From: Mediterraneibacter catenae
Lineage (GTDB): Bacteria; Bacillota; Clostridia; Lachnospirales; Lachnospiraceae
Direction of reading: 5' to 3'
DNA length: 64,000 nucleotides
Assembly: GCF_008691045.1 (NCBI RefSeq)
Contig: NZ_VMSO01000007.1
Coordinates: forward strand, 1 to 64,000
Within the stretch, counting starts at the first letter, position 1. Every line of letters begins with the position of its first letter. The position numbers and the translations under genes are program-made. This document shows positions 1 to 64,000 of this stretch, in pieces. Under the pieces are notes generated by a model, which did no database searches, was not told where the DNA came from, and was given only the letters and a program-made list of their open reading frames with translations.

Positions 1-163
1 TGATTTGTATTTAGCACTCGTCCTGCTTTGCTAGTTCCTGTTATATTCTGTAACCGGAGCCGGAATCAATCTTCCTCCGTCCGTGGATACGTGAATTGTC
101 TGTGCTGTATTAATCTGCTTTGTGCTGTTTTTCAATTATGAGCCTGTACGATAAATCCGAAAT
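1..163. other. Window edge, no gene seen
   Basis: No convincing reading frame, RNA gene or terminator is visible in the stretch downstream of the minus-strand apbE gene. Confidence 0.5.
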
Positions 164-1201
164 TTATTCCATCAGCTCCAGTTCAATTTCATCACTGCTT
201 GTATGAATTTCCCCGTCTTTTGTCACAAACACGGCTTCTATACCATCCAGGCTTTGGATCAGTTCCAGTCCGTCTTCTAATCCAAGGGCGAAACAAGTAG
301 TGCTCAGTGCATCTCCGTCCACGGATTCATCGGAGATGATCGTCACCTGATCCAGATCGTTCTGTATCGGATAACCGGTATCAGGATCAAGGATATGATG
401 GTATATCACACCGTCTTTTTCGAAATATCTCTCATAATCCCCGGATGTCACGACAGACTGGTCATTTACAGTCACCGCTGCAATGACAGTTCCTGTATCG
501 GCAAACGGCTCCTGCAGTCCGATCCTGAAATCACTTCCGTCATACCTTCCGCCAAGAGTCAGCATATTTCCTCCCAGATCGATCAGTGCATGTTCGATTC
601 CCTGGCTTTCAAGATATTCTTTCAGGCGGTCTGCAATATATCCCTTTGCAATACCTCCGAGATCGATCTGTGCCTCGGGATCAGTAAGTGTCACAGTGTT
701 CCCTTCTACCTGTATACAGCGGTAATCGATATGGCTGACAGCCTCCGCCAGTGCATCCTCATCAGGAAGTTCACCTTCCGGATTGTCAGTGAAGTTCCAT
801 AAGCTCGATGCCGGCTCGATCGTTATATCAAAGAGTCCGCCGGAGAGATCACCGTACTCGATTCCCTTTACGATCAGCTCGGCTGTTTCGTCAGAGACGG
901 TTACTGGTTGTCCCTTTGCATGGTTAATCTCTGAGATCTCACTTGTATCTATCGTAGCGCTGAGTATCTGTTCGTATTCTTCACACATCTGCCTGCAGTG
1001 ATCCATAATCTCCTGACTTGCTCCCCAGGCTTCAATCTGGACAACTGTATCAAAATACATTCCGTTCATTGTAAGAGATTCGCTTTTCGGCGGCGTTGAA
1101 CAGCCGGTAAGCGCGGCAGTAAATAATATACATACTGCCGCCATACATGCCGTCTTCCTGCGAAATGGTATTCCGTGCATTAAAGTTATTTTCAGTTCCA
1201 C
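164..1201 (-). CDS. apbE: FAD:protein FMN transferase, lipoprotein (ApbE family)
   Basis: This enzyme attaches FMN from FAD covalently to Thr/Ser residues of extracytoplasmic flavoproteins, as in Rnf/Nqr-type systems. The GTG start at 1201 follows an AGGAAG ribosome site; longer ATG starts have no such site. It gives 345 aa with a basic N-terminus, a hydrophobic segment and the lipobox LTGC (Cys about 34), so it is predicted to be membrane-anchored and to act outside the membrane. Family motifs are GGIAKGYIADRL near residue 185, TSGDYERYF, HILDPDTGYP and the metal-binding DGDALSTT region. It diverges from a NusG-II/Gx transporter operon, an association seen with anaerobic extracytoplasmic electron transfer. 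The substrate protein is not in this window. Confidence 0.93.
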   Translation of the reverse strand: MELKITLMHGIPFRRKTACMAAVCILFTAALTGCSTPPKSESLTMNGMYFDTVVQIEAWGASQEIMDHCRQMCEEYEQILSATIDTSEISEINHAKGQPVTVSDETAELIVKGIEYGDLSGGLFDITIEPASSLWNFTDNPEGELPDEDALAEAVSHIDYRCIQVEGNTVTLTDPEAQIDLGGIAKGYIADRLKEYLESQGIEHALIDLGGNMLTLGGRYDGSDFRIGLQEPFADTGTVIAAVTVNDQSVVTSGDYERYFEKDGVIYHHILDPDTGYPIQNDLDQVTIISDESVDGDALSTTCFALGLEDGLELIQSLDGIEAVFVTKDGEIHTSSDEIELELME

Positions 1202-1286
1202 TTGTGTCTTCCTTTCTGCAGTCTTCCCGTATATTTTTCTTTTACATATTGTACGTATTCTTTTGCCGGATTTCGGCCTATCCGCT

Positions 1287-1315
1287 ATTATATCGGATTT
1301 TCGTCCGTAGCACAA
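1287..1315 (-). promoter_or_regulatory. Sigma-A promoter of apbE
   Basis: On the minus strand TTGTGC (-35, 1310-1315) and TATAAT (-10, 1287-1292) are separated by 17 bp, giving a leader of roughly 80 nt before the GTG start. Confidence 0.7.
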
Positions 1316-1330
1316 CAATCGAACATGTGA

Positions 1331-1359
1331 TTGCATAATAAAAGTCGGTGTGCTATGAT
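1331..1359 (+). promoter_or_regulatory. Sigma-A promoter of the NusG-II/Gx transporter/ruvAB operon
   Basis: TTGCAT (1331-1336) and TATGAT (1354-1359) are separated by 17 bp. The start point should fall near 1366, just before a perfect palindrome. Confidence 0.65.
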
Positions 1360-1373
1360 ATCTTAGGTGAAGA

Positions 1374-1389
1374 GTTAACTATAGTTAAC
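1374..1389. promoter_or_regulatory. Perfect 16-bp palindrome, probable operator
   Basis: GTTAACTATAGTTAAC lies between the -10 box and the ribosome site of the NusG-II gene, where a bound repressor would block transcription. Its GTTAA/TTAAC half-sites resemble the redox repressor Rex box, but the gap is 6 bp rather than the usual 4, so the regulator is not identified. Confidence 0.6.
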
Positions 1390-1404
1390 CAGAGGTACTG
1401 TTTT

Positions 1405-1761
1405 ATGAAGAAAAATGATCTGATACTTGCAGCAGCCATTATACTTATAGCAGCAGCTATCCTGGCATTTCAGTTTTTCAGTCAGAGTGACGGGGAACAC
1501 AGAGTAGAAGTGACAGTGGACGGAGAAAGCTTCGGCACCTATGATCTCTCCGAAGATCAGACCGTCGAGATCAACGATACCAACCGTCTGATAATAGAGG
1601 GCGGCGAGGCACGCATGGAATGGGCAGACTGCCCGGATCAGGTCTGTGTAAATCACAGGGCAGTCGAAAGAGACGGGGAGAGTATCATCTGTCTTCCCAA
1701 TAAGGTCGTTGTATCGGTAGAAAGTTCCGAGGCAAATGAACTCGACGGGATCGCACAATAG
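1405..1761 (+). CDS. NusG domain II-containing membrane-anchored protein
   Basis: A 118-aa protein with a single N-terminal hydrophobic segment (about residues 5-24) and an exported beta-rich domain of the NusG domain II type (VEVTVDGESFGTYDL). The core carries the family's cysteine motif DCPDQVC (Cys76, Cys81) and a later Cys in ICLPNKV. The start ATG at 1405 follows AGAGG; the ATG at 1348 overlaps the promoter. Proteins of this family are commonly encoded beside ApbE and Gx transporters in Clostridia, suggesting a role in extracytoplasmic redox chemistry. No biochemical function is established, so the paired cysteines are only suggestive of a redox or cofactor-binding site. Confidence 0.85.
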   Translation: MKKNDLILAAAIILIAAAILAFQFFSQSDGEHRVEVTVDGESFGTYDLSEDQTVEINDTNRLIIEGGEARMEWADCPDQVCVNHRAVERDGESIICLPNKVVVSVESSEANELDGIAQ

Positions 1762-1770
1762 AGAGGACTG

Positions 1771-2298
1771 ATGTTTAAATTGAGGAGCAGAGCGGCATAT
1801 TTCGGTGTACTGACAGCCCTTGCATTAATTTTCAGCTATGTAGAAACACTGATCCCGATCCAGTTCGGTGCTCCGGGAATCAAACTGGGGCTTGCGAACC
1901 TGGTCATCGTGATCGTTCTATATAAGACAGACTGGAAGGAGGCACTCCTGTTGTCTGTCGTCAGGATCGTGCTTGCAGGATTTATTTTCGGAAATTTATT
2001 CAGTATCATATATAGTCTTGCAGGCGGCATTTTAAGTCTGGCGGTCATGGCGTTTCTGGTAAGAACGGGCAGATTCAGTGTCGCCGGCGTAAGCATGGCC
2101 GGCGGGGTGAGCCATAATGTCGGTCAGCTTATCGTAGCAATGGTCATCGTTGAGACTTATCAGGTCGGATACTATCTGCCCGTACTTCTTATTTCAGGAC
2201 TATTGACCGGGGCTGTAATTGGTATAGTGGCCGGAGAGGTACTGAAAAGAATCCGCAGCCTGGAATTTAAAACTACAGTAAAGGAAGAAAATAGATGA
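1771..2298 (+). CDS. Gx transporter family membrane protein
   Basis: A 175-aa integral membrane protein of the Gx_transp family, often annotated as heptaprenyl diphosphate synthase component I, although that enzymatic name is probably wrong for this S-component-like fold. Several hydrophobic helices and the family signature GAPGIKLGLANLV (about residues 32-44) are visible. It starts 9 nt after the NusG-II gene and its TGA overlaps the ruvA ATG (ATGA), so ruvA is probably translationally coupled to it. Together with apbE and the NusG-II protein it forms a conserved Clostridial cluster thought to serve flavin- or quinone-linked functions at the membrane; the transported substrate is unknown. 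Confidence 0.85.
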   Translation: MFKLRSRAAYFGVLTALALIFSYVETLIPIQFGAPGIKLGLANLVIVIVLYKTDWKEALLLSVVRIVLAGFIFGNLFSIIYSLAGGILSLAVMAFLVRTGRFSVAGVSMAGGVSHNVGQLIVAMVIVETYQVGYYLPVLLISGLLTGAVIGIVAGEVLKRIRSLEFKTTVKEENR

Positions 2299-2906
2299 TT
2301 TCATATGTCAGAGGAGAGCTTGCGTCAGTTGAGCCGGACAAGGCAGTCGTAGACGTAGGAGGAGTAGGATATGGAGTATTTATGCCTCAGCAGGCATTAT
2401 CCATGCTGCCATCGCCGGGAAGTGAAGTAAAGCTCTACACATATCTAAACGTTAAAGAAGATGCTATGCAGCTGTTCGGTTTTCTTACGAAAGATGATCT
2501 GGAGATTTTCAAACTTGTCATCGGAGTGAGCGGAATCGGACCGAAAGGTGGTCTGAATATATTGTCGTGCATGACACCCGACGATCTTCGGTTTGCCATC
2601 ATGTCAGGGGATGCCAAGGCCATATCCGCGGCTCCCGGCATCGGCAAGAAAACGGCTGAAAAGCTGATACTTGAGCTCCGTGATAAAGTAGATATCGAAA
2701 CCGTGCTGGATCATGCGGCACATGGAAACGATACAGTCCAGGTTACATCCGGAGCCGCAGAGAGCAGCATGCAGGCGGAAGCTGTACAGGCGCTTACAGC
2801 TCTGGGATATGGAAACGCAGAAAGTCTCCGTGCAGTCAAGAAGACTTCGCCGGACTGTCAGACAGTCGAAGATATACTGAAAGAAGCCCTGAAATATCTT
2901 TTCTAG
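2295..2906 (+). CDS. ruvA: Holliday junction branch migration protein RuvA
   Basis: RuvA binds four-way DNA junctions as a tetramer and loads the RuvB motor for branch migration. The 203-aa product has the normal family length: an N-terminal OB fold (MISYVRGELASVEPD), two helix-hairpin-helix motifs (VSGIGPKGGLNIL and APGIGKKTAEKLI) and a C-terminal RuvB-contact domain (ALTALGY to the end). It overlaps the Gx transporter stop by 4 nt and is followed by ruvB after 88 nt. No LexA-type box is visible near its operon promoter, so SOS control of this locus is not evident. Confidence 0.98.
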   Translation: MISYVRGELASVEPDKAVVDVGGVGYGVFMPQQALSMLPSPGSEVKLYTYLNVKEDAMQLFGFLTKDDLEIFKLVIGVSGIGPKGGLNILSCMTPDDLRFAIMSGDAKAISAAPGIGKKTAEKLILELRDKVDIETVLDHAAHGNDTVQVTSGAAESSMQAEAVQALTALGYGNAESLRAVKKTSPDCQTVEDILKEALKYLF

Positions 2907-2919
2907 CTGTTTTCAAAAT

Positions 2920-2940
2920 GATATACTATGGCAGTATATC
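2920..2940 (+). other. Small hairpin between ruvA and ruvB
   Basis: GATATACT and AGTATATC form a perfect 8-bp stem with a 5-nt loop. No T-tract follows, so this is not a typical terminator; it may stabilise or process the mRNA. Confidence 0.4.
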
Positions 2941-2994
2941 CCGGCATATACAGACAGATCATCAGCGTTAGAGAAGAGGATTATATAGATTATC

Positions 2995-4002
2995 ATGGGA
3001 AAACGAATCATTACAACAGAAAATCTTGAAGAAGATATCCGGCTTGAAGGAGAGCTGCGTCCCCAGCGTCTGACAGATTATATCGGACAGGAAAAAGCCA
3101 AACAGACTTTATCAGTATACATTGAAGCCGCAAAAGCACGTGGAGAAGCGCTTGACCATGTTCTTTTCTACGGACCACCCGGGCTTGGAAAGACGACACT
3201 TGCCGGCATCATCGCCAATGAGATGGGCGTTCATATGAAAGTTACGTCAGGTCCTGCCATTGAGAAACCGGGGGAGATGGCAGCCATTCTGAACAGTCTG
3301 CAGGAACATGACGTACTTTTTGTAGATGAGATCCACCGTCTGAACCGTCAGGTAGAAGAAGTTTTATACCCGGCTATGGAAGACTACGCTATCGACATTA
3401 TGATCGGGAAAGGTGCGGGAGCAAGATCAATCCGCCTTAATCTTCCCCAATTTACACTTGTAGGCGCTACCACCCGTGCCGGGATGCTGACAGCGCCTTT
3501 AAGAGACAGATTCGGTGTTGTAAACCGTCTCGAATTCTATACGGATGAAGAACTCAAAACGATCATTCTCCGTTCTGCATCCGTACTTGATGTGGAGATT
3601 GAGGAGGACGGAGCTCTGGAACTTGCAAGGCGTTCCAGAGGAACTCCGAGGCTTGCAAACCGTCTTCTAAAACGCGTTCGGGATTTTGCCCAGGTAAAAT
3701 ACGACGGCAGGATTACTAAAAAAGTAGCTGATTATGCATTGGATCTCCTTGATGTTGACAAATATGGGCTGGATCATATCGACCGGAGTATCCTGCTGAC
3801 TATGATTGAAAAATTTCAGGGAGGACCGGTAGGTCTAGATACACTGGCTGCGGCGATTTCCGAGGATGCAGGCACCCTGGAGGACGTATACGAGCCATAC
3901 CTGCTGAAAAACGGCTTTATACAGCGCACTCCGCGTGGAAGAGTGGTGACAGAACTTGCTTACCGGCATCTCGGAATTCCGATGACTTTTGAGGGAGACT
4001 GA
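2995..4002 (+). CDS. ruvB: Holliday junction branch migration ATPase RuvB
   Basis: RuvB is the hexameric AAA+ motor that drives branch migration with RuvA. The 335-aa product has the standard length, a Walker [13 protein letters not shown] (about residues 60-71), Walker [10 protein letters not shown], sensor region [10 protein letters not shown] and the C-terminal winged-helix DNA-binding domain ending in [16 protein letters not shown]. The ATG at 2995 follows a purine-rich GAAGAGGA sequence at a slightly long spacing. As in most Firmicutes no ruvC is adjacent; a RecU resolvase is encoded at 30483 and probably supplies the cleavage step. Confidence 0.98.
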
Positions 4003-4055
4003 ACCGCAGCTGCGTCGTAACAGTTCTAACAGTCCCTTATTTCTCGAAAAAACAG

Positions 4056-4084
4056 TTGGTTTTTACTGGTAAATAGTTTATAAT
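4056..4084 (+). promoter_or_regulatory. Sigma-A promoter of zapA
   Basis: TTGGTT and TATAAT (4079-4084) are separated by 17 bp. The -10 region sits inside an imperfect inverted repeat AGTTTATAATAAACT. Confidence 0.65.
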
Positions 4085-4112
4085 AAACTGTATGAAACGC
4101 GAGGAGGATGTT

Positions 4113-4523
4113 ATGAGTTCAGCAAAACATTTTACAGAAGTATTGATCGGGGGAAAGGTATATACTCTCAGTGGATTTGAAGGCGAAGAATATCTGCAGA
4201 AAGTATCTTCCTATCTGAATCACAAGATAACAGAGTGTGCGAATAGTGAGGGATACAGGAAACAGAGCGCTGACACCAGAAATGTACTTCTCGCCCTGAA
4301 CATTGCAGATGATTATTTTAAGGCAAAAAAACAGGGGGACTCCCTTGAGAACGATATCGAACTGAAAGATAAAGAGATGTACGATCTGAAACACGAGCTG
4401 ATCTCTGCACAGATCAAGTTGGAAAATGCCGAGAAAGAACTGGCAAAGATCAAAGATGAAAACAATGATCTGCAGATGCAGATCGTCAAACTTGAAACTG
4501 AGATGAAGAACCGTAGAAGGTAA
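4113..4523 (+). CDS. zapA: Cell division protein ZapA
   Basis: ZapA cross-links FtsZ protofilaments at the division site. The start at 4113 is set by AGGAGG 6 nt upstream; the in-frame ATG at 4092 lies before that ribosome site. The 136-aa product begins with the ZapA fold (VLIGGKVYTLSGFEGEEYLQ) and continues into a long C-terminal coiled coil from about residue 75 rich in Glu, Lys and Leu, the dimerising part. It is somewhat longer than the roughly 100-aa canonical protein, as is usual in Clostridia. It has its own promoter and a following hairpin, so it is probably monocistronic. Confidence 0.9.
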   Translation: MSSAKHFTEVLIGGKVYTLSGFEGEEYLQKVSSYLNHKITECANSEGYRKQSADTRNVLLALNIADDYFKAKKQGDSLENDIELKDKEMYDLKHELISAQIKLENAEKELAKIKDENNDLQMQIVKLETEMKNRRR

Positions 4524-4530
4524 CTAATAA

Positions 4531-4556
4531 GGCTGTCCTAATCGACAGCCTGTTTC
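4531..4556 (+). terminator. Probable terminator after zapA
   Basis: GGCTGTC and GACAGCC form a perfect 7-bp stem with a 6-nt loop, followed by a short, interrupted T-tract. Confidence 0.6.
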
Positions 4557-4604
4557 ATTAAATAAGAGTATTTTTTATAGAAAGCAAAGGATTTTATTTG
4601 AAAT

Positions 4605-7028
4605 ATGACGGAAAGAAAGATCGAAATACTTTCACCGGCCGGTTCCTATCCCGCTTTTGAGGCAGCTCTGAAGGCCGGTGCCGACGCGGTCTATGTCGGA
4701 GGGGCCAAATTCGGTGCAAGAGCCTATGCGGATAACTTTACGGAAGAAGAACTGATACAGGCGATCCGCGAGGCTCATTTTTACGGCCGGAAAATCTATC
4801 TTACTGTGAATACACTGCTTAAAGAGAGTGAAATCGACGATTTATACGGTTATCTTGCGCCTTTTTATGAGAACGGCCTTGATGCGGTTATTGTACAGGA
4901 CACGGGAGTTTTAGAATATATAAATACATATTTTCCCGGACTTGATATACATGCCAGCACACAAATGACAATCACCGGATCCTGCGGCTCAGAATTTGCT
5001 GAAGCGCAGGGAATAACGCGTGTTGTTCCGGCAAGAGAACTGTCTCTGAAAGAGATCCGTGAAATCCGTGCACAGACAGACCTGGAGATCGAGTGCTTCG
5101 TGCACGGTGCTCTCTGTTATTGTTATTCAGGGCAGTGCCTCCTAAGCAGCATGATCGGGGGCCGGAGCGGCAACAGAGGCCAGTGCGCCCAGCCGTGCAG
5201 GCTGCCCTATACTTTCAATGGAGATAAAAAATATTTTTTAAGTCCGAAAGATATCTGCACCCTCGAGATCATTCCCGATCTGATCGAAGCCGGGATCGAC
5301 TCATTCAAGATTGAGGGACGAATGAAAAAGCCGGAATATGTGGCCGGTGTCACATCACTGTACCGCAAGTACACAGATATGTATTTGAAATACGGGCGTA
5401 AAGGATTCCATGTCCTCCCTGAAGACCGGCAGATGCTCATGGATCTCTACAACCGTGGCGGATCATCCTCCGGCTATTACAAGACACGTAACGGGCGGGA
5501 GATGATGTCTCTCGAACGGCCGAACCACGCAGGAGTTCCGGCTCTTAAAGTGCAGTATCAAAAGGGCAGAGAAGTACATGCTGCAGTCCTTACAGACCTG
5601 AATACCGGAGATGTCATAGAGATCACCGGCGGCAAGGATAATTATACTCTCGGAAGTGCAGTAAAAAAGGGCGGGACGATCACATTCCTTGTCCGCAAGC
5701 ATATCCGGCTGCAAAAAGGCATGATATTGAACCGTATCCGGAATGAATCGCTTCTGAAGTTTATAGACGATCATATTATCGGGAAGAAACTGCAAAGGTC
5801 AATGACTGGAGAGCTGACGCTCAGGATTGGAAGTCCCGCCGTTCTGCAGGTAACTTCCGGAGGAATATCCTGCCGGACTATTTCCCATGAGCCTGTGCAG
5901 GCAGCGCAGAATCGTCCGATGGACAGTGCGCGCATCTGTGCGCAGATAAAGAAAACCGGGAATTCCGAATTTTATTTTGATCATCTTGATATCGAAATGG
6001 ATGAGAATATCTTTCTTCCGGTTCAGCAGCTCAATCTATTACGGCGCAGTGCAATGGACATGCTGAAAGAAAAGATTCTTTCCCGCTATGAACGGACTCC
6101 AGGGACAGAGCCTCAGAAACCAAAAGAGAATACAGTACACAATAACTCCGTCGGTTCAGAATCCGTGGCAGTTCGTCTTTCTGTATATGCCGAAACTCCC
6201 GTACAGCTCAAAGCGGTGGCCGACTGGATCGCGCGGACTGAAATACCTCCGGTCCGGCTTTATGCCGGAACCGATATACTTGCTGCAGCTGGCAGGGAAA
6301 ATGGTGCGGAGATCTCTGATCTGTTTCACAGGATCAAAGAGAAAAAGGTTGAGATCATCTCCGCATTGCCGCACATTTTTCGCAGCAGTGAATACGCAAA
6401 TATGGAACACATTCTGAACGGGTCTGAAAGCATCCATGCAGACGGCGTTCTGATCAGGAATTTGGAAGAATTCCAGTTTCTCAAAAAGCGTGGATTTGAC
6501 AAAAAGATAATTCTGGACCATAATCTATATGTGTTTAACAGATACGCAAAAAGATTCTGGAACAAACTCGGAGTCTCGGAATTCACGGCTCCTCTGGAAT
6601 TAAACAGTGAAGAACTTGCCTGTCTCGGCCTAAGCGACTGCGAGCTGGAAATATACGGACGTGCTCCCGTAATGGTCTCCGCACAGTGCCTTTTCAAGAC
6701 ATCCGGCAGATGTCGGAGAGATTACGGGCTTTCCGGAATTACAGACCGCTGTGGCAGCATCTATCCAGTAAAGGCATACTGCGATTCCTGCTATAACGTG
6801 ATCCACAATGACCGTCCGCTCTGTCTCGCAGGGGAGGCCCCTGAAATCAGACTTATGAATCCGCGCTATCTGAGAATCCGTTTCACTACAGAGGCTGCCG
6901 GAGAGACCGCGGAAGTCCTGAAGATGATGGAATCCGCCTTCTGCAGCACGGCAAAAGCGGATCAGCCGGAAGAGGAATATCTGCAGAGCAGGTATACTGA
7001 AGGGCATTTCAGGAGAGGCATTCTCTGA
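4605..7028 (+). CDS. U32 family peptidase-like protein with DUF3656
   Basis: An 807-aa protein. Its N-terminal half is a U32 TIM-barrel (EILSPAGSYPAFEAALKAGA, then HGALCYCYSGQCLLSS and GNRGQCAQPCR, whose cysteines are the family's probable iron-sulfur ligands). Its C-terminal half is the longer extension found in the DUF3656-containing subgroup. Despite the peptidase name, characterised relatives (RlhA, TrhP) hydroxylate 23S rRNA or tRNA using prephenate-linked chemistry, so an RNA-modification role is likelier than proteolysis. Cysteine pairs near the C-terminus (SAQCLFKTSGRC, YCDSCYN) suggest a second metal site. It stands between zapA and the SEDS/PBP pair with no promoter that I could define. 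Confidence 0.88.
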   Translation: MTERKIEILSPAGSYPAFEAALKAGADAVYVGGAKFGARAYADNFTEEELIQAIREAHFYGRKIYLTVNTLLKESEIDDLYGYLAPFYENGLDAVIVQDTGVLEYINTYFPGLDIHASTQMTITGSCGSEFAEAQGITRVVPARELSLKEIREIRAQTDLEIECFVHGALCYCYSGQCLLSSMIGGRSGNRGQCAQPCRLPYTFNGDKKYFLSPKDICTLEIIPDLIEAGIDSFKIEGRMKKPEYVAGVTSLYRKYTDMYLKYGRKGFHVLPEDRQMLMDLYNRGGSSSGYYKTRNGREMMSLERPNHAGVPALKVQYQKGREVHAAVLTDLNTGDVIEITGGKDNYTLGSAVKKGGTITFLVRKHIRLQKGMILNRIRNESLLKFIDDHIIGKKLQRSMTGELTLRIGSPAVLQVTSGGISCRTISHEPVQAAQNRPMDSARICAQIKKTGNSEFYFDHLDIEMDENIFLPVQQLNLLRRSAMDMLKEKILSRYERTPGTEPQKPKENTVHNNSVGSESVAVRLSVYAETPVQLKAVADWIARTEIPPVRLYAGTDILAAAGRENGAEISDLFHRIKEKKVEIISALPHIFRSSEYANMEHILNGSESIHADGVLIRNLEEFQFLKKRGFDKKIILDHNLYVFNRYAKRFWNKLGVSEFTAPLELNSEELACLGLSDCELEIYGRAPVMVSAQCLFKTSGRCRRDYGLSGITDRCGSIYPVKAYCDSCYNVIHNDRPLCLAGEAPEIRLMNPRYLRIRFTTEAAGETAEVLKMMESAFCSTAKADQPEEEYLQSRYTEGHFRRGIL

Positions 7029-7063
7029 GGAAACGCAGAAGATATTAATAATTTGGTGATAAT

Positions 7064-8530
7064 ATGGTAAACATTATAATTCAACTGTCAAAATACATTA
7101 TCATTGTCCTTATGGCAGCATATACATTTTCCTGTTTTTCCATCTTTACACGGAATTACGAGGATGAAGAGAAAAGAGTACTGATCCGTCAGGATGTACT
7201 TCTTTTCCTGTTGCAGATTGCAGCATTCGGTACAATGTATCTGGCGACGGAAGACATGCGGATCCTGTTTTTGTATATGGCTCTCGCAGTCGTATCACTC
7301 GCCATTATACTTTTGTACAATCTGATCTATCCCAATGTGTCGCGGCTTGTCATTAACAATATGTGCATGCTTATTACCGTCGGGATGGTCATGATCACCC
7401 GACTTTCAGCAGACAACGGCTCTCCGTATGGTACGGCAATCCGCCAGCTTATTTTCGTAGTACTTGGAATCACATTTGGGCTGATCGTCCCCGTCCTGAT
7501 CCGGAAGCTCACATTTCTTGACAGCTGGACATATATTTATGCCGCTGTCGGCGGCGCAGCGCTGCTTGCCGTAGCACTGTTTGCCCCCAAATCAGGCGGG
7601 GCCAATCTAGGATTCGAGATCGCAGGACTTAATATACAGCCCTCTGAATTTGTCAAGATTCTGTTTGTATTTTATGTAGCGGCAAGCCTGAACAAATCGA
7701 AAGAATTTAAGAATATTGTAGTAACAACTGCTGTTGCCGCCGCTCACGTACTGATTCTTGTGCTCTCTACTGATCTCGGAGCCGCACTGATCTTTTTCGT
7801 GGTATATCTGGTCATGCTTTACGTAGCAACAAGACAGCCACTTTACGCAGTTGCCGGGCTTGGAGCCGGAGTGCTTGCCGCTGTTGCAGGATATCATCTG
7901 TTCAGCCATATCAAGGTCAGGGTAGAGGCTTGGCAGGATCCGATCGGAACATACAGTGGCAGCGGTTATCAGGTAGCTCAGTCTCTGTTTGCAATTGGCA
8001 CAGGGAGCTGGTTCGGGACAGGTCTTTTCCAGGGGCAGCCGGATACGATCCCTGTTGCAGAGACAGATTTTATATTTTCAGCGATCACTGAGGAAATGGG
8101 TGTGATCTTTTCACTCTGTATTATCTTGATATGTGTAAGCTGTTATGTCATGTTTCTTAATATAGCAATGGAGATTCACAATACTTTTTACAAATATGTT
8201 GCTCTCGGTCTCGGTACTTGTTACATCTTTCAGGTATTTCTCCAGATCGGCGGAGTGACCAAATTCATCCCTTCGACCGGCATGACACTGCCGTTTGTAA
8301 GCTACGGAGGCAGTTCAATGCTGAGCACCATGATCATGTTCGGCATCATCCAGGGACTGTATATTCTTCGCGAAGATGAAGAAGAAAAACTAAAAAAAGA
8401 AAGGAAGGCAGCAGATGGCTTGGGAAGAACAGCGCCTCGAAAGACCAGAAAAACACCGAAGAGCGGGCCGAAATTCGAGGAAGTCCCCAAACAGCGGACA
8501 CGTAAAAAGCAAAGAACACACTCGAAATAG
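7064..8530 (+). CDS. SEDS-family peptidoglycan polymerase (FtsW/RodA/SpoVE type)
   Basis: A 488-aa polytopic membrane glycosyltransferase that polymerises lipid II, working with a class B PBP. The diagnostic SEDS sequences are present: GLNIQPSEFVKI, STDLGAALIFF, IPVAETDFIFSAITEEMG and TGMTLPFVSYGGSSM. The N-terminus has extra hydrophobic segments compared with the other SEDS protein in this window (61293-62429). The cytoplasmic C-tail from about residue 445 is strongly basic and overlaps the next gene, the partner PBP, by 116 nt in another frame. Whether this pair serves elongation, division or sporulation cannot be told from sequence alone. Confidence 0.93.
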   Translation: MVNIIIQLSKYIIIVLMAAYTFSCFSIFTRNYEDEEKRVLIRQDVLLFLLQIAAFGTMYLATEDMRILFLYMALAVVSLAIILLYNLIYPNVSRLVINNMCMLITVGMVMITRLSADNGSPYGTAIRQLIFVVLGITFGLIVPVLIRKLTFLDSWTYIYAAVGGAALLAVALFAPKSGGANLGFEIAGLNIQPSEFVKILFVFYVAASLNKSKEFKNIVVTTAVAAAHVLILVLSTDLGAALIFFVVYLVMLYVATRQPLYAVAGLGAGVLAAVAGYHLFSHIKVRVEAWQDPIGTYSGSGYQVAQSLFAIGTGSWFGTGLFQGQPDTIPVAETDFIFSAITEEMGVIFSLCIILICVSCYVMFLNIAMEIHNTFYKYVALGLGTCYIFQVFLQIGGVTKFIPSTGMTLPFVSYGGSSMLSTMIMFGIIQGLYILREDEEEKLKKERKAADGLGRTAPRKTRKTPKSGPKFEEVPKQRTRKKQRTHSK

Positions 8531-9929
8531 AGAATTTGCATGGATCACTTATTTCTTTGTGATCCTGTTCATAGCGCTCATGGGATATCTTGTTTATTTT
8601 ACTGTAGCGAGGGCGAATACTTTCGTCAACAGCCCTTATAATCAACGGCAGGAATCATTTGCAAAAAACGTTGTTCGGGGCAGCATCACGGACCGGAACG
8701 GCAATATCCTTGCAGAGACGCAAGTAGCCGACGACGGAACCGAAACAAGATATTACCCGTACGGATCGCTCTTTGCACATGTTATCGGATACAATGATCC
8801 GCAGCTAGGCAGGACCGGTCTTGAGTCTGTCGAAAACTTTGAACTGCTCACATCAAATGCGTTCTTTGTCGAAAAGATTCAAAATGAATTTGACGGCACA
8901 AAAAATCAGGGCGATACTGTTGTGACTACCCTGGATGCTGATCTTCAGCAGGCGGCAAGCGATGCACTTGGAAATTTTAAAGGGGCTGTTATTGTCATGG
9001 AAGCTGATACAGGCAAAATCCTTGCCATGGTATCAAAGCCTGATTTCGACCCAAATCAGATTGCGTCAAACTGGGAAACACTCAATACTGATGAGACGAA
9101 CAGTCCGCTGCTCAACCGTGCCACCAGCGGTTCCTATGCCCCCGGCTCTGTATTTAAGATCGTCACGACACTGGCTTACATAAGACAGTACAGTAATTAT
9201 AGCGATTATTCATATGACTGTGCCGGATCGATCACTGTAGATAATACGACGATCCCGTGTGCGGGCGGCAATGTACACGGGCATGAGGATCTGAGGAGCT
9301 CTTTTGCGAACTCTTGTAATTCTTCCTTTGCCAATCTCGGACTTCAGCTTGATATTGAAGGCTACAGAGATACTGCGAAGGATCTCCTGTTTAATTCCCA
9401 GCTGCCGAGCGTACTCGATTATACAAAAGGTTCTTTTGTGCTGGACGAAGAGTCGCCCACATCTGAAATCATGATGACTGCAATGGGGCAGGGCAGGACA
9501 ACAGTCAGCCCTTATCAGATGGCGCTGATCACACAGGCGATCGCCAACGGAGGCACACTGATGGAGCCTTATCTTGTAGATTCGGTCACAAATTATACCG
9601 GCACTGAAGTTCGAAGGAATGTTCCCAAGAGCTATGCGCGGCTCATGACTTCTGCTGAGGCTTCTCAGCTCAAAGAATATATGGCCGCTGTCGTGAACGA
9701 AGGAACAGGATCCGTACTTGCGGGACGTTCGTACACAGTAGCCGGCAAGACCGGTACAGCTGAGTACAGTTCTGAAAGCAGTGACATGACACATTCCTGG
9801 TTTACAGGCTTTACAAATGTAGATAATCCGGAACTGGTCATCACCGTGATCACAGAAGGATCCGATGGAAGCGTCGGCGGAAGAGCAGTCTCTATCGCCG
9901 GTACGATCCTCGACTCTTATTATAATTAA
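8415..9929 (+). CDS. Class B penicillin-binding protein (transpeptidase)
   Basis: A 504-aa peptidoglycan D,D-transpeptidase, partner of the preceding SEDS polymerase. It has a long basic cytoplasmic N-tail (about residues 1-40), one membrane anchor (WITYFFVILFIALMGYLVYF) and a PBP dimerisation region. The transpeptidase domain carries the active-site serine tetrad in YAPGSVFKIVT, the SxN motif in ANSCNSSF and the KTGT motif in GKTGTAEYS. The ATG at 8415 is backed by GGAAGG 7 nt upstream, and no later ATG, GTG or TTG in frame precedes the membrane anchor. It therefore overlaps the SEDS gene by 116 nt in the +1 frame. At about 500 aa it is a short class B form. Confidence 0.93.
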   Translation: MAWEEQRLERPEKHRRAGRNSRKSPNSGHVKSKEHTRNREFAWITYFFVILFIALMGYLVYFTVARANTFVNSPYNQRQESFAKNVVRGSITDRNGNILAETQVADDGTETRYYPYGSLFAHVIGYNDPQLGRTGLESVENFELLTSNAFFVEKIQNEFDGTKNQGDTVVTTLDADLQQAASDALGNFKGAVIVMEADTGKILAMVSKPDFDPNQIASNWETLNTDETNSPLLNRATSGSYAPGSVFKIVTTLAYIRQYSNYSDYSYDCAGSITVDNTTIPCAGGNVHGHEDLRSSFANSCNSSFANLGLQLDIEGYRDTAKDLLFNSQLPSVLDYTKGSFVLDEESPTSEIMMTAMGQGRTTVSPYQMALITQAIANGGTLMEPYLVDSVTNYTGTEVRRNVPKSYARLMTSAEASQLKEYMAAVVNEGTGSVLAGRSYTVAGKTGTAEYSSESSDMTHSWFTGFTNVDNPELVITVITEGSDGSVGGRAVSIAGTILDSYYN

Positions 9930-9956
9930 TTACCATATCGTGGAAGAAGAAGACTT

Positions 9957-10301
9957 ATGCAGATGGAATTTTACTGTGATCTGTATGTCAGTGAATGCTG
10001 GCAGAAGAAAAAGGCAAGAATAATCAGAAAGCTGAGAGCAAACAGAGTTCAGCCGCAGGTCTATGTGGTGGCACTGTCTCAGGGCAGTCAGAACCAGCTT
10101 GAATTTTTCTCCGGCATTCTCCTCAGACAGCATGTATTCGCCCATGCGGATCTCTTTGTTGTCGGAATCGCCGACGGATATGATGAAGCTCTGGCAATGG
10201 TCAGGGATATTACGGAAGAAGTATATACTGTAACAGGAATGACCGACCTCAGAAAATATATTCTGGAGCGTCAGGAACAATATGTAAAGGCAGGGCAGTA
10301 G
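9957..10301 (+). CDS. Conserved hypothetical protein
   Basis: A 114-aa soluble protein that I do not recognise. It has no signal peptide or membrane segment. The N-terminus is basic (WQKKKARIIRKLRANR), the middle hydrophobic and beta-like (QVYVVALSQG, HADLFVVGIADG), and the end helical. An ATG at 9963 is an alternative start. It lies between the class B PBP gene and ytfI, 28 nt and 5 nt from its neighbours, so it is probably co-transcribed with them. The small alpha/beta layout could be a regulatory fold, but no function should be assigned from the sequence. Confidence 0.75.
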   Translation: MQMEFYCDLYVSECWQKKKARIIRKLRANRVQPQVYVVALSQGSQNQLEFFSGILLRQHVFAHADLFVVGIADGYDEALAMVRDITEEVYTVTGMTDLRKYILERQEQYVKAGQ

Positions 10302-10306
10302 TTCAC

Positions 10307-11308
10307 ATGTTACATATTATTTTGTTTATTCTAAAATTAATCGGATTTCTGATCCTTGGAATACTGGCTCTGCTCCTGCTGCTGACAGCTGTCTTCCTCC
10401 TGGCTCCTTTTGTCTACAGAGCAGAGTTCTCTGCGGACAACAGCCCGGAAAGTATCAGGGGGAGTATCCGTTTCCACTGGCTGATGCATCTTATATCGGG
10501 CCATGTATCTTACGAAGACGGAACATTTACATGGCACATCCGGGCAGCGTGGAAGAAATTCGGAAGCGAAGAGGATGTTCGGGCAGAGAGCCCCCCGGAA
10601 CGACGGGAAAAGTCAGAGCGTCCGGAACATTCAGAACATTCCGGACAGCCGACGCAAGAACAGCCTGCTGCCGCCGTCCGCCCGGAAGCCCCCTCCAGCA
10701 CAGGCAGAGAAATCCGGAAAATAAAGACTGATAAAGAAATTAATCTAACTGACGAACCCCCCTCCCATAAGGAAAAACCGAAATCCGGACAGAATCAGCG
10801 GAAGGGGAGCAAAAAGCGCAGGTTTTCCGACCGAAAGACGCTCAAAGAAAAAATAACTGCGTTTTATGAAAGATTAAAGAAAATTCCGGAAAAGATAAAA
10901 TATACTTTCCGAAAAATCTGTGATAAGATAAAATCGTTGGTAAAGAAGAAAGAACGACTCTCGGCCTTTCTTCAAAATGAAGTACACAAAAGTGCATTTT
11001 CACGTCTGGTGAGGGAAATACGCCGTCTGTTCCACTTTCTCCGGCCGTCAGAAGCTTCTGTGGATCTGGAATTCGGTTTTACCGATCCGGCATACACCGG
11101 CTACACACTTGCCGGCATCAGTATGATCTATCCGCTGATCGGAGAGTATGCACAGATCAGGCCTGATTTCGAACACAAAGTATTGAAAGGCAGTATATTT
11201 GTAAAAGGAAAGATTCGTATGCTGTATGCTCTGATTTTTGCCTGGAATATGCTCTGGGATAAAAACGTCAGAACCACATACCGCCATATACGCAGATTTA
11301 AATTATAG
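10307..11308 (+). CDS. ytfI: DUF2953 domain protein (YtfI-like)
   Basis: A 333-aa protein with an N-terminal hydrophobic helix (LIGFLILGILALLLLLTAVF), a long, highly charged and probably unstructured middle (residues about 85-195, rich in Glu, Pro, Ser and Lys), and a C-terminal DUF2953 domain containing DLEFGFTDPAYTGYTLAGIS. In Bacillus subtilis ytfI (DUF2953) precedes the spore gene ytfJ exactly as here, which supports the name and a role in sporulation. The base composition of the middle segment is unusually GC-rich (10560-10700), consistent with a fast-evolving linker. The molecular function is unknown. Confidence 0.82.
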   Translation: MLHIILFILKLIGFLILGILALLLLLTAVFLLAPFVYRAEFSADNSPESIRGSIRFHWLMHLISGHVSYEDGTFTWHIRAAWKKFGSEEDVRAESPPERREKSERPEHSEHSGQPTQEQPAAAVRPEAPSSTGREIRKIKTDKEINLTDEPPSHKEKPKSGQNQRKGSKKRRFSDRKTLKEKITAFYERLKKIPEKIKYTFRKICDKIKSLVKKKERLSAFLQNEVHKSAFSRLVREIRRLFHFLRPSEASVDLEFGFTDPAYTGYTLAGISMIYPLIGEYAQIRPDFEHKVLKGSIFVKGKIRMLYALIFAWNMLWDKNVRTTYRHIRRFKL

Positions 11309-11366
11309 AATATATAACTGATTCTTTAGACAGATTTATAAAAGGTCATGCGAGGAGGATAAAAAA

Positions 11367-11768
11367 ATGGCTGAAGAAAAGAATAATTTCAAATCAACAC
11401 TGGAATCTCTGTTCAGAGGAATGGACGGTGTAGTATCGTCAAAGACTGTTGTAGGCGATGCGATCCACATAGGCGGGACGATCATCCTTCCTCTGGTAGA
11501 TGTTTCTTTCGGTATCGGCGCAGGCGCTTTTTCCGGAGACAAAAAGGAGAAGGGTATGGGAGGCATCGGAGGCCGGATGACCCCCAGTGCCGTGATCGTG
11601 ATCCAGGACGGAAAAACAAGGCTTGTAAATATTAAAAATCAGGATACTATTACAAAAATCCTTGATATGGTTCCTGATGTGATCGATCGTTTTACAGCCG
11701 GCAAGGAAGACCGGATGACGGAAAAAGATGTAATGGACATCCTCGATTCAGACGATGAAAACAAATAA
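11367..11768 (+). CDS. ytfJ: GerW/YtfJ family spore protein
   Basis: A 133-aa member of the YtfJ (GerW) family, a sporulation protein made in the forespore that in Bacillus affects germination with particular nutrients. Family features are the ESLFRGMDGVVSSKTVVGDAI start, the hydrophobic-glycine core IGGTIILPLVDVSFGIGAGA and a glycine-rich stretch (KGMGGIGGRM). AGGAGGAT precedes the ATG at 11367. It follows ytfI as in Bacillus and is one of the direct signs that this organism sporulates. Confidence 0.92.
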   Translation: MAEEKNNFKSTLESLFRGMDGVVSSKTVVGDAIHIGGTIILPLVDVSFGIGAGAFSGDKKEKGMGGIGGRMTPSAVIVIQDGKTRLVNIKNQDTITKILDMVPDVIDRFTAGKEDRMTEKDVMDILDSDDENK

Positions 11769-11833
11769 TATATCGAATATTTTTGCAGCTCACGTCATAA
11801 GATAAGTAAAGAGATTTATTCGGAAGTGACGAC

Positions 11834-11971
11834 ATGAAAAAAGTATGTGGTTTTGCTTTATTCTGGACAGCAATAGGGATGTTTATCATGATGCTGCTTC
11901 CGAATCTCGTTTGGGGCGTTATATTGACGATTCTTTTTCTCGTACTTGGTTACCGCCTGTTTTGCTGCTAA
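11834..11971 (+). CDS. Small hydrophobic membrane protein, 45 aa
   Basis: The frame reads MKKVCGFALFWTAIGMF at its start and ends YRLFCC. Almost all of it after the Lys-Lys start is hydrophobic, giving one long or two short membrane helices separated by LPNLVWG. A GGAAGTG ribosome site stands upstream, and the stop runs directly into a strong terminator stem, which marks a real transcript end. It follows ytfJ by 65 nt. I do not know a function. The two terminal cysteines might be a lipidation or metal site, but this is speculation. Confidence 0.7.
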   Translation: MKKVCGFALFWTAIGMFIMMLLPNLVWGVILTILFLVLGYRLFCC

Positions 11972-11974
11972 AAA

Positions 11975-12008
11975 AACCCCGGATCTGCTTCTTTACAGTT
12001 CCGGGGTT
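11975..12008. terminator. Bidirectional terminator between the small membrane protein gene and rpmB
   Basis: AACCCCGGA and TCCGGGGTT form a 9-bp stem. On the minus strand the stem is followed by a run of Ts, so it best serves rpmB; it also closes the plus-strand ytfI-ytfJ unit. Confidence 0.8.
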
Positions 12009-12040
12009 ATTCCGTGTCATTCAAAAGGATCGATGTCTGA

Positions 12041-12226
12041 TTAAGCACGCTCAACGCGTCCGGACTTCAGACAGGATGTACAAACATACATTTTTTTAGA
12101 TCCGCCTTCTGTCTTAACTCTGACAGATTTTACATTTGATTTCCACATTTTTGGTGTTTTTCTATGAGAGTGGCTTACATTGTTACCAAAATGAGCACCC
12201 TTTTCACAAATAGCACATTTAGCCAT
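12041..12226 (-). CDS. rpmB: Ribosomal protein bL28
   Basis: A 61-aa large-subunit protein starting MAKCAICEKGAHFGNNVSHS, with a second cysteine pair in YVCTSCLKSGRV. The C+ form with four cysteines can bind zinc. The start at 12226 follows an AGGAGGTG site; a longer in-frame start at 12268 lies upstream of that site and is rejected. It is monocistronic, with its own promoter and terminator, and faces the ytfJ unit. Confidence 0.97.
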   Translation of the reverse strand: MAKCAICEKGAHFGNNVSHSHRKTPKMWKSNVKSVRVKTEGGSKKMYVCTSCLKSGRVERA

Positions 12227-12277
12227 GACTGCACCTCCTAACAATCTGAACTGGTCATTTAGACTCATAACAATGAT

Positions 12278-12306
12278 ATTCTAGCAGAAACGATTTGGCA
12301 TTGCAA
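12278..12306 (-). promoter_or_regulatory. Sigma-A promoter of rpmB
   Basis: On the minus strand TTGCAA (-35) and TAGAAT (-10, 12278-12283) are separated by 17 bp. Confidence 0.7.
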
Positions 12307-12333
12307 GTATTTTTTAAAAAAATCGAATGTATA

Positions 12334-12362
12334 TTGTAAATTTAATGAAGTGATAGTATAAT
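12334..12362 (+). promoter_or_regulatory. Sigma-A promoter of the Asp23/yloV unit
   Basis: TTGTAA and TATAAT (12357-12362) are separated by 17 bp, about 50 nt before the ATG at 12414. Confidence 0.75.
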
Positions 12363-12413
12363 AATCATGTTATTTATGGCAAAAATCCATTAGAAAACTG
12401 GAGGTATACATTG

Positions 12414-12773
12414 ATGAAAGGAAGTATGAGCACTGATCTGGGAATCATCACGGTCAACCCTGAAGTGATCGCCAAGTACGCAGGTTCCGTAGCGGTTGAA
12501 TGTTTCGGAATCGTCGGTATGGCAGCGGTAAATATGAAAGACGGTCTTGTCCGCCTTTTAAAAAAGGACAGCCTGACGCACGGGATTCAGGTTGAAATCT
12601 CAGATGACAACGCCCTCACCCTGAATTTTCATGTCATTGTTTCGTATGGCGTGAATATCCTTTCTGTTTCTGACAATCTTATGAGCAATGTAAAATATAA
12701 GGTTGAAGAATTCACCGGTATGACGGTAGAAAAGATCAACATCTTCGTAGAAGGTGTGAGAGTGATAGATTAA
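12414..12773 (+). CDS. Asp23/Gls24 family protein (YloU-like)
   Basis: A 119-aa member of the Asp23/Gls24 family, small envelope-associated proteins often linked to stress or lipid metabolism. The sequence GIITVNPEVIAKYAGSVAVE and the later FHVIVSYGVNILSV and MTVEKINIFVEGVRV match the family pattern. GGAGG 9 nt before the ATG at 12414 fixes the start. It is followed after 13 nt by a FakA/YloV-like gene, the conserved yloU-yloV arrangement of Bacillus, so the two are likely functionally linked. Confidence 0.92.
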   Translation: MKGSMSTDLGIITVNPEVIAKYAGSVAVECFGIVGMAAVNMKDGLVRLLKKDSLTHGIQVEISDDNALTLNFHVIVSYGVNILSVSDNLMSNVKYKVEEFTGMTVEKINIFVEGVRVID

Positions 12774-12786
12774 GGAGGATATTGTC

Positions 12787-14460
12787 GTGGCTGTTAAAAC
12801 GATAAATACGGAGATGCTCCGGAAGATGTTCCTTGCAGGAGCAGCGAATCTGGAAGCTAAGAAGGAATTCATCAATGAACTGAACGTGTTCCCTGTGCCT
12901 GACGGGGATACCGGTACAAATATGACGCTCACGATCATGTCTGCGGCTAAAGAGGTACAGGCACTTGAAGACCCGGATATGGTCTCTATGGCAAAAGCAA
13001 TATCATCAGGTTCATTGAGAGGCGCCAGAGGAAATTCGGGGGTTATCCTTTCGCAGCTTCTCCGTGGATTTACAAAGGAAATCAGGGAGTATAAAGAAAT
13101 CGATACGATCATTCTTGCCAAAGCATGCGACCGCGCAACTGCGACGGCTTATAAGGCTGTCATGAAACCTAAAGAAGGTACGATCCTCACTGTTGCGAAA
13201 GGCATCTCCCAGAAAGCCGCAGAACTTGCCGAAACGACAGATGATCTGGAAGTATTTCTTCCTGAGGTGATCAGTCATGCAGAGCAGGTACTGGAAGAGA
13301 CTCCGGAGCTTTTGCCCGTACTTAAAGAAGCAGGCGTTGTAGATTCAGGCGGACAGGGTCTTCTTGAAGTGATCCGCGGCGCATATGATGCATTTCTGGG
13401 TAAAGAAATCGACTATACGTCAATCGAAACAGTGCCAGGCACAAAGATGGTGAAACCGGATCAGCAGGCTGAAGCAGATATTAAATTCGGCTATTGCACT
13501 GAATTTATTATAATGACGGAAAAACCGTTCACCGCTAAGGATGAGACAGAATTCAAAGCCTATCTTGAATCTATCGGTGATTCCATTGTCTGCGTGGCAG
13601 ACGATGACATTGTAAAGATTCATGTTCATACAAACGATCCGGGACTTGCGATCCAGAAAGCTCTGACGTACGGACAACTCTCACGCATGAAGATCGACAA
13701 CATGCGCGAGGAGCATCAGGAAAAACTGATCCGTGATGCCGAGAAAGTAGCTGTGCAGCAGGCTGAAGCTGCCGAACTCAAAAAGAAAAAGGAACCAAGA
13801 AAACCGGTAGGGTTCATCGCAGTTTCCATCGGCGACGGGATGAACGAAATCTTTCGGGAACTCGGTGTAGACTATATCATTGAGGGCGGTCAGACTATGA
13901 ATCCAAGCACGGATGATATGCTCACTGCAATCGATGAGGTCAACGCAGATCACATCTTCATACTGCCGAATAACAAAAATATCATCCTTGCGGCAAATCA
14001 GGCACAGACTTTGACAAAGGACAAGGATATCATCGTAATTCCGACAAAGACTGTTCCACAGGGAATTACTGCAGTGATCAGTTACATGCCCGAGGCTGAT
14101 GTAGATACAAACCTCGAGGCCATGCAGGATGCTGTCAAAAATGTAAAAACAGGACAGGTAACTTACGCTGTACGCGATACAAAAATCGATGACAAGGTGA
14201 TCCATGAAGGAGATATCATGGGTATCGGCGATCAGGGAATCCTTTCGGTCGGTCAGTCTGTAGAAGATACGACAAAAGACATGCTTGCCCAGCTTGTGGA
14301 TGAAGATTCGGAATTGATCAGCCTTTATTACGGACAAGACATCCAGGCGGAAGATGCAGAGAAATTCACACAGGCATTAGAAGATATTTATCCGGATATC
14401 GATATAGATGTCCATATGGGCGGTCAGCCAATCTATTATTATGTGCTTTCTGTAGAGTAA
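12787..14460 (+). CDS. yloV: DAK2-domain fatty acid kinase-like protein (YloV/FakA)
   Basis: A 557-aa protein homologous to FakA, which phosphorylates fatty acids presented by FakB (DegV-family) carriers. The N-terminal nucleotide-binding DhaL/DAK2 domain shows PVPDGDTGTNMTLT (about residues 37-50), SLRGARGNSGVILSQ and DSGGQGLLEVIRG. The central domain and a C-terminal region with GGQTMNPSTDDML follow as in FakA. It starts at a GTG with AGGAGG upstream. No FakB gene is in the window, so it must be encoded elsewhere if this is a true fatty acid kinase. Confidence 0.9.
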   Translation: MAVKTINTEMLRKMFLAGAANLEAKKEFINELNVFPVPDGDTGTNMTLTIMSAAKEVQALEDPDMVSMAKAISSGSLRGARGNSGVILSQLLRGFTKEIREYKEIDTIILAKACDRATATAYKAVMKPKEGTILTVAKGISQKAAELAETTDDLEVFLPEVISHAEQVLEETPELLPVLKEAGVVDSGGQGLLEVIRGAYDAFLGKEIDYTSIETVPGTKMVKPDQQAEADIKFGYCTEFIIMTEKPFTAKDETEFKAYLESIGDSIVCVADDDIVKIHVHTNDPGLAIQKALTYGQLSRMKIDNMREEHQEKLIRDAEKVAVQQAEAAELKKKKEPRKPVGFIAVSIGDGMNEIFRELGVDYIIEGGQTMNPSTDDMLTAIDEVNADHIFILPNNKNIILAANQAQTLTKDKDIIVIPTKTVPQGITAVISYMPEADVDTNLEAMQDAVKNVKTGQVTYAVRDTKIDDKVIHEGDIMGIGDQGILSVGQSVEDTTKDMLAQLVDEDSELISLYYGQDIQAEDAEKFTQALEDIYPDIDIDVHMGGQPIYYYVLSVE

Positions 14461-14489
14461 ATTAATGTTGATATAATCGCAATCGACCG

Positions 14490-14522
14490 GGGCGTTCTTC
14501 CGACGGGAAGAACGCCCTGTTT
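14490..14522 (+). terminator. Terminator after yloV
   Basis: GGGCGTTCTTCC (14490-14501) and GGAAGAACGCCC (14506-14517) form a perfect 12-bp stem followed by TGTTT. Confidence 0.85.
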
Positions 14523-14577
14523 AGCGAATGGACGGAGTAATTCCTTATTATTTCAGAACAGATAACGGAGCAATTGT

Positions 14578-16638
14578 ATGAAAAGCAGATCAAGTATAGG
14601 AACTCTAAAGGGTATCGGTGAAAAGACAGAAAATCTGTTTCATCGGATGGGGATCTACCGGGTCGAGGATCTGATCAGGTATTATCCTCGTGGATTTGAA
14701 ATATATGAGGATCCGGTTCCCATCAGCGAAGTAGAAGAAGGGAAGATCAATACGATCGCCGGCAGTGTATTCGGACGCATCGCCGTATCAGTAAACCGTT
14801 CAATGCAGATTACCACACTGAATCTAAAGGATCTGACCGGTACGATCAAAGTGCTCTGGTTCCGTATGCCTTTTCTCAGGACCACACTTGGGAAAGGCGG
14901 AACGCTCATACTGCGCGGGCGGGTGGTACGGAAAAGAGACCGGCTTGTAATGGAGCACCCGGAAATATTCTATCCGGCATCGAAGTATGATGAGAAGCGT
15001 TATTCCATGCAGCCGGTCTATCCGCTGACAGCCGGTCTGACAAATAATACAGTGATAAAAGCAGTCCGTCAGTCACTTGAAGCAGTGGATGACTCCTTAG
15101 ACATCCTTCCCGCCGGTCTCGCAGAGAAATATGGGTTTCTCCCTTACAGTGAGGCGGTCAGACGAATGCATTTTCCAGAGGATAAAGATGCATTTATCCG
15201 TGCCAGAGAACGATTCGTTTATGAGGAGTTTCTGGTATTCATCCTCTCCCTGCGGCGTATGAAATCGAGTGAAAACCGTGCTGAAAATCATTTTAAACTG
15301 GAGGATCGTCCGGAAATCGATCAGTTTCTGGAAACACTGCCGTACGACCTGACCGATGCCCAGATGAAAGTATGGGGAGAGATTAAGAGAGATATGCAGA
15401 GTAATCATGTCATGTCACGCCTTGTACAGGGGGATGTGGGATCGGGAAAGACGATTGTTGCATTCCTCGGCCTGCTCCTCGCCGGGCTCAACGGATATCA
15501 GGGGGCTTTAATGGCCCCTACCGAAGTACTTGCGAAGCAGCATTACGAGAATATCTCCGAGATGCTGGAACGCTACCGGCTGTCTCTGAGGGCAGAACTG
15601 CTCACCGGATCGATGACTGCAAAACAGAAGCGCGAGGCGTATGATAGGATACGCTCCGGAGAGGCTGCGATCATCATAGGTACCCATGCACTGATCCAGA
15701 ATAAGGTAGTCTATCATGATCTTGCACTCGTAGTCACTGATGAACAGCACCGCTTTGGTGTAAAACAGAGGGAATCCCTTGCCGGCAAAGGGTATATGCC
15801 TCACATTCTTGTTATGAGTGCCACGCCTATTCCCAGAACACTTGCGATCATACTGTACGGGGATCTTGATATCTCTGTAATAGATGAGCTGCCGAAAAAC
15901 CGTCTTCCCATAAAAAACTGCGTAGTAGATACCAGCTACAGAGAAACAGCCTATCGTTTCATGAAGAAACAGGTATTAAGCGGCAGGCAGTGTTATGTCA
16001 TCTGTCCCATGGTGGAAGAGAGCGAGAGTCTTGAGGCTGAAAATGTTCAGGATTATTCCCGCATGTTTTCCGAAGAAATGGGCGAAAACATTCGCGTCGG
16101 CCATCTCCACGGAAAAATGAAGCAGCAGGAGAAAGACGAGATCATGGAAGCTTTCGGACGAAATGAGATCCAGATCCTCGTATCTACCACGGTAATCGAA
16201 GTAGGAATCGACGTACCCAATGCCACCGTCATAATGATTGAGAATGCAGAGAGATTTGGCCTTGCGCAGCTTCATCAGCTTAGAGGACGTGTCGGCAGAG
16301 GCAGGTATCAATCCTACTGCATCTTTATGTCTGCGTCCAAATCCGACGAGACAAAAGAGCGGCTCGATATACTGAATCATTCCAACGACGGCTTCTTTAT
16401 TGCCGGTGAAGACCTCAGGCTGCGGGGGCCGGGGGATTTGTTCGGTATCCGCCAGAGCGGCATCCTGGACTTTAAAATCGCAGATGTTTTCCAGGATGCG
16501 AAGCTGCTCCAGAGCGCAAGTAATGACGCAGGGGAACTCCTCTCAGCGGATCCTGAATTGTCCGCTAAGGAAAACAGCGGGCTGAAGCACTATATCGACC
16601 GAAAAATCAGTGAAATCATGCTTGAGACAACATTATAA
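14578..16638 (+). CDS. recG: ATP-dependent DNA helicase RecG
   Basis: RecG remodels stalled replication forks and branched recombination intermediates. The 686-aa protein has the full layout: an N-terminal wedge/OB domain (about residues 1-170), Walker A RLVQGDVGSGKTIVAF, the DEQH box in VVTDEQHRFGVKQR, and helicase motifs SATPIPRTLA, STTVIEVGIDVPNA and QLHQLRGRVGRG. The ATG at 14578 is preceded by GGAG at 8 nt. It follows the yloV terminator, so it probably has its own promoter. The yloV-recG order is also found in Bacillus. Confidence 0.98.
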   Translation: MKSRSSIGTLKGIGEKTENLFHRMGIYRVEDLIRYYPRGFEIYEDPVPISEVEEGKINTIAGSVFGRIAVSVNRSMQITTLNLKDLTGTIKVLWFRMPFLRTTLGKGGTLILRGRVVRKRDRLVMEHPEIFYPASKYDEKRYSMQPVYPLTAGLTNNTVIKAVRQSLEAVDDSLDILPAGLAEKYGFLPYSEAVRRMHFPEDKDAFIRARERFVYEEFLVFILSLRRMKSSENRAENHFKLEDRPEIDQFLETLPYDLTDAQMKVWGEIKRDMQSNHVMSRLVQGDVGSGKTIVAFLGLLLAGLNGYQGALMAPTEVLAKQHYENISEMLERYRLSLRAELLTGSMTAKQKREAYDRIRSGEAAIIIGTHALIQNKVVYHDLALVVTDEQHRFGVKQRESLAGKGYMPHILVMSATPIPRTLAIILYGDLDISVIDELPKNRLPIKNCVVDTSYRETAYRFMKKQVLSGRQCYVICPMVEESESLEAENVQDYSRMFSEEMGENIRVGHLHGKMKQQEKDEIMEAFGRNEIQILVSTTVIEVGIDVPNATVIMIENAERFGLAQLHQLRGRVGRGRYQSYCIFMSASKSDETKERLDILNHSNDGFFIAGEDLRLRGPGDLFGIRQSGILDFKIADVFQDAKLLQSASNDAGELLSADPELSAKENSGLKHYIDRKISEIMLETTL

Positions 16639-16682
16639 ACATTCACATAGAAAATTTCTCTTTCAGGAGGAAAGCAATACTC

Positions 16683-17558
16683 ATGGAAAATTCATATGTC
16701 CTTCAACTTAAAAACAGAAAGTTCTCAGAATTTTATCTGTGTTACTGCGGCTATGCTAAATGCGAGTCTCTTCACAGTTTCGGTCCTGCAGTCCGTCCAA
16801 ACTATCTGATTCATCTTATTCTCGACGGACATGGACGTTTCCAGACCGGAGATGCCACATACGAGCTCGCGGCAGGTCAGGGCTTTCTGATCGAACCCGA
16901 AGTACAGACGTTTTATCAGGCGGACAAGAACGATCCGTGGACTTATCTGTGGGTGGGATTTGGCGGAAGCCGTGCCGGGGAGTACTTAAGAGATATCGGT
17001 CTGGGAAACGGAAGCGGGACGTTTCGATGCGGCGAGACAGGAAAGCTCAAGAATATGCTGATTAATATTCTGAAGAAGAACACATATACGGTTGAAAACG
17101 ACTTTTACAGGGAGAGTTTTCTCTATTCTTTCTTCGCCGTACTCTCCGGAAGTATAGATGGCGAGAAAATCTCCCGCGAAGAGACAGAGAACATTTATGT
17201 ACGCGAAGCGCTTGAATATATCCAGAACAATTACCATTATGGAATCCGTGTATCTGATATTTCTGACTATGTGGGCATCAGCCGCGGATATCTCCATACA
17301 CTGTTTACCAAAAATCTGAATCAGTCTCCCCAGGAATATCTCGTCAATTACCGGATCACACGAGCAGAAGAACTCCTGACGGTCACCGACCTGTCCATAG
17401 AAGGAGTAGCTCAATCCTGCGGTTATAGTGATCCCCTTGTATTCTCCAAACTGTTCAAGAAAAAAACAGGAAAGACACCTTCTTTATATCGGAAGTCAGA
17501 CTGGGAAGAAACCCGTGACAGTCTGCGCAGAAGACAGCACCGGCTGGATACACTCTGA
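16683..17558 (+). CDS. AraC family transcriptional regulator with AraC-type cupin sensor
   Basis: A 291-aa regulator. The N-terminal half (about residues 1-150) is an AraC-type sugar-binding cupin (HLILDGHGRFQTGDATYELAAGQGFLIEP). The C-terminal part has the two helix-turn-helix motifs of the family (VSDISDYVGISRGYLHTLFT and EGVAQSCGYSDPLVFSKLFK). It sits directly upstream of an alpha-galactosidase gene in the same direction, so it most likely activates that gene in response to an alpha-galactoside or a product such as melibiose or raffinose. This specificity is inferred only from the neighbour. Confidence 0.92.
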   Translation: MENSYVLQLKNRKFSEFYLCYCGYAKCESLHSFGPAVRPNYLIHLILDGHGRFQTGDATYELAAGQGFLIEPEVQTFYQADKNDPWTYLWVGFGGSRAGEYLRDIGLGNGSGTFRCGETGKLKNMLINILKKNTYTVENDFYRESFLYSFFAVLSGSIDGEKISREETENIYVREALEYIQNNYHYGIRVSDISDYVGISRGYLHTLFTKNLNQSPQEYLVNYRITRAEELLTVTDLSIEGVAQSCGYSDPLVFSKLFKKKTGKTPSLYRKSDWEETRDSLRRRQHRLDTL

Positions 17559-17648
17559 TATATGCATCTATCCACTGCCAGTGTATTGCAGTGTACATAA
17601 TGACTGTTTTTCCTTACATTTCCACCTGTTCCTTTCCAAAAAGATTCC

Positions 17649-17654
17649 TATAAT
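17649..17654 (+). promoter_or_regulatory. -10 box of the alpha-galactosidase promoter
   Basis: A TATAAT box stands 43 nt before the ATG, with no recognisable -35 sequence 17 bp upstream. This is the usual shape of an activator-dependent promoter and fits control by the adjacent AraC-type protein. Confidence 0.5.
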
Positions 17655-17697
17655 AAGATTCAGTAAAGAAAACAGAGAGGAACAGGAGAAATCACAC

Positions 17698-19923
17698 ATG
17701 AACATTTCCGTAAACAGCAAAAAAGACACATTCCACCTTTACAACAATGAAATCAGTTATATTATGACAGTCCTGCCGAACAGACAGATGGGACAGCTTT
17801 ATTTCGGAGCAAGGATCCATGAGCGTGAGGATTATTCTTATCTTCTGGAAATGAGATCCCGACCGATGACTGCATGCATCTCCGAAGCTGACAAAGTTTT
17901 TTCCATGGAACATATCCGTCAGGAATACGGCGTGTTTGGGTCTACTGATTTCCGTTCTCCCGCAGTAGAAATACTTCAGAAGAACGGGAGCCGTATCTGT
18001 GAATTCCTTTTTGAGGATTACCGGATTGAGAGCGGAAAACCGGAGCTGGAAGGGCTTCCTGCTACCTATACAGAAGATAAAAGAGAAGCGATGACTCTCG
18101 TAGTTATCCTGAAAGATCCGCTTACGCAGATACGTCTCGAACTTCTCTATACTATCTTTGAAAAAGGAGGTATTCTTGCACGGAGTGCACGATTTATCAA
18201 TGAGAGCACCGACGACGTCCATCTGACCACTGCCATGAGCATCTGCATGGATCTTCCGGACAGTGATTACGAATGGATACAGTTCTCCGGAGCATGGGCG
18301 AGAGAACGTTATCCGAAGACAAGACATCTGGAGGCCGGTATCCAGTCTGTAGGAAGCATGCGAGGCCATTCCTCCCACAACCACAATCCTTTTGTGATCC
18401 TCAAACGCCCGACTGCAGATGAATTTCAAGGTGAGGCTATCGGTTTCAGTTTGATCTACAGCGGCAATTTTCTCGCGCAGGCGGAAGTAGATTCTTATAA
18501 TACAACAAGATTTACAATGGGCATCCATCCGGCAGGTTTCGACTGGAAGTTATCATCCGGGGAGACCTTCCAGACGCCAGAGGCTGTCATAGTATACACG
18601 GACAAAGGTATGAACAGTCTGAGCCAGACGTTCCACCGCCTGTATCAGAAGCGCCTTGCAAGAGGTTACTGGAGAGACAGGGAGCGTCCGATTCTCATCA
18701 ATAACTGGGAAGCTACCTATTTTGATTTCGATGAGGAGAAACTGCTGACAATCGCGCGCAAGGCAAAAGAATGCGGCGTAGAGCTCTTCGTGCTCGACGA
18801 CGGCTGGTTCGGACAGAGAAACCATGAGCATGCCGGGCTGGGGGACTGGTTTGCAAACGAAAAGAAACTTCCAGCAGGGATCACCGGGCTCTCCGAAAAG
18901 ATCGAAGAGATGGGCATGATGTTCGGGCTCTGGTTCGAGCCTGAGATGATAAATAAAGATTCAAACTTGTACCGCGAGCATCCTGACTGGATCATTGAGA
19001 CTCCCGGGCGCAATACTTCCCATGGACGATTTCAGTATGTGCTGGATTTTTCAAGAGAGGAAGTAGTGGACAGAATATACGAGATGATGGCAAAGCTTCT
19101 CTCCGAGGCTAAAATCTCTTACATCAAATGGGACATGAACCGGAGCATCACGGAATGTTACAGTGCGGCATTTTCGCCGGACCGCCAGGGAGAAGTGTAT
19201 CACCGGTACATCCTTGGCGTCTACAATCTGTATGAAAGACTCACAAGCAGTTTCCCGCAGGTTCTCTTCGAATCCTGCGCCAGCGGCGGAGGACGCTTTG
19301 ACCCGGGCCTTCTTTATTATGCGCCTCAGGGGTGGACCAGCGACGATACAGATGCTGTCGAACGGCTGAAGATACAGTATGGTACATCCTATTGCTATCC
19401 GGTAAGCTGTATGGGAAGCCATGTATCTATCACTCCAAATCATCAGCTTAATCGTTTTACCCCGCTTTATACACGGGCAAATGTTGCGTATTTCGGGACC
19501 TTTGGCTACGAACTCGATCTAAACAAGCTGACGGACAAAGAATTAGAAGAGGTAAAAAAGCAGATTTGCTTTATGAAAAAAAATCGCAGCCTTATCCAGT
19601 ACGGAACTTTCTACCGTCTGCAAAGTCCGTTTAAGAGCAATGTGGCAGGCTGGATGGTTGTAAATACAGATAGAACGAAAGCTATCGTCGGAAGGTACAA
19701 GATCCTAAACGGTGCAAACCAGCCATTCGAGAGAATGTACTTAAAAGGTTTGGATGCAGACACAAAATACCTTATTAACGGAACAGATACACACTACGGT
19801 GATGAGCTGATGAACTGCGGCCTGATTACCACGGATGCATCTGCAGGAGAGAGTGCGCCGGGAGAGAAGATGAGCTGTGATTTTGACTCAAAGCTGTATA
19901 TAATTGAAGCTTTAGAAAAATAA
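17698..19923 (+). CDS. Alpha-galactosidase, GH36
   Basis: This enzyme hydrolyses terminal alpha-1,6-galactosides such as melibiose and raffinose. The ATG at 17698 follows AGGAACAGGAG and gives 741 aa, the normal GH36 length; a longer open frame upstream overlaps the AraC gene. The N-terminal beta-sandwich is followed by the TIM barrel with FVLDDGWFGQR, the nucleophile Asp in KWDMNRS, ESCASGGGRFDPG and the acid/base Asp in TSDDTDAVERL. There is no signal peptide, so it is cytoplasmic and needs an uptake system that is not in this window. Confidence 0.96.
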   Translation: MNISVNSKKDTFHLYNNEISYIMTVLPNRQMGQLYFGARIHEREDYSYLLEMRSRPMTACISEADKVFSMEHIRQEYGVFGSTDFRSPAVEILQKNGSRICEFLFEDYRIESGKPELEGLPATYTEDKREAMTLVVILKDPLTQIRLELLYTIFEKGGILARSARFINESTDDVHLTTAMSICMDLPDSDYEWIQFSGAWARERYPKTRHLEAGIQSVGSMRGHSSHNHNPFVILKRPTADEFQGEAIGFSLIYSGNFLAQAEVDSYNTTRFTMGIHPAGFDWKLSSGETFQTPEAVIVYTDKGMNSLSQTFHRLYQKRLARGYWRDRERPILINNWEATYFDFDEEKLLTIARKAKECGVELFVLDDGWFGQRNHEHAGLGDWFANEKKLPAGITGLSEKIEEMGMMFGLWFEPEMINKDSNLYREHPDWIIETPGRNTSHGRFQYVLDFSREEVVDRIYEMMAKLLSEAKISYIKWDMNRSITECYSAAFSPDRQGEVYHRYILGVYNLYERLTSSFPQVLFESCASGGGRFDPGLLYYAPQGWTSDDTDAVERLKIQYGTSYCYPVSCMGSHVSITPNHQLNRFTPLYTRANVAYFGTFGYELDLNKLTDKELEEVKKQICFMKKNRSLIQYGTFYRLQSPFKSNVAGWMVVNTDRTKAIVGRYKILNGANQPFERMYLKGLDADTKYLINGTDTHYGDELMNCGLITTDASAGESAPGEKMSCDFDSKLYIIEALEK

Positions 19924-19940
19924 AAGAGGAAATATTTCCA

Positions 19941-19969
19941 GTTTAAAAGATCGAATTCTCCACATACTA
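19941..19969 (+). promoter_or_regulatory. Possible sigma-G promoter of the SASP gene
   Basis: CATACTA (19963-19969) matches a forespore sigma -10 sequence, with a weak GTTTA -35-like match 17 bp upstream. Expression of SASP genes by sigma-G is general knowledge; this particular site is tentative. Confidence 0.35.
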
Positions 19970-20010
19970 CTGATGTAACACGAATCACCGAACAGCAGAT
20001 GTATGATAAC

Positions 20011-20050
20011 CGGCTGCAAACAAGCGGCAGATTACATACAGATGCAGCCG
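20011..20050 (+). other. Hairpin in the SASP leader
   Basis: CGGCTGCA (20011-20018) and TGCAGCCG (20043-20050) can pair across a 24-nt loop. No T-run follows, so this may be a leader structure or a weak terminator of the alpha-galactosidase transcript. Confidence 0.4.
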
Positions 20051-20124
20051 GTCTGAAATGTTACAAAACAAACGAGAGTAACTTCCAAGTCAAGTTACGA
20101 AAATGCAAAAGGAGGAAATTGATC

Positions 20125-20331
20125 ATGGCAAGTCGTTCATCTAACAGAGCAGCAGTGCCTGAAGCTAAAGGCGCTCTGGACAAATTCAAGTACGAAGTGG
20201 CCAACGAGCTGGGGGTACCGTTATCTGACGGTTACAACGGCGACCTTACTTCCAAGCAGAACGGATCAGTAGGCGGATATATGGTCAAGAAAATGATCGA
20301 GCAGCAGGAAAAACAGATGGCAGGCAAATAA
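20125..20331 (+). CDS. Alpha/beta-type small acid-soluble spore protein
   Basis: A 68-aa DNA-binding protein that coats and protects the chromosome in the spore. It has both family signatures: KYEVANELGVPLSDGYNGDL, including the Glu-Leu-Gly germination-protease cleavage region, and the C-terminal GSVGGYMVKKMIE. AGGAGGAAATT precedes the ATG. A strong terminator follows directly, so it is a single-gene unit, as usual for SASPs. It is the clearest evidence that the organism forms endospores. Confidence 0.97.
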   Translation: MASRSSNRAAVPEAKGALDKFKYEVANELGVPLSDGYNGDLTSKQNGSVGGYMVKKMIEQQEKQMAGK

Positions 20332-20356
20332 CATCTGCATTTTCCTCAAACAGGAG

Positions 20357-20390
20357 AAAAGCGTCTGGGATTGACCTGGACGCTTTTTTC
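20357..20390 (+). terminator. Terminator of the SASP gene
   Basis: AAAAGCGTC and GACGCTTTT form a 9-bp stem ending in a T-run. The loop and right arm also contain promoter elements of rsmD. Confidence 0.85.
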
Positions 20391-20399
20391 TGCTAAAAT
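20371..20399 (+). promoter_or_regulatory. Sigma-A promoter of rsmD-coaD inside the SASP terminator
   Basis: TTGACC (20371-20376) and TAAAAT (20394-20399) are separated by 17 bp. The -35 box is in the terminator loop and the spacer contains the T-run. Confidence 0.65.
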
Positions 20400-20429
20400 G
20401 CACCATATCAGGAAACGGGGTGGCATTTT

Positions 20430-20999
20430 ATGAGAGTGATTGCCGGCAGCGCGAGAAGTTTAAAACTTAAGACACCGGATGGTCTGGATACCAGGCCGAC
20501 AACTGACCGTATCAAGGAAACACTGTTCAACATCATCGGTCCGACAGTGTATGACAGCATTTTTCTCGATCTTTTCAGCGGAAGCGGCGGAATCGGTATC
20601 GAGGCTTTGAGCCGGGGCGCTAAAGAAGCTGTATTTGTCGAGAACGATCCCAAAGCGATGCGGTGTATCAAAGACAACTTGCGGTTTACACGTCTTGAGC
20701 CAAAAGCTGTCACTATGACGACGGATGTAATGAACGCACTGTACCGGCTTGAAGGTGAAAAGATATTTGACATTATTTTCATGGATCCGCCATACAACCG
20801 TGAACTGGAAAGAAAAGTACTTGAATACCTGTCCGGGTCGGATCTTGTATATGATGATACCACGATTATTGTCGAAGCATCGAAGGAGACGGATTTTTCT
20901 TATGCAGAAGAACTGGGATTCTCTGTCATACGCGAGAAAATCTACAAAACGAATAAACATGTGTTTATTGGGAGAGCGGGGGTTGAAGAAATATGTTAA
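20430..20999 (+). CDS. rsmD: 16S rRNA (guanine(966)-N2)-methyltransferase RsmD
   Basis: RsmD methylates G966 of 16S rRNA in the assembling 30S subunit, using S-adenosylmethionine. The 189-aa product begins [16 protein letters not shown], the family start, followed by [13 protein letters not shown], the SAM-binding [18 protein letters not shown] and the catalytic MDPPY motif (N/DPPY type). Its end overlaps coaD by 7 nt. The rsmD-coaD pairing is widely conserved in Firmicutes. Confidence 0.97.
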
Positions 21000-21490
21000 G
21001 AGCAATTTATCCCGGCAGTTTTGATCCGGTCACATACGGGCATAGAGACATCATCGAAAGATCCTCTAAAATCGTAGATGAACTGATTGTCGGAGTATTG
21101 TGTAATAAAGCGAAAATGCCGTTGTTTTCTGTGGAAGAACGTGTTAAAATGTTAAATGAAGTGACAAAAGATCTCAAAAATATCCGGATCGTTCCTTTCG
21201 ACGGGCTTCTCGTTGAGTTTGCTGCGAAGATGGAAGCAGATCTGATCATAAGAGGACTGCGTGCGATCACGGATTTTGAATATGAATTGCAAATGTCACA
21301 GACAAATCATAAACTGGAACCAAATGTTGAGACAATGTTTTTGACTACCAGTATTGAATATTCATATTTGAGTTCCACCACAGTAAAAGAAATCGCTGCT
21401 TTTGGGGGAGATCTTACACAGTTTGTGCCGGAAGCAGTGGCTGTGGAACTTAGGAAAAAGATGAGTACAAAAGGAGAGTGTAACAAATGA
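20993..21490 (+). CDS. coaD: Phosphopantetheine adenylyltransferase
   Basis: CoaD makes dephospho-CoA from 4'-phosphopantetheine and ATP, the penultimate step of coenzyme A synthesis. The 165-aa protein shows the nucleotidyltransferase motif [16 protein letters not shown] near its N-terminus, the substrate-binding [15 protein letters not shown] and the second motif [16 protein letters not shown]. It begins inside the last codons of rsmD and its TGA overlaps the ATG of the next gene, so the three genes are translationally linked. Confidence 0.98.
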
Positions 21491-22062
21491 GCAGCCGTAT
21501 TGAGCAGATTATCGAAGAGATCGAGGAGTACATCGACAGAGATTGTAAATTCCAGCCGCTGTCTACGACTAAGATCATTGTCAATAAGGAGCATCTTGAC
21601 GAGCTTTTGAGAGAACTCCGCATGAAGACACCAGATGAGATCAAGCGTTATCAGAAGATTATCGCAAATCGTGACGCCATACTTGCTGACGCAAAGGCAA
21701 AAGCCGAGGCCATGATCGAGGATGCACAGGTACAGACGACAGAGCTCGTCAGTGAACATGAGATCATGCAGCAGGCATATGCGCAGGCGAACGAGATTGT
21801 AACTCAGGCGACAGCACAAGCTCAGGAAATTATCGACAACGCCACATCTGACGCCAATGCTATCCGTATCGGCGCGATCCAGTACACAGACGACCTTCTT
21901 GCCAATGCGGAGAGCATCATAGGTCATACACTTGACAGTTACACGACAAAATATGACGGTCTGATCAATTCCCTTCAGGAATGCTATGACACTGTCCGTT
22001 CCAACCGTGCGGAACTTGAGATTCCGGATGAAGATACCGGCAGTTATGATTCCCAGAATTAA
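21487..22062 (+). CDS. Coiled-coil protein of unknown function (coaD-linked)
   Basis: A 191-aa soluble protein whose middle (about residues 45-125) is a long Ala/Glu/Gln-rich helix with repeated AxAxxEAxxx-like heptads, similar in texture to ATP synthase b subunits or DivIVA-like proteins. The N-terminus ([15 protein letters not shown]) is also helical. It overlaps coaD by 4 nt (ATGA) and faces ylbJ. Homologues beside coaD in Clostridia are often labelled ATPase, but no Walker motif is present, so that label is not supported. A role in division or sporulation would fit the shape but is unproven. Confidence 0.8.
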
Positions 22063-22109
22063 GCGGACCTTAACTTCGGCTGACAAAGAAGACGGCCGGC
22101 GGCTATTAT

Positions 22110-23042
22110 TCAGAACATACGCATATATAAAGCACCTGCCAGACTGGCTGCCGCTGCGGCAGTCAGTTTTTGTATGATGTAAGGCAGAAACGGCAGACCT
22201 GTATCTTTAATCATACATTGTGTCTGTGCTGCCGCACAGAAGCCACCGAATGAAGTAAGACCCAGTATGAGAGGATAACTAACCGACAGATCTGCCAGCA
22301 GTCTGTTGACCATAAGTATGCCATTGGTCATTTCCAGCGTCGGCAGAATCACGGCAAGTATTTTATTGTCTGCTGTAATATTTCCAGGCAGGGATATCAA
22401 TATCGAAAAGAATATGATATATAACCCTACATTTACAATGGATTCAAAGCTGTCTGTCAGGCAGGCATCCAGCATCGTAAAATCCACTGTTTTTCTAATG
22501 TTTGTATCTTTTTGGTCCACATCCGGGAAATGTTTCTCTCCCTTTAAATAGAATCTGCGGAAAAGTAGACTGAGAAAGACCGGGACACCGACCAGGATCA
22601 GCAGGGTGGGAATCATAAGATCCTCTCTGCCAAGTGTCTTCCACACGATAAAATTCATAATAAAGACCGGGCTTGTATTATTACAGAAAGATAGAAGATA
22701 CGCCCCCTCGTTCTGAGTTATCCTGCCCGCACGCACCAAATCTGCCGACACTTTTGCTCCCATCGGGTAACCGCACAGGAATCCGGTTATCACTGCAAAT
22801 GCACCGTTTTTTGATGTTGCGAACAAAACTGAGAACATTCTGCCGAACAGCCGCGCTATAATATTGATGCCGCCTCCCGCATGCATCAGCCCGGAGATGA
22901 GCATAAATGGAAACAGGGTCGGAAATACGATCTGGAACCATAGAAGCAGTCCGCTTTCAGCCCCTTCAAAAACTGCTTTGGGCGAGAAGAGCATCGCAAG
23001 GAAAAGGAAAACTATTGGAAGAGCCGATATGATCTGTTTCAT
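22110..23042 (-). CDS. ylbJ: Sporulation integral membrane protein YlbJ
   Basis: A 310-aa polytopic membrane protein with the nucleoside-recognition (Gate) fold: PTLFPFMLISGLMHAGGG, the ITGFLCGYPMGAKVSADLVR motif and NTSPVFIMNFIVW. In Bacillus, ylbJ lies next to coaD (ylbI) and is needed for spore formation under mother-cell sigma-E control. Here it converges on the coaD operon. Its last codons contain, on the opposite strand, the terminator hairpin of that operon, so the Ala-rich C-terminus (LTAAAAASLAGALY) is partly shaped by an RNA signal. Confidence 0.93.
   Translation of the reverse strand: MKQIISALPIVFLFLAMLFSPKAVFEGAESGLLLWFQIVFPTLFPFMLISGLMHAGGGINIIARLFGRMFSVLFATSKNGAFAVITGFLCGYPMGAKVSADLVRAGRITQNEGAYLLSFCNNTSPVFIMNFIVWKTLGREDLMIPTLLILVGVPVFLSLLFRRFYLKGEKHFPDVDQKDTNIRKTVDFTMLDACLTDSFESIVNVGLYIIFFSILISLPGNITADNKILAVILPTLEMTNGILMVNRLLADLSVSYPLILGLTSFGGFCAAAQTQCMIKDTGLPFLPYIIQKLTAAAAASLAGALYMRMF
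22143..22171 (+). terminator. Terminator of the rsmD-coaD operon inside ylbJ
   Basis: ACTGGCTGCC (22143-22152) and GGCAGTCAGT (22158-22167) form a 10-bp stem including one G-T pair, followed by TTTTT. It lies within the convergent ylbJ coding sequence and faces the plus strand only. Confidence 0.75.
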
Positions 23043-23144
23043 AAAAACGTCCCGCTCCTGTTTATCTAATAGTCAATTTAGATATATGACAATAGTATGT
23101 TCTTTATGAACAGCTCATATAGTAAAAGAAAAAAGGAGTCACTC

Positions 23145-23972
23145 TTGAAACACATTTTAAGATACTGCCTTCTTTTATTTCTTATCACTTTCTTCTGTTC
23201 ACTGTGGATACCGAGACTTCGTTATATGAGTGAGAGAAGCCGGCTGTCTTCAGATATAGTGGAAAGCGCAGAATTCCGGCAGCAGACAGTCGACCAAGGA
23301 ACGGCAGGCTTGATCCGTGACATGGATTCTCCGGGTGAATACCTGGCTGTATACTGGCTTGAGAGCAGGTTCGGTGAACGCAGCATCAATCTTTCTCCGG
23401 ATGACGCCCTCTCTTTGAGAAAACGCTGGGAAAAAGCGGATGGATGGAGTGATTATTTAAGTACGTGTCAGGCCATCTGGGACGATCTCGTTTATTTCCC
23501 TGTCGCATCGTCAAAGACTGCCGATATTAATGTGACATTTGAAGATTCCTGGATGTTCGACCGGTCATACAAAGGAGAGAGAGTACATGAAGGCACAGAT
23601 ATCATGCCGGACAAAAACGAGCGCGGCGTCCTGCCTGTCGTAAGCATGACAGATGGTGTAGTGCAGAACAAGGGCTGGCTTGAACTGGGTGGATACCGCA
23701 TCGGTATCCGTACTCCCGGCGGTGCGTACTTCTATTATGCCCATCTGGACTCCTACGCAGATATTGAAGAGGGGGATAAGATAAAAGCCGGAGACCTGCT
23801 CGGCTATATGGGCGACACCGGATACGGAACTGAAGAGGGAACGAAAGGAAAATTCCCAGTACATCTGCATCTGGGAATCTATGTATATGATAAGGGTCAG
23901 GAGATCAGCGTGAATCCCTATCCGGCCCTCAAATACGTTGAAGAGAAAAATATCGACTATCATGAAAGATAA
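23145..23972 (+). CDS. M23 family metallopeptidase, membrane-anchored
   Basis: A peptidoglycan endopeptidase-like protein of 275 aa. A TTG at 23145 is chosen because AAAAGGAG stands 6 nt before it; the upstream ATGs have no ribosome site. An N-terminal hydrophobic anchor (RYCLLLFLITFFCSLWI) is followed by a helical linker and the C-terminal LytM domain with zinc ligands in HEGTDIM and HLHLGIYVYD. The layout resembles SpoIIQ-type or cell-separation endopeptidases. Diverging from ylbJ, it could act in spore engulfment, but a vegetative role is equally possible. Confidence 0.85.
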   Translation: MKHILRYCLLLFLITFFCSLWIPRLRYMSERSRLSSDIVESAEFRQQTVDQGTAGLIRDMDSPGEYLAVYWLESRFGERSINLSPDDALSLRKRWEKADGWSDYLSTCQAIWDDLVYFPVASSKTADINVTFEDSWMFDRSYKGERVHEGTDIMPDKNERGVLPVVSMTDGVVQNKGWLELGGYRIGIRTPGGAYFYYAHLDSYADIEEGDKIKAGDLLGYMGDTGYGTEEGTKGKFPVHLHLGIYVYDKGQEISVNPYPALKYVEEKNIDYHER

Positions 23973-24001
23973 TGATATACTATCGACTATGGAGGAAAAA
24001 A

Positions 24002-25453
24002 ATGAATCTGCCATCAGCGTTTGAAGAGAAAATGAAATACCTGCTCGGCACGGAATACGACGATTATCTTAATTGTTTTGACGAACCGCGCCATTATGGG
24101 CTCCGTATCAATACGGCCAAAATTTCGGTGGAGGATTTTCTTAAAATCTCTCCATGGCCTTTGGAAAAAGTACCGTGGATACATAACGGATTTTATTATG
24201 ACGGCGAGAACTGTCAGCCGGCGAAACATCCCTATTACTATGCCGGTCTTTATTACCTGCAGGAGCCGAGTGCCATGACGCCTGCCGACCGCCTTCCCAT
24301 AGAACCGGGCGACCGCGTACTGGACGTATGCGCTGCCCCTGGCGGAAAGGCGACGGAGCTGGGGGCCAGATTAAACGGTACCGGCGTCCTGGCAGCTAAT
24401 GACTTGAGCACTTCCCGCGCAAAAGGTCTCCTGAAAAATATTGAACTTATGGGAATCGGTAATGTCCTCGTCCTGAGCGAGGAGCCGGGAAAACTGATTC
24501 CTTATTTTACAGAATATTTTGACAAGATCCTGATCGACGCCCCCTGCTCCGGCGAGGGAATGTTCCGCAAAGACCGAAAAATGATCCGTGCATGGGAAGA
24601 GCACGGTCCGGATTATTTTTCTAAGATCCAGAGGAGTATCATCACGCAGGCTGCACAGATGCTGCGTCCGGGCGGCATGATCCTGTACTCGACCTGTACG
24701 TTCTCCCCTGAAGAAAATGAACAGACGATCGAATACCTTCTGAAGCAGCGCCCTGATTTTGATATATGCGAGATGGAAGGGTATGAAGGTTTCTCACAGG
24801 GACTGCCTGAGATGACGGATTCCGGGGATGAGCGTCTCAGACATACAGTACGTATTTTCCCTCACCGGATGAAAGGTGAAGGGCATTTTCTGGCTTTGCT
24901 CAGGAAAAAGGAAACCGGCAGTCTGGAGGAAGAGATGGTGGCTGCCCCGTCCACATATCCAGGTGCAGGATCATGCAGGAAATCCGGGGCTCAGACTGGC
25001 GCAAGAACCGGCGCAGGGCGCAAAAAACTTCCGGAAGAACTTACCTCTTTCCTCGCAGACATAAATCGCCAATTTGATCCGGACCGGATGGATATCCGCG
25101 GTGACAAAGTTTATTATATGCCAGAGGGAATGCCGGCTTTAAACGGCATACGGTTTCTCCGCACAGGTCTCTTCCTCGGTGAACTCAAGAAGAAGAGATT
25201 TGAACCGAGTCAGGCATTTGCGATGAATCTGAAGAAAGAAGAGTATGCACGTATCATTGATCTGCCCGTGTCTGACGAGCGGGTCATTAAATATCTGAAA
25301 GGGGAGACACTGGATGTTGAGGACCTTGTATCTGCAAAGGAGAAGGGCTGGTATCTCGTCTGTGTGGACGGATATCCCCTCGGCTTCGGAAAACTTGCAG
25401 GTCAGGTTCTGAAGAATAAATATCTCCCCGGATGGCGGTGGCAGTCAGTATGA
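24002..25453 (+). CDS. rsmF: rRNA cytosine-C5-methyltransferase (RsmF/NOL1-NOP2 family)
   Basis: A SAM-dependent RNA m5C methyltransferase. The start at 24002 is set by GGAGG; the 483-aa product contains VLDVCAAPGGKATELGA (SAM site), the two catalytic cysteine motifs IDAPCSGEGMF and LYSTCTFSPEENE, and a C-terminal PUA-like/RsmF extension (from about residue 300). That C-terminal extension is typical of the Firmicute RsmF form that modifies several 16S positions. Its end overlaps the next gene by 4 nt (ATGA). It opens a dense run of eight genes reaching to recU. Confidence 0.92.
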   Translation: MNLPSAFEEKMKYLLGTEYDDYLNCFDEPRHYGLRINTAKISVEDFLKISPWPLEKVPWIHNGFYYDGENCQPAKHPYYYAGLYYLQEPSAMTPADRLPIEPGDRVLDVCAAPGGKATELGARLNGTGVLAANDLSTSRAKGLLKNIELMGIGNVLVLSEEPGKLIPYFTEYFDKILIDAPCSGEGMFRKDRKMIRAWEEHGPDYFSKIQRSIITQAAQMLRPGGMILYSTCTFSPEENEQTIEYLLKQRPDFDICEMEGYEGFSQGLPEMTDSGDERLRHTVRIFPHRMKGEGHFLALLRKKETGSLEEEMVAAPSTYPGAGSCRKSGAQTGARTGAGRKKLPEELTSFLADINRQFDPDRMDIRGDKVYYMPEGMPALNGIRFLRTGLFLGELKKKRFEPSQAFAMNLKKEEYARIIDLPVSDERVIKYLKGETLDVEDLVSAKEKGWYLVCVDGYPLGFGKLAGQVLKNKYLPGWRWQSV

Positions 25454-26175
25454 AGATCAGACTCGACAAATACCTTGCGGATATGGGACTCGGCACGAGA
25501 AGCGAGGTCAAAAAAGAAATCCGGAACGGAAGAGTTTCTCTCAACGGTACCGCAGTATACCGGCCGGAGATAAAGATCGATACAGATCAGGACAAGATCA
25601 CATTTCAGGGTGAACCAGTCATCTATGAAAAATACGAATACTATATGCTGAACAAACCGGCTGGTGTTGTGTCTGCCACTGAAGACCGGAATGAGACAAC
25701 CGTGATCGATCTGATCAAAGACAGAAAGAGAGATGATCTCTTTCCTGTGGGAAGACTTGACAAAGATACTGAAGGGCTTCTTATCATCACCAATGACGGT
25801 GATCTCGCACACCGGCTGCTCTCGCCAAAGAAGCATGTGGATAAGGTCTATTTTGCGAGGGTAAAAGGACTTGTAACAGAAGAGGATATACAAAGCTTTA
25901 CACAGGGGCTGGATATCGGAGACGAGAAGCCGACTCTCCCTGCAGAGCTTGTCATCTGTTCTCCGGGCGGGATCTCCGAGATCTGTCTGACGATCCGCGA
26001 AGGGAGATTCCATCAGGTCAAACGGATGTTCCAGGCAGTCGGGAAAGAAGTCATTTATCTGAAGCGTCTCCGAATGGGCTGCATCACTCTGGATGAAGCA
26101 CTGAAACCGGGAGAATATCGCAGACTGACAGAAGAAGAGGTAAAACGATTATGCTCACAGGAAAGAAAGCTGTAA
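25450..26175 (+). CDS. rsuA: RsuA-family 16S rRNA pseudouridine synthase
   Basis: A 241-aa pseudouridine synthase of the RsuA/RluB/E/F group. An N-terminal S4 RNA-binding domain (MKIRLDKYLADMGLGTRSEV) precedes the catalytic domain with YYMLNKPAGVVSATED, the active-site Asp in VGRLDKDTEGLL, and the C-terminal REGRFHQVKRMFQAVGKEV. The length and EDR-containing sequence fit RsuA (uridine 516 of 16S rRNA). The ATG at 25450 overlaps the rsmF stop, and the gene's end overlaps the following HAD gene by 25 nt. Confidence 0.93.
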   Translation: MKIRLDKYLADMGLGTRSEVKKEIRNGRVSLNGTAVYRPEIKIDTDQDKITFQGEPVIYEKYEYYMLNKPAGVVSATEDRNETTVIDLIKDRKRDDLFPVGRLDKDTEGLLIITNDGDLAHRLLSPKKHVDKVYFARVKGLVTEEDIQSFTQGLDIGDEKPTLPAELVICSPGGISEICLTIREGRFHQVKRMFQAVGKEVIYLKRLRMGCITLDEALKPGEYRRLTEEEVKRLCSQERKL

Positions 26176-26831
26176 TATTTGACATGGACGGCTCTTTGGT
26201 AGACTCCATGTGGATCTGGCCCGAGGTCGACCGGATCTATATGGAGAAATACCATCTCACGGAGCCTGCCACTTTTCACAGAGATATCGAGGGCAAGAGT
26301 TACACAGAGACCGCCCGGTACTTTGTCGACACATTCCAGACACTGGACAGGACAGTAGAACAGGTTATGCAGGAGTGGCGTGACATGACGATCCGTCTCT
26401 ACGCCACAGAGGTATTTCCAAAACCGGGCGCCGTTGAATTTTTAAAAGCTATGAAAAAGCAGGGCGTCTTACTGGGCATTGCGACCAGTAATGACCGAAC
26501 TATCGCCGACGCCGCCCTGCAGGCGCGGCATCTTGCGCCGTACTTTGATTCTATACGCACTTCCTGCGAGGTATCCGCGGGGAAACCGGCTCCGGATGTT
26601 TATCTGAAAGTAGCAGAAGATCTCCGCATTGAACCGTCCTCGTGCCTTGTCTTCGAAGACGTGCCCAATGGCATTCTCGCGGGCAAGAACGCCGGAATGG
26701 AAGTGTGCGCTGTGGATGATGAATTTTCCAGAGGTCTGGAAGCGGAAAAGAAACGCCTCGCCGATTATTTTATCCGTGATTTTAATGATATTTTGAGACA
26801 TACCTATGAAAGGTGCGATGAACAGACGTGA
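26151..26831 (+). CDS. HAD family hydrolase (phosphatase)
   Basis: A 226-aa haloacid dehalogenase-superfamily phosphatase, beta-phosphoglucomutase-like subgroup. The nucleophile motif is VIFDMDGSLVDSMW (about residues 8-21), motif II GIATSNDRT, and motifs III/IV SAGKPAPDVYLK and CLVFEDVPNGILAGKNAG. It overlaps both neighbours (rsuA by 25 nt, the next gene by 4 nt with a GTGA). The substrate cannot be deduced; the subgroup includes sugar-phosphate phosphatases and mutases. Confidence 0.9.
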   Translation: MLTGKKAVIFDMDGSLVDSMWIWPEVDRIYMEKYHLTEPATFHRDIEGKSYTETARYFVDTFQTLDRTVEQVMQEWRDMTIRLYATEVFPKPGAVEFLKAMKKQGVLLGIATSNDRTIADAALQARHLAPYFDSIRTSCEVSAGKPAPDVYLKVAEDLRIEPSSCLVFEDVPNGILAGKNAGMEVCAVDDEFSRGLEAEKKRLADYFIRDFNDILRHTYERCDEQT

Positions 26832-28723
26832 CACGCAGTAAATTTTTACCTGTAGACAGAAATGATATGATCGAGAGAGGATGGGACAGCGTAGACTTTG
26901 TCTATGTGATCGGAGACGCCTATGTAGATCATCCCTCTTTCGGACATGCCATCATAAGCCGGGTGCTGGAATCCCACGGATACCGTGTGGGGATCATTTC
27001 CCAGCCTGACTGGAAAGATAAAAAGAGCATACAAGTTTTCGGGGAACCGCGCTTAGGTTTCCTTGTTTCCGCCGGCAATATGGACTCTATGGTCAACCAT
27101 TACAGTGTATCGAAAAAACGCAGGAAGACTGATGCCTACACCCCCGGCGGTGAGATGGGAAAACGTCCGGACTATGCATGTGTAGTGTACGGCAATCTGA
27201 TCCGTCAGACATACAAGAAGACTCCCATCATCCTTGGCGGGATCGAGGCCAGTCTGCGAAGACTTGCGCACTATGATTACTGGTCAGACCGTCTGAAGCG
27301 GTCTGTTCTTCTGGACTCGGGAGCTGATATCATCTCATACGGGATGGGGGAACGCTCTATCGTCGAGATCGCTGATGCACTGGATGCAGGAATCCCTGTA
27401 AACGAGCTGACTTATATCGACGGTACGGTCGTGAAAATAAAAGACAGGGACCGGATCTATGACGCAGAATTTCTTCCGTCCTACGAAGATCTGAAAGCAG
27501 ACAAAAAGACTTATGCCGACAGTTTTTATACTCAGTATCTCAATACTGACGCTTTCAATGGAAAGCGTCTGGCGGAACCATACTCGGATCATCTCTTCGT
27601 CGTACAAAATCCGCCGTCAAAACCTTTGAGCGTATCCGAGATGGATGACGTCTATTCACTTCCCTACACGCGGACATACCATCCGTCCTATGAGGCAAAA
27701 GGCGGCATCCCGGCCATCTCAGAGATCCGGTTCAGCCTTATCAGCAACAGAGGATGCTTCGGCGGCTGCAGTTTCTGCGCCCTCACATTCCATCAGGGTA
27801 GGATCGTACAGGTGAGGAGCCATGAATCACTCCTGAAAGAGGCAGAGATCATCACAAAGGAGAAAGACTTCAAAGGTTATATCCACGATGTGGGAGGACC
27901 GACGGCAAATTTCCGCCATCCTTCGTGCAAAAAACAGACTGAACACGGCGTCTGCAGGAATCGGCAGTGCCTGTTCCCGAAGCCCTGCGGCAATCTAGAT
28001 GCCGATCACAGCGATTATGTGTCCCTTTTAAAGAAGCTGAGAGAACTGCCAGGCATAAAAAAAGTATTCATCCGTTCAGGTATCCGGTTCGACTATCTTC
28101 TCGCAGACAGGAAACGGGATTTCTTAAAGGAGCTCTGTCAGTATCATGTGAGCGGCCAGCTCAAAGTGGCGCCGGAACATGTGGCTCGTCCTGTCCTCTC
28201 CCTGATGGGAAAACCGGAACACAGCGTATATGAGAAATTTACGGAAGAGTTTTATAAAATGAATGCGAAGATCGGGAAAAAGCAGTATCTTGTTCCCTAT
28301 CTTATGTCTTCACATCCCGGTTCCACGTTAAAAGAAGCCGTAGAGCTTGCCGAGTACTGCAGGGATCTGGGGTACATGCCGGAACAGGTACAGGATTTCT
28401 ATCCTACGCCTTCCACCTTGTCCACCTGTATGTACTATACCGGGCTGGATCCCCGGACAGGCCAAAAGGTATATGTACCGAAGAATCCTCACGAGAAGGC
28501 GATGCAGAGAGCGCTCATCCAATACAGGAATCCCGAGCTCTACGACCTTGTCCTGGAAGCCTTAAAACGCGCAGGGCGCATGGATCTTGTAGGCTTTGGT
28601 CCGAAGTGCCTGATCCGCCCCAGACGGAGCAATGAAAAACAGTTTTCCGGGACACGGACAGATAAAGCTCCCCGTCCCCGGAAGAAAAAGAAAACGATAC
28701 GCAATATTCACAAAAAAAAGTGA
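26828..28723 (+). CDS. YgiQ family radical SAM protein
   Basis: A 631-aa radical S-adenosylmethionine protein of the YgiQ (UPF0313) family. The N-terminal part (FLPVDRNDMIERGWDSVDFV) is family-specific; the CxxxCxxC iron-sulfur motif is in GCFGGCSFCALT (about residue 315). The central barrel carries IRSGIRFDYLL and KVAPEHVARPVLSLMGKP. The C-terminus is very basic (RPRKKKKTIRNIHKKK), suggesting nucleic acid contact. It starts at GTG overlapping the HAD gene stop. The reaction is unknown for the family. Confidence 0.9.
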   Translation: MTRSKFLPVDRNDMIERGWDSVDFVYVIGDAYVDHPSFGHAIISRVLESHGYRVGIISQPDWKDKKSIQVFGEPRLGFLVSAGNMDSMVNHYSVSKKRRKTDAYTPGGEMGKRPDYACVVYGNLIRQTYKKTPIILGGIEASLRRLAHYDYWSDRLKRSVLLDSGADIISYGMGERSIVEIADALDAGIPVNELTYIDGTVVKIKDRDRIYDAEFLPSYEDLKADKKTYADSFYTQYLNTDAFNGKRLAEPYSDHLFVVQNPPSKPLSVSEMDDVYSLPYTRTYHPSYEAKGGIPAISEIRFSLISNRGCFGGCSFCALTFHQGRIVQVRSHESLLKEAEIITKEKDFKGYIHDVGGPTANFRHPSCKKQTEHGVCRNRQCLFPKPCGNLDADHSDYVSLLKKLRELPGIKKVFIRSGIRFDYLLADRKRDFLKELCQYHVSGQLKVAPEHVARPVLSLMGKPEHSVYEKFTEEFYKMNAKIGKKQYLVPYLMSSHPGSTLKEAVELAEYCRDLGYMPEQVQDFYPTPSTLSTCMYYTGLDPRTGQKVYVPKNPHEKAMQRALIQYRNPELYDLVLEALKRAGRMDLVGFGPKCLIRPRRSNEKQFSGTRTDKAPRPRKKKKTIRNIHKKK

Positions 28724-28732
28724 GGCGATCTT

Positions 28733-29494
28733 ATGAAAATAGCAGTTATAACAGGCGCATCCTCGGGGATGGGAAGAGAATTTGTCCGTCAGACCGGACA
28801 TTTTTACCGGAATCTGGATGAAATCTGGGTGATCGCCAGAAGGAAAGAGCGCCTGGAACGTCTCCGAAAAGAGAGCCGTGTGCCTCTTCGTATCTTTGAC
28901 GGAGATTTACTGAAAAAACAAGTATATAAACAGTATCACAGCGAACTTAAGGAATGGCAGCCTGAGGTGCGCATGCTTGTCAACGCGGCGGGTTTCGGAA
29001 GATCGGGAAAATTTGCCGATCTTGCTTCAGAAAGCAAGAAGCTCCAGACAGACATGGTGGATCTTAACTGCAGGGCGCTGACCCGCATGATCCAGATCAC
29101 ACTGCCGTATATGGGAAAAGGCGGACGGATCATCAATCTGGCGTCAGCCGCGGCGTTTTGCCCGCAGAACGGTTTTGCAGTATATGCCGCCACAAAAGCG
29201 TATGTCCTGAGTCTCTCAAGAGCGCTTTCCTCAGAGCTTCGCACCCGCGGCATCATTGTGACAGCTGTGTGCCCGGGACCGGTGGACACCGAATTTTTCC
29301 GCGTGAGCGGAGAGCTGACTGCACCGCTCAAAAAACTTACAATGGTCAAAGCGCCCGCAGTTGTCCGCAAAGCACTGAAAGACAGCCGGAAGAGGCGGGA
29401 AATCTCAGTGTACGGTGTTCCCATGAAAGCCGCGCACATCGGTGCGAAACTGCTGCCGCACCGGCTGATACTGCGGGCAGAGGAGATGTTATGA
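28733..29494 (+). CDS. Short-chain dehydrogenase/reductase
   Basis: A 253-aa NAD(P)-dependent oxidoreductase. Motifs are TGASSGMGREF (dinucleotide binding), NAAGFGRSG, the catalytic Ser in NLASAAAFCPQ and YAATKAY (Tyr and Lys). The GASSGMG form with a basic next strand (ARRKERLERL) suggests NADP preference. It overlaps the following pseudouridine synthase by 4 nt. The natural substrate cannot be named; the subgroup is often annotated as a general SDR. Confidence 0.9.
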   Translation: MKIAVITGASSGMGREFVRQTGHFYRNLDEIWVIARRKERLERLRKESRVPLRIFDGDLLKKQVYKQYHSELKEWQPEVRMLVNAAGFGRSGKFADLASESKKLQTDMVDLNCRALTRMIQITLPYMGKGGRIINLASAAAFCPQNGFAVYAATKAYVLSLSRALSSELRTRGIIVTAVCPGPVDTEFFRVSGELTAPLKKLTMVKAPAVVRKALKDSRKRREISVYGVPMKAAHIGAKLLPHRLILRAEEML

Positions 29495-30510
29495 GAGAGA
29501 TCATCATAAGGCCAAACGAAGCCGGCCAGAGACTGGATAAATTTCTTACAAAATATATGGCACTGGCGCCGAAAAGCTTTTTCTATAAGATGCTGCGCAA
29601 GAAAAACATCACGCTCAACGGCAGGAAAGCCACAGGACAGGAAAAGCTCTCCGTAAATGATACTGTTAAGCTGTTCCTTTCCGATGAGACGATCGATAAA
29701 TTTACAGAAAAGAAGACGCTGCATCAACCGGCGGACATACCGCCGGCAGACCTTGACATATTATATGAAGACAGGCATACAATCTTTATAAACAAGCCTG
29801 TGGGAATGCTCTCACAGAAAGCGGCAAAAAATGACATTTCTCTCGTAGAATATATGATAGGATACCTTCTTAAGAGCCGTCAGATCACGGAAGAAGAGCT
29901 CTGCACTTTCCATCCGTCTGTGTGCAACCGGCTGGACCGCAATACAAGCGGTATCGTAGCCGCCGGCAAGACACTGGCGGCACTGCAGGAATTAAGTGAA
30001 ATGTTCCGTGAGCGCAGTGTAAAAAAATATTATCTCTGTCTGGCGGCAGGAACTGTCACCCAGGGGGCGCACATCAGCGGATTCCTGACAAAAGATCCGC
30101 GTACAAACACTGTCATATACAGCACATCCATGACAAAGGGCGCCGCGCGGATCGAGACAGAATACCGTCCTCTCAGTACAGGAGACAATGTCACTCTGCT
30201 CGAAGTTCATCTCATCACGGGAAAAACACATCAGATCCGGGCACACCTGGCTTCGCAGGGACATCCCATCATCGGGGACTACAAATACGGAGACAGAAAG
30301 ATCAATGACAGATACCGCAGCGAATACGGGCTGACCTCACAGCTGCTGCATTCTGTCAGGCTCTGTATACCTGAATGTACCGGTACTCTTTCCGGCCTGT
30401 CGGGGAAAGTCTTAACCGCACCTCTGCCAGAGCTGTTCCAGAGGATATGTGAGGACAAGAAAATACAGAGGAGCTTTTTGAAATGGCCACATGGGGTTCA
30501 AGAGGACTAA
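29491..30510 (+). CDS. RluA family pseudouridine synthase (RluC/D-like)
   Basis: A 339-aa pseudouridine synthase. The ATG at 29491 overlaps the SDR stop; a longer frame upstream lies over the SDR gene and is rejected. The N-terminus is an S4 domain (RLDKFLTKYMALAPKSFFYK). The catalytic Asp is in CNRLDRNTSGIVAAGKTL, and the C-terminal part has ITGKTHQIRAHLASQGHPII. The target RNA position is not predictable from this. It overlaps recU by 28 nt and is distinct from the rluD gene at 54350. Confidence 0.92.
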   Translation: MREIIIRPNEAGQRLDKFLTKYMALAPKSFFYKMLRKKNITLNGRKATGQEKLSVNDTVKLFLSDETIDKFTEKKTLHQPADIPPADLDILYEDRHTIFINKPVGMLSQKAAKNDISLVEYMIGYLLKSRQITEEELCTFHPSVCNRLDRNTSGIVAAGKTLAALQELSEMFRERSVKKYYLCLAAGTVTQGAHISGFLTKDPRTNTVIYSTSMTKGAARIETEYRPLSTGDNVTLLEVHLITGKTHQIRAHLASQGHPIIGDYKYGDRKINDRYRSEYGLTSQLLHSVRLCIPECTGTLSGLSGKVLTAPLPELFQRICEDKKIQRSFLKWPHGVQED

Positions 30511-31019
30511 GAGGATCTACACTAGAGGAATTCATCAACCATACAAATGAACGTTATACGGAAATGGGGCTTGCACTGATCCAGAAAATTCCCACACCGA
30601 TCACACCGGTAAAGATCGATCAGGAGAGCAGGCATATCACATTGGCTTACTTTGACAAAATCAGTACTGTCGATTACATCGGAGCAGTCCAGGGGATTCC
30701 GGTCTGTTTTGACGCCAAGGAATGTAAAGCTGATACATTTCCTCTCCAGAACGTCCATGAACATCAGATGGATTTTATGGAGAAATTTGAAAAACAGAGC
30801 GGCGTCGCATTCCTTCTCATCTACTTCAGTACAAGGGATGAACTCTATTATATGCGCTATGAACAGATAAGAAAGTTCTGGGACCGTGGAAAAGCGGGCG
30901 GGCGTAAAAGTTTCCGGTACGAAGAACTGGAGCCGGGATGGTTTATGGAACTTAAACAGGGTTATTTCGTGCCGTATCTTGATATGATCCAGAAAGATCT
31001 GGACTGCCGTGATGAGTAG
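30483..31019 (+). CDS. recU: Holliday junction resolvase RecU
   Basis: RecU cleaves four-way DNA junctions after RuvAB branch migration. The 178-aa product has the family pattern: SRGLRGSTLEEFINHTNERY at the N-terminus, the catalytic cluster in STVDYIGAVQGIPVCFDAKE (Asp, and the Glu/Lys following) and the later FDAKECKADTFPLQN and VHEHQMDFM. It starts inside the last codons of the pseudouridine synthase (28-nt overlap). In most Firmicutes recU precedes a PBP gene (ponA); that pairing is absent here. With ruvAB and recG in the same window the recombination set is well represented. Confidence 0.95.
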   Translation: MATWGSRGLRGSTLEEFINHTNERYTEMGLALIQKIPTPITPVKIDQESRHITLAYFDKISTVDYIGAVQGIPVCFDAKECKADTFPLQNVHEHQMDFMEKFEKQSGVAFLLIYFSTRDELYYMRYEQIRKFWDRGKAGGRKSFRYEELEPGWFMELKQGYFVPYLDMIQKDLDCRDE

Positions 31020-31035
31020 AATATGCTTTCAGGGA

Positions 31036-31064
31036 TTGACAGAACTCCGCAAAATCCGTATAAT
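31036..31064 (+). promoter_or_regulatory. Consensus promoter of the his operon
   Basis: TTGACA and TATAAT are separated by 17 bp, an exact sigma-A consensus. No T-box or attenuator fits into the short leader before hisZ. Confidence 0.85.
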
Positions 31065-31113
31065 TACATAGGAATTTAACGTATTAGCACATTAAAGTGA
31101 AAGAGGAGAGCAT

Positions 31114-32352
31114 ATGGAACAGAAACTTCACACCCCGGAAGGCGTCCGGGATATTTACAACAAAGAATGCGAAACCAAACTTGCACTTCAGAAAAAGTTG
31201 AATACCGTACTCCATCTGTACGGTTACAAGGATATACAGACGCCCACATTTGAATACTATGATGTGTTCCGTGAGGAGATCGGTTCCACATCAACTCAGG
31301 AGCTTTACAAATTCTTCGACAGAGAGGGGAATATCCTTGCTCTCAGACCGGATATCACTCCGTCTGTCGCGCGCGCAGCGGCCACACTGTTTGAGAATGA
31401 AGACTTCCCCATCCGACTCTGCTATTCGGGAAATACATTTATCAATCATTCCAGCTATCAGGGCCGTTTAAAAGAGAATACACAGCTCGGAGCAGAGCTT
31501 ATCGGACTGGATGCCGTCGAGGCGGACGCTGAAATGATCGCCATGGTGGTAGACGGACTGAAGAAGACAGGATTAAAAGAATTTCAGGTCAGTATCGGAC
31601 ATGTTGATTTTATAAGCGGGCTTATGAACGCGGCTGACCTGCAGGAGGAAGAGAGCCGTGAAGTACGCACGCTCATCACAAACCGGAATTTCTTCGGCGT
31701 TGAAGAGCTCCTTGACAGTAAAAATGTAAAAGAAAGTGTAAAAGATGCTTTCCGTATCCTTCCGGAACTTGTCGGCGGACCTGAAGTACTCGAAGCAGCG
31801 CTCAAAGTAGCACCGGATCTGAACGCCCGTCTGGGAGTATCCAGACTACAGCAGATCTATCGCCTGCTCAAACTTTACGGTGCGGAAGACCATGTGACAT
31901 TCGATTTGAGCATGAGCGGAAGCTACGGATACTATACCGGCATTATATTCCGTGCCTATACATACGGTACGGGCGATGCGGTCGTTCGCGGCGGACGATA
32001 CGACCATCTGCTCGAAAAATTCGGCAAGAGCACACCTTCCATCGGTTTCGCCGTTATTCTCGATGAACTGATGAACGCTCTGAACCGCCAGAAGATTACT
32101 GTGGATACAGTCCATCAGAACCTGATCGTATATACCGAACAGACAGAGAAACGTGCCATCCCGCTCGCCTGCAGTTTCCGTGAAAAGGGCCGGAACATTG
32201 AGCTGATCAAACGGGAACCGGAGGAGGAGAGAGAAGTCTACGAGGCGTATGCCCGCCGTATGGGTACTTCCGTTCTGCTCTATCTCAGAGATGATGAGAA
32301 GATCGAGATGGTCAATCTTATGACAGGCGAAGAAAAGATCGCAGATCTGTAA
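31114..32352 (+). CDS. hisZ: ATP phosphoribosyltransferase regulatory subunit HisZ
   Basis: HisZ is a histidyl-tRNA synthetase-like protein that activates the short form of HisG and mediates histidine feedback. The 412-aa product starts with HTPEGVRDIYNKECETK and keeps the class II synthetase motifs 1-3 (FFDREGNILALRPDITPSVA, and GGRYDHLLEKFGKSTPSIGF). The anticodon-binding domain is reduced, as in other HisZ. It is the first gene of the his operon and is followed after 26 nt by hisG. Confidence 0.95.
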   Translation: MEQKLHTPEGVRDIYNKECETKLALQKKLNTVLHLYGYKDIQTPTFEYYDVFREEIGSTSTQELYKFFDREGNILALRPDITPSVARAAATLFENEDFPIRLCYSGNTFINHSSYQGRLKENTQLGAELIGLDAVEADAEMIAMVVDGLKKTGLKEFQVSIGHVDFISGLMNAADLQEEESREVRTLITNRNFFGVEELLDSKNVKESVKDAFRILPELVGGPEVLEAALKVAPDLNARLGVSRLQQIYRLLKLYGAEDHVTFDLSMSGSYGYYTGIIFRAYTYGTGDAVVRGGRYDHLLEKFGKSTPSIGFAVILDELMNALNRQKITVDTVHQNLIVYTEQTEKRAIPLACSFREKGRNIELIKREPEEEREVYEAYARRMGTSVLLYLRDDEKIEMVNLMTGEEKIADL

Positions 32353-32378
32353 TAGCAGGATTTAAAGGAGCATGACTT

Positions 32379-33026
32379 ATGAGATATCTGACATTCGCCC
32401 TGACAAAAGGGCGCCTGGCAAACAAAACACTGGAGATGCTGGAGAAACTTGGCATAACCTGTGACGAGATGAAAGACAAAGATTCCAGGAAACTGATCTT
32501 TACAAATGAAGAACTGAAACTGAAATTCTTCCTGGCAAAAGGACCGGATGTCCCGACTTATGTTGAGTACGGTGCAGCTGATATCGGCGTGGTCGGCAAG
32601 GATACGATCGTAGAAGAGGGGAGAAAAGTACATGAGGTGCTTGATCTCGGATTCGGGAAATGCCGGATGTGCGTCTGCGGCTATGAGAGTGCGGCAGAGC
32701 TTCTCGGGCACCACGAACTGATCCGTGTCGCCACTAAGTACCCGAAGATCGCAAAAGACTATTTTTACAATAAAAAGCATCAGACTGTGGAAATCATCAA
32801 AATGAACGGTTCCATCGAGCTTGCCCCGATCGTAGGCTTATCCGAAGTGATCGTGGATATAGTAGAAACCGGTTCAACTCTGAAAGAAAACGGGCTTGTC
32901 GTACTCGAGGAAGTCTGCCCGCTCTCAGCCCGTATGATCGTCAATCCGGTCAGCATGCGTATGGAAAACGACAGGATAAAGAAGCTTATCACAGACTTAA
33001 GAGCACTGCTCAGAGAAGATGTTTAA
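32379..33026 (+). CDS. hisG: ATP phosphoribosyltransferase HisG, short form
   Basis: HisG starts histidine synthesis by joining ATP and PRPP. The 215-aa length marks the short HisG_S form, which lacks the C-terminal regulatory domain and needs HisZ, encoded just upstream. It has [16 protein letters not shown] at the N-terminus, the PRPP-binding [15 protein letters not shown] and the [15 protein letters not shown] motif. The start has an AAGGAG ribosome site. It ends 17 nt before hisD. Confidence 0.97.
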
Positions 33027-33043
33027 AGTACGGGAGGAATATT

Positions 33044-34354
33044 ATGCGAATCGAAAAACTGGACCAGAATACAAAAAAGAGCCTGCTGGAAACACTTCTG
33101 AAGCGCAGTCCCAACAGCTATGGAAAATACGAGGAAAGTGTCCGCGAAATCCTGGATACCGTAAAAGATAAGAGAGATCAGGCTCTCTTTGAATATACAG
33201 AAAAGTTTGACGGCGCCCATATCAATGCCGACAATATCCTTGTCACGGAAGAAGAGATCAGAGAGGCCTATGAGAATGTAGATCCTGAACTGATCGATAT
33301 TATAAGAAAAGCGCTCAAAAATATTGAGTCCTATCACGCAAAGCAGATGCAGTACAGCTGGTTTGACAGTAAACCGGACGGAACGATCCTCGGTCAGAAG
33401 GTGACGGCTCTGGAGCGTGTCGGCGTCTATGTGCCGGGAGGTAAAGCTGCCTATCCGTCATCCGTGCTCATGAATATCATGCCGGCCAAAGTTGCAGGCG
33501 TGGAGCAGATCATCATGGTCACTCCGCCCGGAAAGGACGGAAAAGTAACTCCTACGACTCTTGTTGCGGCAAATGAAGCCGGTGCGGACCGCATTTACAA
33601 GGTAGGCGGAGCTCAGGCGATCGCAGCGCTTGCCTACGGGACAGAGAGCATCCCGAAGGTGGATAAGATCGTAGGACCGGGAAACATCTATGTAGCGCTC
33701 GCAAAAAAGGCCGTGTACGGACATGTGAGTATCGACTCCATCGCAGGGCCCAGCGAGATCCTCGTACTTGCGGATGAGACGGCAAATCCGAGATACGTAG
33801 CAGCAGACCTTCTCTCTCAGGCAGAACATGATGAACTTGCAAGCGCGATCCTTGTGACGACAAGCGAAAAACTCGCCCATGAAGTATCGGACTGGACAGA
33901 TCGGTTTATCCGTGAGCTTTCACGGGGAGAGATCATTCAGAAGTCGCTGGACAATTATGGACATATCCTCATTGCCGACACGCTGGACGACGCCATCGAT
34001 GCTGCAAATGAGATTGCTTCAGAGCATATGGAAATCGTGACTGCCAATCCCTTCGAAGTAATGACTAAGATCCGCAACGCAGGCGCTATCTTCATCGGAG
34101 AGTATTCAAGCGAACCGCTGGGCGATTATTTTGCCGGCCCGAACCATGTGCTTCCTACAAATGGAACAGCCAAGTTCTTCTCGCCGCTCTCCGTGGACGA
34201 TTTCATCAAAAAATCCAGCATTATCTCATATTCCAGGGATGCACTGGAGAAGATACACACAGATATCGAAAAATTTGCCGAGGCGGAGCATCTGACAGCA
34301 CACGCCAATTCGATCAGAGTACGTTTCGACGGAAAAGATTTTGATGAAAAATAA
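33044..34354 (+). CDS. hisD: Histidinol dehydrogenase
   Basis: HisD carries out the final two oxidations, L-histidinol to L-histidine, with NAD and zinc. The 436-aa protein has GVYVPGGKAAYPSSVLMN, the family signature VDKIVGPGNIYVALAKKAV, IDSIAGPSEILVLAD and the zinc/catalytic region LLSQAEHDELASAILV, followed by SSEPLGDYFAGPNHVLPT. Its length is typical. It is preceded by hisG and followed by hisB in the same operon. Confidence 0.98.
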   Translation: MRIEKLDQNTKKSLLETLLKRSPNSYGKYEESVREILDTVKDKRDQALFEYTEKFDGAHINADNILVTEEEIREAYENVDPELIDIIRKALKNIESYHAKQMQYSWFDSKPDGTILGQKVTALERVGVYVPGGKAAYPSSVLMNIMPAKVAGVEQIIMVTPPGKDGKVTPTTLVAANEAGADRIYKVGGAQAIAALAYGTESIPKVDKIVGPGNIYVALAKKAVYGHVSIDSIAGPSEILVLADETANPRYVAADLLSQAEHDELASAILVTTSEKLAHEVSDWTDRFIRELSRGEIIQKSLDNYGHILIADTLDDAIDAANEIASEHMEIVTANPFEVMTKIRNAGAIFIGEYSSEPLGDYFAGPNHVLPTNGTAKFFSPLSVDDFIKKSSIISYSRDALEKIHTDIEKFAEAEHLTAHANSIRVRFDGKDFDEK

Positions 34355-34383
34355 CAGACGGAGATTAATAAAGGAGGACGATC

Positions 34384-34974
34384 ATGGAACAGAGAATCGG
34401 AAGCTGTACCAGGAAAACAAAAGAAACTGATATCTCCCTGTCCATCAATCTGGACGGCCGGGGAAAGAACCGGATCGATACCGGAATCCCGTTCTTTGAC
34501 CATATGCTGGACGGATTTGCCCGCCACGGCCTCTTTGATCTCGATGTAAAGGTGAACGGAGATCTCGATGTCGACAGTCATCACACGATCGAGGATACAG
34601 GTATTGTGCTCGGACAGGCCATCGCTGAAGCGCTCGGAGACAAGGCAGGGATCAAAAGGTACGGTTACTTCATCCTCCCCATGGATGAGGTCCTTGCACT
34701 CTCGGCAGTCGATCTGTCGGGCCGCCCGTACTTAAAATATGACGCAGAGTTTACCGTACCCCGGCTCGGCACAATGGATACTGAGATGGTCCGGGAATTT
34801 TTCTATGCTGTCTCATACAGCGCAGCTATGAATCTGCATCTGAAGATCATGGAACCGGGCAACAACCACCATATGGCGGAAGCTCTGTTCAAAGCATTCG
34901 GAAAAGCGCTTGACATGGCTGTTTCAGAAGAACCGAGAGTACAGGAAGTCTGGTCGACTAAAGGCACCCTTTGA
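34384..34974 (+). CDS. hisB: Imidazoleglycerol-phosphate dehydratase
   Basis: HisB dehydrates imidazoleglycerol phosphate to imidazoleacetol phosphate. The 196-aa monofunctional form (no phosphatase domain, as in Firmicutes) has the manganese-binding repeats GIPFFDHMLDGFARHG, DVDSHHTIEDTGIVLGQA, and the later AMNLHLKIMEPGNNHHMAEA. GGAGGACGATC precedes the ATG. The next gene starts 76 nt downstream, still in the same operon. Confidence 0.97.
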   Translation: MEQRIGSCTRKTKETDISLSINLDGRGKNRIDTGIPFFDHMLDGFARHGLFDLDVKVNGDLDVDSHHTIEDTGIVLGQAIAEALGDKAGIKRYGYFILPMDEVLALSAVDLSGRPYLKYDAEFTVPRLGTMDTEMVREFFYAVSYSAAMNLHLKIMEPGNNHHMAEALFKAFGKALDMAVSEEPRVQEVWSTKGTL

Positions 34975-35050
34975 TCTGATATCATGATATTCCGGGCCGG
35001 GCATAATTTATATAAACTGACAAGAACTGATAAAAGGAGAACTGATATAC

Positions 35051-36334
35051 ATGAGCTATAAAAGACTGACTCCATGCATTTTCATCGATGGAGGCAAGGC
35101 AGTGCAGTGGTTTGATGACAGGACACTGCTGTCTGACGATGTCGTCGCCCTTGCAAAACAGTACTGTGACAGGGGAGCTGATGAGCTGATCGTATTTGAC
35201 CTGTCCACATCGGACGAAGAGCATGACGAAGCGATAGACCTGATCAAGAAAATAAACCGGGTGATCAGTATTCCAATGATCGCCGGAGGAAATATACGAC
35301 GCGCCGAGGATGTCAAGAAGATCCTCTATGCAGGGGCAAAACGCGCTGTCCTGAACTTTTCAAAATCTCTTTCCATAGACCTCATCGAAGAGGTATCCAA
35401 ACGTTTCGGAAAAGAGAGGATCGCTGTTTCCCTGAATGACTTTGACGCACTGTTCAAAATGCAGCATCTGATCGAAGAGTACAGCACAGAGATTGTGTTC
35501 ATGCACCGTCTCGATCTGAACTCTGTTATGAATATCACGAAGCTTCCCTGCGTCGTACTTACAGACACAATGGAGCAGAGCGAGATCCTGCGGATTTTAA
35601 AATGCGACGGTATCAAAGGCGTATCCGGCCTCTTTATCAGCAGGCTGGACATGGATTTCAAGGAATTCAAGGAAATCTGTGCAGATGCCGGTATCAAGAT
35701 GACATCTTTCGAGAGCATTCTGGACTTCTCGGAATTTAAGCTGAATTCCGACGGACTCATTCCTGTCATCGTACAGGACTACAAGACAAATGAAGTCCTC
35801 ATGATGGCTTACATGAATGAGGAAGCATTTGACCACACGGTAAAAACCGGACGCATGACATACTACAGCAGAAGCAGACAGTGCCAGTGGGTAAAGGGAG
35901 AGACCTCCGGTCATTTCCAGTATGTGAAATCACTTTCTATCGACTGTGATAAAGATACGCTCCTGGCAAAAGTAGAGCAGATCGGTGCTGCGTGTCATAC
36001 GGGCAACCGTTCCTGCTTCTATACTACGATCGTCGGGGCTGACTACGACGCCAAGAATCCGCTCCAGGTATTCGAGTCTGTCTATAATACGATCGTGGAT
36101 CGCAGAGAGCACCCGAAAGAAGGATCTTATACAAACTATCTCTTTGAGAAGGGCATCGACAAGATCTTAAAGAAAGTAGGAGAGGAAGCGACCGAGATTG
36201 TTATCGCAGCCAAGAATCCGAATCCGGAGGAGATTAAATATGAAATCTCCGACTTCCTGTATCATGCCATGGTACTCATGGTAGAGCGGGGCGTCACCTG
36301 GGAGGATATCACAAACGAACTGGCTGACCGATAA
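35051..36334 (+). CDS. hisIE: HisIE with N-terminal degenerate HisF-like domain
   Basis: A 427-aa fusion. Residues about 230-335 are HisI, phosphoribosyl-AMP cyclohydrolase, with [13 protein letters not shown], the zinc region [17 protein letters not shown] and [10 protein letters not shown]. Residues about 340-427 are HisE, phosphoribosyl-ATP pyrophosphatase, with [15 protein letters not shown]. The first 225 residues align by eye with HisF: HisF ACLDVKDGRV corresponds to [20 protein letters not shown] to [10 protein letters not shown] and VVAIDAK to AVSLNDF. Both catalytic aspartates of HisF (the Asp in CLDV and in AIDA) are replaced, by Phe and Asn, and the phosphate-binding DGT loop is missing. 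This part is therefore probably not a working cyclase. AAAGGAG precedes the ATG. Confidence 0.9.
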
Positions 36335-36366
36335 AGCTGTCTGATCACACAGCAGTTCCATATATC

Positions 36367-36385
36367 AGAACAGAAGAACTGTTCT
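36367..36385 (+). other. Small perfect hairpin after the his operon
   Basis: AGAACAG and CTGTTCT form a 7-bp stem with a 5-nt loop 33 nt after the hisIE stop. There is no T-run. Confidence 0.5.
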
Positions 36386-36396
36386 AAGAAAGTATT

Positions 36397-36433
36397 CAGG
36401 GACATAGATTATGATAAATGATCTATGTCCCTG
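36397..36433 (+). terminator. Strong hairpin before the small membrane protein
   Basis: CAGGGACATAGAT (36397-36409) and ATCTATGTCCCTG (36421-36433) form a perfect 13-bp stem with an 11-nt loop. It is followed by AGGTTTATT rather than a T-run and lies just before the next ribosome site, so it may be a his-operon end or a leader element. Confidence 0.5.
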
Positions 36434-36442
36434 AGGTTTATT

Positions 36443-36763
36443 ATGAATGATTCAGAAATGCGCCGGAGAGAACTGCTGAGACAGACGCGGAAGCTTTATG
36501 ACGATAGAAGAGACATCCCTGCTGTCCATCCGAGATACGGGAGGATCTATCATGATCTCTACAAAAACGGGGATGAAGAGCAGGAAACACCCGGAGGTAC
36601 ATTTTACATACGGCTTGTGATCGGCATCCTGTGCTTTGTCTGCTTTGTCTATATGGATCAGAGTAAGGCGGAGATTGCGCAGGTAAACAGCACATCAATC
36701 GTAAATCAGATTGAGAAAGAGATGGATACCAATGCGATTATAGAAGCATGGAAGGCACTGTAA
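36443..36763 (+). CDS. Small single-pass membrane protein, unknown function
   Basis: A 106-aa protein with a charged cytoplasmic-type N-terminus (RRRELLRQTRKLYDDRRD, residues 6-23), one membrane segment near residues 60-74 (RLVIGILCFVCFVYM), and a short outer tail. The ATG at 36443 follows a GAGG site; an earlier in-frame start lies in the hairpin. I do not recognise it. It lies between the his operon and a decayed glucosidase gene, apart from both. One membrane anchor with a short exposed C-terminus would suit a regulator or signalling partner, but nothing more can be said. Confidence 0.72.
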   Translation: MNDSEMRRRELLRQTRKLYDDRRDIPAVHPRYGRIYHDLYKNGDEEQETPGGTFYIRLVIGILCFVCFVYMDQSKAEIAQVNSTSIVNQIEKEMDTNAIIEAWKAL

Positions 36764-36772
36764 TTTTCCGCC

Positions 36773-37432
36773 GTGATACTGATTGACTTCTATCTGCGCT
36801 TTGCAAAGGTTCTCTTTGAACGTTACAAAGGCAGAGTGAAATACTGGCTGACCTTCAACGAGATCAATATGCTCACCGAGCCGTTCGGCGCTGTATTCTG
36901 CGCCGGAATGCTCGATGAAGCAGACAACAACGAGGAGACACGCTATCAGGCAATGCATCATCAGCTTGTGGCAAGTGCCCTTGCAGTTAGAATGGCTCAT
37001 GAGATAGATCCCGAAAATAAACTCGGCTGCATGCTCGCATATCATAACGGCTATCCCTACACCTGCCATCCGAAAGATGTATTCTTTGCGCAGCAGTATG
37101 GACAGATCCCTATCATGATCGTTGAGAATGGTCTGGGCGCAGTTGATGAAATCACTGAAGACGACCGGATTCATGACGATTACCGTATCGACTATATGCG
37201 TCAGCATATTGTAGAAATGAAGGAAGCACTGTGCGACGGAGTCGATCTGATCGGATATACCTGTTGGGGATGCACGGATGTTGTCAGTGCTTCGACCGGG
37301 GAAGTGAAAAAACGCTATGGTCTCATCTTCGTTGACAAATACGACAATGGCACAGGGGATATGTCCCGTAAGCGGAAAGATTCTTTCTACTGGTATAAGA
37401 AAGTAATAGAAAGCAACGGAGAAATCCTGTAA
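36773..37432 (+). pseudogene. GH1 6-phospho-beta-glucosidase remnant
   Basis: The 219-aa open frame covers only parts of a GH1 enzyme, whose members have about 475 aa. The acid/base region is intact ([12 protein letters not shown], near residue 30), and the nucleophile region ([13 protein letters not shown]) and C-terminus ([16 protein letters not shown]) are present. Roughly the first 140 residues are missing. A further internal block of about 130-150 residues between AQQYGQ and IPIMIVENG is gone with the frame kept. No ribosome site precedes the GTG. Both catalytic glutamates survive but the barrel cannot be complete, so it is a decayed gene. Confidence 0.85.
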
Positions 37433-37448
37433 AATAGAAATAGGGCAG

Positions 37449-37490
37449 CAAACCGCCGGACTTAATGTCAAGCTCGGCGGTTTGTTCTAT
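37449..37490 (+). terminator. Terminator before the alpha-glucosidase gene
   Basis: CAAACCGCCG (37449-37458) and CGGCGGTTTG (37475-37484) form a perfect 10-bp stem followed by TTCTAT. Confidence 0.75.
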
Positions 37491-37535
37491 ATCACTTAAT
37501 ATTTCTTTAAGACTAAGAAAGGAATGGAAGAATCA

Positions 37536-39218
37536 ATGGACAGGAAATGGTGGAAGGAAAGTGTTGTATATCAGATTTATCCGAGGAGTTTTTACGACAG
37601 CAACGGGGACGGAATCGGCGATCTGAACGGTATCACGGAAAAGCTGGATTATCTGAAAGAACTGGGCGTTGATGTAATCTGGCTCTCGCCGGTCTACCAG
37701 TCGCCCAATGACGACAATGGTTATGATATCAGTGACTACCGTGCGATCATGAAAGAGTTCGGAACGATGGAAGATTATGACAGAATGCTCGACGAGGCGC
37801 ATAAGAGAGGCATCCGCATCGTTATGGACCTTGTGGTAAATCATACTTCTGACGAGCATAAATGGTTTATAGAGAGCCGCAAATCAAAAGATAATCCGTA
37901 CAGGGATTACTATATCTGGCGTCCAGCCAAAGACGGAAAGGAGCCGAACAACTGGGGATCCTGCTTCTCCGGTTCCGCGTGGGAATACGACAGTACAACT
38001 GATATGTATTTTCTCCATCTGTTCTCCAGAAAGCAGCCGGATCTGAACTGGGATAACCCAAAGGTGAGAAGAGAAGTATACGACATGATGAACTGGTGGC
38101 TGGACAAAGGAGTGGACGGTTTCCGCATGGATGTGATCAGCCTTATTTCCAAAGATCAGACATTCCCGGACGGCGAACCTGGCATCAACGGCTATGCAAG
38201 CTTCAATGAGCCTGCCAACGGTCCTCATGTCCATGAATATCTTCAGGAAATGAGAAGAGAAGTTCTGGACGGAAGAGAAACTCTTACCGTAGGTGAGTGT
38301 TCCGGCGTTACACTTGATGAAGCTAAAAAATACGCACGGAGCGATGGGAAAGAATTAAATATGGTATTCCAGTTTGAACACATGGATGTAGACGCGGATG
38401 GCACAAACAAGTGGGCGGATAAAAAAATGGATCTGCGGGATCTGAAAAAGATTCTGACAAAATGGCAGAAAGGTCTTGATACCATTGCATGGAACAGCCT
38501 GTTCTGGGAAAATCATGATCAGCCCCGCTCAGTATCCCGATTCGGGAATGACGGAGAATACCGTGAAATGTCCGCCAAAATGCTTGCCACCTGCCTTCAC
38601 ATGATGCAGGGCACGCCCTATATCTATCAGGGAGAGGAACTGGGCATGACTAATGTGCCATTTAAAGACATCTCAGACTTCCGTGATCTTGACAGTATCA
38701 ACGCATGGCACGAACTGGTTGGACAGGGTGTATTCACTGAGGATGAAATGATGAAATACCTGCGGTACAAAAGCCGCGATAATGCCCGCACGCCGTTTCA
38801 GTGGGACGATACAGAAAATGCAGGTTTTACGACAGGCTCGCCGTGGATCATGGTTAATCCGAACTACAAGGAAATCAATGCCAAAGATCAGTTAGAAAGA
38901 GAAGATTCTGTCTTCCGTTATTACCAGAAGCTGATCCGCCTCAGAAAAGAGCATGAGATCATCGTGTACGGAAGTTATGACCTTGTTCTCCCCGAAGACA
39001 GAGAGCTATATGTATATACCCGGACACTCAAAAATGAAAAACTGCTTATTATATGCAATTTCTACGGAAATACACGGATATTTGCACTGCCTGGGGGGTG
39101 GACAAAAAAGACCTCAAAACTTCTGATCGGAAATTATGGGGATCTTTTGTATGCGAGAGACAATAGAAATACTGTGTTCATAAGACCATATGAGGCATTA
39201 GTGCTCAAATCTCTGTAA
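37536..39218 (+). CDS. malL: GH13 alpha-glucosidase / oligo-1,6-glucosidase
   Basis: A 560-aa cytoplasmic GH13 enzyme that releases glucose from isomalto- or malto-oligosaccharides or sucrose-like substrates. The ATG at 37536 is chosen because the earlier ATG at 37524 directly abuts the ribosome site. Conserved regions I-IV are MDLVVNHTSDEH, GFRMDVISLISK (nucleophile Asp), TVGECSGVT (Glu acid/base) and FWENHDQPR (stabiliser Asp). GECSGV replaces the more usual GE.P or GEM.G of region III. It follows the decayed GH1 gene, suggesting a former saccharide-use cluster. The terminator upstream separates it from that gene. Confidence 0.93.
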   Translation: MDRKWWKESVVYQIYPRSFYDSNGDGIGDLNGITEKLDYLKELGVDVIWLSPVYQSPNDDNGYDISDYRAIMKEFGTMEDYDRMLDEAHKRGIRIVMDLVVNHTSDEHKWFIESRKSKDNPYRDYYIWRPAKDGKEPNNWGSCFSGSAWEYDSTTDMYFLHLFSRKQPDLNWDNPKVRREVYDMMNWWLDKGVDGFRMDVISLISKDQTFPDGEPGINGYASFNEPANGPHVHEYLQEMRREVLDGRETLTVGECSGVTLDEAKKYARSDGKELNMVFQFEHMDVDADGTNKWADKKMDLRDLKKILTKWQKGLDTIAWNSLFWENHDQPRSVSRFGNDGEYREMSAKMLATCLHMMQGTPYIYQGEELGMTNVPFKDISDFRDLDSINAWHELVGQGVFTEDEMMKYLRYKSRDNARTPFQWDDTENAGFTTGSPWIMVNPNYKEINAKDQLEREDSVFRYYQKLIRLRKEHEIIVYGSYDLVLPEDRELYVYTRTLKNEKLLIICNFYGNTRIFALPGGWTKKTSKLLIGNYGDLLYARDNRNTVFIRPYEALVLKSL

Positions 39219-39262
39219 AATGCTGAAAATGGAAGAATTCTTATAACATATAATATTCCTAT

Positions 39263-39291
39263 TTGCCATGGCAGGATGATTAGTGTATACT
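39263..39291 (+). promoter_or_regulatory. Sigma-A promoter of the radical SAM/rng unit
   Basis: TTGCCA and TATACT (39286-39291) are separated by 17 bp, about 47 nt before the ATG. Confidence 0.7.
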
Positions 39292-39337
39292 TAGCATGGT
39301 TTATTATTATCTATAAAAACATATATCAGGAGTTATT

Positions 39338-41203
39338 ATGCGAAAACTTGCATTAAGTGATGAAATATTACTAAATATCGAGAAGCCTGCGCGTTACATC
39401 GGCGGAGAGATCAATTCAGTAATGAAAGATAAGGAAAAGGTGGATATCCGTTTTGCGATGTGCTTCCCGGACGTATACGAGATCGGTATGTCACATCTGG
39501 GTATCCAGATCCTCTACGACATGTTCAACCGCAGGGAAGACACATGGTGTGAACGGGTCTACTCGCCATGGCTCGATCTGGACAAGGTGCTGAGGGATAG
39601 AAATATCCCTCTCTTTGCGTTGGAATCCCAGGATCCGGTACGGGATTTTGACTTTCTCGGCATTACGATCCAGTTCGAGATGTGCTACACAAATATCCTG
39701 CAGATCCTCGACCTCAGCCAGATCCCGCTTCATGCGGCGGACCGGACGGAAGAGGATCCCATTGTGATCGGCGGCGGACCGTGCACGTACAATCCTGAGC
39801 CGCTGGCCGAATTCTTCGACATTTTCTATATCGGGGAAGGGGAGACCGTCTATGATGAACTCCTCGACACATATAAAGAGTGGAAGACATCCGGTGGCTC
39901 AAGAAGGGATTTCCTGCGGCAGGCTGCCCGGATCGAGGGACTGTATGTACCTCAGTTTTATGATGCATCTTATCATACGGACGGTACGATCAAGTCCTTT
40001 ACTCCCAATGAGCCTGCAGCGCCTGAAAAAGTCAGGAAACAGGTCGTTATGGAAGTAAGCGATGCGCCGTATCCGATGAATCCGGTGGTCCCATTTATCA
40101 AAGTAACACAAGATCGTGTTGTCCTCGAAATACAGCGGGGATGCATCCGCGGATGCCGCTTCTGCCAGGCAGGAATGCTCTACAGGCCCACCCGTGAACG
40201 GAATGTAGAAAGGTTAAAAGAATATGCCCGCACAATGTTGAAAAATACCGGACACGAGGAGATCTCCCTAAGCTCATTAAGCTCCAGCGACTACTCGGAA
40301 CTCAATGAGCTGGTGACCTTTTTGATCGATGAATTTAAAGACAAGGGGATCAATATCTCCCTGCCATCCCTGCGTATCGATGCCTTTTCTCTTGATGTCA
40401 TGAGCAAGGTGCAGGATGTCCGAAAGAGCAGTCTGACTTTTGCTCCGGAAGCCGGCTCTCAGCGCATGCGCAACGTGATCAACAAAGGGCTGACAGAAGA
40501 GGACATCCTGACCGGAGCGGGACAGGCATTCGAGGGCGGATGGACGAAAGTCAAGCTCTATTTCATGCTCGGACTGCCCACGGAGACAGAGGAAGATATG
40601 AAGGAGATTGCCCGGCTTTCAGACCGGGTGGCACGCAGATATTACGAGATACCAAAAGAGCAGCGGCACGGGAAATGTCAGATCACAGCCAGTTCATCTT
40701 TCTTCGTGCCAAAGCCCTTTACACCGTTCCAGTGGGCATCCATGTATACAGCAGAAGAGTATGATAGAAGGGCGCATATCGTAAATGACGAATTCCGCGA
40801 ACAGCTGAACCGCAAGAGCCTGAAATACAACTGGCATGACGCACAGGTCACTGTACTCGAGGGCGTGATGGCAAGAGGCGACCGCAGGATTGCTCCCGTT
40901 ATTGAGGAAGCATATCGTCTCGGATGTCTGTTTGACTCGTGGACGGAGACATTCCGCAATGATCTGTGGATGGAAGCATTTGAAAACACAGGTGTGGATA
41001 TCTCATTCTATAACCAGAGGGTGCGTGAAAAAGATGAGATATTCCCGTGGGATTTCATCGATATCGGCGTGAGCCGTTCCTTCCTGTACCGGGAATGGGA
41101 GCGCGCTCTAAATGAGACAGTGACTCCCAACTGCCGGGAGAAATGTTCCGGCTGCGGAGCTGCAGGATTTGGAGGAGGTGTCTGCTATGAAGGTAAGAAT
41201 TAA
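39338..41203 (+). CDS. TIGR03960-type B12-binding radical SAM protein
   Basis: A 621-aa radical SAM protein. An N-terminal cobalamin-binding-like domain (about residues 30-170, IRFAMCFPDVYEIGMSHLGI start and VIGGGPCTYNPEPLAEFF) precedes the radical SAM barrel with the cluster motif RGCIRGCRFCQAG. The C-terminus has a further cysteine pattern EKCSGCGAAGFGGG. The exact reaction is unknown; its gene always precedes a DUF2344 gene and RNase G in Clostridia, hinting at RNA modification. It overlaps the next gene by 17 nt. Confidence 0.92.
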   Translation: MRKLALSDEILLNIEKPARYIGGEINSVMKDKEKVDIRFAMCFPDVYEIGMSHLGIQILYDMFNRREDTWCERVYSPWLDLDKVLRDRNIPLFALESQDPVRDFDFLGITIQFEMCYTNILQILDLSQIPLHAADRTEEDPIVIGGGPCTYNPEPLAEFFDIFYIGEGETVYDELLDTYKEWKTSGGSRRDFLRQAARIEGLYVPQFYDASYHTDGTIKSFTPNEPAAPEKVRKQVVMEVSDAPYPMNPVVPFIKVTQDRVVLEIQRGCIRGCRFCQAGMLYRPTRERNVERLKEYARTMLKNTGHEEISLSSLSSSDYSELNELVTFLIDEFKDKGINISLPSLRIDAFSLDVMSKVQDVRKSSLTFAPEAGSQRMRNVINKGLTEEDILTGAGQAFEGGWTKVKLYFMLGLPTETEEDMKEIARLSDRVARRYYEIPKEQRHGKCQITASSSFFVPKPFTPFQWASMYTAEEYDRRAHIVNDEFREQLNRKSLKYNWHDAQVTVLEGVMARGDRRIAPVIEEAYRLGCLFDSWTETFRNDLWMEAFENTGVDISFYNQRVREKDEIFPWDFIDIGVSRSFLYREWERALNETVTPNCREKCSGCGAAGFGGGVCYEGKN

Positions 41204-41981
41204 ATTCAGAAAATATGGTGTCCTGAGATTTATCGGACACCTGGACGTGATGCGCTTCTTCCAGAAAGTAATGCGTCGGGCGGACATCCCGATCGCCTTC
41301 ACCGGCGGATTCAGCCCTCATATGATCATGTCTTTTGCCAGTCCGCTCGGGATCGGTCTGGAAAGTGACGGAGAATATCTGGATATCGAACTCAGAGAAC
41401 CTATCGACAGCGACATAGCGGTGCGCAGGATGAATGAAGTTACGGTCGAGGGAATTGAAGTATTAAGTTTCCGGCAGATTGCAGAAGAAAAGAAAATGAC
41501 CGGCATGACTATACTTGCGGCGGCGGATTATCTGATCTCCCCCAAACCCGGAATCACTGGGAGCGACAGCCAGACATCCGGCATGGTTTCTGACAACACA
41601 CGCACAGCCGGCACACTTCCCGATCACTGGCAGGAACGGTTCACCTCCTTTATGAATCAGGACGAGATCCGCGTTATCAAACAGACAAAACGGAGTGAGA
41701 AAGAAGTCGACATACGTCCTTTGATCTATGAATGGGAATTCCGCGGAGATTCAGTCTATGTCCGGACAGCCGCAGGAAGTGCACAGAACCTGAAACCTGA
41801 GCTGATCATGGATTCATTTCTGAAATATGCCGAATATCCTTCTGCAGATACAGATTCACTCAATGCAGGATCCTTTGTCTACAGAAGACTTGAAATGTAT
41901 GCCGATGCAGGAAAAGACGGGAATCGTGAACTTGTCACACTTGAGTCACTCGGAAGAGAAATAAGGGGAGAGATAAATTGA
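41187..41981 (+). CDS. TIGR03936 / DUF2344 radical SAM-associated protein
   Basis: A 264-aa protein of the DUF2344 family. AGGAGGTG precedes the ATG at 41187 at good spacing. The N-terminus, RIKFRKYGVLRFIGHLDVMR, and GGFSPHMIMSFASPLGIGLE are diagnostic; the C-terminal part is less conserved. It overlaps the radical SAM gene by 17 nt and rng by 4 nt, so the three are likely made together. It is thought to be a helper subunit of the radical SAM protein; its biochemical role is not known. Confidence 0.9.
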   Translation: MKVRIKFRKYGVLRFIGHLDVMRFFQKVMRRADIPIAFTGGFSPHMIMSFASPLGIGLESDGEYLDIELREPIDSDIAVRRMNEVTVEGIEVLSFRQIAEEKKMTGMTILAAADYLISPKPGITGSDSQTSGMVSDNTRTAGTLPDHWQERFTSFMNQDEIRVIKQTKRSEKEVDIRPLIYEWEFRGDSVYVRTAAGSAQNLKPELIMDSFLKYAEYPSADTDSLNAGSFVYRRLEMYADAGKDGNRELVTLESLGREIRGEIN

Positions 41982-43174
41982 AACGGAAACTCCTGATTGA
42001 AAAAAGGGACAACAGGATAAGGACATATTTCATAGAAGACGGCGATATCGTAGAGATACACAGTGCTTCCGCTTCGCCATCGGAGGCGGACAGGCACCGT
42101 CTCGGTGATATTTATATCGGAAAGGTGAGCAACATCGTTCCTAATATCGGCGCAGCCTTTATCGAGATCGAGAAAGGCGTGAACTGCTACTACGATATGA
42201 AGGATGTAAAAAGCGCGATATTCACGCACAAATCCGGAAACAAACAGCTCTGTATCGGTGATGAACTCGTCGTACAGATCAGCCGTGAGGCAATTAAGAC
42301 AAAAGCCCCAACCGTGACAGGGAATTTGAGCTTTACCGGAAGATACGCCGTACTTACGCACGGAAATACCCGGATCGGGGTTTCTTCCAAGATACCGAAA
42401 TCTCTAAGGGAAGAATATAAAAGGGAACTTGCCGGTCTACAGAACGATGATTTCGGTCTCATTGTCCGCACAAACGCGAAGGATGCGCCGTTTGAGGATG
42501 TACTGGAGGAAATCAATGCACTGAAAGACGAATATTACAGCCTCGTCAGGACTGCGGAGACAAGAGTCTGTTTTTCATGCCTTAAATCCGCTCCGCCGTC
42601 TTATATCGCTGATCTGAAAAATGTATATATGGATGGCATGGAAGCGATTATTATCGGCGATCATGATTTGTATACACGTATACATATGTTTTTCCAGGCA
42701 GAACTTCCGGAAAAACTTGACTTGCTTGAACTCTATGATAACCCGTCATTTCCTCTGGATAAACTCTACAGCACACAGACCGCTCTCGACAAAGCGCTTA
42801 TGGAGAGAGCATGGCTGAAAACGGGAGGATATCTCATTATACAGCCTACCGAAGCCCTGACAGTGATAGATGTCAACTCCGGCAAGAATACTTCGAAGTC
42901 GGACAGCGAGGACGGAGCCATGAAGGTCAATCTCGAAGCGGCAAGAGAGGCTGCCCGGCAGATCAGGCTGCGGAACCTGTCAGGGATTATCATTGTAGAC
43001 TTCATTAATCTCAAAAGAGATGAGAACACACAGAGACTCCTGCATGAATTCAGATATTATCTGTCAAAAGATCCGATCCAGACAACGCTTGTAGATATGA
43101 CGACTCTCGGTCTCGTAGAAGTCACAAGGAAAAAGGTCAGACGTCCCCTGTATGAAGAGGAGCGCCTGAAATAG
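41978..43174 (+). CDS. rng: Ribonuclease E/G family protein, Zn-link absent
   Basis: A 398-aa endoribonuclease that cuts single-stranded RNA, likely for 5S/16S rRNA or mRNA processing. It begins at TTG after an AGGGGAG site. The S1 RNA-binding domain is at about residues 38-100 (LGDIYIGKVSNIVPNIGAAF), and the catalytic magnesium aspartates are in LTVIDVNSGKNTSK and IIIVDFINL. The E. coli enzyme continues into a cysteine-containing Zn-link region after the sequence equivalent to VRRPLYEEERLK, but this gene stops there. Confidence 0.93.
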   Translation: MKRKLLIEKRDNRIRTYFIEDGDIVEIHSASASPSEADRHRLGDIYIGKVSNIVPNIGAAFIEIEKGVNCYYDMKDVKSAIFTHKSGNKQLCIGDELVVQISREAIKTKAPTVTGNLSFTGRYAVLTHGNTRIGVSSKIPKSLREEYKRELAGLQNDDFGLIVRTNAKDAPFEDVLEEINALKDEYYSLVRTAETRVCFSCLKSAPPSYIADLKNVYMDGMEAIIIGDHDLYTRIHMFFQAELPEKLDLLELYDNPSFPLDKLYSTQTALDKALMERAWLKTGGYLIIQPTEALTVIDVNSGKNTSKSDSEDGAMKVNLEAAREAARQIRLRNLSGIIIVDFINLKRDENTQRLLHEFRYYLSKDPIQTTLVDMTTLGLVEVTRKKVRRPLYEEERLK

Positions 43175-43205
43175 TCTGCGGCACATATAACGCGGTATTC
43201 CGTAA

Positions 43206-43219
43206 TGAGAAATTTCTCA
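43206..43219. promoter_or_regulatory. 14-bp palindrome upstream of the aspartate kinase promoter
   Basis: TGAGAAATTTCTCA is a perfect palindrome 9 bp before the -35 box, so it may be an operator or activator site. Confidence 0.5.
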
Positions 43220-43227
43220 AATTTTCG

Positions 43228-43256
43228 TTTACAAGCGGAAGAACCGGCGTTATAAT
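43228..43256 (+). promoter_or_regulatory. Sigma-A promoter of aspartate kinase
   Basis: TTTACA and TATAAT are separated by 17 bp. The leader of about 100 nt contains a GCCCGC/GCGGGC hairpin (43270-43294) and is too short for a lysine riboswitch. Confidence 0.75.
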
Positions 43257-43360
43257 ATTGAGTCGAGAGTGCCCGCTTAAGGATGAGCGCGGGCGTACTG
43301 TTACGAGAATGACAGATATCTATTATTTAATGAAGAGACACATTTGGAGGAAATGAAGAA

Positions 43361-44680
43361 ATGAAGAAAGTGGTTAAGTTCGGAGGCAGTTCTCTGGCAA
43401 ATGCCGAGCAGTTCAAAAAGGTCGGCGCGATCATCACAGAGGACGAATCCAGGAGGTACGTAGTTCCGTCAGCACCCGGCAAGCGCTTTTCCAGCGACAT
43501 TAAAGTGACGGATATGCTTTATTCCTGCTATGAGTCCGCAGTAAACGGCAATGATTTTTCAGAGCAGCTGTCACAGATCAAAGAGCGCTATCAGGAAATC
43601 ATAGACGGGCTGAACCTCTCCTTTTCACTGGAGAACGATTTTGAAAAGATCAGTGAGGATTTCAGCAATCATGCAGGTCAGGACTATGCAGCCTCAAGAG
43701 GTGAATTTTTAAATGGAAAGATTATGGCGTCCTATCTTGGCTTTGACTTTGTCGATGCCGCAGAAGTCGTTCGTTTTGACGACAAAGGTGAATTTGATGC
43801 AGACACGACAAATGAGCTGCTCTCAAGAAGGCTGGAGCACATGCCGGCAGCAGTAATCCCGGGATTCTACGGAGCGAAGGCAGACGGGGAAGTCGTAACA
43901 TTCTCCCGAGGCGGTTCTGATATCACCGGTTCTCTTGTGGCACTTGCAGTCGGGGCAGATCTTTATGAAAACTGGACTGATGTATCCGGATTCCTGATTG
44001 CAGATCCGCGAATCGTCAAAAGCCCGAAATCTATCGAGACGATCACTTATAAAGAGCTGCGTGAGCTTTCTTACATGGGCGCGAGCGTACTGCACGAGGA
44101 CGCGATCTTCCCTGTAAGAAAAGCAGGTATTCCGATCAATATCCGGAACACAAACAGACCGCAGGACAAAGGAACTCTCATCGTGGAAAGCACCTGCCGC
44201 CAGCCGAAGTACACGATTACAGGTATCGCGGGAACGGACGGATTTGCCGCGATCACAGTAGAGAAGGCAATGATGAATTCAGAAGTCGGATTCTGCCGGA
44301 AAGTACTTCAGATCTTTGAGGACAACGGCGTATCTATCGAACATATGCCGTCCGGCATTGATACAATGTCGATTTTTGTCAATAAGGATTCTTTTGAAGA
44401 CAAAGAGCAGAAAATCCTCTCTGACATTAATAAGACAGTAAATCCGGATCATATTGAACTTGAGTCTGATCTTGCGCTGATCGCAGTCGTAGGACGCGGC
44501 ATGAAATCTACAAGAGGAACTGCCGGAAGGATCTTCTCTGCACTGGCGCACGCTCATATCAATGTCAAAATGATCGACCAGGGCTCCAGTGAGCTGAACA
44601 TCATTATCGGTGTACGCCATGAAGACTTCAAGGCTGCCATACGAGCATTATACGAGATTTTTGTTCTTACTCAGATTTAG
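43361..44680 (+). CDS. Aspartate kinase
   Basis: Aspartate kinase phosphorylates L-aspartate, the first step to lysine, threonine, methionine and diaminopimelate. The 439-aa chain has KVVKFGGSSLANAEQF at its N-terminus, the catalytic VVTFSRGGSDITGSLVALA and VSGFLIADPRIV, and two C-terminal ACT domains (about residues 300-439, GFAAITVEKAMMNSEVG, then LIAVVGRGMKSTRGTAG). Two ACT domains allow amino acid feedback. It is located between rng and rplU, a spot where Clostridia usually have no gene, and pairs with a CBS protein. Confidence 0.96.
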   Translation: MKKVVKFGGSSLANAEQFKKVGAIITEDESRRYVVPSAPGKRFSSDIKVTDMLYSCYESAVNGNDFSEQLSQIKERYQEIIDGLNLSFSLENDFEKISEDFSNHAGQDYAASRGEFLNGKIMASYLGFDFVDAAEVVRFDDKGEFDADTTNELLSRRLEHMPAAVIPGFYGAKADGEVVTFSRGGSDITGSLVALAVGADLYENWTDVSGFLIADPRIVKSPKSIETITYKELRELSYMGASVLHEDAIFPVRKAGIPINIRNTNRPQDKGTLIVESTCRQPKYTITGIAGTDGFAAITVEKAMMNSEVGFCRKVLQIFEDNGVSIEHMPSGIDTMSIFVNKDSFEDKEQKILSDINKTVNPDHIELESDLALIAVVGRGMKSTRGTAGRIFSALAHAHINVKMIDQGSSELNIIIGVRHEDFKAAIRALYEIFVLTQI

Positions 44681-44701
44681 GAAAGGCGAGACACATTTAA
44701 G

Positions 44702-45121
44702 ATGAATATCCTGTTCTTTTTAAAACCGAAAAGCGAAGTTGCATATGTATATGACTACGGCACTCTGCGCCAGGTCCTTGAGACAATGGAATATCATAAA
44801 TACGCTTCCATTCCCATGTTAAACAAGGCAGGAGAGTATGTAGGAACGATCACGGAAGGCGATCTTCTCTGGGGGATCAAAAGATATACAAATCTGAACC
44901 TGAAAGAAGCAGAGAACATATTTATCCAGGACTTTCCGCGTAAAGCGGATTATGCTCCGGTTTCCATAGACTCTGACATGGAAGACCTAATACGCAAATC
45001 CATGGATCAGAACTTTGTGCCGGTAGTTGACGATCAGAAAAAGTTCATCGGAATTGTAACGCGCAGGAGTATCATTGAATACTGTTACGAAAAACTGAAA
45101 AATTTACCTGAAAAGTATTGA
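44702..45121 (+). CDS. Two-CBS-domain protein
   Basis: A 139-aa cytoplasmic protein made of two cystathionine-beta-synthase (CBS) domains, at about residues 15-65 ([20 protein letters not shown]) and 85-130 ([20 protein letters not shown]). CBS pairs bind adenosine nucleotides or SAM and regulate partner enzymes. AAAGGCGAG precedes the ATG and it follows aspartate kinase by 21 nt in the same transcript, so it could sense energy or SAM status and act on this enzyme, but that is inference. The TGA overlaps the -35 box of the rplU promoter. Confidence 0.88.
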
Positions 45122-45147
45122 CTGGATAAAAATCCATATGCTATACT
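45118..45147 (+). promoter_or_regulatory. Sigma-A promoter of rplU-prp-rpmA
   Basis: TTGACT and TATACT (45142-45147) are separated by 18 bp, with the -35 box over the CBS gene stop codon. Confidence 0.75.
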
Positions 45148-45152
45148 ACACT

Positions 45153-45236
45153 AGTATGCCGCACAGCGAGGTTATACAAGATCTGCCATCCCGGCAGACA
45201 CCGAAGCTGGCGAGTAATGTTTATAGGAGGTGCCAT
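45153..45236 (+). ncRNA. Probable L21 leader RNA
   Basis: The roughly 80-nt leader before rplU contains a perfect TCTGCC/GGCAGA hairpin (45182-45198) and the segment GAGTAATGTTTATAGGAGG at its 3' end. Clostridial rplU genes often carry an L21 leader here, used for autogenous control. The assignment rests on position and hairpin shape; a covariance-model match was not run. Confidence 0.55.
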
Positions 45237-45545
45237 ATGTACGCGATTATAGCAACAGGTGGTAAACAGTACAAAGTAGCTGAAGGCGATATCATTAAAG
45301 TAGAGAAACTTGGTGTGAATGCCGGAGAGACTTACACATTTGACCAGGTTCTCGCTGTAAATAATGACAAGCTGGTCGTTGGTAATCCGACTGTTGAAGG
45401 TGCAACAGTTACAGCTTCTGTAATCGGTGACGGAAAAGCGAAAAAAGTTGTCGTTTACAAGTACAAGAGAAAAACAGGCTACCATAAGAAAAACGGTCAC
45501 AGACAGCAGTACACGGCTGTTAAGATCGACAAGATCAATGCGTAA
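45237..45545 (+). CDS. rplU: Ribosomal protein bL21
   Basis: A 102-aa protein of the large subunit, starting [18 protein letters not shown] and containing the family's basic end [26 protein letters not shown] precedes the ATG at 45237; a longer frame from 45138 runs through the leader RNA and is rejected. It heads the rplU-prp-rpmA unit. Confidence 0.98.
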
Positions 45546-45554
45546 TCATTCCAT

Positions 45555-45887
45555 ATGATCAGGGTAACCATTTATAAGACCGACAGGCATGAATATGCAG
45601 GCTTTGACATATCAGGACACGCTGGATATTCCGATTCCGGAAATGATGTCGTATGCGCGGCAGTTTCTGCGATCGTCATCAATACGATCAACTCGATTGA
45701 CCGTTTTACAGATGACAGGACGAGCAGTGTATCTGATGAGGAGTCGGGTACAATTGAATTTCGATTCAGGCAGATACCCTCGCATGATGCCTCACTTTTG
45801 CTGGATTCCATGGTTCTCGGTCTGGAACAGATAGAGGACAGCAATGAATACGAACCATACATTGACATTATTTTCAAGGAGGTGTAA
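45555..45887 (+). CDS. prp: Ribosomal-processing cysteine protease Prp
   Basis: Prp removes the N-terminal extension of ribosomal protein L27 in Firmicutes. The 110-aa product has the catalytic His in [11 protein letters not shown] (His22) and the catalytic Cys in [12 protein letters not shown] (Cys34). The following rpmA encodes an N-terminally extended L27 with the expected cleavage site, so substrate and protease are adjacent. The gene starts 9 nt after rplU with a weak ribosome site, suggesting translational coupling. Confidence 0.97.
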
Positions 45888-45892
45888 GAACC

Positions 45893-46177
45893 ATGATGAA
45901 AATGAATCTTCAGTTTTTTGCTCATAAAAAGGGAGTTGGTTCTACAAAGAACGGACGTGATTCCGAGGCCAAGAGACTGGGTGCGAAGAGAGCTGACGGA
46001 CAGTTTGTAAAAGCCGGAAACATCCTCTACAGACAGCGCGGCACAAAGATTCACCCGGGTGTGAACGTAGGACGCGGTGGAGATGACACTCTGTTTGCAC
46101 TGGTAGACGGTGTCGTAAGATACGAGAGAAAAGGAAGAGATAAGAAACAGGTTTCTATCTATCCGGTAGCTGAGTAA
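45893..46177 (+). CDS. rpmA: Ribosomal protein bL27 with cleavable N-extension
   Basis: A 94-aa large-subunit protein whose N-terminus reads [20 protein letters not shown]. The LQFFAHKKG sequence is the site cut by Prp to give mature L27 beginning near AHKKG, which is needed for a functional peptidyl-transferase centre. AGGAGGTG precedes the ATG. A terminator directly follows. Confidence 0.98.
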
Positions 46178-46186
46178 AACAGTCAG

Positions 46187-46217
46187 GCCCCAGACATATA
46201 CAGTCTGGGGCTTTTAT
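46187..46217 (+). terminator. Terminator after rpmA
   Basis: GCCCCAGAC (46187-46195) and GTCTGGGGC (46203-46211) form a perfect 9-bp stem followed by TTTTATC. Confidence 0.85.
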
Positions 46218-46243
46218 CACATTATCAGAGAAAAGGAGACGTT

Positions 46244-47527
46244 ATGTTCGCTGACAGAGCTAAAATATATATCAGATCCGGAAAAGGCGGTGACGGACAC
46301 TGCAGTTTCCGAAGAGAATTGTACGTGCCCAACGGCGGACCGGACGGCGGTGACGGCGGCCGCGGCGGCGACCTGATCTTCGAGGTAGACGAAGGTCTCA
46401 ACACACTGTCTGATTACCGGCACAGACGCAAATATGCAGCCGGAGACGGAGAACCGGGCGGAAAACGCCGCTGTCACGGAAAGGACGGCAAGGATCTTGT
46501 GCTGTATGTACCGGAAGGTACTGTCATTAAGGAAGCCTCATCCGGCAAAGTGATCGCTGATATGTCAGGCGAGAACCGCCGTCAGGTTGTTTTAAAAGGC
46601 GGCAAAGGCGGCCTCGGCAATCAGCACTTCGCAACAGCAACTATGCAGGTACCGAAATATGCACAGCCCGGTCAGCCGGCACGCGAGCTCGAAGTCAATC
46701 TGGAGCTCAAAGTGATCGCCGACGTCGGCCTGATCGGTTTTCCGAATGTCGGCAAATCAACACTTCTGTCCAGAGTGACAAACGCAGAGCCGAAGATCGC
46801 CAATTATCACTTTACCACACTTACGCCTAACCTTGGAGTTGTGGACCTTGAAGGAGCAAAAGGCTTTGTAATGGCTGATATCCCGGGACTTATTGAAGGG
46901 GCATCCGAAGGCGTCGGACTCGGACACGAATTTCTCCGGCATATCGAACGCACGAAACTTATGATACATGTAGTCGATGCTGCCGGGACCGAAGGAAGAG
47001 ATCCTATCGATGATATTTATAAAATTAATACAGAACTGGAGGCATATAATCCCGAAATAGCAAAACGTCCTCAGGTTATTGCTGCCAACAAGACAGATCT
47101 TATCTATGATCCGGACACTGATCCCGTCGAACGCCTGAAACAGGAATTTGAACCGAAAGGAATACGTGTATTTCCGATCTCCGGTGCTACCGGAAAAGGA
47201 GTGTCCGAGCTTCTCTATTATGTGAGCTCACAGCTCGATACTATGGACAGAACACCTGTTGTATTCGAGCAGGAGTATTTCCCGGAGGACGAATTAATCT
47301 ACGAATCACTTCCGTATACTGTAGAAGTGCAGGATGATATGTACGTCGTAGAAGGGCCTAAGATCGAGAAGATGCTCGGCTATACAAATCTTGACTCAGA
47401 GAAGGGATTTGCATTTTTCCAGAAATTTTTAAAGGAAACCGGCATCCTCGATGAACTGGAGGCGAAAGGCATTCAGGAAGGTGACACAGTCAGGATGTAC
47501 GGACTTCAGTTTGACTACTATAAATGA
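46244..47527 (+). CDS. obgE: GTPase ObgE/CgtA
   Basis: Obg is an essential GTPase in 50S assembly and stress signalling. The 427-aa protein has the glycine-rich Obg fold (about residues 1-157, KIYIRSGKGGDGHCSFRREL and PNGGPDGGDGGRGGDL). The G domain follows with GFPNVGKSTLLS (P-loop), FTTLTPNLGVV (switch I), DIPGLIEGAS and NKTD, and then the C-terminal OCT domain typical of Firmicutes. AAAGGAG precedes the ATG. A terminator separates it from rpmA, so read-through or its own promoter is required. Confidence 0.97.
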   Translation: MFADRAKIYIRSGKGGDGHCSFRRELYVPNGGPDGGDGGRGGDLIFEVDEGLNTLSDYRHRRKYAAGDGEPGGKRRCHGKDGKDLVLYVPEGTVIKEASSGKVIADMSGENRRQVVLKGGKGGLGNQHFATATMQVPKYAQPGQPARELEVNLELKVIADVGLIGFPNVGKSTLLSRVTNAEPKIANYHFTTLTPNLGVVDLEGAKGFVMADIPGLIEGASEGVGLGHEFLRHIERTKLMIHVVDAAGTEGRDPIDDIYKINTELEAYNPEIAKRPQVIAANKTDLIYDPDTDPVERLKQEFEPKGIRVFPISGATGKGVSELLYYVSSQLDTMDRTPVVFEQEYFPEDELIYESLPYTVEVQDDMYVVEGPKIEKMLGYTNLDSEKGFAFFQKFLKETGILDELEAKGIQEGDTVRMYGLQFDYYK

Positions 47528-47567
47528 TACAGTAAACATCGCTTTACAGATATAGAAGGAGAAGGTA

Positions 47568-47861
47568 ATGACAACAAAACAAAGAGCTTATTTAAAAAGC
47601 CTGGCCATGACAATGGAACCTATCTTCCAGGTAGGTAAATCCAGCATGACGCCGGGGCTCACAGAAGCAATCTCAGAGGCTCTTGCAGCCCGGGAACTGA
47701 TCAAGATCAGCGTCCTTAAAAACTGTGCTGACGATCCCCGTGAACTTGCCGAAATAATCGCAGAGCGCACCCGCTCACAGATAGTACAGGTCATCGGTAA
47801 GAAGATTGTGCTCTATCGCGAAGGAAAAGATGACAAGAAGAAAATCTTGCTTCCACAGTAA
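47568..47861 (+). CDS. yhbY: CRM-domain ribosome assembly protein YhbY
   Basis: A 97-aa RNA-binding CRM domain protein that associates with pre-50S particles. It has QRAYLKSLAMTMEPIFQVGK and a central GLTEAISEALAARELIKISV. It lies between obgE and nadD, the order found across Clostridia, and its function in 50S assembly is supported by that context. Confidence 0.93.
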   Translation: MTTKQRAYLKSLAMTMEPIFQVGKSSMTPGLTEAISEALAARELIKISVLKNCADDPRELAEIIAERTRSQIVQVIGKKIVLYREGKDDKKKILLPQ

Positions 47862-47911
47862 TATGCTTTCGGACGAAACACATCAGACACTAAAAGATAC
47901 AGGTGAATACA

Positions 47912-48526
47912 ATGAAAATAGGAATCATGGGCGGTACTTTTGATCCGATCCACATCGGGCATCTCCTGCTCGGAGAATTTGCCTATGAGAATTTCCAGCT
48001 CGATGAGATATGGTTTCTCCCAAACGGAAATCCGCCCCACAAGACAACCGATGAGAGCGGGGTCTCTCTGGATGACCGAATTGAGATGGTGAGGCTTGCC
48101 ACGGATGATATCCCTTATTTCCGCCTGAACCTCTATGAGGCGACATCCGGAAAACACTCATATACTTACAGTACGATGAGAGCACTTCGCGCGGCATATC
48201 CAGAGCACAGCTTTTTCTTCATACTCGGAGCTGATTCACTGTTCTCCATCGAACAGTGGAAGAATTTCCAGGAGATTTTCCCGTCCTGTACGATCCTTGC
48301 AGCTATGCGGGATGACAAGGACGCAGAAAGCATGAAAGTACAGATACAGTATCTGCATGAGAAATACGGGGCGGATATCAGACTCCTGCAGGCTCCTCTG
48401 GTAGAAATCTCATCGACAACTATAAGAGAGCGCGCAGCACAGGACCTGAGCATTCGTTATATGGTACCTGAGGTCGTATCAGAATATATCCACGCCAGAT
48501 CTCTCTACAAACATCGATCAGAGTAA
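47912..48526 (+). CDS. nadD: Nicotinate-nucleotide adenylyltransferase NadD
   Basis: NadD forms nicotinic acid adenine dinucleotide from NaMN and ATP, the penultimate step of NAD synthesis. The start at 47912 has AGGTGA 6 nt upstream; a GTG at 47903 lies within that site. The 204-aa product has MGGTFDPIHIGHLLLG (nucleotidyltransferase motif) near the N-terminus and VEISSTTIRERAAQ near the C-terminus. It is followed by yqeK after 24 nt, the usual order nadD-yqeK-rsfS. Confidence 0.97.
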   Translation: MKIGIMGGTFDPIHIGHLLLGEFAYENFQLDEIWFLPNGNPPHKTTDESGVSLDDRIEMVRLATDDIPYFRLNLYEATSGKHSYTYSTMRALRAAYPEHSFFFILGADSLFSIEQWKNFQEIFPSCTILAAMRDDKDAESMKVQIQYLHEKYGADIRLLQAPLVEISSTTIRERAAQDLSIRYMVPEVVSEYIHARSLYKHRSE

Positions 48527-48550
48527 AAGCGTAAAAGGAGACGTACGGTA

Positions 48551-49117
48551 ATGACAGAAGAATTGAAGGATATCCGCAAGGATCTTTCCAAGAAACTGAA
48601 AAAAGAACGGTTCGAGCACACGATCGGAGTGATGTATACAGCATCATCTCTGGCGATGTGTTATGACGAAGATATCCAGAAGGCACTCACGGCCGGATTG
48701 CTGCACGACTGCGGAAAATACTGTTCTTCAAAGGATCAGATCAAACTGTGCAGGAAATATAAGATCAGTCTCACTGACTCAGAACTGGAGATGCCGGCGC
48801 TCATCCATGCGAAACTGGGTGCATATCTGGCAAGACATGAATATAAAATAGAAGATCAGGATATCATTGACGCGATCACTTATCATACAACCGGAAGACC
48901 GGGAATGACACTGCTTGAGAAGATCATCTATATCGCCGATTATATCGAGCCGAACCGCAAGCTCATCCCCGGACTTGCTGAAATACGCAGCATTGTATTT
49001 CAGGATATCGACCGTGCGGTATATCTGTCTGCCCAGAGGACAGTCCGCTATTTAAAAGACGGTGGGAGAGCAGTAGATCCCATGACTATAAGCACCTGTG
49101 AATATTATAAAAAATAA
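48551..49117 (+). CDS. yqeK: YqeK family HD-domain hydrolase
   Basis: A 188-aa HD-domain protein of the YqeK family, which hydrolyses symmetrical diadenosine tetraphosphate (Ap4A) to two ADP. The metal-binding HD motif is in LLHDCGKYCSSKDQ (about residue 56), with further ligands in ALIHAKLGAYLAR, AITYHTTGRPGM and IYIADYIEPNRK. It follows nadD and precedes rsfS. The arrangement is conserved and points to nucleotide homeostasis and ribosome biology. Confidence 0.95.
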   Translation: MTEELKDIRKDLSKKLKKERFEHTIGVMYTASSLAMCYDEDIQKALTAGLLHDCGKYCSSKDQIKLCRKYKISLTDSELEMPALIHAKLGAYLARHEYKIEDQDIIDAITYHTTGRPGMTLLEKIIYIADYIEPNRKLIPGLAEIRSIVFQDIDRAVYLSAQRTVRYLKDGGRAVDPMTISTCEYYKK

Positions 49118-49160
49118 ATGACCAATATATCATTTTCTATAAAGCAAAGGGAGGTATGAA

Positions 49161-49520
49161 ATGAACCAGTCAAAAGAGATGGCGCGCATCGCATATGATG
49201 CACTCAGTGACAAAAAAGGCGAAGATATCAAAATCATCGATATCACCGGCGTATCCGTACTCGCTGATTACTTCATCATCGCAACCGGAAACAGCGACAG
49301 TCAGGTAAATGCTCTTGTCGACAACGTGGAAGAAGAGCTCCACAAAGCAGGTTATCCGCTGAAACAGCGCGAGGGCCGCGCAAATTCAAGCTGGATACTG
49401 CTTGATTTCGGCGATATCATTGTCCACGTATTTGACAAGGAAAACCGCCTGTTTTATGATCTGGAAAGGATCTGGAAAGACGGACGCAATATCACACTCG
49501 AAGAACTGAAAGAAGATTAG
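49161..49520 (+). CDS. rsfS: Ribosome silencing factor RsfS
   Basis: RsfS binds L14 on free 50S subunits and blocks subunit joining during starvation. The 119-aa product has the family motif DYFIIATGNSDSQVNALV, the WILLDFGDIIVHVFDKENR core and the C-terminal YDLERIWKDG. GGGAGG precedes the ATG. It is the last gene of the nadD-yqeK-rsfS unit and ends before a terminator shared with lexA. Confidence 0.97.
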   Translation: MNQSKEMARIAYDALSDKKGEDIKIIDITGVSVLADYFIIATGNSDSQVNALVDNVEEELHKAGYPLKQREGRANSSWILLDFGDIIVHVFDKENRLFYDLERIWKDGRNITLEELKED

Positions 49521-49531
49521 CAGATATGTTA

Positions 49532-49573
49532 AAAAAGCATGCACTTCACTTTATTGAAGCACATGCTTTTTTC
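49532..49573. terminator. Bidirectional terminator between rsfS and lexA
   Basis: AAAAAAGCATG (49532-49542) and CATGCTTTTTT (49563-49573) form a perfect stem extended inside by CTTCA/TGAAG; it ends in T-runs on both strands. Confidence 0.9.
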
Positions 49574-49574
49574 A

Positions 49575-50192
49575 TTACTTGAATAATCTGATCACACCGA
49601 TCACTTTTCCCAAAATAGAGACCTCTTTCACAATGATCGGGTCCATAAAATCATTTTCAGGCTGAAGGCGGTAAACTCCTTCTTCCTTATAAAAAGTCTT
49701 CACAGTAGCACTGTCGTCTACAAGTGCCACCACCATATCTCCGTTAGAAGCAGTCTGGTCTTCCTCCACAAGAACCATGTCACCGTCCAATATACCTGCG
49801 TTGATCATGCTTTCTCCCTTTACTTTCAGCATGAAAGTCTGTTTATTCGGCATATGTTCGATCGGGATAGGGAAGTAGTCCTCGATATTCTCCTGAGCCA
49901 GGATCGGCTGTCCTGCAGCAACCTGACCGACGATCGGTACGTTCACCATCTCTCGTCTCGTAAGATTAAAATTGTCATCCAGTATTTCAATTGCTCTGGG
50001 TTTCGTAGGATCTCTTCTTATATATCCGTTCTTCTCGAGCGTCTCCAGATGCGAGTGAACAGAAGATGTGGACTTCAGGTTAACTGCCTCGCATATCTCA
50101 CGTACTGCCGGCGGGAATCCTCTCTGCAGAATCTGCATCTTGATATATTCTAAAATTTCCTGTTGTTTTTTACTTATCTTTCCCTTTGACAT
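49575..50192 (-). CDS. lexA: SOS repressor LexA
   Basis: LexA represses DNA-damage genes and self-cleaves when RecA is activated. The 205-aa protein has the N-terminal winged helix ([20 protein letters not shown]), the Ala-Gly cleavage site in [10 protein letters not shown], the catalytic Ser in [11 protein letters not shown], and the Lys in [23 protein letters not shown] precedes the ATG. It diverges from a yneA-like gene across a region with five LexA-type boxes; one overlaps its own -35 box, indicating autoregulation. Confidence 0.97.
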
Positions 50193-50221
50193 AATTCCCT
50201 CCGATAATTTTACTACTTAAT

Positions 50222-50250
50222 ATACTACCACAGCAAACCTGAAAAAGCAA
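50222..50250 (-). promoter_or_regulatory. Promoter of lexA
   Basis: On the minus strand TTGCTT (50245-50250) and TAGTAT (50222-50227) are separated by 17 bp. LexA-type box A covers the -35 region. Confidence 0.65.
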
Positions 50251-50351
50251 ACATTTGTTGCGAAAATATGTTCGATTTTCTTGTTGACAAACAGATGTTC
50301 GCATATTATAATACTAATTACAGAACAGTTGTTCGCGCAAATAGATGTTCG
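50248..50351. promoter_or_regulatory. Five LexA-type boxes between lexA and yneA
   Basis: Relative to the Gram-positive SOS box CGAACATATGTTCG the boxes are: A 50248-50261 (CAAACATTTGTTGC, weak), B 50261-50274 (CGAAAATATGTTCG, one mismatch), C 50288-50301 (CAAACAGATGTTCG), D 50322-50335 (AGAACAGTTGTTCG) and E 50338-50351 (CAAATAGATGTTCG). Box C lies on the yneA -35 region and spacer, D and E follow the -10 box. Confidence 0.75.
50284..50312 (+). promoter_or_regulatory. Consensus promoter of the yneA-like gene
   Basis: TTGACA and TATAAT (50307-50312) are separated by 17 bp, an exact sigma-A consensus. LexA-type boxes surround it, so it is expected to be strong but repressed. Confidence 0.85.
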
Positions 50352-50438
50352 ATTGTAAGTATACTTGTATACAATTTGTTTTGTATGGAGTAAAGTGATT
50401 ATTGCATTTCAAATGCTGTTTAAAAAGGGGATTTAACG

Positions 50439-50780
50439 ATGAGAAAGAGAAGTTCAGTACGTCCAGGGAAAAAAAGTTTTAAGAGATTATTTGCCGGAGT
50501 TATTTTAATATTGATTATATGTGTTTCATTCGGTGCATTTTTTGTATCTGCACATGAAAAATCAGGCACAGACGATATTGTATACAAGTATTATAAAAGT
50601 ATTGAGATCCATCCGGGCGACACACTTTGGAATATTGCTGAAGATACAATGACTGATGAATACAGTTCTGTTGCAGAATACGTACAGGTCCTCAAGGATA
50701 TGAATAACCTGCATTCTGATGATATTCAGGCTGGACAGAATCTGATCATTGCATACAATGATACAGCTTACCTGGAGTAA
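50439..50780 (+). CDS. yneA: YneA-like SOS cell division suppressor
   Basis: A 113-aa protein with a basic N-terminus, one membrane segment (about residues 18-38) and a LysM domain (about residues 55-105, IEIHPGDTLWNIAEDTM and IQAGQNLIIAYN). Bacillus YneA has the same design: an anchored LysM protein that blocks septation after DNA damage. It also diverges from lexA as in Bacillus and is under a cluster of LexA boxes. Identity is based on layout and context; overall sequence similarity to YneA is modest. Confidence 0.85.
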   Translation: MRKRSSVRPGKKSFKRLFAGVILILIICVSFGAFFVSAHEKSGTDDIVYKYYKSIEIHPGDTLWNIAEDTMTDEYSSVAEYVQVLKDMNNLHSDDIQAGQNLIIAYNDTAYLE

Positions 50781-51078
50781 TCCGGTATAATATATGTGAT
50801 AGATTTTTAAAGTTACATACATTTTTATTTTGGTATCAATATACATCCCTATGTATTGATATAATATATACACCCACTTAAAAAGACCGAACAGAAGGAA
50901 GACTGCTTTTGAAATACCCTAATTCGAAAGAAGAGTCTGTTTCGGTCTTTTATCATGGCATTTCAATCTATACGACAAATACTGATTTTTCCAAAAGATA
51001 TAGACAATTTAATACCTTTCAACTATAATAAATATTGTAAATACATTGTTTTTGGATCAATAAGGGGCACATATAACT
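50781..51078. other. Gap with terminator and possible dif-like sequence
   Basis: No gene is seen. The stretch holds the terminator at 50881-50951 and an AT-rich region before the recombinase gene that contains ATTTTTCC followed by AAAAGATATAG (50985-51003). Confidence 0.5.
50881..50951. terminator. Terminator between the yneA-like and recombinase genes
   Basis: AAAAGACCGA (50881-50890) pairs with TCGGTCTTTT (50942-50951); a long loop separates the arms, and T-runs follow on both strands. Confidence 0.65.
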
Positions 51079-52140
51079 ATGGAAACATCAAAAACTTATC
51101 ATGAACAGAAATATATTGATAATACATTGAGGCTCAGGTCTATCCTTGAGACTCTGCCGGCATTTGCAAAGGATTATTTCCGGGCAGTCGAACCGACCAC
51201 ATCTGCAAGGACACGTATTTCTTATGCATATGATATACGCGTTTTCTTTCATTTTTTAATGGAAAACAATCCTGTATACAAGAATTATACGATCGATCAG
51301 TTTACGCTGCATGATCTGGAGCGTCTGGAGCCTATAGATATTGAGGAATATCAGGAATATCTCAAAGTCTATGAAAACGACGAAAAAAAACAGATTACAA
51401 ATACCGAGAAAGGCCTTGCGCGCAAGATGTCGGCACTTAGAAGTTTTTACAGTTATTTTTATAAGAGACAGGCGATATCAAAGAATCCGACATTGCTCGT
51501 AGATATGCCGAAATTACATGAAAAAGCAATTATACGCCTTGAAACGGATGAGGTGGCTAAGCTGCTTGACTATGTCGAACATGGCGGCGATAATCTTACC
51601 GGACAGCGCAAAGTATATTATGAAAAGACAAAAAACCGGGATCTGGCAATCCTGACACTTCTTCTGGGTACGGGAATCCGTGTATCTGAATGTGTCGGGC
51701 TGGATCTGCAGGATGTCGATTTTAAAAATAACGGGATTAAAGTCACACGCAAGGGCGGAAATGAAATGGTCGTATATTTCGGGGATGAAGTGGAAAATGC
51801 ACTTAAGACATATATGTATACTACACGAAAAGCCACTCTCCCGCTCCCAGGTCATGAAAATGCGCTCTTTCTCTCCACTCAGAGAAAACGTATGGGTGTA
51901 CAGGCCGTAGAAAACATGGTCAAAAAATATGCCCGCGAGGTGACTCCGAACAAGAAAATCACTCCGCACAAACTCCGCAGCACCTACGGCACGGCTCTTT
52001 ATAAGGAAACCGGCGATATCTATCTTGTAGCCGATGTTCTCGGCCACAAAGACGTCAATACGACCAAGAAACATTACGCTGCTATCGATGAAAACCGCCG
52101 CAGAAAAGCCGCTGGTGCTGTCAAGCTGCGCGAAGTGTGA
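51079..52140 (+). CDS. Tyrosine recombinase, XerS-like
   Basis: A 353-aa site-specific recombinase. The N-terminal SAM-like core-binding domain (about residues 30-140) is followed by the catalytic domain with Arg in GTGIRVSECVGLDLQ, the HxxR motif in ITPHKLRSTYGT, the His in VLGHKDVNTTKKHYA and the nucleophile Tyr in KKHYA. Its length of 353 aa and the stretch KNRDLAILTLLLGTGIRVSE are like XerS, the single chromosome dimer resolvase of streptococci, more than XerC/D of about 300 aa. It stands next to lexA and yneA, not inside a mobile element. Confidence 0.85.
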   Translation: METSKTYHEQKYIDNTLRLRSILETLPAFAKDYFRAVEPTTSARTRISYAYDIRVFFHFLMENNPVYKNYTIDQFTLHDLERLEPIDIEEYQEYLKVYENDEKKQITNTEKGLARKMSALRSFYSYFYKRQAISKNPTLLVDMPKLHEKAIIRLETDEVAKLLDYVEHGGDNLTGQRKVYYEKTKNRDLAILTLLLGTGIRVSECVGLDLQDVDFKNNGIKVTRKGGNEMVVYFGDEVENALKTYMYTTRKATLPLPGHENALFLSTQRKRMGVQAVENMVKKYAREVTPNKKITPHKLRSTYGTALYKETGDIYLVADVLGHKDVNTTKKHYAAIDENRRRKAAGAVKLREV

Positions 52141-52158
52141 TATTTCCCATTAATTCTG

Positions 52159-52583
52159 TTATCTCACTCTTCTTAAGACAAGTACATAGAGCCGGGACAG
52201 ATTGCGCGCATACTGAGTCATGAGTGATGAAAGTTCCGGCTCTCCTTCTATATAGCGCTGATACTTCATTCCTTCGATATTTTTCAGTTTTTTCTCCTTT
52301 TTGAGATGGAGCATCTCCTGGATCTGATTCAGCACATAAGAAGTAACTGCTGGAGCAGCAGACTGATCAGAGGCACTGTTGGAACCTTTCTCTTTTTATA
52401 GTTTCCCTGAAATATTACCGTAACCAGAGAAGCAATCGTTGTATACTCCATCCCGAAAAAGAAGATAACCGAATAGAACATGATCAGGAAAAAGACTATA
52501 ACAGGGAGTGCCTGCAGGAACTGTGCCCACACGCTCTCAGCCCGGTCATGAAATTGTGGTAATCTGACTTGCTTCATATTCAT
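52159..52583 (-). pseudogene. Decayed membrane protein gene, possibly FUSC-like
   Basis: On the minus strand a good start (AGGAG before the ATG at 52583) opens an 84-aa frame with one or two hydrophobic helices (QALPVIVFFLIMFYSVIFFF) and the segment VTVIFQGNYKKRKV, resembling the start of FUSC/aromatic acid exporter-type proteins. It ends at a stop at 52329. In another frame, reading on to a TAA at 52159, a coherent basic-helical C-terminus continues (QIQEMLHLKKEKKLKN, then YARNLSRLYVLVLRRVR). This looks like a gene broken by a frameshift or internal deletion. The FUSC label is tentative. Confidence 0.6.
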
Positions 52584-52598
52584 TCAAGGTATCTCCTC

Positions 52599-52627
52599 TT
52601 GTAATTATATCTTCTGATCAGTATAAT
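52599..52627 (+). promoter_or_regulatory. Sigma-A promoter of ttcA
   Basis: TTGTAA and TATAAT (52622-52627) are separated by 17 bp. The -10 box is repeated 36 bp downstream by a tandem duplication. Confidence 0.65.
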
Positions 52628-52693
52628 ATAAAAATGTATCAAAAGAGAAAGGATCAGTATAATATAAAAATGTATCAAAAGAGAAAGGATCAG
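52616..52693 (+). repeat. 36-bp tandem duplication upstream of ttcA
   Basis: Two exact copies of a 36-bp unit beginning GATCAGTATAATATAAAAAT lie at 52616-52651 and 52652-52687, followed by a partial third copy GATCAG. Each copy has a TATAAT and an ATG, and 36 bp is 12 codons, so the frame upstream of ttcA stays open. Confidence 0.95.
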
Positions 52694-52699
52694 AAAGAT

Positions 52700-53452
52700 A
52701 TGCAGTTACAGCGCTTACTAAGTTATACAAGAAAAGCCGTGGACGAATACAATATGATACAGGAAGGCGATCATATTGCTGTAGGAATATCCGGCGGAAA
52801 GGACAGCCTGACACTCCTTTATGCTCTCCACGGTCTCCGGCGCTTTTATCCGAATAAATTCGAACTCAGCGCCATCACAGTAGATCTTGGATTTGATGAT
52901 TTTGATCTATCTCCGATTCAGCAGCTCTGCAGTGAGATGGAAGTGCCATACAAAATCGTCAAATCAGATATCTATAATATCCTCTTCAATGTACGAAAAG
53001 AGAGTAATCCATGTTCTCTCTGTGCAAAAATGAGAAAGGGGGCACTCAATGAGGCGATCAAGGAAATGGGATGCAATAAGGTGGCATATGCTCACCACAA
53101 AGATGATATCATCGAAACAATGCTACTCTCCCTGATCTTCGAGGGACGATTTCATTCTTTTTCTCCGAGAACATATCTGGACAGAATGGATCTCACAGTC
53201 ATCCGTCCTCTCATGTATGTTGATGAAATGGATGTGATCGGCTTTAAAAACAAGTACAACCTGCCGGTAGTAAAAAGCAAGTGTCCTGTAGACGGTTATA
53301 CAAAGCGTCAATATGCAAAGGATCTGCTCCGTCAGCTCAACACAGAGCATCCAGGTGCGAGAGAACGGATGTTCCATGCAATTCTTTCAGGAAATCTTTC
53401 CGGCTGGCCGGAGCGGACAATTCGCGTACGGGAAAAAAGTGACATCGATTAA
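52700..53452 (+). CDS. ttcA: tRNA 2-thiocytidine biosynthesis protein TtcA
   Basis: TtcA thiolates cytidine 32 of some tRNAs using an iron-sulfur cluster and ATP. The 250-aa product has the PP-loop GISGGKDSLTLLYAL (about residues 33-47), the cluster cysteines in NPCSLCAKMRKGAL and the adjacent conserved YAHHKDDIIETMLLS. The likely start at 52700 has AAAGG about 11 nt upstream inside the tandem duplication; in-frame ATGs in the repeat copies at 52634 and 52670 would add 22 or 10 residues. A strong terminator follows. Confidence 0.92.
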   Translation: MQLQRLLSYTRKAVDEYNMIQEGDHIAVGISGGKDSLTLLYALHGLRRFYPNKFELSAITVDLGFDDFDLSPIQQLCSEMEVPYKIVKSDIYNILFNVRKESNPCSLCAKMRKGALNEAIKEMGCNKVAYAHHKDDIIETMLLSLIFEGRFHSFSPRTYLDRMDLTVIRPLMYVDEMDVIGFKNKYNLPVVKSKCPVDGYTKRQYAKDLLRQLNTEHPGARERMFHAILSGNLSGWPERTIRVREKSDID

Positions 53453-53492
53453 GGCAGCCCCTGCGGACCAATTGAAAAACCGGATGAAATAT

Positions 53493-53531
53493 CTCCCGGC
53501 AGATACATCCTTTATCTGCCGGGAGAACTTT
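53493..53531 (+). terminator. Terminator after ttcA
   Basis: CTCCCGGCAGATA and TATCTGCCGGGAG form a perfect 13-bp stem with a 7-nt loop, followed by AACTTTATCT. Confidence 0.8.
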
Positions 53532-53585
53532 ATCTCTGTGACATTCTGCCAGTTTACTTGTCGATACTACTATACCCGACAGGCT

Positions 53586-54233
53586 TTATATATGCCTCTC
53601 ATCATTTCCAATACTTTCTTTTAGTCTGACATAATCTATAATTGCCTTTGCAGTTCCTTCGATTCCGAGCTCTGAACTGGTAAGACAGAGTTCATAGCTC
53701 TCCGCATCTGACCATTTCTTATTTGTATAGTAGTTATAATAGCTTGAACGTTTCTTGTCTGTCTTGATAATCAGATCCTTTGCCTTTGCATCTGTCAGAT
53801 CATATATTCTGGCAATTCTTCTGATGCGCGCATTCATATCTGCGTGTATAAATACACTGACTACGTTTTTGTAAGATTCCAGCGCATAATCTGCACAGCG
53901 TCCTACCAGAATGCATGGACCTTCGTCTGCAATTTTTTTGATTGCATCAAATTGAGCCAGGAATACTTTGTGATTAATCGGCATATCGGTATACGTATTT
54001 CCCGAATATCCCATCGAATATGTATCCATCACGAGAGAATACAGGAAACTGTTTGTCGGTTTTTCATCATGTGTCTCAAATATTTCCTCACAGATACCAC
54101 TCTCTTTTGCTGCACGGGCAAGCATCTCTTTGTCATACAGTTTGATGCCGAACGCTTCAGCCACTTTATAACCGATTTCTCTTCCTGCACTTCCGAATTC
54201 ACGTCCTATTGTAATGATCGTATTTGTTTTCAT
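53586..54233 (-). CDS. Cytidylate kinase-like family protein
   Basis: A 215-aa P-loop kinase of the cytidylate kinase-like family (Pfam Cytidylate_kin2). The N-terminus ITIGREFGSAGREIGYKVAE carries the family's modified P-loop (GREFGSGG type), and GPCILVGRCADYAL and the later NARIRRIARIYDL follow. It is separate from the true cmk, which is normally longer or fused; its substrate is unknown. AAGGAG precedes the ATG. It stands alone at the end of a run of minus-strand genes. Confidence 0.9.
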   Translation of the reverse strand: MKTNTIITIGREFGSAGREIGYKVAEAFGIKLYDKEMLARAAKESGICEEIFETHDEKPTNSFLYSLVMDTYSMGYSGNTYTDMPINHKVFLAQFDAIKKIADEGPCILVGRCADYALESYKNVVSVFIHADMNARIRRIARIYDLTDAKAKDLIIKTDKKRSSYYNYYTNKKWSDAESYELCLTSSELGIEGTAKAIIDYVRLKESIGNDERHI

Positions 54234-54349
54234 TGTAAGTCACACTCCTTTACGCCATATATAATTGTGATTTTGCATAAAAAACAAGTGTCAAATCACC
54301 TCTTATATGACTATTATAACCATACATTGAACGTATTACAATGGAAAAA

Positions 54350-55264
54350 TTATAATTTTCTCCTGAGTCTCATCAGCAGATCAGAAAAATATTCGGGAAG
54401 TGGAGCGTCAAATTCCATATATTCTCCTGTGGTCGGATGCGTAATGCCCAGTATTTTAGCATGAAGACTCTGTCCCTGCAGCCTGAACTGACATTTTGCC
54501 GGTCCGTACACTGTATCTCCCAAAATCGGATGACCTATACTGGACATGTGTACACGGATCTGATGTGTCCGCCCTGTCTCAAGCTCACACTCTATATAAG
54601 TATAATTTCCAAAACGTTCCAGCACCTTATAATGTGTTATGGCATTTCGTCCGTTTGGCGCCTTTGTGCTCATCTTTTTGCGGTCAACCGGATGTCTGCC
54701 GATCGGTGCGTTTACCGTACCTGTATCCGCTTTCAGATTGCCATGTACGATCGCATGATAACGGCGTGTGATTGAATGCTCCTTTAATTCCTCAGCAAGT
54801 ATCTGATGAGCCCGGTCATTCTTGCACACAAGCAGGGATCCGGTCGTATCCATATCGATCCTGTGCACGATTCCCGGACGGAGAACGCCATTTATTCCCG
54901 ACAGACGGTCTCCGCAGTGATAGAGGATCGCATTCACCAGTGTATGGCTGTAATGTCCGGGGGACGGATGTACGACCATTCCTTTCGGTTTATTCACAAC
55001 AAGGATATCGTCATCTTCATAGAGAATGTCCAGCGGGATATCCTCCGGCACAATGTCAAGAGTCTCAGGATCCGGGACATATACGCTGATTTCATCCCCT
55101 TCCGCCACCTTATAGTTGGCTTTGACCGATTTTCCGTTTACGATAATATTTCCGTCTTTCAAAAGTTTCTGTATATAAGAACGGGAAAGGCTCTCAAGAT
55201 CTCTGCACAAAAATCTGTCGATCCTTTCCCCTGAACTTTGGGACGTAAGATTTATTTTGTCCAT
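54350..55264 (-). CDS. rluD: RluA family pseudouridine synthase (RluD-like)
   Basis: A 304-aa pseudouridine synthase of the RluD group, expected to act on 23S rRNA helix 69. The S4 domain is at about residues 10-60 (ERIDRFLCRDLESLSRSYIQ). The catalytic Asp is in GIVHRIDMDTTGSLLVCKN, and the C-terminal part has ETGRTHQIRVHMSSIGHPIL. The start at 55264 is chosen over a longer frame from 55354. It follows lspA by 10 nt, the standard lspA-rluD order in Firmicutes. Confidence 0.94.
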   Translation of the reverse strand: MDKINLTSQSSGERIDRFLCRDLESLSRSYIQKLLKDGNIIVNGKSVKANYKVAEGDEISVYVPDPETLDIVPEDIPLDILYEDDDILVVNKPKGMVVHPSPGHYSHTLVNAILYHCGDRLSGINGVLRPGIVHRIDMDTTGSLLVCKNDRAHQILAEELKEHSITRRYHAIVHGNLKADTGTVNAPIGRHPVDRKKMSTKAPNGRNAITHYKVLERFGNYTYIECELETGRTHQIRVHMSSIGHPILGDTVYGPAKCQFRLQGQSLHAKILGITHPTTGEYMEFDAPLPEYFSDLLMRLRRKL

Positions 55265-55274
55265 CCTGTAAAGA

Positions 55275-55787
55275 TCATCCTTTCTTCCTGTCAAGAAACT
55301 TAAAGTCATCGTCTTCTCTGTAGTAGAACAGGATAAGCAGAGCAAAGAGTACACAGGATATCACCACATAGCAGTCCGCGACATTAAAGATCGGAAAATC
55401 GATCAGCCTGAAGTAAAAGAAGTCGATCACATAGTTCAGCCTGATGCGGTCGATCATATTTCCTGCCGCCCCTGCACACAATAGCACTGCACACACACGA
55501 AGAGGCATATACCTGGCTGTATGAGGCATCCGTATATACAGGACTACAACAACAGCACAGACTACAACAGCTCCGGCCACAAAGAAATACTGCATATTCT
55601 GCATCATACCAAATGCTGCACCACGGTTCTCAAGATAGCGCAGTTCAAATACGCCATCAATGATCACTTTTGCAGACTTATTTTGCAGATTCAAAACAGC
55701 CAGATACTTCGTCAGCTGATCTGCTATAAGCGCTGCGGCAAACCCGAAAAGGGCGATGATATAACTTTTAATATTCTGTCGATCCAT
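55275..55787 (-). CDS. lspA: Lipoprotein signal peptidase LspA
   Basis: LspA removes signal peptides of lipoproteins such as the ApbE encoded in this window. The 170-aa start at 55787 has AAGGATGG and CAGGAAA upstream; a longer frame to 56009 overlaps ylmH and is rejected. Four hydrophobic helices are visible. The catalytic aspartates lie in AGNMIDRIRLNYVIDF and FPIFNVADCYV. It lies between ylmH and rluD. Confidence 0.95.
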   Translation of the reverse strand: MDRQNIKSYIIALFGFAAALIADQLTKYLAVLNLQNKSAKVIIDGVFELRYLENRGAAFGMMQNMQYFFVAGAVVVCAVVVVLYIRMPHTARYMPLRVCAVLLCAGAAGNMIDRIRLNYVIDFFYFRLIDFPIFNVADCYVVISCVLFALLILFYYREDDDFKFLDRKKG

Positions 55788-55839
55788 TTTCCTGATTCCA
55801 TCCTTACTATTATCGTCTGTCCTGCTCCGGCTGAGGTGA

Positions 55840-56631
55840 CTAAACATATCTGCTGATGACAACACTGAGTCTGTTTTTGCGTGTCCTGCCTCCTGCATAT
55901 TCATATCGGAACTTTCCCATTCCACGCACGGAAATGATATCGCCTTCTTCCGGCTGGTATCCATTGCTTGTGATAAGCCGTCCATTGACATATACCTTTG
56001 CGCCTTCAATCAGCCCGGAAAGTCTGCTCCGTGATTGCGAAAAAGCGAGTGAGAGAAGGCTGTCCAGACGCACCGAAGCTACAGTGCCCCGGACTTCCTC
56101 AAATTTAGGTGTATACTCCACTTCTTTCAAAGATAGTGGCGCAGCCGAGACAGACGTGCGTCTGACTCTCGTAAGCTCTTTGCTTACAAAATCAGCAATA
56201 TCATTATGTACAAATAAAAGCGCACCCTTTTCACCAGGTATAATATCGCCTGTCCTGGAGCGTTCTATGCCGAGATTTAATACCGCTCCGAGATAGTCTC
56301 TATGGGTGAGATCCTCGGCAAACCTGAAGTTCACAGGTGCAATTCTCAGAGCACAGAAAGGGAAACAGATTTCATCCATGGAAAGTTCTCTTTTACCGTA
56401 ACGCAAATAAAGAGCCTCAGGGATGAATGCCGCCATCTGACGCTCTGCCATCTCATAGCCGCCAAAAGATACGACCTTTGTATAAAGTCTGTCTTTTGGC
56501 AGCGTATGTAATATGTTCTGTTCATTCAAATTTAAAAAATCCGAATATGTAATAATATCCCTCTGGTAAGCTGTCCGCGATAGCTCAGCAAGACGCTTTT
56601 CAAGGTTCTGAACCTCTTTATCCTGGTTCAT
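55840..56631 (-). CDS. ylmH: YlmH family RNA-binding protein
   Basis: A 263-aa protein with an N-terminal helical domain and an S4 RNA-binding domain near the C-terminus (SRLSGLIEGAKVYVNGRLI). YlmH relatives act in ribosome quality control on obstructed 50S subunits and were first linked to division through their location next to sepF. Two adjacent ATGs (56634 and 56631) are preceded by AGAGGA; spacing favours the second. It follows sepF by 10 nt and is preceded in order by ylmE, as in the Bacillus ylm cluster. Confidence 0.9.
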   Translation of the reverse strand: MNQDKEVQNLEKRLAELSRTAYQRDIITYSDFLNLNEQNILHTLPKDRLYTKVVSFGGYEMAERQMAAFIPEALYLRYGKRELSMDEICFPFCALRIAPVNFRFAEDLTHRDYLGAVLNLGIERSRTGDIIPGEKGALLFVHNDIADFVSKELTRVRRTSVSAAPLSLKEVEYTPKFEEVRGTVASVRLDSLLSLAFSQSRSRLSGLIEGAKVYVNGRLITSNGYQPEEGDIISVRGMGKFRYEYAGGRTRKNRLSVVISRYV

Positions 56632-56641
56632 CATAGTCCTC

Positions 56642-57193
56642 TTAATATCTTCCTCTGACGCTCGCAGTCTCCATAGAACCGCCGAGCAGATCCTGCAGAT
56701 CTCCGGAAATGTCGACATTAGTAGGTGTTACAAGGAAAATATAATTTGAAATTTTTTGAAGATTACCGCTGATCGCAAAGGTCGCACCGGAAATAAAATC
56801 GATAATCCTCTGAGCGATCTCCAAATCCATCCCCTCAAGATTCAGGATGACTGTACGTCCTGACAGAAGAGTCTCTGTAATCTCTCTCGAATCGTCAACA
56901 GAAGACGGCTTTACAACACATACTTCCATATGTCCGCTGGCCTTTACGGAAGGATGTCTCATCGGTGTTACCTTGTTACTATTTGCAGAGGACTGGAATT
57001 TTTTATCCTCTTCCATGTCAAAATCGTCGTAATTATCTTCCTTTGTATTTTTCTTTCCGAACAATGAACGACGCTGTGATTTTTCTTCATAATTTTCGTC
57101 ATCATAAAATTCGTCATCATCATAAAATTCATCATCATCATAATCATCGTCGTTTAATTTCATGATGTCCAGAAATTTATCAAATACACCCAT
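56642..57193 (-). CDS. sepF: Cell division protein SepF
   Basis: SepF bundles FtsZ and anchors it to the membrane. The 183-aa product starts MGVFDKFLDIMKL, an amphipathic membrane-binding helix, after AGGAG at 8 nt. A long, very acidic linker (residues about 14-75) contains a repeated DDDEFYDDDEFY unit, encoded by short DNA repeats. The C-terminal SepF domain has ETLLSGRTVILNLEGMDLE and QRIIDFISGATFAISG. The gene lies in the ylmE-sepF-ylmH order. An acidic linker in place of the usual shorter one is a local expansion. Confidence 0.95.
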   Translation of the reverse strand: MGVFDKFLDIMKLNDDDYDDDEFYDDDEFYDDENYEEKSQRRSLFGKKNTKEDNYDDFDMEEDKKFQSSANSNKVTPMRHPSVKASGHMEVCVVKPSSVDDSREITETLLSGRTVILNLEGMDLEIAQRIIDFISGATFAISGNLQKISNYIFLVTPTNVDISGDLQDLLGGSMETASVRGRY

Positions 57194-57267
57194 TTTTACA
57201 CTCCTATCCTGTGCCGTCGCCGCTGGCACTCTTTATTCTTTCATACTTTCTTTCCAGTTAAAACAGT

Positions 57268-57960
57268 CTATATGCTGTAATCTCTGGCACCAAAGATCCC
57301 GGTTCCGATCCGGACCATTGTGGCTCCTTCTTCGATCGCAACCTCATAATCGTTAGTCATCCCCATCGAAAGTATGCTCACAGTATCATTATCAATGTTT
57401 TTTTCCTTAATGTCAACATATAATTTATGTAAATCTGCAAAAATTGTACGATTTTTTTCGGGATTTTCAACAAAAGGTGCAATTGTCATAAGTCCCCGCA
57501 CATTAATGTGAGAATACTGTAATATCTTATCGTACAGCGGAAGGACTTTTTCTGTTTTCAGTCCAAATTTGCTTTCTTCCTCAGCTACATTTACTTCAAG
57601 CAGAATATCAGCCGTGCAGTTATGTTTTTCGGCTTCTTTTTCAATTGTTTCTGCCAGTTTCAGGGAATCAACCGAATGGATAAGTCTTACTTTATCAACA
57701 ATATATTTCACCTTATTTGTCTGCAGATGGCCGATCATATGCCATTCGATATCTTTCGGAAGAGCCTCGTATTTATCCCGGATCTCCTGTACCTTATTTT
57801 CACCAAAGACACGTACTCCCAGGTCATATGCTTCTTTTAGCATACTCACCGGTTTTGTCTTGCTGACAGCGATCAGTGTTACTTCCTCTCTTTTTCTTCC
57901 GGCTCTTTCACATGCCGCCTGTATTTTTGCTTCTACAGATTCCAGATTTTCTTTCAGCAT
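57268..57960 (-). CDS. ylmE: YggS/YlmE family PLP-binding protein
   Basis: A 230-aa alanine-racemase-fold protein that binds pyridoxal phosphate and helps keep vitamin B6 pools in balance. The PLP lysine is in VTLIAVSKTKPVSML, and the family signature follows with VRVFGENKVQEI and EWHMIGHLQTNK, then SMGMTNDYEVAIEEGATMVR. AAAGGAG precedes the ATG. It lies upstream of sepF as in Bacillus and downstream of an HlyD-like gene. Confidence 0.95.
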   Translation of the reverse strand: MLKENLESVEAKIQAACERAGRKREEVTLIAVSKTKPVSMLKEAYDLGVRVFGENKVQEIRDKYEALPKDIEWHMIGHLQTNKVKYIVDKVRLIHSVDSLKLAETIEKEAEKHNCTADILLEVNVAEEESKFGLKTEKVLPLYDKILQYSHINVRGLMTIAPFVENPEKNRTIFADLHKLYVDIKEKNIDNDTVSILSMGMTNDYEVAIEEGATMVRIGTGIFGARDYSI

Positions 57961-57995
57961 TCCAGTAACTCCTTTCTCATTTTGCCTAGCAGCGT

Positions 57996-59390
57996 CTATT
58001 GAAACACTACCTCATCCGGGCTGACACTCTCTCCGTTCTGGACGATATGGTCATAGTTATATAGTCCGTAACTTTCGCCCTCCTGGACGATATAATACTC
58101 ATCATTCTCGCAGAGGATATCCACTTTTTTGAACACTGCATATCCTCTGTTAATATTGTAGACTCCCTGAAGAGATTTTGTCTCACCCACCGTATAGGTT
58201 TCATTTGACTCAGGCTTAACAAGAACATCTCCTTCACTCAACTCATCACGGCTCACATAGATTTCTCCGTCATCTGATTCATCGAAAATATCTATGGCAG
58301 TAAATTCCACACCTCCGTTTTTCTGCTGTATCATAACCCCCTCTGCTGAGCTGTTTCCGCCTGTCGTCAGATAGTCGGCCGGAATAACGTAAAACTCTTC
58401 CTCAACAACAGATGATTTAGGTATTTTCAGTCCGCTCTCATCCTCAAGGATCAGCTCGACATTCAAAAATCTTTCTTCCGCATAACGTATCATTGAATTA
58501 TCAAAGTCAAGGCATCCGTAATAAGAGCCATCCCTTTCTATAACCGAAAAATCTGCTCTCATTGTCTCGCTGTCTTTATCTATCCTCACCCGGATACTTG
58601 TAACTTCATCGGATATAAGCTGTTCAGCCGTATCCTTGTCAAGAGGAACGATCACTGACCACTTTTCGCTCGTAATAAGCCGATATACGGGATCACCGCT
58701 GCTGATCTTCGTCTGATCTGCAAGAACAGTAGTCTCATACTCTGTTGCATCGAAATGTTCTGCCTGAAACGTATCCTTTGTAAGCGTTTCATATCCGTCC
58801 ACAGTGAAAGCCACAATACCGTCCTGAGCCGTAGTATAGGAACTGACTTCCTGACCGCTGGCAGCTATCACAGCATCGAGATGTTCCATTCTCGTCTCAC
58901 TGTATGTATCCTGAAGTGAACTGCTGATTCCATTTTTCAGCGAATATACTGACGAGAAATCACCCGGATCATAATTTTCATTGAAATTCTGCACTTGAAG
59001 TATAATATTCGAAAGCGTACTCTGGGACACACTGGCCGACTCCTCTGACTCCGACGTATTTTCTTCCGTATTCAGTGGTTTCTCCGATAATGCGTAAATA
59101 TTTGTCCCCGCTTTAACTTTACTGTTTTCATTCTGGTAATAGCTGACATACCCTCCCGATTCAGCCGTCACTGCAGACTCTTCTCTTATAATAAGCCCGG
59201 TATATGAATTGTCCCGTACAATACTTCCCTCTCTCACTTCATAAACCGAGATTTTGTTCCCGGTCAAATAGAGGATAACTGTTACGACCAGATAAATAAA
59301 CACAATTGCAAATAAAAATATTCCGAGATTAAGCTCCTTCTTCTTTTTATATTTTTTTATATTAACTGATTTGCTTTTTTTTGATGCCAA
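57996..59390 (-). CDS. HlyD-like membrane fusion protein
   Basis: A 464-aa protein with a very basic N-terminus, one membrane anchor (about residues 22-44) and a long extracytoplasmic part. It contains a biotinyl/lipoyl-like half (ESAVTAESGGYVSYYQNEN) and further beta-barrel-like regions near the C-terminus (VGETKSLQGVYNINRGYAVFK), the layout of HlyD-type periplasmic adaptors. It starts at a TTG after GGAGGTG. No ATPase or permease gene adjoins it, and its position before ylmE-sepF is repeated in other Lachnospiraceae, so a role at the division site is as possible as transport. Confidence 0.8.
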   Translation of the reverse strand: MASKKSKSVNIKKYKKKKELNLGIFLFAIVFIYLVVTVILYLTGNKISVYEVREGSIVRDNSYTGLIIREESAVTAESGGYVSYYQNENSKVKAGTNIYALSEKPLNTEENTSESEESASVSQSTLSNIILQVQNFNENYDPGDFSSVYSLKNGISSSLQDTYSETRMEHLDAVIAASGQEVSSYTTAQDGIVAFTVDGYETLTKDTFQAEHFDATEYETTVLADQTKISSGDPVYRLITSEKWSVIVPLDKDTAEQLISDEVTSIRVRIDKDSETMRADFSVIERDGSYYGCLDFDNSMIRYAEERFLNVELILEDESGLKIPKSSVVEEEFYVIPADYLTTGGNSSAEGVMIQQKNGGVEFTAIDIFDESDDGEIYVSRDELSEGDVLVKPESNETYTVGETKSLQGVYNINRGYAVFKKVDILCENDEYYIVQEGESYGLYNYDHIVQNGESVSPDEVVFQ

Positions 59391-59521
59391 ATCAGATCTG
59401 CACCTCCCCGATGTCTTTATTTTTTCATCATTTTAACTCAAACAGTATAACATTTTCTGATGTATATTTCCAGTTTTTACGGGAATAATACAAATATTGA
59501 GATGAAAAAGGAGGAAATAAA

Positions 59522-59725
59522 ATGAAATGGTTTGATTACACAGCACTGACGATCGTGATCATTGGCGCGGTCAACTGGCTGCTTGTAGGGATCTTTCGCT
59601 TTGACCTTGTCGCTTTTCTGTTTGGAAATTTAAGCTGGCTTTCAAGGATCATCTATACTCTTGTAGGTCTTTGCGGATTATATCTCCTCAGCTTCTTCGG
59701 CAGGATCAGAGGAATGTCAGAATAA
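59522..59725 (+). CDS. DUF378 membrane protein
   Basis: A 67-aa protein with two membrane helices (TIVIIGAVNWLLVGIF and IYTLVGLCGLYLLSFF) joined by a short loop. AAAGGAGG precedes the ATG. DUF378 proteins are small and widely conserved, but no function is known. It is transcribed alone against a terminator shared with the following carboxypeptidase gene. Confidence 0.85.
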   Translation: MKWFDYTALTIVIIGAVNWLLVGIFRFDLVAFLFGNLSWLSRIIYTLVGLCGLYLLSFFGRIRGMSE

Positions 59726-59744
59726 TATATAACTACAGAGTATA

Positions 59745-59785
59745 AAAGCCTTCGGTTCCGGTATCAGTCCGGCCCCGAAGGCTTT
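59745..59785. terminator. Bidirectional terminator between DUF378 and dacB-like genes
   Basis: AAAGCCTTCGG (59745-59755) and CCGAAGGCTTT (59775-59785) form a perfect 11-bp stem; inside the loop TTCCGG/TCCGG can pair too. Confidence 0.85.
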
Positions 59786-59792
59786 CTGTTCT

Positions 59793-60854
59793 TCATTCTT
59801 CTGTCTGCTGATTCCCATCGGATGACGAAGCATCTGTGCCGGTTATTCCCGCCTGCATAAGTTCATTCATCTGCTCATAAAGTCTTGTAGGCCCGTCTGC
59901 ACCCATAATAACAGAAATATACGGGTGCTCGTTCAAATCCTCATCATAGAGGATCACACAATTACCGGCCAGCTCTGTTGTTCCAGTCTTGCCTCCCAGT
60001 ACACGGATTCCGGTCGGCTCTGTCGCTTCACCGGCGCCATACGCCTGCGTCGGCGTCCAGGTTTCCTTCCGGACAGTCCCGTCCACTCCGGTGAGTGTCC
60101 CGTCATAGGAATCCATGGAAATAATCTCGACGAAACGTTCATCCTTAATACATTCATTAAAGATCAGATACAGATCATACGCTGTGGTGTAATGATTCTC
60201 ATCATGCAGACCATGAGGATTTACAAAATGTGTACCTGTCGCTCCGAGCGATGCAGCTTCTTCGTTCATCATCTCAGCAAAAGCCTCTTCGCTTCCGGCA
60301 ATATGCTCTGCGATAGCCGTTCCGCAGTCATTTCCGGAGTGCAGGAGCAGGCCGCATACGAGATCATACATTGAAACCGTATCTCCAGTACGCAGACCGC
60401 TGGTCACTTCATCCCAGTTAAAATCTGTGGCATTTGCGCTGACTGTTACTTCATCGTCCATATTTCCGTATTTCAGCGCCAGAAGAGCGGTCATGATCTT
60501 CGTTGTACTGGCCGGATACACCTTATCATAAAGCTTGTACCCACACAGTACGCTTTTGTTTTCGAGGTCAAACAGACCGGCTGCATGAAGATCGGCATCC
60601 GGTTCAAACCCTTCCAGATCGACCTCCTCCGCCGCTACGCACAGATCACTTGAAAACATTGATCCCTGATATACATTTGTGTTGAAATGGTCAGACTCAT
60701 ATGATACCGTATAGTTTTTCACCTGACCCCAAATAATGACGGCACCTGCCAATATCACACCGGTTAAAACGGCAAAACAGATCAAAAGAGCCGCAGCACG
60801 TCTCTGCCGCCTGCGTCTCCTTCTTGCATACATTCTTCTTTTCCCCTGATTCAT
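59793..60854 (-). CDS. D-alanyl-D-alanine carboxypeptidase
   Basis: A 353-aa low-molecular-mass PBP that trims pentapeptides in peptidoglycan. A very basic N-terminus (YARRRRRRQRRAA) precedes a membrane anchor (ALLICFAVLTGVILAGAVII). The serine tetrad is in PASTTKIMTALLALK, the SxN in LLLHSGNDCGTAIAEH and the KTG motif in VLGGKTGTTELAGNC. It lacks the C-terminal DacA-type beta domain and amphipathic helix, so anchoring is by the N-terminal segment. It follows mgsA on the minus strand. Confidence 0.92.
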   Translation of the reverse strand: MNQGKRRMYARRRRRRQRRAAALLICFAVLTGVILAGAVIIWGQVKNYTVSYESDHFNTNVYQGSMFSSDLCVAAEEVDLEGFEPDADLHAAGLFDLENKSVLCGYKLYDKVYPASTTKIMTALLALKYGNMDDEVTVSANATDFNWDEVTSGLRTGDTVSMYDLVCGLLLHSGNDCGTAIAEHIAGSEEAFAEMMNEEAASLGATGTHFVNPHGLHDENHYTTAYDLYLIFNECIKDERFVEIISMDSYDGTLTGVDGTVRKETWTPTQAYGAGEATEPTGIRVLGGKTGTTELAGNCVILYDEDLNEHPYISVIMGADGPTRLYEQMNELMQAGITGTDASSSDGNQQTEE

Positions 60855-60880
60855 TTTATTATTTCCCCTGGTATATTTTT

Positions 60881-61276
60881 CTATTTGTACATCTCCCGCC
60901 AGTCCAGATCACCTCTGTCCAGTGCCAGGATCAGCGCCTCCGCTGTCGCGATATTCGTAGCTATCGGTATATTATACATATCACAGAGCTTGACAATATC
61001 ATTTACATCCGGCTCATGCGGACGCGGCGCAAGAGGATCTCTGAAAAATATAAGCAGATCAATATTATTGTGCTCGATCTGGGAACCAAGCTGCTGTTTT
61101 CCACCCAGATGTCCGGCCAGAAACTTGTGGATACTTAAATTTGTTACGCTCTCGACCAGGATTCCTGTTGTTTCCGTAGCATACAGCTCGTGTTTGCTGA
61201 GTATTCCACGGTAGGCAATACAGAAATTCTGCATCAGCTTTTTTTTCGCATCATGTGCAATCAGACCGATATTCAT
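60881..61276 (-). CDS. mgsA: Methylglyoxal synthase
   Basis: MgsA converts dihydroxyacetone phosphate to methylglyoxal plus phosphate, a bypass of lower glycolysis. The 131-aa product starts MNIGLIAHDAKKKL and has HKFLAGHLGGKQQLGSQIEH, with the catalytic Asp in DLLIFFRDPLAPRPHEPD, typical of the family. The start at 61276 is the ATG; the frame extends to 61324. Its position after rodA is common in Clostridia. Confidence 0.96.
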   Translation of the reverse strand: MNIGLIAHDAKKKLMQNFCIAYRGILSKHELYATETTGILVESVTNLSIHKFLAGHLGGKQQLGSQIEHNNIDLLIFFRDPLAPRPHEPDVNDIVKLCDMYNIPIATNIATAEALILALDRGDLDWREMYK

Positions 61277-61292
61277 AACCGTCACACTCTCC

Positions 61293-62429
61293 TTATTGAT
61301 ATTTGTTAGGCTGCAAACCGACATTCAATACGAAACCGATCCCCATAAAAAAGCACACAACGGAAGTCAGTCCATAACTTACAAAGGGCAGCGACAATCC
61401 TGTATTCGGAAGGATCAAAGTAGCCACACCGATATTGATAAAACTCTGTATCCCTATCAGTGCGGCAACGCCGCCGCAGATGATTCGTCCCCCTGTATCT
61501 TTCGCTTTCAAGCCAACCATAATACATTGTATCACAATTAATAATATCAAAAATATAACGACACAACAACCCACAAATCCTAATTCTTCTCCGATAATTG
61601 CAAAAATAAAGTCTGTCTGCGGTTCGGATACAAAATTACCGTTCTTTACAGATGTCGTATCATCATTGTTGTAACCTTTGCCCGAGAGCTGTCCGGATCC
61701 TATAGCCATAACAGAATTGAGCTGCTGGTACGACTCGTCATCCGCATATTTCTCCGGCTCCAGCCACGCCAGAATACGTTCCTGCTGGTAATCATGCAGA
61801 AACGGCTGATTCGGCTGGACAGCGATCGCCAGAAAAATCACGACGGTCGGTACGGTAATAGCGAGGACTGTCCCGACGAACTTATAGCTCAGTCCGGCAA
61901 GAAAAAGCAGAGCGCAGAATAAAGCCGCAACACAAATAGTTGTTGAAAGATTCGGCTGCGAGACTATCATGGCCAGGGAAGGCAGGATTAACGCTACAGC
62001 CTGAAGGATAACTTTCGGATTGTTAATCAATTTCTCTCGGTCCGAAAGAAATCTGGCAAAGAATAGTATCATAAGAATCTTTGTCAAATCAGATGGCTGA
62101 AGTTGTGTAATCCCAAGATTCAGCCACCGGCGCGCTCCGTTGGATTCGACGCCAAGGCCGGGGATCCAGATTGCCGCCAGCAGTGCAAGATTCAGGAAAT
62201 ACATCGGCCAGTAGAAATTCAACACCCAGTTGTAATCGATCAGTGAGATCACTACCATGGCACCAATCCCCAGCAGCACTCCGAGAAGCTGTCTGCTCAT
62301 CAGATCAGGCCGTGCACTCCTCACCATAAGGATACCGATCACTGACAATGCGACCACTGATATGACCAGGCCAATTTTATAATCTTTGATATTGTAGTGT
62401 GGTTTCAATTTTTTTAATAAAAATTTCAC
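61293..62429 (-). CDS. rodA: SEDS-family glycosyltransferase RodA
   Basis: A 378-aa polytopic SEDS protein for cell-wall elongation. Motifs are NLGITQLQPSDLTKILMI, LSTTICVAALFCALLF, FVSEPQTDFIFAIIGEELG and NTGLSLPFVSYGLTSV. It begins at GTG overlapping the minE stop (GTGA) and lies in an mrdA-minD-minE-rodA-mgsA string. Its partner PBP is likely the class B PBP at the right end of the window. Confidence 0.95.
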   Translation of the reverse strand: MKFLLKKLKPHYNIKDYKIGLVISVVALSVIGILMVRSARPDLMSRQLLGVLLGIGAMVVISLIDYNWVLNFYWPMYFLNLALLAAIWIPGLGVESNGARRWLNLGITQLQPSDLTKILMILFFARFLSDREKLINNPKVILQAVALILPSLAMIVSQPNLSTTICVAALFCALLFLAGLSYKFVGTVLAITVPTVVIFLAIAVQPNQPFLHDYQQERILAWLEPEKYADDESYQQLNSVMAIGSGQLSGKGYNNDDTTSVKNGNFVSEPQTDFIFAIIGEELGFVGCCVVIFLILLIVIQCIMVGLKAKDTGGRIICGGVAALIGIQSFINIGVATLILPNTGLSLPFVSYGLTSVVCFFMGIGFVLNVGLQPNKYQ

Positions 62430-62635
62430 TTGTTTTCTCCCGCGTACTTAATATGTATATCACTCCTTGTGATCTCTATATCGAAATATTCCGGGGTGAT
62501 TTCCATATATTTTGAAACAGTAAGATACAGATCTTTTGTCAGCCGATCTGCCGCATCCGGTGTACATTGCATCCTGTCCGCAATCAACAGGTTCTTAAGC
62601 CTTTCCTTCGCAACAAAAACAGAATGTACACTCAT
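62426..62635 (-). CDS. minE: Cell division topological specificity factor MinE
   Basis: A 69-aa MinE protein that stimulates MinD ATPase and drives pole-to-pole oscillation. It has the N-terminal SVFVAKERLKNLLIADRM and the C-terminal topological specificity part KYMEITPEYFDIEITR. It is shorter than the roughly 88-aa E. coli protein. It lies between minD and rodA and overlaps rodA by 4 nt. Confidence 0.92.
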   Translation of the reverse strand: MSVHSVFVAKERLKNLLIADRMQCTPDAADRLTKDLYLTVSKYMEITPEYFDIEITRSDIHIKYAGENK

Positions 62636-62647
62636 TTTCAGTCCCTC

Positions 62648-63439
62648 CTAATTCCTGTGAAAGAGACTGGAGAGTTTTTCGAGGAGACTCTCTGGTTTCA
62701 TATAATCTTCCATCGGCACCTCTTCGCCGAGAAGCCTGCGGCAGATGTTCATGTAGGAAGAACCGGCCAGTCCTGCCTCGCCTACTACCGGTTCCCCCTG
62801 ATTAGTAGCTATAACCACCTGTTCATCGTCCGGTATAACCCCCAACAGATCTACTGCCAGTATTTCTGTCACATCATCTACAGACATCATGTCCCCTCTT
62901 TTTACCATATCAATGCGGAGCCGGTTGATCAGGAGTTCATTTTTCCTGATTCCGGATGTTTCAAGCAGACCAATGATCCTGTCAGCATCCCTTATGGCAG
63001 ACACTTCAGGCGTAGTAACTACAATCGAACGGCCGGCCCCTGCTATGGCATTCTGGAATCCCTGTTCGATTCCTGCAGGACAGTCAAGCAGAATAAAATC
63101 AAAGTCTTCACGTATGTCCTCAATCAGCTTCTTCATCTGCTCTGGAGAAATACTTGTCTTATCTTTAGTCTGGGCCGAGGGAAGCAGATAAAGCTCCGGA
63201 AACCGCTTGTCTTTGATCAGTGCCTGCTTCAGACGGCAGCTTCCTTCTATCACATCCACGATATTATATACAATCCGGTTTTCAAGTCCCATAACTACAT
63301 CAAGATTCCTGAGCCCGAGATCAGTATCAATGACCAGCACTTTTTTCCCCAGCATGGACAGTCCGATTCCGATATTTGCAGTCGTCGTTGTCTTGCCGAC
63401 ACCGCCTTTTCCTGATGTAATGACTATAACCTCTCCCAT
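62648..63439 (-). CDS. minD: Septum site-determining ATPase MinD
   Basis: MinD is the membrane-binding ATPase of the Min system. The 263-aa product has the deviant Walker A VITSGKGGVGKTTTTANI, switch motifs DTDLGLRNLDVVMGL and FILLDCPAGIEQGF, and a C-terminal amphipathic helix (SLLEKLSSLFHRN). AGGAGG 7 nt before the ATG at 63439 fixes the start; an upstream ATG at 63457 precedes that site. It lies between the class B PBP gene and minE; no minC is seen here. Confidence 0.96.
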   Translation of the reverse strand: MGEVIVITSGKGGVGKTTTTANIGIGLSMLGKKVLVIDTDLGLRNLDVVMGLENRIVYNIVDVIEGSCRLKQALIKDKRFPELYLLPSAQTKDKTSISPEQMKKLIEDIREDFDFILLDCPAGIEQGFQNAIAGAGRSIVVTTPEVSAIRDADRIIGLLETSGIRKNELLINRLRIDMVKRGDMMSVDDVTEILAVDLLGVIPDDEQVVIATNQGEPVVGEAGLAGSSYMNICRRLLGEEVPMEDYMKPESLLEKLSSLFHRN

Positions 63440-63473
63440 ATTGTTTTCCTCCTGCATAAGTTCTGACGTTGTA

Positions 63474-64000
63474 TTAATCGCCGGCCATCTCGCTTCCCAG
63501 ATTTGCTGCTTCTCCGGTGATCAGCTTATCTTTAAGATCCGGGTTAAAGTAGATCTGCGACACATCTCTTCCTATCTCGGAGGCATAACCTGAGTTATAT
63601 CCGTTTACAATACGTACTGCTACAGATATCTCCGGTGAATCAGCAGGTGCATATCCTACAAAAAGCGCATGGTCTGCATGAAGCTCATTCTGCTGGGCCG
63701 TTCCGGTCTTTCCCGCCATAGAAAAATCCAGTCCTGAAAATGTTGCATGGCTGCTTACCATCAGTTCCATGCCCTGGTGCAGCTGGTCCCATGTACTCGA
63801 ACTGATATCGTCCATCGTTCTTACGACTTCTGCCTCATTATCTCTCAGCAGGCTGCCGCTGGAGTCAGTAACTTTATCAATCAGTGTCAGGTCATAAACA
63901 GTGCCTCTGTTCGCCACCGCTGTAACATAACGGTTAAGCTGACTGACTGTAAAGTTATTATTTCCCTGCCCGATTGCTGACTGAATAGAATATTCATCAG
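63474..64000 (-). CDS. mrdA: Class B PBP2, 3' part (gene runs off the window)
   Basis: The 175-codon fragment is the C-terminal end of a class B penicillin-binding protein. It contains SAIGQGNNNFTVSQLNRY, the KTG motif in SMAGKTGTAQQNELHAD and FVGYAPADSPEISVAV. Its N-terminal part, including the active-site serine, lies to the right of this window. It is likely the elongation PBP2 that works with RodA encoded downstream. The stop is 34 nt before the minD start. Confidence 0.9.
   Translation of the reverse strand, partial: DEYSIQSAIGQGNNNFTVSQLNRYVTAVANRGTVYDLTLIDKVTDSSGSLLRDNEAEVVRTMDDISSSTWDQLHQGMELMVSSHATFSGLDFSMAGKTGTAQQNELHADHALFVGYAPADSPEISVAVRIVNGYNSGYASEIGRDVSQIYFNPDLKDKLITGEAANLGSEMAGD

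Follow-up and report, generated by a model that had tools for sequence, protein, structure and literature searches.

The HisIE protein of Mediterraneibacter catenae carries at its N terminus a barrel domain, here called psF, that most likely derives from a copy of HisF and is very probably non-catalytic. With confidence slightly short of even, we regard psF as a pseudoenzyme domain that arose from the HisF copy of the histidine operon and has persisted as a non-catalytic partner of HisE. The comparative evidence, on our best reading, makes its purpose depend on the presence of HisE.

Architecture and locus of the fusion gene

The window, by which we mean the whole analysed stretch of 64,000 nucleotides, holds the fusion gene at 35051..36334 on the forward strand as an unbroken frame of 427 amino acids, in which Pfam recognizes His_biosynth, PRA-CH and PRA-PH in that order. 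psF, a probably HisF-derived (beta/alpha)8 barrel domain that has lost the catalytic Asp pair, takes up residues 1-225 (35051..35725). The phosphoribosyl-AMP cyclohydrolase domain HisI follows at residues 229-328 (35735..36034) and the phosphoribosyl-ATP pyrophosphohydrolase domain HisE at residues 338-427 (36062..36331). The gene is the final member of a series that runs on the same strand through hisZ (31114..32352), hisG (32379..33026, 215 amino acids), hisD (33044..34354) and hisB (34384..34974, 196 amino acids, dehydratase only). A promoter-like site with 12 of 12 consensus positions lies upstream of hisZ (31036..31064, forward strand), and a terminator-like stem of 18 pairs lies directly 3' of the fusion gene (36395..36435, forward strand). 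Both are pattern matches; the promoter-like pattern occurs at 4 sites in the region against 7.1 expected from shuffles, and the terminator-like pattern at 6 against 4.8. No Rfam family matched positions 28000-38500 at the gathering score. Positions 36773-37432 hold a 219-amino-acid remnant of a 6-phospho-beta-glucosidase (GH1), which is probably a pseudogene with an internal deletion because two stretches of it match profiles about 475 positions long.

Loss of catalytic residues in psF

A sequence-only reading of this DNA had taken residues 1-225 for a HisF-like barrel in which the Asp of the CLDV motif is Phe, the Asp of AIDA is Asn and the DGT loop is missing, and had judged the barrel probably non-catalytic. 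Our alignment agrees. The residues concerned are D11 and D130, described as general acid and general base of HisF in passages of PMC11350729. The window protein has Phe11 (codon 35081..35083, forward strand) and Asn129 (codon 35435..35437, forward strand) in their places; acidic residues at both positions, which would have refuted the sequence-only reading, are thus absent. At the second phosphate site it has a gap at the DGT loop and T-D at the GG. Both Asp residues are present in 16 of 16 HisF rows, and across 112 psF domains D11 is kept in 4, D130 in 28 and both in 2. Since both catalytic Asp residues and the DGT loop are lost, the barrel is very probably non-catalytic. The NCBIfam HisF profile gives 78.1 bits for the whole protein and 80.1 bits for the domain, below the cut-off of 294.55, and the HisA profile TIGR00007 gives 59.1 bits, below its cut-off of 228.95. 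psF also differs from canonical HisF in its shortened second half, in its fusion to HisIE and in the absence of an adjacent hisH. The structure predicted for the window protein has a complete HisF-type (beta/alpha)8 barrel in the psF region (pTM 0.56).

The other two domains are intact, as had been claimed from their motifs. The HisI metal ligands of the D-C-D-x-D and CH...C motifs are present (D298, C299, D300 and D302; C315, H316 and C322; ligand list taken from passages of PMC8102479), as are the acidic metal-binding residues of HisE, assigned by motif (E378, E379, E382, E398 and D401). The HisIE profile NF002747 scores 270.8 bits, above its curated cut-off of 187.

It is very improbable that psF is still catalytic, whether its pocket has been remodelled for a new reaction or it retains residual isomerase or cyclase activity. 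Asp at the D130 column in 28 of the 112 domains, and at both columns in 2, would fit such activity, and in the window protein Asp130 adjoins the lost catalytic position. However, the D11 column is Phe or Tyr in 66 of the 112, and in our reading the 40 most conserved columns include no newly acquired group of polar residues at the pocket end of the strands. The second phosphate site has been lost, as has the second half-barrel in a few lineages; these two losses also argue against the earlier suggestion that the barrel channels phosphoribosyl intermediates.

The source genome has no need of psF as a HisF or HisA, since both are found elsewhere in it. A second contig (L001) carries an intact hisH-hisF pair, in which HisF scores 387 bits (cut-off 294.55) and HisH 242 (cut-off 105.4); a third carries a eukaryote-type HisA with 332 bits (cut-off 229.3). 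We therefore rejected psF as the HisF or the HisA of this genome. The eukaryote-type HisA (TIGR02129; G000:C1:48872-49636; L174, L194) occurs in 104 of 150 Lachnospiraceae genomes. Other genera of the family keep a canonical hisA in the operon, directly before psF-HisIE.

Distribution and origin of psF

The fusion is not a single odd protein. Among 150 Lachnospiraceae genomes, one per genus, 132 match the window protein at E <=1e-40, some of them over HisI or HisIE alone. The HisI locus was examined in 134 genomes, the partial-match genomes G120, G197 and G207 falling outside this survey, and psF-HisIE stands there in 110. The remaining loci comprise one psF-HisI without HisE (G103), one contig that ends inside HisI (G083), three HisA-HisI fusions, 14 separate HisI genes without HisE, one of which has no his neighbours (G148), and five canonical hisH-A-F-I-E arrangements without psF. 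All 36 same-genus genomes match the window protein fully or partially. A frameshift or assembly artefact was rejected on the strength of these 110 loci and 36 matches. The set of 112 psF domains used throughout leaves out 29 same-genus loci (L009-L037) and the three HisA-HisI fusions. One genome outside the family, G039, also has psF. Among genomes of the order, 29 of the 33 from the family have the exact signature of helix alpha3 of psF and none of the 213 others does; this search misses variants such as that of G039.

The position of psF in the operon points to its source. The order is hisB-(hisA)-psF.IE in the family and hisB-H-A-F-IE in relatives, so that psF occupies the hisF slot of the other families of the order and of the five canonical genomes. 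A psF profile matches the genome's own HisF at E 3.8e-23 and a canonical HisA at E 5.5e-16; in PDB it matches HisF-LUCA with 130 bits and the best HisA with 66.7. D44 and K207 of psF are HisF-type residues. In a tree with 32 of the 112 domains, psF forms one clade (support 100/96), and the family's working HisF clusters with HisF from other families of the order; four of its HisF rows (L071, L170-L172) come from Lachnospiraceae genomes with the canonical operon. This clade, and the grouping of the working HisF elsewhere, indicate at the sequence level that psF arose once. The clade lies between HisF and HisA on long branches, and the tree alone gives it no placement inside HisF. It is the profile scores, the HisF-type residues and the operon position that uphold the HisF origin claimed earlier and make a HisF copy in the operon the most likely source.

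In a midpoint-rooted drawing of the tree, the psF group of L118 (G191), L108 (G130) and L110 (G100) branches first. The psF domains of L118 and L108 match HisF better than that of the window does, and L118 has Asp at both catalytic columns. It is possible from their sequences that this group is an intermediate.

Selection on psF

psF had a median dN/dS of 0.030 among 30 congeneric genes, its second half taken alone 0.094, HisI 0.048 and HisE 0.022; these values come from 11-43 of 435 pairs per region as dS was outside 0.1-1.2 in most. All 30 genes have 427 codons and the same start. By these measures psF is under purifying selection.

The most conserved positions lie mostly off the pocket. Six of them, R84, E86, D87, K89, K90 and Y93, are in helix alpha3 within a conserved patch at residues 84-96 (35300..35338, forward strand). 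The second conserved stretch is the alpha4-beta5 loop at residues 118-122 (R-F-G-K-E; 35402..35416, forward strand), with R118-F119-G120 and an acid at 122. This placement was read from secondary structure in the model with pTM 0.56. The residues particular to psF are K89 (111 of the 112 domains), Y93 (110), K90 (107), R118 (100) and R84 (95). In the loop, F119 and G120 are each kept in 111 and E or D at 122 in 103. E86, D87, F119 and G120 are common to psF and HisF, wholly or partly; the alpha3 patch is not conserved in 16 HisF or 32 HisA rows.

The same patch survives in shortened forms. Eight psF domains have fewer than 205 residues (135-199); all of them keep RFG and a fused HisE, and seven keep the alpha3 motif, which is partial in G039. 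In G155 and G125 HisI follows RFG after just 23 and 26 residues, so these two have lost the second half-barrel, while alpha3, RFG and HisE are still present.

psF might be a functionless relic of the fusion, tolerated because it is harmless to HisIE. Consistent with this, no other part of the protein changes as fast across genera: beyond close relatives, most psF domains are 23-52% identical to that of the window and most HisI domains 63-86%, and psF has shrunk in several lineages. We consider a relic improbable, however, in view of the low dN/dS, the identical length and start of the 30 congeneric genes, the near-invariance of the patch in 112 genomes and the coupling with HisE described below.

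psF could also be a ligand sensor, in which a ligand such as PRFAR, ProFAR, AICAR or IGP would occupy the phosphate site of the first half and the domain would exert allosteric control over HisI or HisE. The model of the window protein shows a complete barrel, and D50, S52, G80, N81 and N102 of the old active-site rim are invariant in an alignment of 49 sequences. Across the 112 domains, however, D51 is kept in 87 and N103 in 63, and G82 is Asn in 60 (HisF numbering); the rim varies far more across the family than the alpha3 patch. A closed barrel pocket is also impossible in the forms without the second half-barrel. A sensor is thus unlikely as the general role of psF, and a possible one, judging by sequence, in lineages that keep the first phosphate half-site.

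Association of psF with HisE

In 17 family genomes HisI is present and a genome-wide search did not find HisE (G062, G068, G070, G074, G077, G086, G101, G103, G113, G118, G122, G131, G138, G146, G162, G172 and G178; loci L154-L157, L166-L169, L173 and L290-L297). In 16 of them HisI either has other his genes as neighbours or forms a fusion with HisA or psF; in G062 (L167) the stretch examined around HisI holds no further his gene. Of the 150 family genomes, 118 gave HisE over the cut-off in this search, as did 13 of the 14 controls. The control that it missed, Bacillus subtilis, was missed by the HisI search as well, so a given absence may be a gap in the genome data. No HisE frame was seen near HisI in the HisE-less loci examined.

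There is no psF before HisI in 16 of these 17 genomes, and a search for free-standing psF, made with PF00977 at E 1e-15, gives at most two matches in each of the 16. As psF precedes HisI and HisE follows it, no single deletion could take out both and spare HisI. We followed the two domains on a tree of his proteins, a quick tree and not a species tree, with 131 rows (16 HisE-less, 5 from other families); it leaves out G148, G083 and rows of 250 residues or fewer, which include G062 and G169. The best tree has 13 changes of HisE, which we read as losses. On starred branches, 11 independent pairs differ in HisE; psF differs in the same direction in 10 of them and not at all in one (medians over 200 pairings, a few of which give 9 or one opposite pair; sign test p 0.00195, range 0.00195-0.0117).

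The patch and HisE also tend to change together. In G103, the sole psF found without HisE, six of ten patch positions have changed, and this domain is the only violator at K89, R118 and F119. Five fusions have altered HisE acidic residues (L050 in G173, L129 in G189, L134 in G151, L107 in G199 and L153 in G209), HisE domains that are perhaps decaying in place. The patch is broken in three of the five against 7 of 106 with intact HisE, with a Fisher p of 0.005 that ignores relatedness and applies to positions picked after conservation had been viewed. The two that keep the patch include G209, where a frame break possibly reflects an error in the sequence. The lower the identity of HisE, the more the patch tends to have changed (Spearman -0.30, p 0.0014).

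In the HisE-less genomes, HisI shares 68-83% identity with its closest psF-type counterpart and 56-68% with its closest canonical one. This closeness to the psF type fits trimming of the fusion in these loci rather than import from outside the group. The joint loss of psF and HisE could also come from replacement of the whole gene. Three genera have a direct HisA-HisI fusion and neither psF nor HisE (L154:2986-4035, L155:3742-4842 and L156:3718-4848), and these genera lie on separate branches of the his tree.

It is quite unlikely that psF serves as a docking platform for HisH, HisF, HisA, HisG-HisZ or HisB in an early histidine enzyme complex. The alpha-beta loop side of HisF is its HisH-binding side, and conserved residues in these loops (D44, P75, G95-A96 and F119-G120) are common to psF and HisF. 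P75, G95 and F119-G120 are also common to HisA, however, and may be structural, and psF has been dropped in HisE-less genomes that keep hisZ, G, D, B and I, with HisF elsewhere. The sequence-only reading had offered a scaffold or a regulator; either may stand, but the comparative evidence narrows the role to something tied to the HisE domain.

A partnership with HisE would account for these patterns as follows, in the order that we infer. A HisF copy would have stood between hisA and hisIE in the ancestral operon and been fused in frame to HisIE in a lineage with a working hisH-hisF pair elsewhere. It would then have lost the cyclase chemistry and been retained as a non-catalytic partner of HisE, at the opposite end of the chain. 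The patch may dock onto HisE of its own chain or of the partner chain in the HisIE dimer, and such docking would support or regulate the activity or assembly of HisE. Plant HisE is a dimer with swapped chains according to passages of PMC8102479, and this makes a docking or assembly role for the patch natural. On the other side, HisE occurs without psF in the five canonical-operon genomes of the family and in relatives, so HisE does not in general require psF.

A fuller scenario is possible, with the balance against it. Here a retired HisF would act as the partner of HisE through the alpha3/RFG patch, and another PR-ATP pyrophosphohydrolase would have displaced HisE at least about 11 times, psF being discarded nearly every time HisE was lost and some psF domains having become little more than the first half-barrel. 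HisE-less Lachnospiraceae must in any case hydrolyse PR-ATP with another enzyme, if they make histidine. MazG was rejected as a general substitute, since 9 of the 17 genomes give no PF03819 match at E 0.01.

Relation to known systems

The bifunctional HisIE enzyme (NF002747; PDB 6j2l, 7bgm) has the same order of HisI and HisE and the same motifs, whereas the window protein has a 225-residue barrel in front. The HisA-HisI proteins of G068, G077 and G113 (L155, L156 and L154) likewise place a HisA/HisF-fold barrel before HisI; unlike psF, this barrel groups with canonical HisA, HisE is absent and psF is gone.

The sequence-only reading thought this use of a dead HisF domain possibly undescribed, which in our searches holds for the dead barrel but not for the order of the parts. 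A clause in PMC9413887, which treats his operons including those of Lachnospiraceae genera, names hisF-hisI-hisE among fusions, with the same order of three parts; the passages concerned say nothing of lost catalytic residues, distribution or a link with HisE. The string hisF-hisI-hisE also occurs in PMC3828012. The split Roseburia operon, in passages of PMC7478625, has hisG, Z, D, B and hisEI together, hisF-hisH apart and hisA apart; the gene is named hisEI there, and these passages do not mention an N-terminal HisF-like domain. Five his fusions listed in a part of PMC1963479 do not include the psF-HisIE type. A literature search, to which most subscription papers were outside, found no description of a dead HisF barrel fused to HisIE.

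psF would be a repeated natural case of an enzyme turned into a partner domain within its own pathway. Its forms are graded from full barrel through near half-barrel to loss, and the hypothesis can be tested residue by residue. HisF is the textbook model for barrels built from half-barrels, and evolution seems to have cut this barrel back in psF. That HisE is repeatedly absent from his operons which otherwise look complete suggests a missing enzyme in common gut bacteria. In a gut metabolic reconstruction, the portion of PMC9026213 with the pathway gene list gives HisE in brackets, which we read as optional.
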